Assembly (NCBI GenBank): GCA_902779035.1
Contig: CACZAH010000013.1
Span: forward strand, 1-38,604
Source: an uncultured Erysipelotrichaceae bacterium
GTDB taxonomy: Bacteria; Bacillota_I; Bacilli_A; RF39; UBA660
Direction: 5' to 3'
DNA length: 38,604 bases
The notes beneath the pieces were generated by a model that searched no databases, was not told the DNA's origin, and saw nothing but the letters and a program-made list of their open reading frames with translations. Made by a program: the position numbers and the translations under genes. Shown here piece after piece: positions 1-38,604 of this stretch. Within the stretch, counting starts at the first letter, position 1, and every line of letters begins with the position of its first letter.

Positions 1-117
1 TATGATAAGGCAACTTCCTGCGGAATTGGTGGGATGACCATACAAGGGGCAACTACGCTCTTTTTAGTAAATATGAAAAGAATATTTAAATTAGAAGATG
101 AAAAAACAAGAAAATAG
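1..117 (+). CDS. C-terminal fragment of an unrecognised protein
   Basis: An open frame enters from the left edge and ends at a TAG at 115-117, giving 38 residues. The fragment has a small-residue, moderately hydrophobic stretch (CGIGGMTIQGATTLFLVNM) followed by a charged tail, which could be the last part of a membrane protein. I do not recognise the family. The start lies outside the window, and only the intact stop and absence of other stops support it as coding. Confidence 0.45.
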   Translation, partial: YDKATSCGIGGMTIQGATTLFLVNMKRIFKLEDEKTRK

Positions 118-522
118 GATAATCAATTCTATTGTTTTCCTAATTATTCTATATGTAGTAACAAAAAATCGATATAGCAATCAAATGGTTAACAATATCG
201 ATTTTCATTATTAGACTTTTTCAGCAGCCTCAATGACTATATTTTACGTTTTTTCTTCTTATTTTTTATACAATGTCGAAATTTAACAATTTTATTCTAT
301 TTTACTGTTTATTTATTAACAATTCTACATGATTATAATCACCAAAAATAAGCTAGAAGCATTTATCAAAGTATAAAGGAATAACCTCAGCTTCATCCAA
401 CTCACCAGTATATATACTTATATATTCCCCTTTCTAAAAGGGACTAAACAAATTTCTTATAAAACATATAGGTGAAAAAAGAAAAGATAAGCATTACACT
501 TACCTTAAATGATATTAATAAT
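118..522. other. 405-nt intergenic region without a recognisable gene
   Basis: No convincing gene is present on either strand. It holds an 11-bp perfect inverted repeat (165-175 with 195-205) and a small palindrome CCCTTT-CTA-AAAGGG at 428-442. Short minus-strand frames between about 210 and 300 are broken by stops and could be remnants of a dead gene, but I cannot name one. No clear terminator is seen for the prepilin gene that ends at 523. Confidence 0.5.
165..205. repeat. 11-bp perfect inverted repeat
   Basis: AAAATCGATAT at 165-175 is the exact reverse complement of ATATCGATTTT at 195-205, with a 19-nt spacer. It lies about 50 nt after the stop of the first gene. It could be a transcription terminator for that gene (the right arm ends in TTTT), or a terminal repeat of a lost element. 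Confidence 0.5.
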
Positions 523-1560
523 TTATCCGTATAAGAACTCTCCTGTACCTTGATTGTAGTAGCACTCCTTACTCACTTTATCAAATAAACAAGGTCTACT
601 AGTTGAATCTATAACTGGGATATAGTCACGAACTAAATTAGCATTATCATATATCTTGGTATAATATAAATTAGCATATGATGGGAACCTTCCATAAGAT
701 GCGTCAAAAATTGTAAAATTTGTATTTATGACTGTTCCAAACTGTTTGGTATTTCCAAACTCATCAGTTACATTTATAGTACTATATATGTATTCTAATG
801 TAAAAACACGTTTGTCACTATAGCTATTATCAAAATTTTGTCCATCAATTCTAATTGTTCCGTCAGAAGACAACCCAAACCAACCTAAAGTTCCACTATT
901 GCAATTAATTAATACTTGAGATTTACTTGCAATTTTATTAAATTTAAATGAAATTTCTATTTTTGCATTTGTTGATAAAATTCCAGTATCTATATACTGT
1001 GTTCCTGTGCTCTCTAAATAATTAACCATTGTATATTTATTATTTTGATTATCCCAATAATTACCAACATCCACAATCGTACTATCCGTATTAAAATGTT
1101 TAACTAACTTAATAGAATAATCCTTATTATTTACTGTAATAGGTATATTTAAAATAAAATATCCATTATAGCTTGTACTAGACATAGTATCATAGTGTTC
1201 TGTAATATTAGGTGATTCTACTTTCATATCATCAGTTATTTCAAATGTATAATTATTAAATGTAATAGTCTTATCAGTAATACTATATACTAACTTATCA
1301 CTTGTTGAATCACTATATGTAAATAAGTAACACTTATCTCCATCACTGCATGTAGTAAGACTAGTAAGCTCTTTTTCTTTTAATCTTTTATTTATATTAT
1401 AAGATAGATTATCTTTTTCAACTAATGTATTAGTCATTGCACTCACTCTAGATAAATTATCTTTCATTATAAGTATTATATTAAATAATATAATCATAAT
1501 AACTGATGCTAAAGTAAATGATGTAATAAGTTCTATAGTTGTAAAACCTTTCTTATTCAT
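523..1560 (-). CDS. Type IV prepilin-like protein with C-terminal LamG-like module
   Basis: 345 residues. The N-terminus is a class III-type prepilin signal: KKG followed by FTTIEL and a hydrophobic helix to about residue 30, with the conserved Glu at mature position 5. Residues 30-170 are an Asn/Thr-rich region I do not recognise. From about 180 (NYLESTGTQYIDTG) to the C-terminus (YYNQGTGEFLYG) lies a LamG/concanavalin-like module often seen on surface and phage tail proteins of gut Firmicutes. It is expected to be membrane-inserted, processed by a prepilin peptidase and displayed outside, perhaps as a minor pilin with binding activity (inference). AAAGGATGA upstream supports the ATG at 1560. 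It lies 46 nt downstream of a second prepilin with the same kind of module, probably in one operon. The ends of the two modules are far more alike than their N-terminal halves. Confidence 0.8.
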   Translation of the reverse strand: MNKKGFTTIELITSFTLASVIMIILFNIILIMKDNLSRVSAMTNTLVEKDNLSYNINKRLKEKELTSLTTCSDGDKCYLFTYSDSTSDKLVYSITDKTITFNNYTFEITDDMKVESPNITEHYDTMSSTSYNGYFILNIPITVNNKDYSIKLVKHFNTDSTIVDVGNYWDNQNNKYTMVNYLESTGTQYIDTGILSTNAKIEISFKFNKIASKSQVLINCNSGTLGWFGLSSDGTIRIDGQNFDNSYSDKRVFTLEYIYSTINVTDEFGNTKQFGTVINTNFTIFDASYGRFPSYANLYYTKIYDNANLVRDYIPVIDSTSRPCLFDKVSKECYYNQGTGEFLYG

Positions 1561-1606
1561 GAAATCATCCTTTCCTAAATATACATTTACTTAAATAATT
1601 ATCTTA

Positions 1607-2647
1607 CTATCCATAGAGGAACTCTCCTGTACCTTGATTGTAGTAGCACTCCTTCCCTACTTTATCAAACAAGCATGGTCTACTAGATGAGTCTATAACT
1701 GGGATATAGTCACGAACTAGATTTTCGCTATCATATAGTTTGCTATTGTATATTCTTGAAATACAGTATGCTTCAATACCAGTATTAGTGTTTCTAGCAC
1801 CAATATATAAATTTAGATTTGTAGAGAAATTTTGAAATACAAACGAAGCAACTTTATTATTATCTATGTATCCTCCAGTATCAGAAATTTCAAATGTATG
1901 GAGTTTGTTATCACTAAGAATATTAGTCGTAATTCCAGTGCTTCCATATCTAAAAAACCATTTAGATTGGTATATGCCTATTGCTAAATCGTACATTCCA
2001 TTTCTATTTAATGAACCATTAGTTTGAAAAGTATTTGATAGAAAAACTTGATCAATTATCATTCTACTATTTCCATTTGGTATAACTCCTGTATCAATAT
2101 ACTGTGTTCCTGTACTTTCCAAGTATTCAACACGTTTATACTTATTTCCTTCTGAATCATATACACTATCATCAAAATTGACCGTAATAGTCGCACACTC
2201 ACCATTATTAAACTCAGCTATTATTCTATAGTTATCACTTTTATTATCTATTTTTTTAATCATGTTTTTTAATGTCTTAGATAAACTTGATGTATCTACA
2301 TTATTTATATCTGCTTTAGTTAGTACTAATGTTTTAATATCTAAATTAGTAAGTAAATCTACTTGATTATCTAAATATTCAATATTAGTATAAGTATCAT
2401 CATTTTTATCCATAATAATTATATCATCATCATTAATTTTATCAATAATTAATGTAGCATCAATTGAGTTAACATACTCCTTAATACTATCTAATTTATA
2501 TAAATTATCTACATCATTATAAGTAAATGACTCATCATATTTACTTTCTACTTTATTAAACTGAATGAATACATACATTAATATAGTCGCAATTATAGTA
2601 GATACAATTAATGTCTCTACAAGCGCAAAAGCTTTAGAATTTTTCAT
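1607..2647 (-). CDS. Type IV prepilin-like protein with C-terminal LamG-like module
   Basis: 346 residues from the ATG at 2647. An in-frame ATG three codons earlier, at 2656, sits too close to the AAGGAA Shine-Dalgarno. The signal is KAFALVETLIV: Ala replaces Gly before the cleavage site, the Glu at +5 is kept, and a hydrophobic helix follows. A polar, Asp-rich region (about 35-165) precedes a LamG-like module that begins YLESTGTQYIDTG and ends YYNQGTGEFLYG. The gene is the first of a two-gene set with the prepilin at 523-1560 and is divergent from the ATPase gene at 2739. The last roughly 100 bases match its neighbour at 94 of 104 positions by eye, while the prepilin halves share only the helix pattern, which suggests duplication or gene conversion of the module end. 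Likely a surface-displayed minor pilin or pseudopilin; the ligand is unknown. Confidence 0.8.
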   Translation of the reverse strand: MKNSKAFALVETLIVSTIIATILMYVFIQFNKVESKYDESFTYNDVDNLYKLDSIKEYVNSIDATLIIDKINDDDIIIMDKNDDTYTNIEYLDNQVDLLTNLDIKTLVLTKADINNVDTSSLSKTLKNMIKKIDNKSDNYRIIAEFNNGECATITVNFDDSVYDSEGNKYKRVEYLESTGTQYIDTGVIPNGNSRMIIDQVFLSNTFQTNGSLNRNGMYDLAIGIYQSKWFFRYGSTGITTNILSDNKLHTFEISDTGGYIDNNKVASFVFQNFSTNLNLYIGARNTNTGIEAYCISRIYNSKLYDSENLVRDYIPVIDSSSRPCLFDKVGKECYYNQGTGEFLYG

Positions 2648-2663
2648 AATTATCATTTCCTTC

Positions 2664-2692
2664 TTGCATTATTACTAGATATATTATATAAT
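2664..2692 (+). promoter_or_regulatory. Promoter of the PilB/ComGA-type ATPase gene
   Basis: TTGCAT at 2664-2669, a 17-bp spacer and TATAAT at 2687-2692, about 46 bases before the ATG at 2739. The -10 region is nearly palindromic (ATATTATATAATAT), so it may also serve the divergent prepilin genes, although I see no good -35 on that strand. Confidence 0.6.
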
Positions 2693-2738
2693 ATATTTAG
2701 GCTAAAATCTAGTGAAATAGAATAAAAAAGGTGATAAA

Positions 2739-5372
2739 ATGTTAAAAGTATTTGATTTTGAGAAGACGCCAATTGTGGATATAGTAAATGAAATCTTAGT
2801 AGATGCATCATCTCGCGGGGCGTCTGATATTCACTTTGATCCTAAGGATAATATGCTCCAGATTAGAATTAGAATTGATGGAGAGTTAGTTGATTATGCA
2901 ACTGTACCAGAAGAATATATTAAAAACTTAATTACTAGAATTAAGATTATATCTGGCATGAATATTACTGAATCTAGACTTCCACAAGACGGCGCGATTA
3001 AAGGTGTTGTTAAAGATATTGAACTAGACTTACGTGTTTCTTCTATTAACACTAATAAAGGAGAAAAAATTGTTATACGTATACTTGACTATGCACTTAG
3101 TTTAAATGGTATAGAACAACTTGGTTTTACAGATTATAACTATAAACGTGTAATTGAAATGATTAGTAAACCTAATGGAATAATATTAGTTACTGGTGCG
3201 ACTGGTACTGGTAAAACTACTACTGTATACTCAATGTTACAAAGACTAAGTAATGATACTACTAATATTATGTCAATTGAAGATCCAGTTGAAATGGATT
3301 TAGAGAATGTAAACCAGATACAAGTTAATGCAGATATTGGTTTAACATTCGCAACTGCTTTGCGTTCTATCTTAAGACAAGACCCTAATATAATAATGAT
3401 AGGAGAAATAAGAGATAGTGAAACTGCTACAATTGCCATTCGTGCATCAGTAACAGGTCACTTAGTATTGTCTACTCTACATACCAATGATTCTCTATCT
3501 ACTATTGAACGTCTTCTTGATATGGATGTAGAAAAATATTTACTTGCTGAAGCCCTTGAAGGAATTATATCTCAAAGACTTGCACGAAGATTATGTCCAC
3601 ATTGTAAGAAGTTAAGAAAAACTACTACTTATGAAAAAGACTTAATTAAGAAAACTCTTAATATAGATGTAGATGAAATATATGAAGCTGTTGGTTGTGA
3701 ACACTGTAATCGTGGTTATAAGGGTAGAATTGCTTTTCAAGAAGTACTTACAATTGATCAAAAAATACAAGATGCACTTAGTATGAATATAAGAAAAGAT
3801 AAATTAAGAAATCTTGTATATAATGATTCAGTTATTACTCTACTTCAAGATGGTATGATTAAGGTTGTTAGAGGAGATACTACAATTGAAGAGTTATTAA
3901 GGCTTGTTGAATTTGACGATGAATCTATTATTACATTTAATTTATCAAAAGATATTCTTGATAGTGAACTTAATAATGTAATAGAATATCAAGATACTAT
4001 AAAAGATATAAATACTAGTGATGATATAGATAACAATACAATGGATGATATAGTCGAAGACGAAATAATTGTTCCAGAAACTAGTGATGTTGTAATTGAT
4101 TCTATTGAAGATAATGAAGATGACAATATAGATGTCGATAACACAGATATTAATAATATGGATGTTTTAGATAACGATGAAGAGTTTATCAATAAAATTG
4201 ATGAGGTTATTACTGAAAAAGAAGAAAAGAAAAAGTCTAGACTATTTGGAAGAAAGAAAGATAAGAAGAAAAAAGAGAAATCTTCTACTGAAGAGCAAGA
4301 TGAAATTATTGATGAGAATGATATAAATGATGACATAGAGGATAATACTACTGAGAACATTGAAATAAATGAAGAGTCTGAAACTGAAAATGATTTAGAT
4401 AATATGGATTCTTTAGATAATGATCAAGAATTTACTGATAAGATTGATGAGGTTATTACTGAAGAAAACAATAATGATGTTGATAATAAGTTTGATGAAG
4501 ATAATATAGAAACTATTACTAACGATGATGATATTATAACTGATGATACTTTAACTATCGAGGTAAATCAAGATATAAATAAAAACGAAGAAGATTCTTT
4601 AAACAAACCTAAGAAGAAAAAGAAAAAGAGAAAAAAGAAAAACAAAACTAAGGATAAAGAAGTTCAAGAAGAGTTTGAAGATACTATTGTTGATGGAAAT
4701 AATTCAAATGAGTTAATAGAAGACAATTCTAACCTTGAATTAGAAAAAGATACTATTAAAGAATCTCAAAAATTAGAAATACCTGATGAAAATTCAGATG
4801 ATAATATCGTTAATGATGATAGTACTTTTATTACTAAGATTGAAAGCTTAGTTAAAGGAAAAAGAAAGAAAGAAAAACAAGATATTGATATAATTGATGA
4901 AATTACTGATGAGTCTAATATTACAGATGCAAATCCAAGTAATGAACCTACTCAAGACGAAATAACGGATAATGAAATAGCTGAATTAGAGGAAGCGATT
5001 GATTCAATTAAGATTAATAATGATAAAGTAGTAGAAGAAAATGAAGATAATACTAATAATGAGATGTTAGAAAATACTATTAAGATATCAGTAAACGATG
5101 AAGATAACACTGATAATGAAATAAGCGTATCAGAGGTTAAAACAGTTAATATGGCTCCTATTGATAATGATGCAATGGAACCTCTTGATTATAATACTAG
5201 TTTTATTGATAAAATATATGATAGTATTAATACTAGTGAAAAAAGAATTATTGAGAAAGATAATATCGATTACGAAAAGATTGAAAGACTTGAAGATATT
5301 CAAGATGAAATTGGTAGTAGAGTTTCTAGAATGTTAAATAAAAAAAGATATAGAAAAAAGAAATCCGAGTGA
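2739..5372 (+). CDS. PilB/GspE/ComGA-family assembly ATPase with a long acidic C-terminal tail
   Basis: 877 residues. Residues 1 to about 385 are a type II/IV secretion ATPase: the N2 domain (SRGASDIHFDP), Walker A GATGTGKTT at 153-161, a Walker B region with GEIRD near 222, a His-box region (LSTLHTND), and zinc-binding cysteines at 286, 289, 320 and 323. It lacks the N-terminal MshEN/N1 domain of full PilB, so the core resembles ComGA. Such enzymes hydrolyse ATP at the inner face of the membrane to drive pilin polymerisation. The rest, about 490 residues, is Asp/Glu/Asn-rich with Lys-rich patches and looks disordered. It contains four spaced copies of a motif like F-I/T-x-K-I (near residues 483, 565, 696 and 819). 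AAGGTGATAA precedes the ATG. A hairpin terminator overlaps the stop. Divergent prepilin genes fit the function. Confidence 0.9.
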   Translation: MLKVFDFEKTPIVDIVNEILVDASSRGASDIHFDPKDNMLQIRIRIDGELVDYATVPEEYIKNLITRIKIISGMNITESRLPQDGAIKGVVKDIELDLRVSSINTNKGEKIVIRILDYALSLNGIEQLGFTDYNYKRVIEMISKPNGIILVTGATGTGKTTTVYSMLQRLSNDTTNIMSIEDPVEMDLENVNQIQVNADIGLTFATALRSILRQDPNIIMIGEIRDSETATIAIRASVTGHLVLSTLHTNDSLSTIERLLDMDVEKYLLAEALEGIISQRLARRLCPHCKKLRKTTTYEKDLIKKTLNIDVDEIYEAVGCEHCNRGYKGRIAFQEVLTIDQKIQDALSMNIRKDKLRNLVYNDSVITLLQDGMIKVVRGDTTIEELLRLVEFDDESIITFNLSKDILDSELNNVIEYQDTIKDINTSDDIDNNTMDDIVEDEIIVPETSDVVIDSIEDNEDDNIDVDNTDINNMDVLDNDEEFINKIDEVITEKEEKKKSRLFGRKKDKKKKEKSSTEEQDEIIDENDINDDIEDNTTENIEINEESETENDLDNMDSLDNDQEFTDKIDEVITEENNNDVDNKFDEDNIETITNDDDIITDDTLTIEVNQDINKNEEDSLNKPKKKKKKRKKKNKTKDKEVQEEFEDTIVDGNNSNELIEDNSNLELEKDTIKESQKLEIPDENSDDNIVNDDSTFITKIESLVKGKRKKEKQDIDIIDEITDESNITDANPSNEPTQDEITDNEIAELEEAIDSIKINNDKVVEENEDNTNNEMLENTIKISVNDEDNTDNEISVSEVKTVNMAPIDNDAMEPLDYNTSFIDKIYDSINTSEKRIIEKDNIDYEKIERLEDIQDEIGSRVSRMLNKKRYRKKKSE

Positions 5373-5384
5373 TTTCTTTTTTAT
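5357..5384 (+). terminator. Rho-independent terminator after the ATPase gene
   Basis: A 9-bp stem AAAGAAATC/GATTTCTTT (5357-5365 with 5371-5379) with a 5-nt loop runs into a T tract. The hairpin overlaps the stop codon of the ATPase gene. Confidence 0.75.
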
Positions 5385-5392
5385 GAGTATTT

Positions 5393-5758
5393 TTACGGTG
5401 CGAGAAAACTGAATTTTGGAATATTTCTTAATATACTAAATACTATTCCAATTATAATTAATACATATATAATCTTATTATTAATAGTTATAAAACTTCT
5501 TTTTATTAAACAAATAATTAAATATATTACAAATAATATAAGTAAACTAAATACATAAGCATTGTATGAAATAGCTTTATAAATATTAAAATGAAATAAA
5601 GCATCAATCATTCTAGTTACTCCACATCCAGGACAATACAATTTAGTTATCTTATTAAATAAACAAGGTATAGATATATTTAAATAATACATACTAATTA
5701 CAATTAAAAAGAATGTAATTAGTATAATACACTCTTTAATATTTTTATGCTTCAACAT
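5393..5758 (-). CDS. DUF2752 family membrane protein
   Basis: 121 residues from the ATG at 5758; a TTG two codons upstream is possible but has no better ribosome site. The DUF2752 signature LYCPGCGVTR is followed by a short amphipathic segment (ALFHFNIYKAISYN), as in this family of small membrane proteins with a CPxCGxTR motif. Hydrophobic segments lie before and after the motif. The biochemical role of the family is unknown. The start overlaps the end of the DUF4234 gene by 14 nt, so the two are translated from one message and probably belong together. Confidence 0.8.
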   Translation of the reverse strand: MLKHKNIKECIILITFFLIVISMYYLNISIPCLFNKITKLYCPGCGVTRMIDALFHFNIYKAISYNAYVFSLLILFVIYLIICLIKRSFITINNKIIYVLIIIGIVFSILRNIPKFSFLAP

Positions 5759-6101
5759 TTTCAATTTGTTTATTAATACTATTTTGAATTAATGCAGTAG
5801 AAACTATACCTAATCCAATAAACTGTAATACTAAGTATAAAACTGAATTATCTGATGCATAATCAACTTTTTCTCTTTCAACAATATACATAGATTTACC
5901 CATTTGATATACCCAATAATATCCATAAATTCCACAAGTAACTAGTGTTAGTAAAAATGCAGTTCCTCCTGATGTATTATATACTTTACCTTTAGAAATT
6001 CTTACTACATCATCAGTAATAGAAATAAACCAATAAATACCATAAATACCAAGTGTAACTATAGATAATAATATACAAATACCAATACTTCTTTGCTTCA
6101 T
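5745..6101 (-). CDS. DUF4234 family membrane protein
   Basis: 118 residues. Two Gly-rich membrane segments with the family's repeated pattern (LSIVTLGIYGIYWF and LLTLVTCGIYGYYWVYQ) and a third hydrophobic segment near the C-terminus identify DUF4234. Function is unknown; members sit in the cytoplasmic membrane and often accompany zinc-ribbon or DUF2752 proteins. AAAGGAGTG lies just before the ATG. It is the first gene of a two-gene unit with the DUF2752 protein and has its own promoter at 6122-6150. Confidence 0.8.
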   Translation of the reverse strand: MKQRSIGICILLSIVTLGIYGIYWFISITDDVVRISKGKVYNTSGGTAFLLTLVTCGIYGYYWVYQMGKSMYIVEREKVDYASDNSVLYLVLQFIGLGIVSTALIQNSINKQIENVEA

Positions 6102-6121
6102 AAAACACTCCTTTCATTATC

Positions 6122-6150
6122 AATTTATCATGAATTACATATTATGTCAA
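6122..6150 (-). promoter_or_regulatory. Promoter of the DUF4234-DUF2752 pair
   Basis: On the minus strand TTGACA (6150-6145), a 17-bp spacer, then TAAATT (6127-6122) preceded by TGA, which gives an extended -10. This is one of the closest matches to the vegetative consensus in the window. Confidence 0.7.
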
Positions 6151-6193
6151 ATTAATTTTATAAAAATATTTATCTTACTGAATAATATGTAAT

Positions 6194-7480
6194 ATGAATA
6201 AATTTATTAAATCAACTATTATATTAATTATTGGTGGATTTATTACTAAAATACTAGGTATGATTATTAAAATAGTAATAACTCGTATGATTAAAAGTAC
6301 AGGATACGGTCTTTATGCATTAATACTTCCTACTATGATGCTTTTAATATCTATTTCACAGCTAGGCTTACCTACTGCTTTAAATGTATTAATAGCTAAG
6401 AATAAAGATACTAAAAAACTAATTACTGCATCATTAATAATATCTTTATCAATAGATATTATAATAGCTATATTTTTACTTTTATCATCTAAATATATTA
6501 GTACCACTCTACTTAAAGAACCTAAAGTATATTTAGGACTATTAGGAATAGGATTAATACTACCTTTTATAAGTATTTCTAATATACTAAGAAGTTATTA
6601 CTTTGCTAGAGAAAGAATGTTACCACATGTTATTACTAATATATTAGAAGATGTAGTAAAACTAATATTAATTATATTATTCCTACCCTACTTTATTAAT
6701 AAAGGAATTACTTATGCAATATTCTTTATAGTTATTACAAATATATTTAGTGAACTAACATCTATTATTGGATTTATGATATTACTACCTAAGTTTACAT
6801 ATACAAAAAAAGATATTAAACCAAATAGAAGTATAATTAAAAATCTACTTAATATAGCCCTACCTACTACAGGTAGTAGAATAGTAGGATCTATTGGATA
6901 CTTTCTAGAACCAATAATAATTACTACAGTTCTTTATAAAGTAGGACTTACTAATAATTATATTGTAACGGAATATGGAGTAATAAACGGATATGTATTA
7001 CCTTTAATACTACTACCATCATTCTTTACCATGGCATTATCTCAAGCACTAATCCCTAATGTAAGTAAGAATTATTCATTAAAGAAATATAACTTAGTAG
7101 AAAGAAAGATAAAACAAGCAATTATTGCATCACTTATTATAGGTATACCTTGTACTATTATATTTACCCTTATTCCAGAAGTACCACTTAAATTTATATA
7201 TAACACAAATGAAGGTATTAACTATATTAAATTCCTAGCACCTATCTGCCTACTACACTATATTCAAGCACCTATCGCATCATCCTTACAAGCCATGAAC
7301 CAAGCAAAGATATCATTTAGAGGTACATTATACGGTACAATTATAAGAACAATATTACTATTCATATTATCCTTTAAACTAGGTATGTGGGCTCTAATTA
7401 TATCTACAAGTATAAATATATTATTTGTTACAGTATATGATTATATCAATGTTAAAAAGGTATTAAAAAAAGCTACATAG
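6194..7480 (+). CDS. SpoVB/MurJ-like polysaccharide flippase (MOP superfamily)
   Basis: 428 residues with about 12-14 hydrophobic helices along the whole length. The N-terminal GGFITKILGMIIKIVITRM, the SQLGLPTALN segment and the ILRSYYFARERM loop are typical of stage V sporulation protein B and related oligosaccharide flippases. They move lipid-linked saccharide precursors across the membrane. SpoVB acts in spore cortex synthesis and relatives act in vegetative wall synthesis; with spore genes around, either is possible. It is shorter than B. subtilis SpoVB (about 520 residues). The ribosome site before the ATG is weak. It is transcribed alone and converges with the prepilin gene at 7493, with 12 nt between the stops. 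Confidence 0.8.
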   Translation: MNKFIKSTIILIIGGFITKILGMIIKIVITRMIKSTGYGLYALILPTMMLLISISQLGLPTALNVLIAKNKDTKKLITASLIISLSIDIIIAIFLLLSSKYISTTLLKEPKVYLGLLGIGLILPFISISNILRSYYFARERMLPHVITNILEDVVKLILIILFLPYFINKGITYAIFFIVITNIFSELTSIIGFMILLPKFTYTKKDIKPNRSIIKNLLNIALPTTGSRIVGSIGYFLEPIIITTVLYKVGLTNNYIVTEYGVINGYVLPLILLPSFFTMALSQALIPNVSKNYSLKKYNLVERKIKQAIIASLIIGIPCTIIFTLIPEVPLKFIYNTNEGINYIKFLAPICLLHYIQAPIASSLQAMNQAKISFRGTLYGTIIRTILLFILSFKLGMWALIISTSINILFVTVYDYINVKKVLKKAT

Positions 7481-7492
7481 TATTATGTAACT

Positions 7493-8983
7493 TTATAAAC
7501 TTAACTGATAAGGACTTTGTTCCGTTCCTTCACCTGAATCTATTTTGATATTAGATACTAGATACAGACTTGGACGAACGCCATAAGAACCGTTCGAATT
7601 GTAGTAGTGGACATTGCCCAAAACGAACAGAGTGAACGCTTCATACGAGTCGCCCGAACCAGGCGACAAAAGCCTCTGGTAAGAATTACTATTAGTATTG
7701 TATATCCAGCCTTGTGTTGGTGTTCCTCCTTTATTAGTTTGACAACTATATCCATCTGTATAACAAGTATTATCTACTCCTAATGCATAGGTATATGTAT
7801 AATCACTTGGATACATTAACGCTATTTTTCCATTCCATGATATACTTCTTCCACTATATACTGTTGTTCCACGCTCCCAAGCATACATATCTGGTGTTGA
7901 TCCAAAATGTGTTGTTGAATCATATGCTCTTCCACCTAAATAATATTTAGTATCTGCAATCATACTCTTACTTGTAGCTTCTATTCCATTATAATAATCT
8001 CCATTTAAATATGTATTTAGTGTTGCAGTTGACCATTCATTTTCACCATTTGAATCCCATTTCATATCACTTGATAGTTTCCCATTTCTTACTATCTTTA
8101 TTCTTTGTTCTGTATTACCATTTCCATCTTCTACTGTAAACACACCAATAATTCTCCATAATTCATTGTTAAATGTTACATAGTTATTTGGATTAGATCC
8201 TATGTATCTATAATCAGTTAAAGCTCCAGTTTGTTCTGTTGCCGGATGTTCAAATGTATACATTTCAGAAGTATTTCCATCTGTATAATTTGTTACAGTT
8301 ACTGGATTTGCTTTTGCAAGTAAATCATTTACTGCACTAGGTGGTTCTACTATACTACCATAATGATAATATCCATCTTCATTATCACTTGTTACATCTA
8401 CATTGTTTACTTTACATTTAGTCATGTAAATAGTTCCATCATAGTTAACTGTAACTTCACATGCTACTGGTTTACCTTTGTAATCTATTGTTAAAGTTGT
8501 ATAATCTTCTACTGGATTACCATTTGTATTAAAGTATGCAACTGATGCAGTTTTTAGTGCTAATCCATACATATCTACATACTCTTCATTTGTTAAATCT
8601 CTCGTACCATAATGATACCATCCATCTTCAGTAGATGAATCTTTTACATCTATGTTATTTACTTTACACTCAGATAAGTATAATCCTCCATTTTCTTTCA
8701 TAGCCATTACATTACATACTACATTAGAACCACTATATTCTATTTGTAGATTTGGTAACTGTTCGTTTGTTGGAAATGTACCTGTATCTAGTAAATATGA
8801 TGCAATAGCTAACTCTACACTTCTTCCATATGCATCTACACTTCTTTTTCTCGCACTTATTTTAGCTTTTCTAATTATAGACATTACCAGTGGTGTTACG
8901 ATAAGTGCGATTATTGCCATAATTACAAGTACTGCAATTAATTCAATCAACGTAAAACCACGTTTTCTTCTAATCTTTATCAT
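7493..8983 (-). CDS. Prepilin-like protein with large C-terminal domain and GC-rich, possibly hypervariable end
   Basis: 496 residues. A type IV prepilin signal (RRKRG, then FTLIELIAVLVIMAIIALIV) is followed by a spacer with two similar CEVTV/CNVMA...KCKVNN segments (about 60-210). The C-terminal domain (about 245-496) begins near YVTFNNELWRIIGVF and ends with YGVRPSLYL, a module common in uncultured gut Firmicutes and similar in style to DUF6273 or C-type-lectin-like domains. Bases 7571-7680, coding for about residues 435-471, are near 51% GC against about one third around them. They use TCG, GGC, GTC, CAC and TAC codons that are rare elsewhere, as in the variable region of a diversity-generating retroelement target. 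A 31-base homopolymer and a conserved block lie upstream. The paralogue at 26784 shares the helix and spacer. Likely surface displayed. Confidence 0.8.
   Translation of the reverse strand: MIKIRRKRGFTLIELIAVLVIMAIIALIVTPLVMSIIRKAKISARKRSVDAYGRSVELAIASYLLDTGTFPTNEQLPNLQIEYSGSNVVCNVMAMKENGGLYLSECKVNNIDVKDSSTEDGWYHYGTRDLTNEEYVDMYGLALKTASVAYFNTNGNPVEDYTTLTIDYKGKPVACEVTVNYDGTIYMTKCKVNNVDVTSDNEDGYYHYGSIVEPPSAVNDLLAKANPVTVTNYTDGNTSEMYTFEHPATEQTGALTDYRYIGSNPNNYVTFNNELWRIIGVFTVEDGNGNTEQRIKIVRNGKLSSDMKWDSNGENEWSTATLNTYLNGDYYNGIEATSKSMIADTKYYLGGRAYDSTTHFGSTPDMYAWERGTTVYSGRSISWNGKIALMYPSDYTYTYALGVDNTCYTDGYSCQTNKGGTPTQGWIYNTNSNSYQRLLSPGSGDSYEAFTLFVLGNVHYYNSNGSYGVRPSLYLVSNIKIDSGEGTEQSPYQLSL
7555..7690 (-). 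other. GC-rich candidate variable region at the 3' end of the prepilin-like gene
   Basis: The stretch coding from about SYQRLLSP to GVRPSLYL has a sharp GC rise (56 of 110 bases at 7571-7680). Many codons have the form NNC/NNT (GGC, GAC, TAT, GTT, GTC, CAC, TAC, AAT, AAC) beside constant TCG, GCG and TTC codons. That pattern is expected when AAY codons of a template are mutated at adenines. No matching template repeat or reverse transcriptase is in the window. Confidence 0.45.
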
Positions 8984-9070
8984 TTCTTCACTACCTTTCT
9001 AAATTTATTAGAACACAGATTAGTCGCAATGTACACTATTAGTGTGTACGGAATTTTAGTATATATTCAC

Positions 9071-9141
<71 letters not shown>

Positions 9142-9202
9142 ACATTTATTGAAATTTTTACATTTATTTTACACTACATTATTTATTACCTAACCAAATT
9201 TC

Positions 9203-9233
9203 AAAAAATCTAGCACTTAAATAGTGCTAGATT
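9203..9233 (-). terminator. Rho-independent terminator of the ireB-trmR operon
   Basis: A perfect 10-bp stem AATCTAGCAC/GTGCTAGATT (9207-9216 with 9224-9233) with a 7-nt loop, followed on the minus strand by TTTTTT. It overlaps the stop of the O-methyltransferase gene. Confidence 0.85.
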
Positions 9234-9825
9234 ATATAAAACTAGACTTCTTTCTTGTAATACTTATTCCATCTCCAATGGAGATAAACTCTGTATCGAA
9301 TTCTTCATTATTTTTTAAGAAATCTATATAATTTTGTATTTTTTTTACTAATTGTTTTGTATTTCTACTACAATTAGTACTATCTTTAACTAATCCATGA
9401 AAACTTAGATTATCAGTAATAATAACTCCATTATCATTTAAGTTATGTTTGAACTTTTCAAAGAATTTAATATACTGTGATTTAGCTGCATCTATAAATA
9501 TTAAATCATATTTATCATTTAGTTCAACATCTAAAGCATCAGAATATATTACATTGATTCGATTATCTAGATTAAATGCTTTAATATTTTTAATTGCTTC
9601 ATTATACATATTACTATCACGTTCTATAGTAGTTACTTTAATATCATTATTAACTTGTGCCATTCTAATACTAGAATAACCTATTGCAGTACCTATTTCT
9701 AAGATATTTTTTATATTATTATTTTTAATATATTCAAGTAAAAACTCTATTCCGTCTTTTAACATGATTGGAACATGAAAAACTCTAGCATATTCTTCTA
9801 AATCACTTATTCGTATGTGTACCAT
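9232..9825 (-). CDS. trmR: O-methyltransferase, TrmR (YrrM) type
   Basis: 197 residues, the usual size for this class I SAM-dependent family. The SAM-binding loop ILEIGTAIGYSS is at 41-52, with the acidic residue after the next strand (VTTIERD), YSDALD, and the metal/substrate region LIFIDAAKSQY. In B. subtilis TrmR (YrrM) methylates 5-hydroxyuridine at the wobble position of tRNAs, and its gene follows mltG (yrrL) exactly as here, so context supports this member over other O-methyltransferases. The ATG at 9825 overlaps the mltG stop by 19 nt and follows GAGGCGG. It is the last gene of the operon, closed by the terminator at 9203. Confidence 0.85.
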   Translation of the reverse strand: MVHIRISDLEEYARVFHVPIMLKDGIEFLLEYIKNNNIKNILEIGTAIGYSSIRMAQVNNDIKVTTIERDSNMYNEAIKNIKAFNLDNRINVIYSDALDVELNDKYDLIFIDAAKSQYIKFFEKFKHNLNDNGVIITDNLSFHGLVKDSTNCSRNTKQLVKKIQNYIDFLKNNEEFDTEFISIGDGISITRKKSSFI

Positions 9826-10883
9826 AAACCCGCCTCGATTAATTCATTACGTTTTGCGATATGTTCTTTATCTGTCTTTGTAAAGTATGTTTGTCCATTC
9901 TTATCTGCAACAAAGAAATAATAATCTGATTCTGTTGGGTGTATTACTGCATCAATGCTATCAATACTTGGATTACATATTGGACCTATTGGTAATTTAC
10001 CAGCCATAGATGGAACTCTAGTATTATAAGGATTAGCATCATTTAACTCTATTGTAGTAAGATCACGCTCACTAAGTGCAACTCCTGCTCCATAATATGC
10101 CGTAACATCACTACCTAAGTTCCAATTATTATTAAGTCTATTATAAAATACTCCAGCAATTCCTTTTCTATCAGAGCCCTCAGTACCTTCAAGTTCAACA
10201 ATAGATGCAAGTGTTAGTAACTGATGAGGTGTATATTTACTAGATTCAATATCTTTCTTATACTTAGATAAGTTCTTATCCATTTCATCTAACATAACTT
10301 TAAATATTTCCTTTACTTTTAAATCTTTTCTAAAGTTATATGTATTAGGTGCGAGATATCCTTCAAGTGAATAGTATATATCATCACTTAGTATCTCATC
10401 CCCAATAAACCAATACTTTTTAACTAAAGATTGTAAGTAGTCTTTATCCTTTAATACCTCTTTAACATCATCCTCACTATTATCAGTATTCTTAACAATC
10501 TCATCAATTATATAACGCATATCTTTACCCTCTTTAAAGGTAACAGATACACCATTTAAATCATGTTTAATATCTCCTGATAATGCTTCTACTATTTTTT
10601 TAACTCCCATATTTTTATTAAGTTGGTATACACCAGCTTTAATATTTCTAGGTTTATGTAGTTTAAGATATAACTTATAACTGAAGCCTGACTTAATAAG
10701 TTTCTTCTTTACTAAATCATTAGTTACTGTATAAAAGTTACTTCCTTCTTTAACAGAAAAATTAACATTCTCACTTTTATTACTAACAGGTCCTAATGAT
10801 ACATGATAATAAACTACCCAAATACCTAAAAAAGAAATAACAAATGTAATAACACTAGTTATAATAAAAAGAAAACGTTTCAT
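9807..10883 (-). CDS. mltG: Endolytic murein transglycosylase MltG
   Basis: 358 residues: a short cytoplasmic start, one membrane helix (about 5-28), a LysM-like/YceG N-domain and the catalytic domain. Family landmarks are LEGYLAPNTY (173-182), LASIVELEG with the catalytic Glu at about 230, RLNNNWNLGSDVT, and LPIGPICNP near the end. MltG cuts nascent glycan strands at the outer face of the membrane and sets their length. It sits between the yrzB-like gene and trmR, the same order as yrzB-yrrL-yrrM in B. subtilis. Confidence 0.92.
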   Translation of the reverse strand: MKRFLFIITSVITFVISFLGIWVVYYHVSLGPVSNKSENVNFSVKEGSNFYTVTNDLVKKKLIKSGFSYKLYLKLHKPRNIKAGVYQLNKNMGVKKIVEALSGDIKHDLNGVSVTFKEGKDMRYIIDEIVKNTDNSEDDVKEVLKDKDYLQSLVKKYWFIGDEILSDDIYYSLEGYLAPNTYNFRKDLKVKEIFKVMLDEMDKNLSKYKKDIESSKYTPHQLLTLASIVELEGTEGSDRKGIAGVFYNRLNNNWNLGSDVTAYYGAGVALSERDLTTIELNDANPYNTRVPSMAGKLPIGPICNPSIDSIDAVIHPTESDYYFFVADKNGQTYFTKTDKEHIAKRNELIEAGLWYTYE

Positions 10884-10894
10884 AATTATTAATA

Positions 10895-11185
10895 CTATTT
10901 ATTACCTTCATTATTTGCTTCAGATTGAATTTCTTCTAATATAGTTTCAATTATCTTCCATTCTTTATCAGTTTCAATAGGTAATAATTTAGTCTCTGCT
11001 TCATTTGGATTATAAATAGATGCATATACTTTAGTATTACCTTCTTCATCAGTTGTATTATCAGTATAAACTATATAATTCTTCTTAGTTTCCTCTGATT
11101 CAAATGTAAATAATACCTCACATTCTACTTCTTTTCCCTCATCATTCATTACCTTAAAAGTCATTACTTCTTCACTATTTTGCAT
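10895..11185 (-). CDS. yrzB: DUF1292 family protein (YrzB-like)
   Basis: 96 residues from the ATG at 11185, which has AAAGGTGAG five bases upstream; a GTG nine bases further out is less likely. The sequence is acidic and fits DUF1292: VMNDEGKEVECEVLFTF, then NYIVYTDNTTDEEGNTKVYASIYNP. Function is unknown. Its start overlaps the ruvX stop, so translation is coupled. The order ruvX-yrzB-mltG is conserved with B. subtilis, which supports the call. Confidence 0.88.
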   Translation of the reverse strand: MQNSEEVMTFKVMNDEGKEVECEVLFTFESEETKKNYIVYTDNTTDEEGNTKVYASIYNPNEAETKLLPIETDKEWKIIETILEEIQSEANNEGNK

Positions 11186-11609
11186 ATTTCTCACCTTTCC
11201 TATCTAAATACGTTTGTAAAATAATGGTTGCAGCTAGTGCATCAATTCTCTTTTTACGCTTTTTACGTGACAGATTACCTTCTAACATATAGTTTGTAGC
11301 TTCTACTGTAGTTAGTCTTTCATCTTGCATAATAACGTTAATATTAAACCAAGCTTCTAGCGCACTTTTGTATTCTAATGTTGCTTCTGCTCTAAAGCCA
11401 ATACTATTATTCATATTCTTAGGTAATCCTAAAACAATATCAGTAATGTTATATTCTTTAATAATACTTTCTAACTCATCTTTAGTATAGTTATAGTCCT
11501 CACTATCAAATCTTATAATAGTTAGACTACTTGCAATAGTATTAGTTAAATCACTAACAGCTACTCCTAATGTTTTAGTACCTAAATCAAGTCCTAAATA
11601 CCTTTTCAT
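11175..11609 (-). CDS. ruvX: Holliday junction resolvase-like RuvX/YqgF
   Basis: 144 residues, the typical length. The RNase H-like fold starts with YLGLDLGTKTLGVAVSD, has DIVLGLPKNMN in the middle, and the acidic DERLTT and DALAATIILQTYLD motifs near the end carry further catalytic-site residues. The family takes part in RNA processing (16S pre-rRNA 5' end) and is related to Holliday junction resolvases. The ATG overlaps the ireB stop by 4 nt (ATGA). Known in B. subtilis as yrrK, in the same order. Confidence 0.93.
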   Translation of the reverse strand: MKRYLGLDLGTKTLGVAVSDLTNTIASSLTIIRFDSEDYNYTKDELESIIKEYNITDIVLGLPKNMNNSIGFRAEATLEYKSALEAWFNINVIMQDERLTTVEATNYMLEGNLSRKKRKKRIDALAATIILQTYLDRKGEKYAK

Positions 11610-11848
11610 CTGTTTAAATATTTCTTAACAAGTACTTCTAGTATCTCAGATCTTTCGAACTTAGTAAGCTTATTTCTGGCTTCTTTATGACTAGAGATAT
11701 ACCCTGGATCTCCACTCATTAAATAACCAACAATCTGATTAATTGAATTATAGCCACGTTCATCAAGTATGTCGGCAACCTCTTTAATTGTAGTTGCTAT
11801 AAGTTCACTTTGAAACTCATTTGCGTCATAAATTTTTGTCTGATCCAT
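11606..11848 (-). CDS. ireB: IreB family regulatory phosphoprotein
   Basis: 80 residues, matching IreB/YrzL in length and sequence (ATTIKEVADILDERGYNS, NQIVGYLMSGDPGYISSH, ARNKL). In Enterococcus IreB is a small cytoplasmic protein phosphorylated by the Ser/Thr kinase IreK and acts in cell-envelope stress tolerance. Thr residues near the N-terminus (ATT) match the usual phosphorylation area. It is the first gene of the five-gene operon. GGAGGGG precedes the ATG, and a strong promoter lies at 11876-11904. Confidence 0.92.
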   Translation of the reverse strand: MDQTKIYDANEFQSELIATTIKEVADILDERGYNSINQIVGYLMSGDPGYISSHKEARNKLTKFERSEILEVLVKKYLNR

Positions 11849-11875
11849 TTTATCCCCTCCTATGAATACAATTTA

Positions 11876-11904
11876 ATTTTAACATATATGACAATTTTTG
11901 TAAA
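11876..11904 (-). promoter_or_regulatory. Promoter of the ireB-ruvX-yrzB-mltG-trmR operon
   Basis: On the minus strand TTTACA (11904-11899), 17 bases, then TAAAAT (11881-11876) with an upstream TGT. A start about 20-25 bases before the ireB ATG fits the strong GGAGGGG ribosome site. Confidence 0.7.
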
Positions 11905-11967
11905 TACATTATTTTCAATTATATAATATGATGTTTAGTGAGTATTGAGTTTGTATTCGCACAAATC

Positions 11968-11996
11968 TTTACTTTTATAAATTTATATATTATAAT
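11968..11996 (+). promoter_or_regulatory. Promoter of the gene at 12016
   Basis: TTTACT, a 17-bp spacer and TATAAT at 11991-11996, followed by AGGAGG at 12005-12010 and ATG at 12016. Its position rules out the upstream in-frame start at 11938. Confidence 0.65.
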
Positions 11997-12015
11997 GAAA
12001 TTGCAGGAGGTAATT

Positions 12016-12801
12016 ATGGAAAATATTGATTGGAATGCTTATTTTAAAGGGGATAACAAGGATTATGATACTAAATATTTACGTACAATATTAGAAAGTC
12101 TTTTAGATAATTCAATTGAAGATATTAGAAAAAACGTTAATAATTGCGATATCAAAGTAACTGAAGAGAAAATTAAAGAGTATCTAAATAGTAAATTAGA
12201 AGAAGAAAATCCAGAATTAAAGAAAAGAAGAGAAACTTCTAAAAAAAGAAATTGGATTAATTTATCAGAATGTACGCAGAAAGATATTGAAGAATCATCT
12301 CAAAACTTTATGGATGAACTAGATATGGTAAGATATACATATGAACCTTATACATTTTTTTATTACAGTCACTATATTATGATATTAAAAAGTAAAATTA
12401 ATAAATTACTATATGTGATTGATGGAATATCTAGTAATAATGCATCTAAAATTGAAGAAGAGCTTAATAATCTTGATATTAATATAATAGATAATAAGAT
12501 ACTTAAATCTGATATTATAAGATTAATTATACCAACTATATATAATATTGAGACTCTTAAAAGTAAAACAAATGAAGCAAACAACTTAGATACATATTTG
12601 ACAAATAAACTATCTAAACATTATTTACTTAAAAGAGATATTTCTGAATATGAAATATATCCAAGTAAAAGTATTATAATGAATAATTTAGAATATGAGG
12701 GTATTCCTGGATATGTTAAATTAACTGAAAAGCAGAAAAAGAAACTTTTGGAAGAAAGAAGAAAGAATATTAAATATATAGCAAGTTTACAACTAGATTA
12801 A
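12016..12801 (+). CDS. Hypothetical charged cytoplasmic protein
   Basis: 261 residues, not recognised. AGGAGG with 5-nt spacing to the ATG at 12016 and a promoter just upstream fix the start. It has no signal peptide or clear membrane segment. It is Lys/Glu/Asn-rich with predicted helices, a Tyr/Phe-rich patch (YTYEPYTFFYYSHYIMI) about 110-130, and a basic C-terminus (TEKQKKKLLEERRKN). It is a single-gene unit ending in a hairpin terminator, between ireB and gpr, both read in the opposite direction. No function can be given. Confidence 0.75.
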   Translation: MENIDWNAYFKGDNKDYDTKYLRTILESLLDNSIEDIRKNVNNCDIKVTEEKIKEYLNSKLEEENPELKKRRETSKKRNWINLSECTQKDIEESSQNFMDELDMVRYTYEPYTFFYYSHYIMILKSKINKLLYVIDGISSNNASKIEEELNNLDINIIDNKILKSDIIRLIIPTIYNIETLKSKTNEANNLDTYLTNKLSKHYLLKRDISEYEIYPSKSIIMNNLEYEGIPGYVKLTEKQKKKLLEERRKNIKYIASLQLD

Positions 12802-12831
12802 GATTATGAGTATTACTTATAATCTTTTTTA
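12801..12831 (+). terminator. Terminator of the gene at 12016
   Basis: AGATTAT (12801-12807) pairs with ATAATCT (12819-12825) and is followed by a T run. It lies between the converging stops of this gene and gpr. Confidence 0.7.
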
Positions 12832-13845
12832 TATATCATGAAGTGTCTCATTTACTGAACAAGAGATAAGTGTAGATAGTCTGTCTATTACAAAGTCTAT
12901 CTCTTTTGGTGTAACCATTAAGTTATATCCGATAGGATTTAATACTTCATTAATAAGTATTTTAACCTCATCACTATTAAGTTTACCAATAAGGCCAAAT
13001 AAATCTTCTTTATCTTTAGTATTAATAACTATATTCTTATTTAGATAATTTACATTATTAAATGTTAGTTTACTCTTAGGATTCTTACTATACTCTTTAT
13101 TAAATGCATAATGTTTATACATATAATTAATAGTATCTGCAACTATTACAGAAGCATCAACTACAGTAGGAACACCTATAGCTATAACAGGTATTCCAAT
13201 AGTAGACTTACTTATCTCTTTTCTAGCATTACCTATCCCACTACCTGGATGTATTCCTGTATCAGTCATTTGTATAGTTTTATTTACTCTATCAATAGAT
13301 CCACTAGCAAGGGCATCTACGGCAATTATAAAATTAGGTTTTATCTTTTTTACAATAGATTCTACTATATCGCTAGTTTCAATACCAGTATTAGCTGATA
13401 CTCCAGGTGAGATTACTGATACTACACGGTACTTACTATCTAAATCTCCTAAATCATAGATATGCTTTGTTACTATTATATCTTTAGATACCTTAGGTCC
13501 TAGACTATCTGGTGTAGATTTAGCATTTCCAAGTCCAATAAAAAGACAAGTATCACTATCTTTTATATTCATTTTACACATTAAACTATTAAGTTCCAAC
13601 TTTACTACATTTTTAACTTTATTATAATTAGTAGTATCTGTTACATCATCAAACTCAATAGTTATATAGCTACCTTCCTTCTTATTTAGACTATTCTTCT
13701 TCTCTAATTTAACATCAGTAATACTTACTCCATCTACATTTCTAATTACTTGTTTTACTCCATCTAGACTACTTATTTTATCAATTACATCAATAGCTAA
13801 GTCAGTATGAATATCAATATTACTTAAATTTATTTCATGTTTCAT
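12829..13845 (-). CDS. gpr: Germination protease GPR
   Basis: 338 residues. GPR degrades the small acid-soluble proteins that coat spore DNA, early in germination, and is stored as a zymogen. The propeptide cleavage context HTDLAID is at residues 13-19, so processing is expected after Asp15. The two essential acidic residues sit in TPDSLGP (D113) and IAVDALAS (D177), followed by TDTGIHPGSGIGNARKEI and GVPTVVDA. Its presence is strong evidence that the organism makes endospores. It is divergent from rpsT, as in B. subtilis. GGTGAT precedes the ATG. No SASP gene is in the window. Confidence 0.95.
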   Translation of the reverse strand: MKHEINLSNIDIHTDLAIDVIDKISSLDGVKQVIRNVDGVSITDVKLEKKNSLNKKEGSYITIEFDDVTDTTNYNKVKNVVKLELNSLMCKMNIKDSDTCLFIGLGNAKSTPDSLGPKVSKDIIVTKHIYDLGDLDSKYRVVSVISPGVSANTGIETSDIVESIVKKIKPNFIIAVDALASGSIDRVNKTIQMTDTGIHPGSGIGNARKEISKSTIGIPVIAIGVPTVVDASVIVADTINYMYKHYAFNKEYSKNPKSKLTFNNVNYLNKNIVINTKDKEDLFGLIGKLNSDEVKILINEVLNPIGYNLMVTPKEIDFVIDRLSTLISCSVNETLHDI

Positions 13846-13886
13846 TATATCACCAATAATATTTTTAACAATTTTTGTAATTTTAT

Positions 13887-13915
13887 TTGATTTTTATTAG
13901 GATATTTGCTAAAAT
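13887..13915 (+). promoter_or_regulatory. rpsT promoter
   Basis: TTGATT (13887-13892), a 17-bp spacer and TAAAAT (13910-13915), about 26 bases before the AAGGAGG-ATG of rpsT. Confidence 0.7.
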
Positions 13916-13941
13916 ATGTTTATGTGCGAAAGGAGGATAAT

Positions 13942-14205
13942 ATGCCAAATTTAAAGAATGCTAAAAAGAAGGTTTTAGTTATTAAGAAAAAAGAAGAAGA
14001 AAATAATAAATTCGCAGCTACTATGAAAAATTCTATTAAAAAAGTAGACCGTGCAGTTGCATCTAAAGATAAAGAAAACGCTGAAGGTGCATTAAAGGTT
14101 GCAATTAAGGCTATTGATAAAGCTACATCTAAAGGAGCTACTAAAAAGAATACTGCTGCAAGAGCTAAATCAAGATTAACTAAGAAAGTTAATTCTATGG
14201 AATAA
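13942..14205 (+). CDS. rpsT: 30S ribosomal protein S20
   Basis: 87 residues from the ATG at 13942, which has AAGGAGGATAAT upstream; the 12 codons before it, back to 13906, overlap the -10 region and are not translated. The protein is Lys/Ala-rich and begins MPNLKNAKKKV with NNKFAATMKNSIKKVDRAV and the C-terminal NTAARAKSRLTKKVN, all typical of S20, which binds 16S rRNA early in 30S assembly. Single-gene unit with its own promoter and terminator, divergent from gpr. Confidence 0.96.
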   Translation: MPNLKNAKKKVLVIKKKEEENNKFAATMKNSIKKVDRAVASKDKENAEGALKVAIKAIDKATSKGATKKNTAARAKSRLTKKVNSME

Positions 14206-14208
14206 AAT

Positions 14209-14247
14209 ATGAAGTATTTTTTAGAGTAATTTACTTCATTTTTTTTT
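14209..14247 (+). terminator. rpsT terminator
   Basis: ATGAAGTA (14209-14216) pairs with TACTTCAT (14232-14239), followed by nine T. Confidence 0.75.
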
Positions 14248-14254
14248 ACTTTTC

Positions 14255-14263
14255 TGATATAAT
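14255..14263 (+). promoter_or_regulatory. Extended -10 promoter of the transglutaminase-like gene
   Basis: TGATATAAT at 14255-14263 is an extended -10, 17 bases before the ATG, directly after the rpsT terminator. The ribosome site AGGTGAT follows. No clear -35. Confidence 0.5.
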
Positions 14264-14279
14264 TTTACTAGGTGATTAA

Positions 14280-15188
14280 ATGAAAAGGATTATTTCATAT
14301 TTAATTATGATTTTAGTTATTGCTTTAGTATTTATATATAGAGAAGATATAACTAATTATGTAACTAATAATATTATTAAGCAAGAAAAAGTAGAAGATT
14401 TAAAATATAATGATTATGCTAAAAAAAAGGATTATAAATTTGTAGCTATATCAAGTGATTTGAAAATTCATAAAAAAGATGATATTAAAAGCATCTTTTA
14501 TACAGTACTTGATAGTGGCACTGATGAGTATAATATATATTGTGATACTAAGTATAAAACATGTACTAAGGATGTTGAAGAATTTTTTAATGACAAAGAT
14601 ACTTTATCTGAGATAAATAACTTTGTTCATCCTTATAACTCTTTTAAAAATATAAAGATAAGTGTTACTAACTATGGTAAGATTACTTTAACTATTACTC
14701 ATATATATAATAATGATGAGATAAGCATTGTTAATGACGAGATAGATAAGTTTATAAAAGAGAATATTAATGATACTATGAATAATAATGAAAAAATAAA
14801 ACTATTTCATGATTTTATAGTTAATAATACTAAGTTTGATACTGAGATTGAAAATAGTAGTGATAGATTAAACTCTACTTCATATACTGCCTATGGACTA
14901 CTTATTAATCATAAAGCTATATGTGGTGGTTATACTGATACTATGGCTATATACTTAGATAAATTAAATATACCAAATATTCGAGTATCAACTACTGAGC
15001 ATGTATGGAATTTAGTAAATATTGATAATTCTTGGTTAAACTTAGATGTTACCTGGGATGATCCAGTTACTTCAAATGGAACAGATATGCTTATGTATGA
15101 TTATTATTTAATTGATACTAATACACTTCTATCTAAAGATACTACCCAGCATAATTTTAATAAAGATATATATTTAGAAGCAAATTAA
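14280..15188 (+). CDS. Membrane-anchored transglutaminase-like protein
   Basis: 302 residues. An N-terminal membrane anchor (about 4-20) is followed by an extracytoplasmic part. Residues about 170-270 form a transglutaminase/protease-like core with the catalytic triad visible: Cys in AICGGYTD (C215), His in EHVWNLV (H241) and Asp in NLDVTWDD (D256). Such domains cleave or crosslink peptides or wall components; many bacterial ones are of unknown substrate. The arrangement resembles the lipoprotein or membrane-bound members found in spore-forming Firmicutes. Its stop is next to a bidirectional hairpin shared with rbfA. Confidence 0.8.
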   Translation: MKRIISYLIMILVIALVFIYREDITNYVTNNIIKQEKVEDLKYNDYAKKKDYKFVAISSDLKIHKKDDIKSIFYTVLDSGTDEYNIYCDTKYKTCTKDVEEFFNDKDTLSEINNFVHPYNSFKNIKISVTNYGKITLTITHIYNNDEISIVNDEIDKFIKENINDTMNNNEKIKLFHDFIVNNTKFDTEIENSSDRLNSTSYTAYGLLINHKAICGGYTDTMAIYLDKLNIPNIRVSTTEHVWNLVNIDNSWLNLDVTWDDPVTSNGTDMLMYDYYLIDTNTLLSKDTTQHNFNKDIYLEAN

Positions 15189-15210
15189 AACGGCTACTCG
15201 CCGTCTTTTT
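15186..15210. terminator. Bidirectional terminator between the transglutaminase-like gene and rbfA
   Basis: ACGGC-TACTC-GCCGT (15190-15204) with A-rich left and T-rich right flanks can end transcription from both sides; it overlaps the rbfA stop. Confidence 0.75.
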
Positions 15211-15541
15211 CATGCATTTCTTTTATTTTATTTTCAATATCCATACCGTATTCTATAGAATCATCATAAATAAACTCTAACTTTGGCATATGTCTAATAT
15301 CTATTCTATCAAATAATTTAGTTCTAATAAAGCCACTTGCTTGATTTAAAGCTTTTAGTGTATCATCTTTCTTACTATCATCAAGAACAGTAAAATATAC
15401 TTTAGCATAACTTAAATCATTTGTAACTTTTACTGCAGTAATAGTTACAAACTTAATATGTTGATTCTTTACTTCAAATTCTAATACATTACTTATTTCT
15501 CTTACAAACGCATGATTAATTTTATTTATTTTATTATTCAT
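15194..15541 (-). CDS. rbfA: Ribosome-binding factor A
   Basis: 115 residues, the normal length. The KH-like fold has the expected pattern: an INHAFVREISNVL start, VTITAVKVTNDLSYAKVYFTVL in the middle, and FIRTKLFDRIDIRHMPKLEFIYDDS near the end. RbfA helps 30S maturation by acting on the 5' region of 16S rRNA. In Bacilli it usually follows infB; here it is a lone gene. Confidence 0.94.
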   Translation of the reverse strand: MNNKINKINHAFVREISNVLEFEVKNQHIKFVTITAVKVTNDLSYAKVYFTVLDDSKKDDTLKALNQASGFIRTKLFDRIDIRHMPKLEFIYDDSIEYGMDIENKIKEMHEKDGE

Positions 15542-15582
15542 AATAACCTTCTTTCTAAATCCATTATATCAGTATTAAGAAA

Positions 15583-15602
15583 AAAAGTCCATTGGGACTT
15601 AA
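15583..15602 (-). terminator. Terminator of the gene at 15694
   Basis: AAGTCC-CAAT-GGACTT on the minus strand (about 15587-15602) followed by a T run. Confidence 0.7.
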
Positions 15603-15607
15603 GTAAG

Positions 15608-15638
15608 GAGTGTGTTAGATGTTATCTCTAACACACTC
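15608..15638. repeat. 12-bp perfect stem-loop
   Basis: GAGTGTGTTAGA (15608-15619) and TCTAACACACTC (15627-15638) are exact reverse complements with a 7-nt loop. It lies in the untranslated 3' region of the gene at 15694, just before the terminator. There is no T tract of its own, so it may protect the mRNA end or act as DNA. Confidence 0.7.
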
Positions 15639-15693
15639 AGTATAATAAAGATATGTGTTAATAAAATGATATAAACGTGTAATAATTGTGAAA

Positions 15694-16638
15694 CTATATA
15701 AAACTACCAATTACTATTGTAATTGCAGCCAGTAATACTCCTGCAGTAAACCCAATTAAACAATACATCATAAGTGATCCCTTAAACTTAGACTCTTTAT
15801 TTTTCTTTTTATTCTTTTTCATCACTTTCTTCTTAGATTCTACTAATGGTTCAAATTTTTTTTCTCTCTCTTTTAGATTATCTAATGGTTTTGTTTCTTG
15901 CGGAATTACCTCTAATTTTACCTCATCTACATTTTTATCATCAAAATACTCTTCTTTAAACAACTTATTTTCTTCTAATTTCTTTTCTTCTTTTATTTTT
16001 TCTTGTACTCTTCTTGTTGATTCATAATTTCTCACATTATTTATAACCCAACTAAGTTCTTCTTTAGGACTAATTAATGGATTATCTATATATTCTAGAA
16101 TATCTTCATACTTAATTGTTTGATTATGATATTTAAACGCACCATATGCGTTAATATCACGTATTATTACATCAATATCTGCAGGTATAATAACCATTTC
16201 TATTTTTAAATTCTTTAAAACTACTTCGTTAGTCTTTTTACTTAATTTTGCATAATACAATTTTCTATCTTGTGTCTCTACAAAAAAGTAAGTAAAGTTA
16301 ATATAACTAATATTATAATTCTTGATCTCTTTAACAATAGTTGTAAGCATCTTCTTCTCATCAGCAGTCATTTCTTTAATTGTATTTATATTATTTTTTA
16401 AATCTCTTGTTTCTATAAATTCAAATATATTAGTATTTCTATCTCTACTAATAAAATAATTCTTAACATCATCTATAGTAGTTAACTTATTAAGGTTTTC
16501 AATAGTAACTTCAATAGGTGTATCAGTGTAATACTCAACTAAATATAATTTATTAGAATTTTTCTCAACAAAACGAAGATATTTCATGTCCCCTGCAAGT
16601 ATCAATTCTCTAAAATCTATTAATTCAACACTATTCAT
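15694..16638 (-). CDS. Hypothetical protein with C-terminal membrane anchor
   Basis: 314 residues, not recognised. Residues 1 to about 195 look like a folded cytoplasmic domain with alternating strands (KYLRFVEKNSNKLYLVEYYTD and a repeat-like ISYINFTYFFVETQDRKLYYAKL), followed by a charged linker of Lys/Glu and a single hydrophobic segment at the very end (MMYCLIGFTAGVLLAAITIV), so it is probably tail-anchored with the bulk in the cytoplasm. TGAGG before the ATG supports the start. It neighbours cotE, so a sporulation role is possible but unproven. Confidence 0.7.
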   Translation of the reverse strand: MNSVELIDFRELILAGDMKYLRFVEKNSNKLYLVEYYTDTPIEVTIENLNKLTTIDDVKNYFISRDRNTNIFEFIETRDLKNNINTIKEMTADEKKMLTTIVKEIKNYNISYINFTYFFVETQDRKLYYAKLSKKTNEVVLKNLKIEMVIIPADIDVIIRDINAYGAFKYHNQTIKYEDILEYIDNPLISPKEELSWVINNVRNYESTRRVQEKIKEEKKLEENKLFKEEYFDDKNVDEVKLEVIPQETKPLDNLKEREKKFEPLVESKKKVMKKNKKKNKESKFKGSLMMYCLIGFTAGVLLAAITIVIGSFI

Positions 16639-16713
16639 AAAAAAACCTCAATTCTATTTTTCTCTGATATAATCGTATCATATTAAGTCGAAAAATACAA
16701 GAAAAAAAGTATA

Positions 16714-17247
16714 TTACTTTATATACTCTTCGTCAACACTATTATCAATATCCTTAATTACCTTATCATCTACTTCATCCACAATTTCATCCCAAGGGTC
16801 TTCATCTTCCTCAACGGCAATCTTAACTTTTGTCTCTCCTACTATTTCAACTCCTAATTCTTTTTCAATATCAAAATTTATATTACTATCATTTATTGAT
16901 ACTGATGAACAACTAGGCTGTTTTAAAGGTTTTACTATGATATCAGTTTCATCATTTAAATCAGCGTTATCTTTTACTTTAACATTTAAATAATCACTAT
17001 AATCTATTTTTTTAGTTGCAACCATTGTTTTAGAATCTTTATCATAAGAATACCAAATATTTACATCAAATGAACCATTTACACCAATTTTATTCCCTGT
17101 TTTATATCCTTTAAACTTATGATTTATTACCCAGCAACCTAATATTGTAGTGGGACTATTTTCTGCTTCTAGAGTATAATTATCTTTAAAATACTTTTTT
17201 CCTTTACCTATAACAGCTTTTGTAACTATTTCTTTATACAATGACAT
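16714..17247 (-). CDS. cotE: Spore outer coat morphogenetic protein CotE
   Basis: 177 residues from the ATG at 17247, which has GAGGAG upstream; the extra 12 codons to 17283 lack a ribosome site. The family pattern is clear: YKEIVTKAVIGKGKKY, PTTILGCWVINHKFKG, GSFDVNIWYSYDKDSKT, KQPSCSSVSI, GVEIVGETKVKIAVEE, and the very acidic C-terminal tail typical of CotE. In B. subtilis CotE assembles around the forespore and directs outer coat assembly under sigma-E. A CATATACT element upstream resembles a sigma-E -10, but I could not find a convincing -35. Confidence 0.92.
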   Translation of the reverse strand: MSLYKEIVTKAVIGKGKKYFKDNYTLEAENSPTTILGCWVINHKFKGYKTGNKIGVNGSFDVNIWYSYDKDSKTMVATKKIDYSDYLNVKVKDNADLNDETDIIVKPLKQPSCSSVSINDSNINFDIEKELGVEIVGETKVKIAVEEDEDPWDEIVDEVDDKVIKDIDNSVDEEYIK

Positions 17248-17296
17248 TGTATCACTCCTCAATTTAGTATATGACAAATGCACAATTTTTGTACCA

Positions 17297-17321
17297 AAAG
17301 AAAAAGTAGAAAGCTCTACTT
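17297..17321 (-). terminator. Terminator of the zinc-ribbon gene at 17320
   Basis: AAGTAGA-GCTT-TCTACTT on the minus strand followed by TTTCTTTT; the stem covers 17304-17321 and overlaps the stop codon. Confidence 0.75.
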
Positions 17322-18780
17322 AATATGTTAAACCATAATCTAAGGTATTATTAGATACATTCATTTTTCCACTTATCTCGGTAATAAAGTCAGTAAGTGC
17401 TTTATTATTTTCTAATGCATTATTTAATATATCATCACTATTATTAATAAACTGTTCATACTCTACTACATTAGTAGTATCAATATCTTTAAAATTAACT
17501 GTATTTGATATTATACTATCAGTTACTAAATCAGCTTTAACAATACCCAAATCAGTACTAATAGTAGTTTTCTTATTATTATCACTACCACTCTCATTAA
17601 TAGTAAACTTTAAAGAAGTAATACCCGCATCAAAAACTAACTCACTATTATTATTATCAATCTTAATATATCTTAATGCATACTGATTACCAGATTCACT
17701 TGTTTTAAATTCAATGCCTTTATATGTTTCTTTTAAACCGGATGTATATATCGTAATTTCTATTGGACTAGCAAGATAAATATTACTATAATTAGTAGTA
17801 CCAGCTAATTCTTTTACCATAGATTTATCTACTTTTAAATTACTAGATAACACTGTTGCAAATTTATCATTACTTAATAAATTATTAACAAAATTCTTAA
17901 CTATATCTTTAATATTATCATTAGTTATAGTAAGTGTATAAGCATTATACTTCTTACTTTTACCATTCACATCAATACTTTTACTACTCTTAGTAAAATA
18001 TTTATTATCAAGCGATGCTTCAAACGCAGTATCTAATGCTTCTTTTATTTCATTCATACTCTTATTATCAGTTACAAATAAGCTATTATACTGTTCTTTT
18101 GTTATAGGGAGTTTAATATATTTATCATACATACCAGTTAATTCTAAATATACTGAATCATTTCTACCGTAGATACCAAATCCTAATAAATTATTTCCTT
18201 TATAGTTAATAAGTATCTCTTCATCTAACTTATTAGATGAAGCATCTATTTCTATATCAGAACTAACTTTAATATTATTATAAGCATCAAACATATTATC
18301 TATTCCAGTACCATTAGCTTGAATATTAAAACTCATATTATTTTTAATAGACTTTTTACTAGAGTTATCATCTTTAAATAGTTCACTAGTTGCACTTTTA
18401 AATCCATCTACAAATATTTGTTTAGATGATTTTTTATTGAATACAAATAAGTATAGTAAACATGCAATTACCCCTAATAAAATTATACAAGATATAATAA
18501 TTAATGGAGTTTTATTACGTTTTTTTACAACCTTATTATCAATATTATTAGTAATATTAGTATTATTCATATTCATATTATTAACCATATTTTGATTATT
18601 AATATTAGTTTCATCTATCGGCTTTACACTAGGGCCTACTACATTATTAGAATTTACACTATTCTCATTTACACTAGCCTCCATTACATTATTAGCACTA
18701 CTCTCTTGAACCATAACCCCACAATTAGTACAAAACTCAGTACCTTCTTTTAATTCTTCTCCACAATTTAAACACTTCAT
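17320..18780 (-). CDS. Zinc-ribbon membrane protein with large extracytoplasmic domain
   Basis: 486 residues. An N-terminal zinc ribbon (C3, C6, C17, C20 in MKCLNCGEE...FCTNCG) is followed by an Asn-rich linker, a single membrane helix (about 94-115) and a large Ser/Asn/Asp-rich outer domain of about 365 residues with repeated beta-type segments. This layout is common in Firmicutes surface or envelope proteins of unknown function. AGGAGG before the ATG supports the start. The outer domain is not one I can name; its size suggests binding or sensing rather than catalysis (inference). Confidence 0.75.
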   Translation of the reverse strand: MKCLNCGEELKEGTEFCTNCGVMVQESSANNVMEASVNENSVNSNNVVGPSVKPIDETNINNQNMVNNMNMNNTNITNNIDNKVVKKRNKTPLIIISCIILLGVIACLLYLFVFNKKSSKQIFVDGFKSATSELFKDDNSSKKSIKNNMSFNIQANGTGIDNMFDAYNNIKVSSDIEIDASSNKLDEEILINYKGNNLLGFGIYGRNDSVYLELTGMYDKYIKLPITKEQYNSLFVTDNKSMNEIKEALDTAFEASLDNKYFTKSSKSIDVNGKSKKYNAYTLTITNDNIKDIVKNFVNNLLSNDKFATVLSSNLKVDKSMVKELAGTTNYSNIYLASPIEITIYTSGLKETYKGIEFKTSESGNQYALRYIKIDNNNSELVFDAGITSLKFTINESGSDNNKKTTISTDLGIVKADLVTDSIISNTVNFKDIDTTNVVEYEQFINNSDDILNNALENNKALTDFITEISGKMNVSNNTLDYGLTY

Positions 18781-18833
18781 AATTACCTCCTACAATTAAA
18801 GTATATCACAAACTTTTGCTTTTTTGTATAATT

Positions 18834-18866
18834 TCTAAAAAAAAAGTTAAATTTTACTTTTAACTT
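18834..18866 (-). terminator. Terminator of the rel-dtd-AI-2E transporter operon
   Basis: AAGTTAAA/TTTAACTT (18844-18851 with 18859-18866), with a long T run on the minus strand; it overlaps the transporter stop codon. Confidence 0.75.
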
Positions 18867-19933
18867 AATTCCTTATTCTTTCTAGAACTTTTGATACTAT
18901 CGAATATATCATCTTTATAGAACTTAAATGCAGTAACTCCTAGTATTGCCATTGGAAATGATATAACTATTCCCATTATTCCAAATATTGCACTTCCTGC
19001 AAATACTGAGAATATTACTATTAATGGATGTATTGAATTAGTCTTACCATATACATTAGCATTTATTATATAACTATCTACCATAGATAGTACTGTAAAC
19101 ACTATTAATGTTTTTATAAATAATGAAGGGCTTATAACAAACGCAGTTACGGCTGCAACACAGTTATTCATAATACCACCAAAATATGGGATAAGATTTG
19201 CAAACCCAGCAAGAAGACCTAACAATAATGCATCAGGGTGTCCTATAATTGAGTATACAATACTATATTCAAATACAGATATTATCATAACTATTACAAG
19301 ACCACTTAAATATTTTTTCATCTGATGGTCTAGACTTGATACAAATTCATATGTTTTCTTTGTTCTTTTCTTAAAGAAGTTTCTAACATCATCTCTAATT
19401 TTATCCATATCAATTAGTAAATATACAAATGCAGCTGCTGCAATACATACTTTAGATAAAATTCCTAGTGATGAGTTTACTAAATGTATTGTACCATTTG
19501 ATACATATTGTCCAACACTAGCCATAATATTTTTAAATACATCGTTTAAACTACTTTCTAATCCTGATAGATTAACATCTGATCCAAAATCATAATTTGA
19601 TAACTTATTAATAAATGCAAGAATACTATTAAATAGATTTGATAATTGTCCAACTAGTACTGTTGATACAACATAGATTAAGGCTGCAACTATAAGTGCG
19701 AGAGTAAGTACAATTATTGTAACACCTAACCCTTTAGGTATTTTTTTCTTTTGTAAATATTTAAGTATTGGATGAAGCGCATAAGCAAGCGCAAATGCAA
19801 ATAAGAACGGAAGTATTATATCTACTATCTTATTTACCATACCCATCCATAAATTTCCTGTTTTATAAAGAAAGAATATTGCAAGTATTATTAATGTTAG
19901 ATTAACTAATTTGTAATTTATTTTCTTTTCCAT
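18860..19933 (-). CDS. AI-2E family transporter (PerM/YtvI type)
   Basis: 357 residues, about eight membrane helices. The family pattern includes the N-terminal pair of helices with FLFAFALAYALHPILKYLQ, a soluble section of about 100 residues in the middle, and a C-terminal block PYFGGIMNNCVAAVTAF ... HPLIVIFSVFAGSAIFGIMGI. Members act as small-molecule or sodium/proton exporters; the substrate here is unknown, and YtvI relatives are also induced in sporulation. The ATG directly follows the dtd stop, within the rel-dtd operon. A hairpin after its stop ends the operon. Confidence 0.88.
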   Translation of the reverse strand: MEKKINYKLVNLTLIILAIFFLYKTGNLWMGMVNKIVDIILPFLFAFALAYALHPILKYLQKKKIPKGLGVTIIVLTLALIVAALIYVVSTVLVGQLSNLFNSILAFINKLSNYDFGSDVNLSGLESSLNDVFKNIMASVGQYVSNGTIHLVNSSLGILSKVCIAAAAFVYLLIDMDKIRDDVRNFFKKRTKKTYEFVSSLDHQMKKYLSGLVIVMIISVFEYSIVYSIIGHPDALLLGLLAGFANLIPYFGGIMNNCVAAVTAFVISPSLFIKTLIVFTVLSMVDSYIINANVYGKTNSIHPLIVIFSVFAGSAIFGIMGIVISFPMAILGVTAFKFYKDDIFDSIKSSRKNKELS

Positions 19934-20374
19934 TTAATCACCACTTTCTATAATTATTGTAACTGGACCGTCATTATTAATAGATACTAACATATCCGCA
20001 CCAAACATTCCTGTTTCTACTTTAACATGTTCTTTTAATTTATCATTAAATATATCATATAGCTTAGTAGCAACACTTCCATTCATTGCTTTTATATAAC
20101 TTGGTCTATTACCTTTTTTAGTATCTGCATATAGTGTAAATTGTGAAATACTAAGCACACTACCACCTACATCTAATATTGACTTATTCATTACACCATT
20201 ATCATCATCAAATATTCTAAGGTTTATAAGTTTCCTTACACAATACTCTATATCTTTAATAGTATCAGTATGAGTAAAACCTACAAGTACTACAAGACCA
20301 CTACTAATCTTACCTACTACTTTAGAATTTATACTAACACTAGAATTTTTACTCCTTTGTACTATAAGTCTCAT
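19934..20374 (-). CDS. dtd: D-aminoacyl-tRNA deacylase
   Basis: 146 residues, the usual length. The two signature motifs are SQFTLYAD (near residue 78) and NDGPVTIII (near the C-terminus), which form the shared active site of the dimer. DTD removes D-amino acids and glycine mischarged on tRNA. The start overlaps the end of rel by 4 nt. The rel-dtd order is widely conserved in Firmicutes. Confidence 0.95.
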   Translation of the reverse strand: MRLIVQRSKNSSVSINSKVVGKISSGLVVLVGFTHTDTIKDIEYCVRKLINLRIFDDDNGVMNKSILDVGGSVLSISQFTLYADTKKGNRPSYIKAMNGSVATKLYDIFNDKLKEHVKVETGMFGADMLVSINNDGPVTIIIESGD

Positions 20375-22491
20375 TTTATTATCCTTTCAACACCAGTAAC
20401 ACCTTCAATAGTTGATAATGCATTAATATATTTATTAAGTGCTTCTAGATTAGGTACTGATACCTTTAACTCAAATGAATATTTACCATCAATCTTAATA
20501 TTATTAATACTTTTTAAAGTTAAATTATTATTCTGAGTAATAGATACAATATCTAGTATTAAATCCTTTTTAGCATTAGTATATACCATTATATTAGTAG
20601 AGTATTTCTTATCTATTATATCATTCCATCTAACATTTATTAATCTTTCTTTAATATTTGCAACATTAGGACAATTACTCTTATGAATATTAATACCTAT
20701 TCCTGTTTGAATATATCCTACTATTTCATCTCCAGGTACTGGTGTACAACATTTAGCACGTTTTACTTTAATATCATCAATACCTTCAACAATTATATCT
20801 CCTTTATGTTCAGTATCATTATTATCTTTAATAACTTTATTAAGTAATACTTCACTTTTATCATCATCTGTATTAATAACATGACTTACTGATATTTTAC
20901 CACTACCTATATTAATATATAAATCATTAATATTAGCAAGATGTAAGTCATTTAATATCTTATCTAAGTTATCACCACTAAGCATATCCGATGCACTAAT
21001 TTTTTTCTTTCTAAACTCTTTAGTTAATATCTCTTCACCCTTTTTAAGGTATTCTGCTTTATCTATTTTATTAAAGTATGCTCTAATCTTATTCTTAGCT
21101 TGATTAGTATAAGCAATATCTAACCAGCTTTTAGATGGAGTACTAGTTTTATTAGTATTAATCTTAATTACATCATTATCTTGAAGTATATAATCAAGTG
21201 GTACTATTTGTTCATTAACTATCGCACCTACCATAGAGTCCCCTACTTTACTATGTACTCTATATGCAAAATCTATTGGTGTAGAGCCATTAGGTAATTC
21301 TATAACATCGCCTTTAGGAGTATACACATAAATAGTATCTTTTAAATCCTCCATCTTAGTATCAATTTCTTCACTATTTTCATCAATCTCCATAATAGAT
21401 CTAAAGAACTGTAACTTCTCTTCCATACCCTTCATTAAGTTTTTACCTTGTTCTTTATACGACCAGTGAGATGCAATGCCACGTTCTGCTATTTCATCCA
21501 TTTCATAAGTACGAATCTGTATTTCAAAGAAATTGCCTTCTGGACCAAACACTGTTGTATGAAGTGATTGATACATATTATTCTTTGGCATAGCTATATA
21601 GTCTTTGAATCTTTTAGGTACAGGACGATACTTAGAATGAACTAGTCCCATTGCTTGATAACAATCAGGTATAGTATCTACAAATACTCTTAGAGCAAGT
21701 AAGTCATATATATCACTAAATCTTTTGCCTTTATCAAGTTTCTTATAAATACTATAGATACTTTTAGCACGCCCTTTTATCTCATGTTTAATTCTATGTT
21801 CATTAAGTAAACTAGATACATCTTCCATCATTTCTTCAACAAACTTATTACGTTCATTCTTAGACTTATTAAGTCTCTCTACAATAGAGAAGTATACATC
21901 AGGTTTTAAATAACGAAGTGATAAATCCTCTAGTTCACTTTTAATCTTATTAATACCCAGTCTATGTGCGATGGGTGTTAAAATCTCAAGTGTTTCTTTC
22001 GCATTTTCCTTCTTCTTTGCATCAGATAACATATATATTGTTCGCATATTATGGAGTCTATCAGCAAGTTTTATAAATAATACTCGAACATCTTTAGTAA
22101 GTCCTACTAATATTTTTCTATGATTAGCAATTGCTGTTTCATTAGTGCCATTATATTTAAGATTATTTATTTGGGTTATACCTGATACTAAGAGTGCAAC
22201 CTCACTACCAAATTTATCCTTGATGACTTCTTTTTCTACACCACCTATATTAATAGTATCATGAAGCATTCCTGCAACTAGTGTATCAATATCTGCATTA
22301 AGACTAACTAGTATATGTACTACATTAAGTAAATGTGTAATATAATCATCACCAGTTAATCTTTTTTGATTACTATGTACTTTTTTAGCATATTCATAAG
22401 CATCTTTTAATCTAGTTATTTCACCTTCATTTAAATAATTAATTTCATTTATAATATCTTCAATTGTAATATTTGGATTATCTTTATTCAC
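20371..22491 (-). CDS. rel: RelA/SpoT-family (p)ppGpp enzyme with altered hydrolase motif
   Basis: 706 residues: HD hydrolase-like domain (about 25-180), synthetase domain (about 220-340), TGS (about 390-450) and C-terminal ACT (about 640-706), the layout of long Rel proteins. The HD pair is present (H77, D78), but the following E81-D82 of the HDxxED motif is replaced by Asn-Ile (LHDTINIGG). The synthetase keeps RFKDYIAMPKNN, YQSLHTTV and EIQIRTYEMDEIAE, although the usual NGYQSLH reads NMYQSLH. This suggests a synthetase with weakened or lost hydrolysis. Translation starts at a GTG with AGGGTGA upstream, and TATAAT at 22511-22516 is the likely -10. First gene of rel-dtd-transporter. Confidence 0.92.
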   Translation of the reverse strand: MNKDNPNITIEDIINEINYLNEGEITRLKDAYEYAKKVHSNQKRLTGDDYITHLLNVVHILVSLNADIDTLVAGMLHDTINIGGVEKEVIKDKFGSEVALLVSGITQINNLKYNGTNETAIANHRKILVGLTKDVRVLFIKLADRLHNMRTIYMLSDAKKKENAKETLEILTPIAHRLGINKIKSELEDLSLRYLKPDVYFSIVERLNKSKNERNKFVEEMMEDVSSLLNEHRIKHEIKGRAKSIYSIYKKLDKGKRFSDIYDLLALRVFVDTIPDCYQAMGLVHSKYRPVPKRFKDYIAMPKNNMYQSLHTTVFGPEGNFFEIQIRTYEMDEIAERGIASHWSYKEQGKNLMKGMEEKLQFFRSIMEIDENSEEIDTKMEDLKDTIYVYTPKGDVIELPNGSTPIDFAYRVHSKVGDSMVGAIVNEQIVPLDYILQDNDVIKINTNKTSTPSKSWLDIAYTNQAKNKIRAYFNKIDKAEYLKKGEEILTKEFRKKKISASDMLSGDNLDKILNDLHLANINDLYINIGSGKISVSHVINTDDDKSEVLLNKVIKDNNDTEHKGDIIVEGIDDIKVKRAKCCTPVPGDEIVGYIQTGIGINIHKSNCPNVANIKERLINVRWNDIIDKKYSTNIMVYTNAKKDLILDIVSITQNNNLTLKSINNIKIDGKYSFELKVSVPNLEALNKYINALSTIEGVTGVERIIK

Positions 22492-22510
22492 GTCAAATCA
22501 CCCTTATCCA

Positions 22511-22516
22511 AATTAT
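22511..22516 (-). promoter_or_regulatory. -10 element of the rel promoter
   Basis: TATAAT on the minus strand, 19 bases before the GTG start of rel, just after the terminator of the upstream gene. The -35 region is a run of T-rich sequence without a good match. Confidence 0.5.
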
Positions 22517-22536
22517 AACACATCACTAAACTAAAA

Positions 22537-22562
22537 TAAAGAATATCAAAAAATATTCTTTA
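22537..22562 (-). terminator. Terminator of the gene at 22563
   Basis: TAAAGAATAT/ATATTCTTTA perfect 10-bp stem (22537-22546 with 22553-22562), followed on the minus strand by TTTTAGTTT. Confidence 0.65.
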
Positions 22563-24296
22563 CTAATTAAGTATGTTATTCTTATCATCAACTTCTCTTT
22601 TTATAATTTGATCAGGAAATCTATCTAAAATATTTTTAGCCTCATAGAACAAACTGTCCCTAAATGTAAAGTATTTTTTATCCTTGCTTTTTAACGCTTC
22701 AAATTCACCTATCAAAATCATACTCGGGTCAGTTATTTCATTTTTATCACTGGTGCTGACATTATAATAAAAGTTATAATTTTCAGATAATTCTTTTAAT
22801 AATTCATAATTAAAATCATATTCTCTTTCTTCATCTGCAAAATATATTTTAATTTTTTTGCCATCAAAGTTAAAATATTTAAATTCTTTTGATTTATCTT
22901 TAGGTTTTATACAAACTTCACAACTCTTATCTTCATGTAATGATAATGTAGAACAATTATTCTTTAAAAAATCATAAAACTCTTGATTTGAAATAGGTTT
23001 TTCATAATAATAATATGTACGCATCTCACCAATACCTTGTTTTAATGCTTCTTCCATACTACAACATATTACCTTACTAAATCTCACACTATTTGGTTTA
23101 AAGCATAATTTATCGATATAATTGCCATCAAAATCATATATATCATGATTATCTATCATATTCTCATTATAAATATTCCTATATAACTTATGTATAATTG
23201 AAGTTATTAATTCATGATCGGGGTTACCATCGAATGGTGATTTATCTAATTCTTGAATTAATCTATTATAATCATTTTTATCTAAATTATTTTTTAAAAT
23301 TCTATCAAACTCTTCACTATTTCCACTAAAGATATAACCCCATAAAACTTTAGGTCCGATAGTTTCAACAAGCAGTTTCATATTATTGCAGGCTTCAACA
23401 TAAGAATAAAGTGTTCGATCAAAAAATTCTGAAGATATTATTTCTGCTGAAGCTTCTTTAATATATGCAGGGCACTCTGCTTGGAGCAAATGAACAAATT
23501 CATGTGAAGCAACTGATTTTTTATATTCATCATCGATATCAACTTTCTCAAATTCTTTACCAAGAACTATTTCATTAGAATATGCATAGTAACCAGCCGC
23601 ACCATCATGAATATCTCCATAAACTATATCAAAACTATCTAATCTAGACTTTATAGCATATTTCATATTAGTATCTGCATAATATGGTATAACCCTACTT
23701 ATTAACTCATAATTACAAAAGAAACTTTTTTCGTCTTGACTTAGTCTTTCAGAATTATTTATTAGTACATATAAATCCTCAACAGTCACATCATTAAGTT
23801 CTTTACCAGTTATTTTTTCTTCAAGATAAGAAATATCTGTTTTTAAATCAGTATTTATTCTAGCTGCAATATCATGGTTTGAAACAAGTAATGAATAAAA
23901 TAGATTAACACTAAGAATTGCAACTACCGTAGATGATACTATTTTACGAAAGCAATCTTTTCTATTAACGTGTAATTTATGTTTACTTGTATGTAATAAT
24001 GCATTTTCACCATTTTTCATTAAAAACATAAGCATATCTTCTTTATTATCTTTCATATAATGGTATAAATTATTAATATCATCATAGTATACTTTATATT
24101 CTTTATAATCTTTAATATACTTACAATTATCATTAATCTTAAAAGACTCATAAATATTTACTATAATATCTCTATCTAACGGTTTTATAATCCCATTACA
24201 TATCTCTACTCCATGGTATTTATATCCATTAATATAATCTAAATATATATAGCTCTCACTATTTTTTATTTTATCTTTAAATATACCAACTAACAT
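22563..24296 (-). CDS. Membrane protein with zincin-like HEFVH motif
   Basis: 577 residues. About 115 N-terminal residues are cytoplasmic, followed by one membrane helix (about 118-139) and a large outer domain. The motif SHEFVHLLQ at 264-272 matches the HExxH zinc site of metallopeptidases, and EASAE at 281-285 could give the third ligand, as in gluzincins. The region before it (VYGDIHDGAAGYYAYSNEIVLGK) is typical of a strand preceding an active-site helix. I cannot assign a named peptidase family. It is translationally coupled to recO (the start lies 3 nt after the recO stop, with the GGGGTGA Shine-Dalgarno inside it) but is not part of the usual era-recO cluster, so it is probably a lineage-specific insertion. 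Confidence 0.7.
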   Translation of the reverse strand: MLVGIFKDKIKNSESYIYLDYINGYKYHGVEICNGIIKPLDRDIIVNIYESFKINDNCKYIKDYKEYKVYYDDINNLYHYMKDNKEDMLMFLMKNGENALLHTSKHKLHVNRKDCFRKIVSSTVVAILSVNLFYSLLVSNHDIAARINTDLKTDISYLEEKITGKELNDVTVEDLYVLINNSERLSQDEKSFFCNYELISRVIPYYADTNMKYAIKSRLDSFDIVYGDIHDGAAGYYAYSNEIVLGKEFEKVDIDDEYKKSVASHEFVHLLQAECPAYIKEASAEIISSEFFDRTLYSYVEACNNMKLLVETIGPKVLWGYIFSGNSEEFDRILKNNLDKNDYNRLIQELDKSPFDGNPDHELITSIIHKLYRNIYNENMIDNHDIYDFDGNYIDKLCFKPNSVRFSKVICCSMEEALKQGIGEMRTYYYYEKPISNQEFYDFLKNNCSTLSLHEDKSCEVCIKPKDKSKEFKYFNFDGKKIKIYFADEEREYDFNYELLKELSENYNFYYNVSTSDKNEITDPSMILIGEFEALKSKDKKYFTFRDSLFYEAKNILDRFPDQIIKREVDDKNNILN

Positions 24297-24299
24297 AAT

Positions 24300-25013
24300 T
24301 CACCCCAATAAACTTTCAAAAAATTTCTTACTATCTAAATATAACCCTGTATACTTAGAATAGTATTCATCTATAAATCTATCTAAATAATTTAAATACT
24401 CATTTGATACATTAAAACTATCTAGTTTGCTTATATCTACTTTATCATATATTTTAATTAATTTTAATATCTTTTTATCAGTACTAATCTTCGAACAATT
24501 CTTACATAGATAACCTGAATAATCAAGTGATAAAGTAACAATCTCTTTACTACCACACGCTACACATTCATCTAAATTAAGTTTTAAACCTAAGTATTTA
24601 AGTAATTGAATCTCAATAATATTAACAATACCAAGCGTATTAATACCACTATCTATCTTAGTAATACCAGTAAGTAATATATTATATATATCAGAGTTAT
24701 TATTTTGTTTGTAAACCTGCGTACACAAATTAACTAAATAGCTAGATGCACCAAGTTTTACTACATCTTTTAAAGTATTCTTAAAACTATTTATTATACT
24801 TACACTTTTTAAAGTAGATATTTCTTTTTTTTCATATATACAGAACTCTGAATATGATAAAAAACTAGTTCCTAAAAATAAAGAACTATTTACTTTCTTC
24901 GCACCACGTGCAACTATACTATACATTCCACCAGCAGTTAATACCTCAATTATTTTACTAGTATCCCTATAAGCAATTTCTTTAACAACAATACCCTTAA
25001 TTTTCTTAATCAT
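24300..25013 (-). CDS. recO: DNA repair protein RecO
   Basis: 237 residues from the ATG at 25013; a TTG nine bases upstream lacks a ribosome site. The N-terminal OB fold (IKGIVVKEIAYRDTSKIIEVLT) is followed by the helical domain and a zinc-finger-like pair of Cys motifs (CVACGSKE and CKNCSK). RecO loads RecA on SSB-coated DNA with RecR and anneals strands. The cluster ybeY-era-yqzL-recO is conserved in Bacilli. The ATG overlaps the stop of the DUF1653 gene. Confidence 0.92.
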   Translation of the reverse strand: MIKKIKGIVVKEIAYRDTSKIIEVLTAGGMYSIVARGAKKVNSSLFLGTSFLSYSEFCIYEKKEISTLKSVSIINSFKNTLKDVVKLGASSYLVNLCTQVYKQNNNSDIYNILLTGITKIDSGINTLGIVNIIEIQLLKYLGLKLNLDECVACGSKEIVTLSLDYSGYLCKNCSKISTDKKILKLIKIYDKVDISKLDSFNVSNEYLNYLDRFIDEYYSKYTGLYLDSKKFFESLLG

Positions 25014-25254
25014 AATCCTCAATTAATTTAAAACGGTATTCCTGTACACAATCTGGGTATATATCTTTATCCACCTTCTCAGAGAATAATTCAATCGGAC
25101 GTGTCCATATTCTATGTTTACCATCAAGTTCTTCATATACAACTATTTCATTTAAAGGTTCTCCCTTAGGAGTAGTTGAATCACTTGCAATAAATAATAC
25201 CCGATAATATTTACCTAAAAAATGCCTATATACCTTTCCCACTATTACTTCCAT
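25006..25254 (-). CDS. DUF1653 family small protein
   Basis: 82 residues from the ATG at 25254, preceded by AAGGATGATAA; another ATG at 25263 sits on the ribosome site itself. It carries the DUF1653 pattern: GKVYRHFLGKYYRVLFIASDS, EIVVYEELDGKHRIWTRPIELF, and a C-terminal EYRFKLI. Function unknown. It lies between the yqzL-like gene and recO, overlapping both (29 and 8 nt), so it has been inserted into the conserved era-recO cluster. Confidence 0.85.
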   Translation of the reverse strand: MEVIVGKVYRHFLGKYYRVLFIASDSTTPKGEPLNEIVVYEELDGKHRIWTRPIELFSEKVDKDIYPDCVQEYRFKLIEDYD

Positions 25255-25342
25255 TTTTATCATCCTTATTTATATTTTTATATTTTAAATAGTATTCAAT
25301 TTTACCTGTATGTTTAAATAAAAGCCAATACAATTCTTTCAC
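25226..25342 (-). CDS. yqzL: YqzL-like small protein (GTG start)
   Basis: 38 residues, short enough to be missed by many ORF finders. It begins at a GTG with AGGTGAT upstream and ends at a TAG inside the DUF1653 gene. The N-terminal half KELYWLLFKHTGKIEYYLKY has the aromatic, Thr-Gly and Tyr-Leu-x-Tyr-Lys pattern of the YqzL family (in B. subtilis W-x-x-F-x-x-T-G-x-x-x-x-Y-L). The position between era and recO is that of yqzL in B. subtilis. Function is unknown in the family. The overlap with the next gene and the ribosome site support translation. Confidence 0.72.
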   Translation of the reverse strand: MKELYWLLFKHTGKIEYYLKYKNINKDDKNGSNSGKGI

Positions 25343-25370
25343 ATTATCACCTAATATATTATGATAACTT

Positions 25371-26255
25371 TTATTCTTTATATTCATTAAAACCATATTC
25401 TGTTAAATATTTTTCTTTCTCCCGCCACTTCTTAACAGTTTTAACAAATAATTCTAAATATACTTTTTTACCTAATAAAGCTTCTATTTCAATTCTCGCA
25501 CTAGTACCAATTTTTTTAATCTTCTCACCACGACTACCCAATATAATCTTCTTAAGTGATTCTCTATCTATAATTATCGATACTAATATATTATAAGCAT
25601 TATTATTACGTATAATACTATCTGTTACACATGTAATACTGTGTGGTACTTCATCAAATGTTGCATTAAATACCTTTTCTCTTACTATTTCGGCAATTTG
25701 AAACTCAATAGACTTATTAGTAATATCATTCTTACCATAATATAATACTTCATCAAGTAAGTATTTCTTTAATACTTTAACTAGTTCTTTGATATTATTC
25801 TTCTTTAATGCCGATATAGGTACAATATCAGAAAAATCATATAACTTACTATAGTCAGTAACTAGCTTAATTAATTCTTCTTTACTAATTAAATCAATCT
25901 TATTAATAACAAGCACAACCGGTTTATCAGCTTTTTTAATCTCTCCTAATACAAATTCATCTCCTGTACCAACGCCACTAGAATCTACAACAAACATAAT
26001 AAAATCAGTATCATGAATACTATAATATGCTTGATTATTAAGAGTCTTACTTAATTTACTAGTTGGTTTATGAATACCAGGAGTATCAACAAATACAATT
26101 TGAGACTCATCATCATTATATATACCTTGAATAATATTACGAGTAGTCTGAGGCTTATTAGATGTAATCGCAACCTTTTTACCTATAATACTATTAATTA
26201 AAGTAGACTTACCTACATTAGGCCTACCAATAACACTTACAAAACCACTATGCAT
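25371..26255 (-). CDS. era: GTPase Era
   Basis: 294 residues, normal length. G1 GRPNVGKS (10-17), G2 KPQTTRN, G3 DTPGIH, G4 NKID, then a C-terminal KH domain (SLKKIILGSRGEKIKKIGTSAR). Era binds the 3' end of 16S rRNA and checks 30S assembly. The ATG overlaps the ybeY stop by 8 nt, indicating coupled translation. Confidence 0.96.
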   Translation of the reverse strand: MHSGFVSVIGRPNVGKSTLINSIIGKKVAITSNKPQTTRNIIQGIYNDDESQIVFVDTPGIHKPTSKLSKTLNNQAYYSIHDTDFIMFVVDSSGVGTGDEFVLGEIKKADKPVVLVINKIDLISKEELIKLVTDYSKLYDFSDIVPISALKKNNIKELVKVLKKYLLDEVLYYGKNDITNKSIEFQIAEIVREKVFNATFDEVPHSITCVTDSIIRNNNAYNILVSIIIDRESLKKIILGSRGEKIKKIGTSARIEIEALLGKKVYLELFVKTVKKWREKEKYLTEYGFNEYKE

Positions 26256-26700
26256 AATCTCTCCTAATATCTAAGTCATCAAGTATTTTAGCCTGTTTAG
26301 AAAACATAACTAACTCATCATCTTTATTCATATGATCATATCCAAGTAAATGAAGAATACCATGTACTGTTAAAAAACATATCTCTCTTTTTTCAGAATG
26401 ACCATACTCACTTGCTTGACTCTTTACTTTATCAATAGAAATATAAATATCCCCAAGAACCCTAATAGGTAACTCAATAAAAGTATCATCATCCTCTAAA
26501 GCAAAAGATATAACATCAGTTTCCCTATCTATATTGCGATAATTCTTATTAATACATTTAATTCTATCATTATCTACAATAATAATATTCACAACACCAT
26601 TATCTACATTCTCACTATTTAAAGCATAATCAGCTACTTTATTTAATAAAGCAGTATCTACATATTCATTAGTCTCATTAATTACAGTTATCTCATTCAT
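26248..26700 (-). CDS. ybeY: Endoribonuclease YbeY
   Basis: 150 residues from the ATG at 26700; a GTG three codons upstream is also in frame. The zinc motif HGILHLLGYDH sits near the C-terminus, and DVISFALED and VLGDIYIS are typical upstream motifs. YbeY trims and checks 16S rRNA. There is no Shine-Dalgarno; the promoter at 26716-26744 places the transcript start about 9 bases before the ATG, so the mRNA is nearly leaderless. First gene of ybeY-era-yqzL-DUF1653-recO. PhoH, its usual neighbour, is absent. Confidence 0.94.
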   Translation of the reverse strand: MNEITVINETNEYVDTALLNKVADYALNSENVDNGVVNIIIVDNDRIKCINKNYRNIDRETDVISFALEDDDTFIELPIRVLGDIYISIDKVKSQASEYGHSEKREICFLTVHGILHLLGYDHMNKDDELVMFSKQAKILDDLDIRRDYA

Positions 26701-26715
26701 ATTTATCACAAACTA

Positions 26716-26744
26716 ATTATATTATAATTTAGAATATTTGTAAA
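26716..26744 (-). promoter_or_regulatory. Promoter of the ybeY-era-recO operon
   Basis: On the minus strand TTTACA (26744-26739), 17 bases, TATAAT (26721-26716). The predicted transcript start near 26709 leaves a leader of only about nine bases before the ybeY ATG. Confidence 0.75.
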
Positions 26745-26749
26745 CCACT

Positions 26750-26772
26750 AAAAAACTCGGTATCAACCAAGT
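26750..26772 (-). terminator. Terminator after the prepilin-like gene at 26784
   Basis: ACTTGGT-TGAT-ACCGAGT on the minus strand (one G-T pair), stem 26755-26772, followed by TTTTTT. Confidence 0.75.
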
Positions 26773-26783
26773 CTTTAGTATCT

Positions 26784-27842
26784 CTAATCAATTTTAGTAA
26801 TGTCAGCTGATTTGTTTAATTCTAGGACAGGACGGACTTTAAAATCAACATCTCCACTGTAATTCTCATATGAATCACTATATATAGCTCCTAAACCTAA
26901 TCTACCAAAACAGCCTGGTGCCCACATGTAACCTGTTGAATCATTATACGGAGTCATGGTCCAATACGCATAATTTTCACCCATTACCCATTCAGGCGTT
27001 GAATTAGTTGCTCTATATCCATTTTCTGTTCCCTGCTCATAATATTCATACCCCAAATTATTCATTAATTCGTCATATGTTATTAATCGAGCTATGTAAT
27101 TATTATCAGTTCCAAATTTGTCTTGAGCCCACGCATCTACAACATATTTTACTTCAGATTGCGCATAATCTGATGTACATCCGCTTGATATATTACCAGT
27201 ATTCACGTGTCCACACGATGAACTCGAATAGAAAATCATTCCTCCATAACCTGTATTTCCTTGATCAACAACTTTTTGATACCACTCTGACGTTTCATCT
27301 GTTGTCACGTACATGTTTACATGGTTAAGTTCTGTGTTAACTCCGCCGTATGTACTTACTTCAGTTACTGTTAAAGGTTCAGCTTTAAGCATTGTAACCT
27401 TATCATTTTTTGAATCACTGTTCTCTATCACATAAAAGTTTACTCCGTTATATGTAACTTCATCTCCTATATTATAAGACTCATAACTTGGTGATTTGTC
27501 ACTACCATATGCATATCCTTCTACACTTCTTCCTCCAACTGTACAACCAGCTAAATATACTGTAGAATCACTATTTAACTGTGTAGTCTCACATGTTACA
27601 GCATCTCCTGAATATTCAATAGTTAGTTGGTCTATACTTGTTGGAAAATCTCCTGTATCTAGTAGATAACCTGCAATTGCAAGTTCAATACTTCTACCAT
27701 ATGCATCAATACTTCTTTTATCCGCAGATATTCTTGCTTTTCTTATTATTGTCATAACTAATGGAGTTACTATGAGTGCAATTATTGCCATAATTACTAA
27801 TACTGCTATAAGTTCGATTAATGTGAACGCTTTTCTACATAT
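26784..27842 (-). CDS. Prepilin-like protein with C-terminal domain; start codon disrupted
   Basis: About 352 residues if read from ATA at 27842. The prepilin helix (RKAFTLIELIAVLVIMAIIALIV) is complete and closely matches the protein at 7493, including ADKRSIDAYGRSIELAIAGYLLDTG. The region after about 110 is a different C-terminal domain, ending KVRPVLEL, related in style to the formylglycine/C-type-lectin-like modules of gut bacteria. The expected ATG (27838-27840), with AGAAGG upstream, is one base out of frame and is followed directly by TAG. Translation must therefore begin at ATA, or inside the helix at 27791 (which removes the signal), or the gene is inactive. It has a downstream terminator and the conserved 40-nt block upstream. 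Confidence 0.75.
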   Translation of the reverse strand: MCRKAFTLIELIAVLVIMAIIALIVTPLVMTIIRKARISADKRSIDAYGRSIELAIAGYLLDTGDFPTSIDQLTIEYSGDAVTCETTQLNSDSTVYLAGCTVGGRSVEGYAYGSDKSPSYESYNIGDEVTYNGVNFYVIENSDSKNDKVTMLKAEPLTVTEVSTYGGVNTELNHVNMYVTTDETSEWYQKVVDQGNTGYGGMIFYSSSSCGHVNTGNISSGCTSDYAQSEVKYVVDAWAQDKFGTDNNYIARLITYDELMNNLGYEYYEQGTENGYRATNSTPEWVMGENYAYWTMTPYNDSTGYMWAPGCFGRLGLGAIYSDSYENYSGDVDFKVRPVLELNKSADITKID

Positions 27843-27920
27843 TTAACCTTCTTTCTTTAAAATTCCATGGATTCTATTTTTAGTGTATACCATGAACACA
27901 CTTTTTATACATTTCCTTAG

Positions 27921-27960
27921 ATTATCTCGCCTCACCTTACCTTCTAATACCATTCTACTA
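27921..27960 (-). promoter_or_regulatory. Conserved 40-nt leader block, copy 2
   Basis: Matches 9071-9110 at 37 of 40 bases, at a similar place upstream of the paralogous prepilin gene. Here the possible -10 reads TAGAAT. Read as peptide it starts with the same MVLEGKVRRDN and stays open to a TAA just before the prepilin start. The block lies directly after the T tract of the previous gene's terminator. Confidence 0.5.
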
Positions 27961-27980
27961 AAAAAAGTCAATAGTGACTT
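27960..27980 (-). terminator. Terminator of the TtcA-like gene
   Basis: AAGTCA-CTAT-TGACTT on the minus strand with a T7 run. Confidence 0.7.
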
Positions 27981-28021
27981 AATGTTTTCTTTTTGACGAA
28001 TAGTCTAATTATTTATTACAC

Positions 28022-28840
28022 TTACTTATCATAATCACTCAAGAAACTTTTATATTCTCCATTTACTTTTGTACCTAATACACAGTTTAGATTTACATTA
28101 TCTAATGCTTTAAATATATTATGATCTACGTTATCATTGGTTTTCTTAAGTTCTTTAATTAGTTTTTTCATCTCTAGTCGTTTACTATCTTCTTCTTTAG
28201 TACTACAATGTTCTGTAAACTTGCATGCACAATTTAAAAATGTTAAATTATTATAATCTCTAAATTTTTTTATACTTTCTTCTTTGACTAAGTATAGTGG
28301 TCTAATTAATTCTAATCCTTCAAAGTTAGTACTTTTTAGTTTAGGCATCATTGTTCTTACTTCAGAACCATATAACATTGATAAAAGTGTTGTTTCTATT
28401 ACATCATCAAAGTGATGCCCTAAAGCTATTTTATTGCACCCAATACTTTTAGCCTTATCATATAAATACCCTCTTCGCATCTTCGCACATAAATAACATG
28501 GTGACCTATCTACACTAGCTACTACATCAAAGATATTACTTTCAAACATCTCTACTTTAATATTAAGTATTTCTGCATTTTTAATAATCATTTCCTTATT
28601 TGCATCAGTATAACCTGGATTCATAACTACATAATGAGCATCAAACTTAATCTTAGAGTGTCTTTGTAACTCTTGAATACATTTTGCAAGTAAGAATGAA
28701 TCTTTACCTCCACTAATACACACCATAATATTATCATTTTCTTGAATAAGTTCATAATCTCTTACTGCTTTTGTGAACTTACACCATATATCTTTTCTAA
28801 ATTTCTTTATTATACTTCTTTCTATATCCTTATAATCCAT
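28022..28840 (-). CDS. TtcA-family PP-loop ATPase (tRNA thiolation type)
   Basis: 272 residues from the ATG at 28840; a GTG three codons upstream is possible. The PP-loop SGGKDS is at 43-48, the CxxC of the family in SPCYLCAKMRRG, and a later Cys pair in FLNCACKF. LGHHFDDVIET is the conserved ATP/substrate region. TtcA thiolates C32 of some tRNAs using an Fe-S cluster held by such cysteines; the related family includes members of other or unknown tRNA targets, so I leave the symbol blank. The start overlaps the CDF gene region, and both genes look co-transcribed. Confidence 0.85.
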   Translation of the reverse strand: MDYKDIERSIIKKFRKDIWCKFTKAVRDYELIQENDNIMVCISGGKDSFLLAKCIQELQRHSKIKFDAHYVVMNPGYTDANKEMIIKNAEILNIKVEMFESNIFDVVASVDRSPCYLCAKMRRGYLYDKAKSIGCNKIALGHHFDDVIETTLLSMLYGSEVRTMMPKLKSTNFEGLELIRPLYLVKEESIKKFRDYNNLTFLNCACKFTEHCSTKEEDSKRLEMKKLIKELKKTNDNVDHNIFKALDNVNLNCVLGTKVNGEYKSFLSDYDK

Positions 28841-28848
28841 AAACCTCA

Positions 28849-29949
28849 CTAATCACTTATATCATCATCTATTATAACATTATAATTAAAACTAGAATAC
28901 TTTAATTTCATTTTAGATATAATTATATCTTTAATATCTACTTTATTATTACAACCAAAATCTATTATTAAATCAAAATAAATATTATTAGTATCATAAT
29001 CTATATAAAATCCATGTAATTGTTTTATATAATCATACTCTTTTAATATCTTATTTAAATATCCTTTTATCTCTTTAGATTTGCCATCTGTATTAGATGC
29101 ATATATTCCTATAGTCATAAATATACCATACTTATCATATATTGATGCACTAATAGAGCGTGTTAAAGTATGTATTTTACTCGCAACAGTATCACAATCT
29201 ATTTCAATATGAACAGTACCTACTGTTTTATTAGGTCCATAATTATGAAGTGATAAGTCACATACATTAAGTACCTCTTTATAACTTATTATTTCTTTTT
29301 TTATTTTATCAGTAAGTGTCTTATCAAACCTCATACCAATCATAATATCCATCGCACTTTTAAATATACTAATACCACTCTTAATTATAAAAAGCGATAT
29401 TGCTACCCCTAGATAACCTTCAATATTTAAATTAAATAGTATATTAAGTATTCCCGCAATAAGTGTAGTTAAAGAAAGTACTGAATCCATTAATGCATCT
29501 ACACCTACAGCAATTAAACTATGCGACTCTATCTTAATTCCTACTTTTTTAACTAATTTACCAAATATAAACTTAGATATAACAGCTACTCCTATTACAA
29601 TTAATGAAAGAACTGAATAATCCACACTATCTGGAACTATAATTTTAGTAATAGATTCTTTCATTGCAAGTATTCCTGCAATTATTATAAATGTGGCAAT
29701 TATGATAGATGTAAAATACTCTATTCTACCATGTCCAAAAGGATGCTTTCTATCTGGAGACTTATTTGCAAGTTTAGTACCTATAATAGTTGCAACCTCT
29801 GATATCGCATCTGTTAAATTATTTACCGCATCAAGTATGATTGCAATAGAATTAGAAAGTATTCCAACTATTAACTTAAATATAACTAATATTATATTAA
29901 ATATAATACCTATAAAACTAGTTTTAATAATAACTCTTTCTCTATTCAT
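28849..29949 (-). CDS. Cation diffusion facilitator (CDF) transporter
   Basis: 366 residues from the ATG at 29949, which has GGTGAT upstream; the frame is open 10 codons further without a ribosome site. Six membrane helices, with metal-site segments DAVNNLTDAISE (helix 2), HPFGHGRIEYF (loop) and GVDALMDSVLS (helix 5), identify the family. It exports Zn, Fe, Mn or similar divalent ions in exchange for protons. The C-terminal cytoplasmic part (from about 210) is longer than the minimal type. The metal cannot be told from the sequence. Follows the VanZ-like gene on the same strand. Confidence 0.9.
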   Translation of the reverse strand: MNRERVIIKTSFIGIIFNIILVIFKLIVGILSNSIAIILDAVNNLTDAISEVATIIGTKLANKSPDRKHPFGHGRIEYFTSIIIATFIIIAGILAMKESITKIIVPDSVDYSVLSLIVIGVAVISKFIFGKLVKKVGIKIESHSLIAVGVDALMDSVLSLTTLIAGILNILFNLNIEGYLGVAISLFIIKSGISIFKSAMDIMIGMRFDKTLTDKIKKEIISYKEVLNVCDLSLHNYGPNKTVGTVHIEIDCDTVASKIHTLTRSISASIYDKYGIFMTIGIYASNTDGKSKEIKGYLNKILKEYDYIKQLHGFYIDYDTNNIYFDLIIDFGCNNKVDIKDIIISKMKLKYSSFNYNVIIDDDISD

Positions 29950-30004
29950 AATATCACCAAACCTAGATAATTGTACCAAATTTACCTAATAAAATCTAGT
30001 ATAT

Positions 30005-30490
30005 TTAATAACTAAACTTACTAAAAAAATATCCTATAATAGCCCCTATTAAATTAAGTATAATATCATCGATATCAAATACTCTATTAATTAGTATTTG
30101 TGTTACTTCTATTGACAATGAATATAGTATTGTTATAAATATTAAAGATATTATTTTTAGTTTAAAGTAATATCTTAAAAACATACCAAAAGGAATAAAT
30201 AATAAAATATTACCAATAATGTTATTAATAAAACCATTACTACCTATTTTATATCTTAATAATTCTCTAAATAGATTGTAATTATTATATCCATATTCAT
30301 TAACAGGATAAGTAACAATAAAAAATAGTATTAATAAGTAAATAATAAATAAAACTAAAGCAAATTCTTTATTAAACTCTATTTTCTTCTTATACTTAAT
30401 TCTAACTAATATTCTAAAAAATATATAACTAATAATGCTTAATATAATAACTGCATAATCATCTTTTAATATAATTTTAAGGTTAGCCAC
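30005..30490 (-). CDS. VanZ-like family membrane protein
   Basis: 161 residues from a GTG at 30490, which has GAGGAT upstream and overlaps the yqfD stop (GTGGCTAA); an ATG at 30505 is the alternative. Four to five hydrophobic helices with the VanZ pattern: NIIGNILLFIPFGMFLRYYF, then SLSIEVTQILINRVFDIDDIILNLIGAIIGY, with conserved Glu/Thr/Gln and Asp-Asp. VanZ relatives affect low-level glycopeptide tolerance, but most have no known role. Translational coupling to yqfD suggests shared expression in sporulation. Confidence 0.85.
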   Translation of the reverse strand: MANLKIILKDDYAVIILSIISYIFFRILVRIKYKKKIEFNKEFALVLFIIYLLILFFIVTYPVNEYGYNNYNLFRELLRYKIGSNGFINNIIGNILLFIPFGMFLRYYFKLKIISLIFITILYSLSIEVTQILINRVFDIDDIILNLIGAIIGYFFSKFSY

Positions 30491-31661
30491 TATTATCCTC
30501 ATCATCTATATACTCTTCTATTTCACTATATCCTGATATTTTTTCTACTACACTAACAAACACTGTAACACTTACTTCATTATTATTTTTACTTGTATTA
30601 AGTATCTTATAATCTTTAATATACTCTTTAGCACTCAATTTCTTACTAATCTTTTTTAATACACTGTCTACTCCTTTTTTAACTGCTTCTTTCTCATTAT
30701 TAGATTCTCTTTTAATACTTAACTCACTTTGTTTTTCTATATCAATAGAAATAGGAAGAATATTATTTTTAAGTAAAATATTACTTTTCTTATCATAATC
30801 TTTATATTTATTAAAATTAAATAGATTAATATCACTACTTATAAACTTAATAGATAATACTTTCTTGCTCTTACCAGTCTTTTTAACACTTTTATATTTA
30901 AGTGGATACTTAACTTTAATTTTATACCAAGTCTCTCCATAAACTACACCTTCAGCTTTAGTAGTATCCATTATCTTATCATTTAAGTAAATATAACCAC
31001 TAACTATTACGTCTCCTTTTTTAACATAATCAAATCTATTTTTAATTATCTGTCCTCTTTTTATATCCATAGAATATATAACTGCATTCTTAGTTGCAAT
31101 TATATTTTGAAACCTAGAATCATTATTAAACTCAGTATTAACACGAGGCTCAAATCTAACTATATACTTACTACCAATAGATTCTATCTCTATCCAATCT
31201 ATTTCATCTTTATATTTAGTTAGTATATCTTCTTTAATACTTCTAAGTTCATTGTAATTCTTCTTTAGATGATACTTACTTATACCTCTAGTTATTAAAT
31301 ATTTATTTAATTTATCTTTCATTTTATTATCATTAGTAATAATATCTACTCTAAATATTAAATTACTAAGTAAATATATTATTAGAAAACTAGATAGTAT
31401 AAATATTAATATATATTTATACGCCTTAATTACTTTTTTAATTTTAATTAACCCTAAGTAAGATATAATCTCTACTTCATATATAGTTTTATTATTAAGT
31501 AGTTTCTCATAATCATCATAAAGTATTGTAATAATAACTTCATTCATACTTTTATAGTCTATATTATATAAATCTATATTTAATTTATGTAATCTATATA
31601 TAAAGTTATAAATATTCTTACCAGTTATTCTAACTACAATCTTATTAGTAAAATAATTAAT
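30483..31661 (-). CDS. yqfD: Sporulation protein YqfD, apparently starting at AUU
   Basis: 392 residues if read from ATT at 31661, close to the 398 of B. subtilis YqfD. The stretch before the first ATG (31547) encodes family-like sequence (KIVVRITGKNIYNFIYRLHK), and it is in frame with no stop. AGGTGA lies just upstream, formed by the end and stop of yqfC. The leader GGTGATACTAT is identical to that before the yqfC ATG, so the only difference is ATG to ATT. One membrane helix sits at about 84-104, with a large outer domain after it. YqfD is needed for spore formation after engulfment and is made in the mother cell under sigma-E. The yqfC-yqfD pair is conserved. Confidence 0.85.
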   Translation of the reverse strand: MNYFTNKIVVRITGKNIYNFIYRLHKLNIDLYNIDYKSMNEVIITILYDDYEKLLNNKTIYEVEIISYLGLIKIKKVIKAYKYILIFILSSFLIIYLLSNLIFRVDIITNDNKMKDKLNKYLITRGISKYHLKKNYNELRSIKEDILTKYKDEIDWIEIESIGSKYIVRFEPRVNTEFNNDSRFQNIIATKNAVIYSMDIKRGQIIKNRFDYVKKGDVIVSGYIYLNDKIMDTTKAEGVVYGETWYKIKVKYPLKYKSVKKTGKSKKVLSIKFISSDINLFNFNKYKDYDKKSNILLKNNILPISIDIEKQSELSIKRESNNEKEAVKKGVDSVLKKISKKLSAKEYIKDYKILNTSKNNNEVSVTVFVSVVEKISGYSEIEEYIDDEDNSG

Positions 31662-31665
31662 AGTA

Positions 31666-31914
31666 TCACCTGAATTCTAAATTATCAATTACCCCTTCAA
31701 TCAATACCTCATTACTTTTTAACTTTGATACTACTAAATTTCTACCCTTAATAACTAAATTATGTGTATTATTATTTTTAAGAAACCTTACTATTACTTT
31801 ATTATTATCAAAGTGCCCTAACTCACTAAAATTTACAATGTTGATTCTACCATTAAGTATTGTTACTTTAAACTCTGTATCAAGAATGTAACTTCTTAAC
31901 CCATTAAACTGCAT
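31666..31914 (-). CDS. yqfC: Sporulation protein YqfC (YabP/YqfC family)
   Basis: 82 residues. The short all-beta pattern (YILDTEFKVTILNGRINIVNF, then KNNNTHNLVIKGRNLVVSKL and VLIEGVIDNLEF) fits the YabP/YqfC family of small mother-cell proteins. GGTGATACT precedes the ATG. The gene overlaps the ribosome site of yqfD, so the two are coupled. Confidence 0.88.
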   Translation of the reverse strand: MQFNGLRSYILDTEFKVTILNGRINIVNFSELGHFDNNKVIVRFLKNNNTHNLVIKGRNLVVSKLKSNEVLIEGVIDNLEFR

Positions 31915-31944
31915 AGTATCACCACTACTATTTTATTAATCAAA

Positions 31945-31972
31945 AAGAAAAAAATACTAATTTTAGTATTTT
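31945..31972 (-). terminator. Terminator after the decayed LamG module
   Basis: AAATACTAA/TTAGTATTT (about 31952-31971) followed on the minus strand by TTTTTTTC. It adjoins the stop of the pseudogene. Confidence 0.7.
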
Positions 31973-32178
31973 AGCCATATAAGAATTCTTTAGTACCTTG
32001 ATTGTAATAGAGTTTACCCTATACCTTATCATATAAACATGCAACACCTTTACTATCTAATACAGGGATAAAATCTCTTCAAAATATGATCAAATACACT
32101 AAATTTTAATATTCCAATTAAACTTTAAACAAATATCAATATATTGTATATCCATATTTTCAATATAATTTATTCATA
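31971..32178 (-). pseudogene. Decayed LamG-like module (third copy)
   Basis: Read on the minus strand, NYIENMDIQYIDI matches NYLESTGTQYIDT of the prepilin modules, and after in-frame stops RDFIPVLDSKGVACLYDKV, a TAG, and GKLYYNQGTKEFLYG match their C-termini. The centre of the domain is missing. At least three stops fall within the remnant, and no start or prepilin half remains. The terminator follows directly. It is the ghost of a further pilin-type or surface gene. Confidence 0.85.
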
Positions 32179-32196
32179 CAAGATATTATCTTTACA

Positions 32197-33081
32197 TTAA
32201 ATAAGCTCATACTCACGTGATATCATTCTACCTTCTTTATAATAATGCATAACAAACTTATTATCTATTTTTACAATTATTATTCCTATAGTTTTATTCT
32301 GATTAATAGATTTAACATGTTCATCTATATAATTCATATACACCAAAGTTTGACCTATATGTTCTTTTTTTAATTCAGTTACTTTAAGTTCAACTACTAC
32401 AAAAGCATTATAAATATAATTAAACAATAATAAATCGATATAATTATATGAATCTCCTATCTTAATCTTATATTCATTTTTCACATAACTATAGCCATCA
32501 CCAAGTTCATCTAGAAACTCATTTAGATTTTCCAATACTAGTCTCTGCAACATTTTCTCTGATATATTATCCACACCAATTGTACTTCTAATTAGTATAG
32601 GATTCTTTACAGTATCAACTAATTCTAAATCATCATTACTTACTATTTTATTTCTAGTATCTTCATCAAGTCTTTCATATTCCTTGTTTTTAATTCTTTT
32701 ACGTAAATTCCTTACTGTGAGCTTATTACTAATAACAGCATTTATGTAATAGTTTATTGCATTAATATCATCCAACACTACAAGTTCAACATAATGACTA
32801 TATGATAATAAGTGCGACAGTGTCGCACCTTTTTGAATAACCATATAAAATTGTCTCATTCTCTTTAGTGCCGAAACAGTATATCCCTTACCAACTTCTT
32901 TAGTTAATTGTTCTGAATACTTTTTTACAATTGCCTCACCATATTTTTTACCAGCTTTTTTAATTAATCCACCAACATCATAATAAGTAGTTAAATCACT
33001 CTTATTTTTAGAATAATCCTTTACTCTCTTAGTTAGCTCATTATCTATAAGTAGTTCTTTAATGTTATTATAAAAATCCAT
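32197..33081 (-). CDS. DUF1016 (YhcG) family PD-(D/E)XK nuclease-like protein
   Basis: 294 residues from the ATG at 33081, which has GGTGATAAT upstream; the 21 codons above it lack a ribosome site. The N-terminal DUF1016_N pattern (YYDVGGLIKKAGKKYGEAIVKKYSEQL, then YTVSALKRMRQFY and LLSYSHYVELVVLDD) is followed by a C-terminal nuclease-like domain with the acidic D...ExK arrangement (YNYIDLLLFNYIYN, then FVVVELKV). The family is scattered, often near mobile DNA and restriction-type genes, and its role is uncertain. Between a LamG pseudogene and a palindrome it looks like an accessory insertion between yqfC and the spoVA operon. Confidence 0.85.
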   Translation of the reverse strand: MDFYNNIKELLIDNELTKRVKDYSKNKSDLTTYYDVGGLIKKAGKKYGEAIVKKYSEQLTKEVGKGYTVSALKRMRQFYMVIQKGATLSHLLSYSHYVELVVLDDINAINYYINAVISNKLTVRNLRKRIKNKEYERLDEDTRNKIVSNDDLELVDTVKNPILIRSTIGVDNISEKMLQRLVLENLNEFLDELGDGYSYVKNEYKIKIGDSYNYIDLLLFNYIYNAFVVVELKVTELKKEHIGQTLVYMNYIDEHVKSINQNKTIGIIIVKIDNKFVMHYYKEGRMISREYELI

Positions 33082-33372
33082 ATTATCACCACAACAACTA
33101 CTTATAGCACTCCCTCTAAAACAAGTCAAATGACTATTTTTCATAAACTACTTACTATTTTTTTCAGAATATTTATAAAAATAATATTTTTGTTAAATAA
33201 CTGTATCAACAGCACTACAAATTTTAAAAAAACGTATAAATATTTTTTTCTTTAAATTATATAATTAATTTAAAGAAAGTACAAAGTATGCGCAATAAGA
33301 GTTTAAAACATTTTCTATTCCCTAAATTACTCATATATTCAAACACAACACTATTTTTATTTATACAAATGA
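33082..33372. other. 291-nt gap: no gene seen, one palindrome
   Basis: AT-rich sequence upstream of the DUF1016 gene and downstream of spoVAE. It holds the 13-bp inverted repeat at 33247-33278. The 21 codons immediately upstream of the DUF1016 ATG are open but lack a ribosome site. No RNA gene is recognised. Confidence 0.5.
33247..33278. repeat. 13-bp perfect inverted repeat
   Basis: TTTCTTTAAATTA (33247-33259) and TAATTTAAAGAAA (33266-33278) are exact reverse complements with a 6-nt spacer. There is no T tract in the right place for a terminator on either strand, so it may be an operator or the end of a lost element. Confidence 0.6.
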
Positions 33373-33723
33373 TTAATCCCTAGGACTAAAAAACAATGAG
33401 AAGAAAAATGAAAATATAATGGCAGCAACTATTCCAGATGAAGTAAGGTCAAACATTCCCATAAATAATCCCATCACACCAAAGGTATTTACTGTATCCA
33501 TTGCTCCATGAATTAACAAATGACCAAATGATGTAATTGGTACCAATGCTCCTCCTCCAGCCCAAAGAACAAATTTATCGTAGATATTAAATGAATCAAG
33601 AAACGCACCAATTATTACAAACATAGTTGTAATATGTCCTGGTGTAAGTTTAGTGTTATCAAGTATTAATTGTCCTATCATACATACTATTCCACAAAAT
33701 ATAAATGCATGTACATATATCAT
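33373..33723 (-). CDS. spoVAE: Stage V sporulation protein AE
   Basis: 116 residues from the ATG at 33723, with GGAGG upstream; it overlaps the spoVAD stop (ATGA). Three to four membrane helices and the motifs KLTPGHITTMFVIIGAFLD and GGGALVPITSFGHLLIHGAM identify the SpoVAC/SpoVAE family. SpoVA proteins form the channel that loads dipicolinic acid into the forespore and releases it in germination. Last gene of spoVAC-AD-AE. No spoVAF, AA or AB nearby. Confidence 0.92.
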   Translation of the reverse strand: MIYVHAFIFCGIVCMIGQLILDNTKLTPGHITTMFVIIGAFLDSFNIYDKFVLWAGGGALVPITSFGHLLIHGAMDTVNTFGVMGLFMGMFDLTSSGIVAAIIFSFFFSLFFSPRD

Positions 33724-34709
33724 AGTGTAGCCTCCAAACATATAGCATGACTTACAGCGGGTATTGTTTGTTTTAAATTAACTGATGCTTGACTATGTAA
33801 TGAACCTGTTGCTACCATTAATACTTTCTTTAACTTACCTTTCTTCATTTTATCTAATATATAACCATAGGTAACAAGGGGAATACATGCAGGGCCACTC
33901 CCACCAGCATACACTTCTTGATTATTTATATCATATATCATACAAGCAGAATCATCTAAATTATTTAATTCCATATTATATTCTTCTTTCATATAATCTT
34001 TTAGGATATCTTTACCATATCTACCTAAATCTCCTGTTAGTATTAAATCATAATCACTGGGTTTTGTTTTGGTATTAATAAGATGTGTATAAATAGTTTT
34101 AGCTGCTGCTGGTGCCATAACTGCTCCCATATGAAAGGCATCCTTAATCCCTGCATCAACTACAGTACCTAGTGTACTAGATGTAATTTTTATTTTTGAT
34201 TTTTTACTTGATACTAACGCACTAGCTGCACCTGTTACTGTAAACGTTGCTCTTTTTGGTTTTGGTCCACCATACTCAACTGGTTGTCTAAATTGTTTTT
34301 CTGATGTACAGTTGTGAGAAGATACTGAACATATTATATTTTTTGCAACACCAGAATTAATCATATTTGATGCAATAATTAAACCTAGTGTTGATGTTGA
34401 ACATGCCGCATATATTCCAATCATTGGAATACCTAGTTTTGCTGCTGTAAAATTACTGCTTATATTTTGATTTAATAAATCACCTGAAATCAAAGCATCT
34501 ATTTTATTATTTTTCATCTTAATTTTATCAAGCAACATTTCTATACAATTGGTAAGCATTTTTATCTCTGCAAGTTCCCACGCTTTTTCACCAAAGTATA
34601 AATCTTTATAACTTTTATCAAAATAACTTCCTAGTGGTCCTTTAGCTTCATAAGGTCCAGCTATAGTTATAGTATCATTTATATACACATTATTATAAGT
34701 ATTAGTCAT
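33720..34709 (-). CDS. spoVAD: Stage V sporulation protein AD
   Basis: 329 residues, normal length. Thiolase-like fold: GIYAACSTSTLGLIIAS keeps the Cys of the fold, with PKRATFTVTGAASALVSS, GAVMAPAAAKTIYTHL, GDLGRYGKDIL and GSGPACIPLV, all strongly conserved in SpoVAD. It binds dipicolinic acid in the DPA channel complex on the inner spore membrane. Sits between spoVAC and spoVAE in the usual order. Confidence 0.95.
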   Translation of the reverse strand: MTNTYNNVYINDTITIAGPYEAKGPLGSYFDKSYKDLYFGEKAWELAEIKMLTNCIEMLLDKIKMKNNKIDALISGDLLNQNISSNFTAAKLGIPMIGIYAACSTSTLGLIIASNMINSGVAKNIICSVSSHNCTSEKQFRQPVEYGGPKPKRATFTVTGAASALVSSKKSKIKITSSTLGTVVDAGIKDAFHMGAVMAPAAAKTIYTHLINTKTKPSDYDLILTGDLGRYGKDILKDYMKEEYNMELNNLDDSACMIYDINNQEVYAGGSGPACIPLVTYGYILDKMKKGKLKKVLMVATGSLHSQASVNLKQTIPAVSHAICLEATL

Positions 34710-34713
34710 TATA

Positions 34714-35151
34714 TCACCCTATTAATATTATCCTTAAAAGTCCGAATACGTATGCAGAAACTACACCAAACAGTATTACAGAACCTGCAAGTTTAAACAT
34801 ATTTGCTCCAAGTCCTGTTACAAATCCTTCTTTTCTATATTCTAATGCGGCACTCATCATGGCATGAGCAAAACCAGTAATAGGAACAATAAGACCACAT
34901 TTTGCAAACTTAACTAAGTTATCAAAGAAACCAAGAGCCGTTAAAAAGCATCCAATAAATATTAATGTAACTATCATAAATACTGATGCATCTTTACTTG
35001 GTATATGTAAATAATATGAATATAATTCTACTAATACCTCCCCTACTACTCCTAAGAAACCACCTACTATAAAACCAATTAGTGCATTTAATAAAATATT
35101 TTCTTTTGGTGTATGCTTATCTACTAATTTTTGATATTTAATTTTTTCCAT
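34714..35151 (-). CDS. spoVAC: Stage V sporulation protein AC
   Basis: 145 residues with about four membrane helices: a charged start (YQKLVDKHTPKENILLNALIGFIVGG), GFFDNLVKFAKCGLIVPITGFAHAMMSAA and GANMFKLAGSVILFGVVSAYVFG. In B. subtilis SpoVAC behaves as a mechanosensitive channel for DPA. AGGAGG precedes the ATG; a sigma-G-like promoter lies at 35171-35199. First gene of the spoVA operon. Confidence 0.94.
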   Translation of the reverse strand: MEKIKYQKLVDKHTPKENILLNALIGFIVGGFLGVVGEVLVELYSYYLHIPSKDASVFMIVTLIFIGCFLTALGFFDNLVKFAKCGLIVPITGFAHAMMSAALEYRKEGFVTGLGANMFKLAGSVILFGVVSAYVFGLLRIILIG

Positions 35152-35170
35152 AGAAAAATCCTCCTACTCT

Positions 35171-35199
35171 TATTATGAATAGAAAGATTATTTTTATTC
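35171..35199 (-). promoter_or_regulatory. Sigma-G-like promoter of the spoVA operon
   Basis: On the minus strand GGAATA (GAATA at 35199-35195), a 17-bp spacer and CATAATA (35177-35171). The latter fits the sigma-G -10 pattern CATWHTA, and spoVA is controlled by sigma-G in B. subtilis. The -35 overlaps the stop of the upstream prepilin-like gene. Confidence 0.6.
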
Positions 35200-35580
35200 C
35201 CTAATATTTGAATATTTTGAACATTCTTCTAAAGAATCAATATATTCATAGTGATATTGATTGCTATAATACTTAATAAGCACACATCCTGTCATAGCAT
35301 CTTCAGTAACTGGATTAACAATCTTTTTAGCATCTATATATCCACTACTTACTATATCATTTAAATACATAACTTTAGGATTTTCACTATCTATTCTAAA
35401 GTTCGAATTAATAAAATATGTTTCTGCTGCTTGTTTTATTGTATTAACTTGATCATCATAAGCAGACTTCTTTGCTTCTTCCATTGAATCTTTTAGCGTT
35501 GGAATAAGTATTATTACTAAAACTGATAATATAACTATAATTGCAAGTAATTCTATAAGTGTAAATGCATTTTTTTTCAT
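35194..35580 (-). CDS. Small type IV prepilin-like protein
   Basis: 128 residues. A short class III-type signal (KKNA then FTLIELLAIIVILSVLVIILIPTL) precedes an alpha-helical spine and a small C-terminal domain with two Cys (TGCVLIKYYSNQYHYEYIDSLEECSK) that could form a disulphide, as in minor pilins. Simple PulG/ComGC-like organisation without an added module, unlike the other four copies. Its own extended -10 promoter lies upstream, after a terminator. It sits next to spoVAC without any sign of being part of that operon. Confidence 0.85.
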   Translation of the reverse strand: MKKNAFTLIELLAIIVILSVLVIILIPTLKDSMEEAKKSAYDDQVNTIKQAAETYFINSNFRIDSENPKVMYLNDIVSSGYIDAKKIVNPVTEDAMTGCVLIKYYSNQYHYEYIDSLEECSKYSNIRE

Positions 35581-35604
35581 ATGTACATCTCCTAATCTAT
35601 AAAC

Positions 35605-35613
35605 ATTCTATCA
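35605..35613 (-). promoter_or_regulatory. Extended -10 promoter of the small prepilin-like gene
   Basis: TGATAGAAT on the minus strand, about 25 bases before the ATG. The 14-mer ATGTGATAGAATGT recurs at 38498-38511 ahead of the leader on the right. Confidence 0.55.
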
Positions 35614-35621
35614 CATAATAG

Positions 35622-35647
35622 AAAAAAAAGCATTACTTTAAATGCTT
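35622..35647 (-). terminator. Terminator of the DUF975/CmpB region
   Basis: AAGCATT/AATGCTT stem (35628-35634 with 35641-35647), loop of six, then eight T on the minus strand. Confidence 0.8.
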
Positions 35648-35707
35648 AATTGTAATTATTCATCTTAAGTATTATTGTCTTCACAAATAAACATTTAATC
35701 TAAGAAG

Positions 35708-36178
35708 CTAAATTAATCTATTTAATTGCATATCAAACTTATAATGCGTAATACCATCTCCCTTATTAGGATATTTAGATGAATATATATTATCTACCGC
35801 AAATATTGTAACTAAGATAATTGAAACGGTTATTACTACCTTCGTATTTATCTTCTTAATTAGATTATCAAGCATAGGAGCAAGTGCATATACTGCTGCC
35901 ATTCCTCCAAGGCCGAATACAAGTAATCCTTCCGCACATATTCTTCCATTTAAATTTAAGAAATATCCTGAATAATCCCACCATTTATCACCATTATGAG
36001 CAATTTCTAAATAATATGACGTAAAGTATTCTACAATGCCACAAACAATTATAATACTAATAAATTCTAGTACTGGCTTATCTCTAAACTTATTAAGTAA
36101 TATAAGAACTAATACACCCCCTGTACCATATATAGGCAGCCATGGTCCATGCATAACTCCACGATTAAACTCCATCAT
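35708..36178 (-). CDS. CmpB-like putative ABC permease domain, probably the split C-terminal part of the gene at 36165
   Basis: 156 residues. FNRGVMHGPWLPIYGTGGVLVLILL, CGIVEYFTSYYLE, WWDYSGYFLNLNGRICAEGLLVFGLGG and LAPMLDNLIKKI match the putative ABC transporter permease family (CmpB, PF06541). The first helix of that domain (LVFFSFSLVGWLWEVFLHLI) is in the preceding frame, at the end of the gene at 36165. There is no Shine-Dalgarno before the ATG here. A one-base change near 36165-36178 would join both into one protein, as in fused DUF975-CmpB proteins. Either a frameshift mutation or a coupled pair. Confidence 0.75.
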   Translation of the reverse strand: MMEFNRGVMHGPWLPIYGTGGVLVLILLNKFRDKPVLEFISIIIVCGIVEYFTSYYLEIAHNGDKWWDYSGYFLNLNGRICAEGLLVFGLGGMAAVYALAPMLDNLIKKINTKVVITVSIILVTIFAVDNIYSSKYPNKGDGITHYKFDMQLNRLI

Positions 36179-37496
36179 TTATTAAATGTAAAAACACTTC
36201 CCATAACCAACCAACTAATGAAAAACTAAAGAATACTAAGATAAGTGTTGGAATACTGTAATGTCTTAAGTAGTTTACTACTTCAAATCTAGGTCTTTTT
36301 TCTTTTTCTTTAATTATATATAGCTTATTAGGATATGATTTTCCCTTTGCTTCACAATCAATATTTTTAATTAATAACTCATTAATTCTATTTTTTTCAT
36401 ACTCTTCTTCTTTTTCTTTGCTTGATAGATTAATACCAAAAATATCTTCTATTTTCTCTTTTATGTTTTTAGGTTTATATTTTTTGTAAGTAATATTACT
36501 TAATGATTTATAATATGTATCATTAAGAATATTTTCATCTGCTTTTTCATATAAATATTTATCACTTAGTAATTCTATATTTTTAATATTTTTATCTTTA
36601 GAAATACCTCTTAGGTTTGTATAATACTCAGAGAATACTGAAACTTTATAGGCATCAGCAAACACTAAATTAGATATACCAAGTGTAAGAACTCCAAGTA
36701 TATTCCAACCAATAAAAGATAGTTCTAATATAAAACATTCCATCTTATGTCCATACATCATACTCCTTGATAGTTTAATTGCAGTCTTACCATCAATATC
36801 AGGGTTTTCTGCAATTATATATGGAACTAAAAAATAAGAATATCTTTTTATAAACCCACCTATTATTGTAAATCCCCAAAGAAATTCATATAATACAACT
36901 CTAGCCATAGAACGAGTTGCTTTAAACCATTTCTTTACTCTTACTAAGAATAATAAATCTTTAATATTTATTTTATCATATACTCTACCTTCTAAAAACA
37001 TACGCCTTAATAATACTTTATAAATATTAACGAAGAAAAACCAGTAAAATCCAAAGATAAATAAACTAATTATAATTGATATAATTATAGATATTTGAGA
37101 TGTTCCTACCATTGACTTTAATGCAAATACCAAAGTTAAATAAAGACTCCCACTATCTATAGTATTCGCAACTGCAGCAAATACTCCTCTTTTATTATCT
37201 AATATTTTATTTGCTATTTTCTTTTTCTCTTTATTTATTCTATCAATTTTTTTTCCGGCATCAATACTAGTATTCTTATCAACTGTATCTACTACCTTAT
37301 TACTAACATCATCCTTAACTTTATTAACAACTTGATTACTCTTTGGTACTAACTCTTTTTCTAATTTAGTAATTGATATAGAATTAGAAAATTCACTACC
37401 TAAAAATGCCGCAATTAAGCATAACAATATAAATATAATGTAATGCTTCTTTAATACTTTTAAACCTTTATTCTTTAATTCTTTCCTACTTTTCAT
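36165..37496 (-). CDS. DUF975 family membrane protein, probably frameshifted at its 3' end
   Basis: 443 residues. The N-terminus RKELKNKGLKVLKKHYIIFILLCLIAAFLGSEF and the helices with RMFLEGRVYDK, RYSYFLVPYIIAENPDI and GYKHM-like SRSMMYGHKMECFILELSF are characteristic of DUF975. A soluble Lys/Glu-rich part of about 110 residues follows, then the first membrane helix of a CmpB domain (FSFSLVGWLWEVFLHLI) and an abrupt stop. The rest of that domain continues in the next frame at 35708. Function of DUF975 is unknown. Confidence 0.8.
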   Translation of the reverse strand: MKSRKELKNKGLKVLKKHYIIFILLCLIAAFLGSEFSNSISITKLEKELVPKSNQVVNKVKDDVSNKVVDTVDKNTSIDAGKKIDRINKEKKKIANKILDNKRGVFAAVANTIDSGSLYLTLVFALKSMVGTSQISIIISIIISLFIFGFYWFFFVNIYKVLLRRMFLEGRVYDKINIKDLLFLVRVKKWFKATRSMARVVLYEFLWGFTIIGGFIKRYSYFLVPYIIAENPDIDGKTAIKLSRSMMYGHKMECFILELSFIGWNILGVLTLGISNLVFADAYKVSVFSEYYTNLRGISKDKNIKNIELLSDKYLYEKADENILNDTYYKSLSNITYKKYKPKNIKEKIEDIFGINLSSKEKEEEYEKNRINELLIKNIDCEAKGKSYPNKLYIIKEKEKRPRFEVVNYLRHYSIPTLILVFFSFSLVGWLWEVFLHLINDGV

Positions 37497-37630
37497 ACAA
37501 CATACTCCTTACTAACTCGATTTTATCACAAAATAGCATCCAGGACAATACTGTTTATATTTGTATAACTATAAATAGCAATTAACTCAAATCATTAAAT
37601 AATTGATTGATAATTATTATAGGTGGTTTG

Positions 37631-37839
37631 ATGTTAGATTTAACACGTATTAAAAAAAACAGAGAAGATAATAATTTATCACAATGAGAAATAGCCAATA
37701 TACTTAATGTATCTAGATCTACACACTCCCCTCGGAAACTTGGTATAAACATAATACCGTTATCTAGTTTATATAAACTATCTAAAATATTTAACTCGAC
37801 GGTTTGATTGATAATGCTTTAGAAATAGAAAAGATATAA
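37631..37839 (+). pseudogene. Decayed small HTH (Cro/CI-type) regulator
   Basis: A ribosome site AGGTGG and ATG at 37631 begin MLDLTRIKKNREDNNLSQ, then a TGA, then EIANILNVSRSTHS and, further on, PLSSLYKLSKIFN. These are the helices of a Cro/CI-type DNA-binding domain. The usual continuation (VDY..) is out of frame: after STV a TGA follows, and the end NALEIEKI lies in another frame. So one stop and one frameshift. UGA as Trp is not the explanation, because UGA ends the ATPase gene in this window. Confidence 0.8.
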
Positions 37840-37860
37840 TTTATTTCATATCTTTTACTA
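37829..37860. terminator. Hairpin between the HTH pseudogene and the CvpA gene
   Basis: AAAAGATAT/ATATCTTTT 9-bp stem (37829-37837 with 37848-37856), with A-rich and T-rich flanks. It can serve both directions and overlaps the CvpA stop. Confidence 0.6.
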
Positions 37861-38437
37861 TTCCATGATCCTTTAGTATTTTAATATATTCTTCTTCACT
37901 TGCGCTAGGTCCTTTATCATACTCTCTTTTTAACTCTTCAAATAATGATATATCTACTTTTTTACTAATTAACGGAGTTCCTTTTAATATATATTTAGCT
38001 ACATCACTTTTATATACATCTATATTAAACACAGGAATACTTAATATTAAAAGAATAATAAATGCATAAATATAGTATTCAATAAATCCTAATATTCCAC
38101 CTAATATTTTAGAAGGTATCGCAAGTATTATTGTTGCTTCTAACACTTTTTCAAGTGCCCTAGTAATTTTTAATACAAGAATAATAATTAATTTAAGAAT
38201 AAAGCATATAAGTATAAATGAAACAGCTCTATAAAATATAATACTGATAGACTTATCTATATTAATAATATCGATGTGATTAATTAGTATATCTGCAACT
38301 GGATTTTTTAATATTAAAGCTACAACAAACACAATAATATTACTTAACATCTTAATTAATTGATATAAAAACCCTCTTTTTACTCCAACAATAGTACCTA
38401 GAAGTATAAACATAATAATTATTATTGATAAAATCAT
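37841..38437 (-). CDS. CvpA family membrane protein
   Basis: 198 residues with four hydrophobic segments in the first 150 and a charged tail. The pattern GVKRGFLYQLIKMLSNIIVFVVALILKNPVADIL and the later KILGGILGFIEYYIYAFIILLIL fit the colicin V production protein family (CvpA). Members affect envelope homeostasis; the exact role is unclear. It is divergent from the structured leader at the right edge. Confidence 0.85.
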   Translation of the reverse strand: MILSIIIIMFILLGTIVGVKRGFLYQLIKMLSNIIVFVVALILKNPVADILINHIDIINIDKSISIIFYRAVSFILICFILKLIIILVLKITRALEKVLEATIILAIPSKILGGILGFIEYYIYAFIILLILSIPVFNIDVYKSDVAKYILKGTPLISKKVDISLFEELKREYDKGPSASEEEYIKILKDHGIVKDMK

Positions 38438-38499
38438 ACTACCACCAATTTAATTGTATATTAATTCTTAAAAAAAATAAAGTAAATTTTTAAAAAATG

Positions 38500-38508
38500 T
38501 GATAGAAT
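38500..38508 (+). promoter_or_regulatory. Extended -10 promoter of the leader at the right edge
   Basis: TGATAGAAT at 38500-38508; no good -35. Transcription would begin near 38515 and run out of the window. Confidence 0.5.
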
Positions 38509-38518
38509 GTCTAGAAAG

Positions 38519-38604
38519 TTATAGATAATTTTAGTCATAAAATTATCTATAACGCTATTGTACCCAATTGCTGGCGAGCGTTATAGATTTTATATAGGGG
38601 AAAG
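38519..38604 (+). ncRNA. Structured 5' leader, possibly a ribosomal-protein (L21-type) leader
   Basis: A 15-bp perfect hairpin (38519-38533 with 38538-38552) is followed by a second 10-bp pairing, CTATAACGCT (38547-38556) with AGCGTTATAG (38577-38586). The two share bases 38547-38552, so they exclude each other. The loop of the second has TGTACCC and GGCGAGCG, and AGGGGAAAG follows. The layout resembles ribosomal-protein autoregulatory leaders such as that of rplU, but I recognise it only by appearance, and the coding part is outside the window. Confidence 0.4.

Follow-up and report, generated by a model that had tools for sequence, protein, structure and literature searches.

Two predicted type IV prepilins with replaceable C-terminal module cores beside gspE in an uncultured Erysipelotrichaceae bacterium

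The window, i.e. the whole stretch of 38,604 nucleotides analysed here, is one contig (C13) of the genome assembly G000 (1.19 Mb, 51 contigs) of an uncultured Erysipelotrichaceae bacterium. Two genes lie in tandem on its minus strand, B followed by A. Gene A (523-1560) encodes 345 aa and gene B (1607-2656) 349 aa; the earlier note had placed the pair at 523-2647, which leaves out the first 9 bases of B as annotated (start at 2656). Each gene consists of an N-terminal pilin part (stem) and a module, the latter composed of start motif, core and end block (last 40 codons). In gene A, the stem occupies positions 1027-1560 and the module 526-1026, with start motif (VNYLESTGTQYIDTG) at 982-1026, exchangeable core at 646-981 and conserved end block at 526-645, all on the minus strand. 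Gene B is organized in the same way on this strand: stem 2132-2656 and module 1610-2131, with start motif (VEYLESTGTQYIDTG) at 2087-2131, exchangeable core at 1730-2086 and conserved end block at 1610-1729. Both start motifs were defined from an alignment of 25 modules. The genes are separated by a 46-nt spacer (1561-1606, minus strand) that contains the ribosome-binding site of A (AGGAAAGGA).

Divergently from B-A, on the plus strand, lies a gene for gspE/pilB-type assembly ATPase (2739-5372; Pfam T2SSE, E=1.5e-117). According to a genus-wide search, this is the sole gspE found in G000; T2SSF genes are present elsewhere in the genome, away from gspE-B-A. The ATPase carries an acidic, lysine-rich, low-complexity C-terminal tail of about 480 aa, the length of which differs among species (open frames of 449-905 aa).

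A and B are predicted type IV prepilins, and their C-terminal modules are of one kind. Both begin with a short basic leader ending in G or A, followed by a hydrophobic helix with Glu at +5 (MNKK-G/FTTIELITSF in A, KNSKA/FALVETLIVST in B). Pfam N_methyl matches A weakly (12.5 bits, under the 21.2 cut-off), and B with 17.0 bits in one search and 21.2 bits, flagged over the cut-off, in another. The modules, about 170 aa long, open with VxYLESTGTQYIDTG and close with LVRDYIPVIDSxSRPCLFDKVxKECYYNQGTGEFLYG. The earlier description of two adjoining prepilins with a common module type thus holds for leaders, helices and both shared motifs. Since the same stems occur without the module (about 170 aa) in other species, and the module is found by itself and on other stems, A and B qualify as modular pilins, i.e. 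an N-terminal pilin module with an extra non-pilin module (PMC8179133). Modular pilins are widespread (PMC8179133).

Fusion of a prepilin helix with such a module, which the earlier note took to be undescribed, has in fact been reported. In Streptococcus sanguinis, the prepilin PilC carries Ig-like and ConA-like lectin modules, binds glycans through the latter and has been placed at the pilus tip by modelling (PMC9934059); PilB of the same bacterium carries a vWA module (PMC8179133). A and B share with PilC and PilB the class III signal peptide, the short pilin moiety, the bulky C-terminal binding module and the proposed tip position, and in both cases a single filament locus in a monoderm, Gram-positive-type bacterium encodes two modular pilins. 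On the contrary, there is no sequence match to PilC, and exchange of cores between loci and species, tandem modules and a module shared with phage are peculiar to the present system. The compared PilC strains display plain divergence (57% identity), unlike the block exchange described below. What is new is therefore the combinatorial exchange, phage included; no description of a change of modules in modular pilins was found in the literature searched.

Laminin_G_3 was matched by two of 17 module sequences (best E=0.003). Structure models of the module were mediocre (pLDDT 67 and 66), and comparison of whole-model folds gave no PDB match at E<=0.001; the B model resembles laminin LG (Foldseek probability 0.69, E=0.068). 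A profile search of solved structures with the module returned one chance-level match, which was not PilC. The module is probably beta-rich, LamG/ConA-like and sugar-binding. When S. sanguinis PilC is taken as functional model, the module would bind a ligand at the filament tip, and A and B would serve in adhesion.

Direct comparison of A and B reveals conserved module edges around unlike interiors. As noted before, both modules open with the same YLESTGTQYIDTG, and pilin halves and module cores differ, their alignment being no better than background. The reported agreement of 94 out of 104 end positions is reached in the best 104-base window, located 11 bases before the gene end; over the terminal 104 bases, stop codon included, 92 positions agree. 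This is not due to chance, since 2000 codon shuffles reach at most 52/104. Without mismatch, the two genes share at most 36 nt in a row. Neither gene is a plain duplicate of the other, because the stems belong to different pilin classes, each with module-less orthologues in other species.

The earlier note proposed module exchange or gene conversion between pilin-type genes. Exchange between such genes was found, with the core as exchanged unit and the ends as its fixed frame. The high identity of the A and B ends mainly reflects protein conservation, the amino acid sequence of the end block being kept in nearly all copies. In most pairs, codons for the same amino acid in this block are identical about as often as codon usage and saturation predict; for example, A4 and B4 (genes A and B of species G004; the suffixes 0 and 3 denote those of G000 and G003) agree in 19 of 35 codons, with 19.5 expected. 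A modest excess was observed for A0-B0 (28/36, expected 20.7, z=2.6), along with B0-B3 (27/34), A0-B3 (26/34) and P21-P22 (25/34). End-block identity is 0.785 within and 0.739 between genomes (permutation p=0.0008), in a pooled test that retains clade structure. The ends thus appear to be held mainly by selection, and some short conversion tracts in addition are plausible but weakly supported.

We examined the locus in other members of the genus (G001-G006). All compared genomes are draft MAGs, one for each species; those of relatives bearing names come from uncultured Bacilli/Erysipelotrichaceae. The gspE-B-A organization, with orthologues of A and gspE adjoining B-A, is kept in G002, G003 and G004. 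In G002, B lacks the module (170 aa) and A has two. The same stems are found beside gspE without module in G001 and G006 (A of G006 is cut by the contig end), and in other genera of the family the A stem occurs alone (about 170 aa) or is followed by another C-terminal part. This indicates that stems are old and that modules were added, lost or changed.

Nucleotide identity along the locus changes abruptly at the module edges. Between G000 and G003, it is 0.77 in gspE, 0.85 in the B stem, 0.55 in the B core, 0.88 in the B end, 1.00 in the spacer, 0.81 in the A stem, 0.53 in the A core and 0.80 in the A end; comparison with G004 displays the same saw-tooth. Stems and module ends are hence conserved at the syntenic locus, whereas cores differ like unrelated modules. 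The A core shares 0.13-0.19 amino acid identity with its syntenic orthologues (nucleotide identity 0.46-0.53 to those of G004 and G003), and the B core 0.25 with orthologous cores (nucleotide identity 0.50-0.55). Mean amino acid identity of cores is 0.19 at orthologous loci (n=12) and 0.17 for all other pairs (n=288). The closest cores are found at non-orthologous places: P32-A3 (0.97), P6-D2 (0.80) and B0-D3 (0.40-0.41), D3 being a core on a different stem in G003. Identity profiles along the genes, proposed earlier as a check, thus have sharp boundaries at module edges instead of the smooth course expected after one duplication and plain divergence.

Further module genes in G000 are P21 (contig C21), P32 (C32), E22 (C22) and P6 (C6), along with one decayed relic in the window (31974-32219, minus strand), in which remnants of module start and end are left, the core is deleted and stops occur in frame. 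P32 and A3 differ at 6 positions of a 460-nt core tract (98.7% identical), outside of which the figure is 119/554; a permutation scan never yielded such a tract (0/2000). Identity to G003 is only 82% in the core genes on either side of P32, by which contamination of C32 with G003 sequence is ruled out. In the stem tree, P32 groups with P21 and A0 with A3, while the core tree places P32 with A3. Swapping the groupings is rejected for both trees by AU tests (p=0.021 and 0.0099), so that stem and core trees are in conflict.

Modules also occur on unlike stems. P6 of G000 and D2 of G002 have a common module (nucleotide identity 0.69-0.92) on dissimilar stems of two classes (0.45-0.70), and the switch from unlike to like sequence falls at the start motif. 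D2 and Q3C1 display the reverse, a common stem (0.76-0.88) with different cores (0.39-0.48). Q3C1 (L053:4861-6405, contig C1 of G003) is one prepilin with two tandem modules, the cores of which are 100% identical over 225 nt, while the module edges are only 73-89% identical.

Could all this have arisen with no recombination? A, B and their orthologues would then be ordinary duplicates, with cores diverging fast by diversifying selection and ends kept by purifying selection. Conservation of end blocks as protein, near synonymous saturation in most pairs, agrees with this, and such loops in lectins evolve fast. Nevertheless, divergence cannot yield a 98.7% identical core at non-orthologous loci of species whose core genes are 82% identical, nor one module on two stems (P6/D2) or 93% identity with a phage gene (see below). 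The cases P32/A3, P6/D2 and D2/phage refute plain divergence; it is unlikely also for the cores of A and B, for which no donor was found. We regard this explanation as a whole as very improbable.

Strain mixtures in binning, or repeats collapsed or misjoined in assembly, might imitate exchange as well. Several prepilin copies of G000 sit at contig ends, and P32 lies near one, its first 17 codons being absent behind a poly-T run; part of the P32 gene may be misassembled. However, its tract enters and leaves G003-like sequence between flanks of the lower identity given above, which takes two joins. A3 comes from an independent assembly (L035), the D2/phage match from an independent collection, and replaced cores at the orthologous locus occur in four species. 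An artefact as the source of the whole pattern is hardly credible.

Replacement of variable segments between conserved pilin-gene blocks by recombination, together with partial gene copies, is reminiscent of Neisseria pilE/pilS (PMC4877100). By analogy, A and B could be expression loci, and P32, the relic and P21 silent donors that convert them at high rate in one strain. The single locus beside gspE, the 5'-truncated P32, the decayed relic and conserved flanks (with the 36-nt exact match) enclosing the exchanged tract suit such a system. On the other hand, P21 is full length, with start codon and plausible ribosome-binding site, no sequence identical to today's A or B core, which could have served as donor, was found elsewhere in G000, and the missing 5' end of P32 may be an assembly artefact. 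It also differs from Neisseria that the added binding module varies and not the pilin head, and that donors extend to genes on other stems, to other species and to phage, in a comparison made across species with one genome each. Antigenic variation of this type is unlikely here.

Related modules were detected in phages as well: in a scan of viral contigs, 114 encode the module family. One phage contig carries a stand-alone 206-aa module gene (L164:2935-3555) flanked by a collagen-like tail gene and a holin. Its nucleotide identity is 93.1% to the D2 module over 598 nt and 85.0% to the P6 module over 554 nt; one patch is closer to P6 than to D2, resulting in a three-way mosaic. No similarity to D2 or P6 stems was found in L164. 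This identity of a phage tail-cluster gene with a pilin module links pilus specificity to phage receptor binding. Phages might be the main vehicle, with lectin modules circulating in tail loci as a common receptor-binding pool and captured by host pilins, or the reverse. The close match of the L164 module to D2 and P6, the mosaic and the many viral contigs with the family speak for it. Against it, targeted viral scans revealed no close copy of A0, B0, P32 or P21 cores, the GenBank phage collection contained no match to the A module, and the prepilin end was absent from all 62 viral module ORFs checked, leaving one clear case. We consider phages as main vehicle conceivable, yet somewhat doubtful. 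Just as tentative is the broader proposal that host pilus tips and phage tail loci share one recombining pool of binding modules, bacterium and phages trading lectin cassettes. If true, the same parts would underlie the evolution of both pilus specificity and phage adsorption, and this in a lineage where retroelements also hypermutate other pilins.

Taken together, cores are replaced at syntenic loci with sharp boundaries and conflicting trees, and modules are common to different stems and to a phage. We hold it to be likely that A and B serve as modular minor pilins in the one type IV filament machine encoded beside B-A, and that the core of their binding module is swapped as a cassette by homologous recombination. 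The short stem would pack into the filament and leave the C-terminal module exposed outside, most likely at the filament tip, with the binding surface carried by the core. As for mechanism, recombination would take place in the flanks: the start motif and the last 40 or so codons would supply homology, and the core would be replaced between them. Donors might be module genes elsewhere in the genome or genes acquired horizontally from other species; in at least one case the module appears to be shared with phage tail loci. A search for ComEC, the one competence component looked for, had no result in the 90%-complete genome, leaving natural transformation without support. It would seem that recombination furnishes the pili of these bacteria with new tips. 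Since stem, core and end are legible as blocks with separate inheritance, the tinkering model of PMC8179133 can be put to a direct test. In polymorphic toxins (PMC3482391), C-terminal cassettes behind a conserved front part are likewise replaced by recombination; unlike there, no toxin or immunity gene is present here and both module ends are conserved.

Prepilins are abundant in this lineage. G000 contains 37 prepilin N-terminal (N_methyl) sites, and with a stricter cut-off 11-39 prepilins per genome were counted in six of seven genus members, while other families of the class have 0-6. The seventh member, G005, lacks prepilins as well as gspE. With such numbers, the lineage would make a suitable natural model for the rapid evolution of surface binding in gut bacteria. 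About 25 G000 prepilins have one stem (EYSG type), many of them with another C-terminal domain. Other prepilin sites in the window are located at 7493-8983, 26784-27791 and 35194-35580; the frame of the second continues upstream of the listed ATG (RKAFTLIELIAVL...) without usual start codon at its head, and the start of the gene is possibly damaged.

Three EYSG-type prepilins are targets of diversity-generating retroelements, located at L150 (G000:C37, 2853-6140), L151 (G000:C18, 2734-6104) and L152 (G000:C3) with L135 (G000:C19). All mismatches between template and variable repeats fall on template adenines (19, 13 and 10 A-mismatches, no others). The loci encode reverse transcriptase (RVT_1), with bAvd and MutS_I-like accessory proteins at the C37 locus. 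The third target (C19) is presumably adjacent to its reverse transcriptase (C3), both being at contig ends. Pilin-type targets of retroelements include Bacteroides type V tip pilins, as cited in PMC12632263, and pilin-like DUF1566 targets, as cited in PMC6642488. As in those systems, pilus-displayed binding domains are diversified, with three true examples on sister prepilins of G000. A and B themselves have no template/variable repeat and vary by block replacement; retroelement hypermutation was rejected for them, none of the three template repeats being matched by either gene beyond background level. Domains displayed on pili are thus diversified in this lineage by at least two means, block exchange of module cores and retroelements on sister prepilins.

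Some genes recur next to module genes, among them nuclease-type ones that were considered as a possible means of mobility. On contig C32, the 3' end of an mscS-like gene (190 nt, 97% identical) is duplicated beyond an AAA/DUF4143-like gene adjoining P32 (L056:3681-4460 and 5922-6152). The site has other contents in G002 and G004, as if an element had inserted and restored the gene end. Genes for Rpn-like or DUF1016-like nucleases repeatedly adjoin module or pilin genes (window 31974-33144; L057 3497-5693; L058 2052-4023; L052 7584-9833), and an AAA/DUF4143-like gene is also among the neighbours of module genes.
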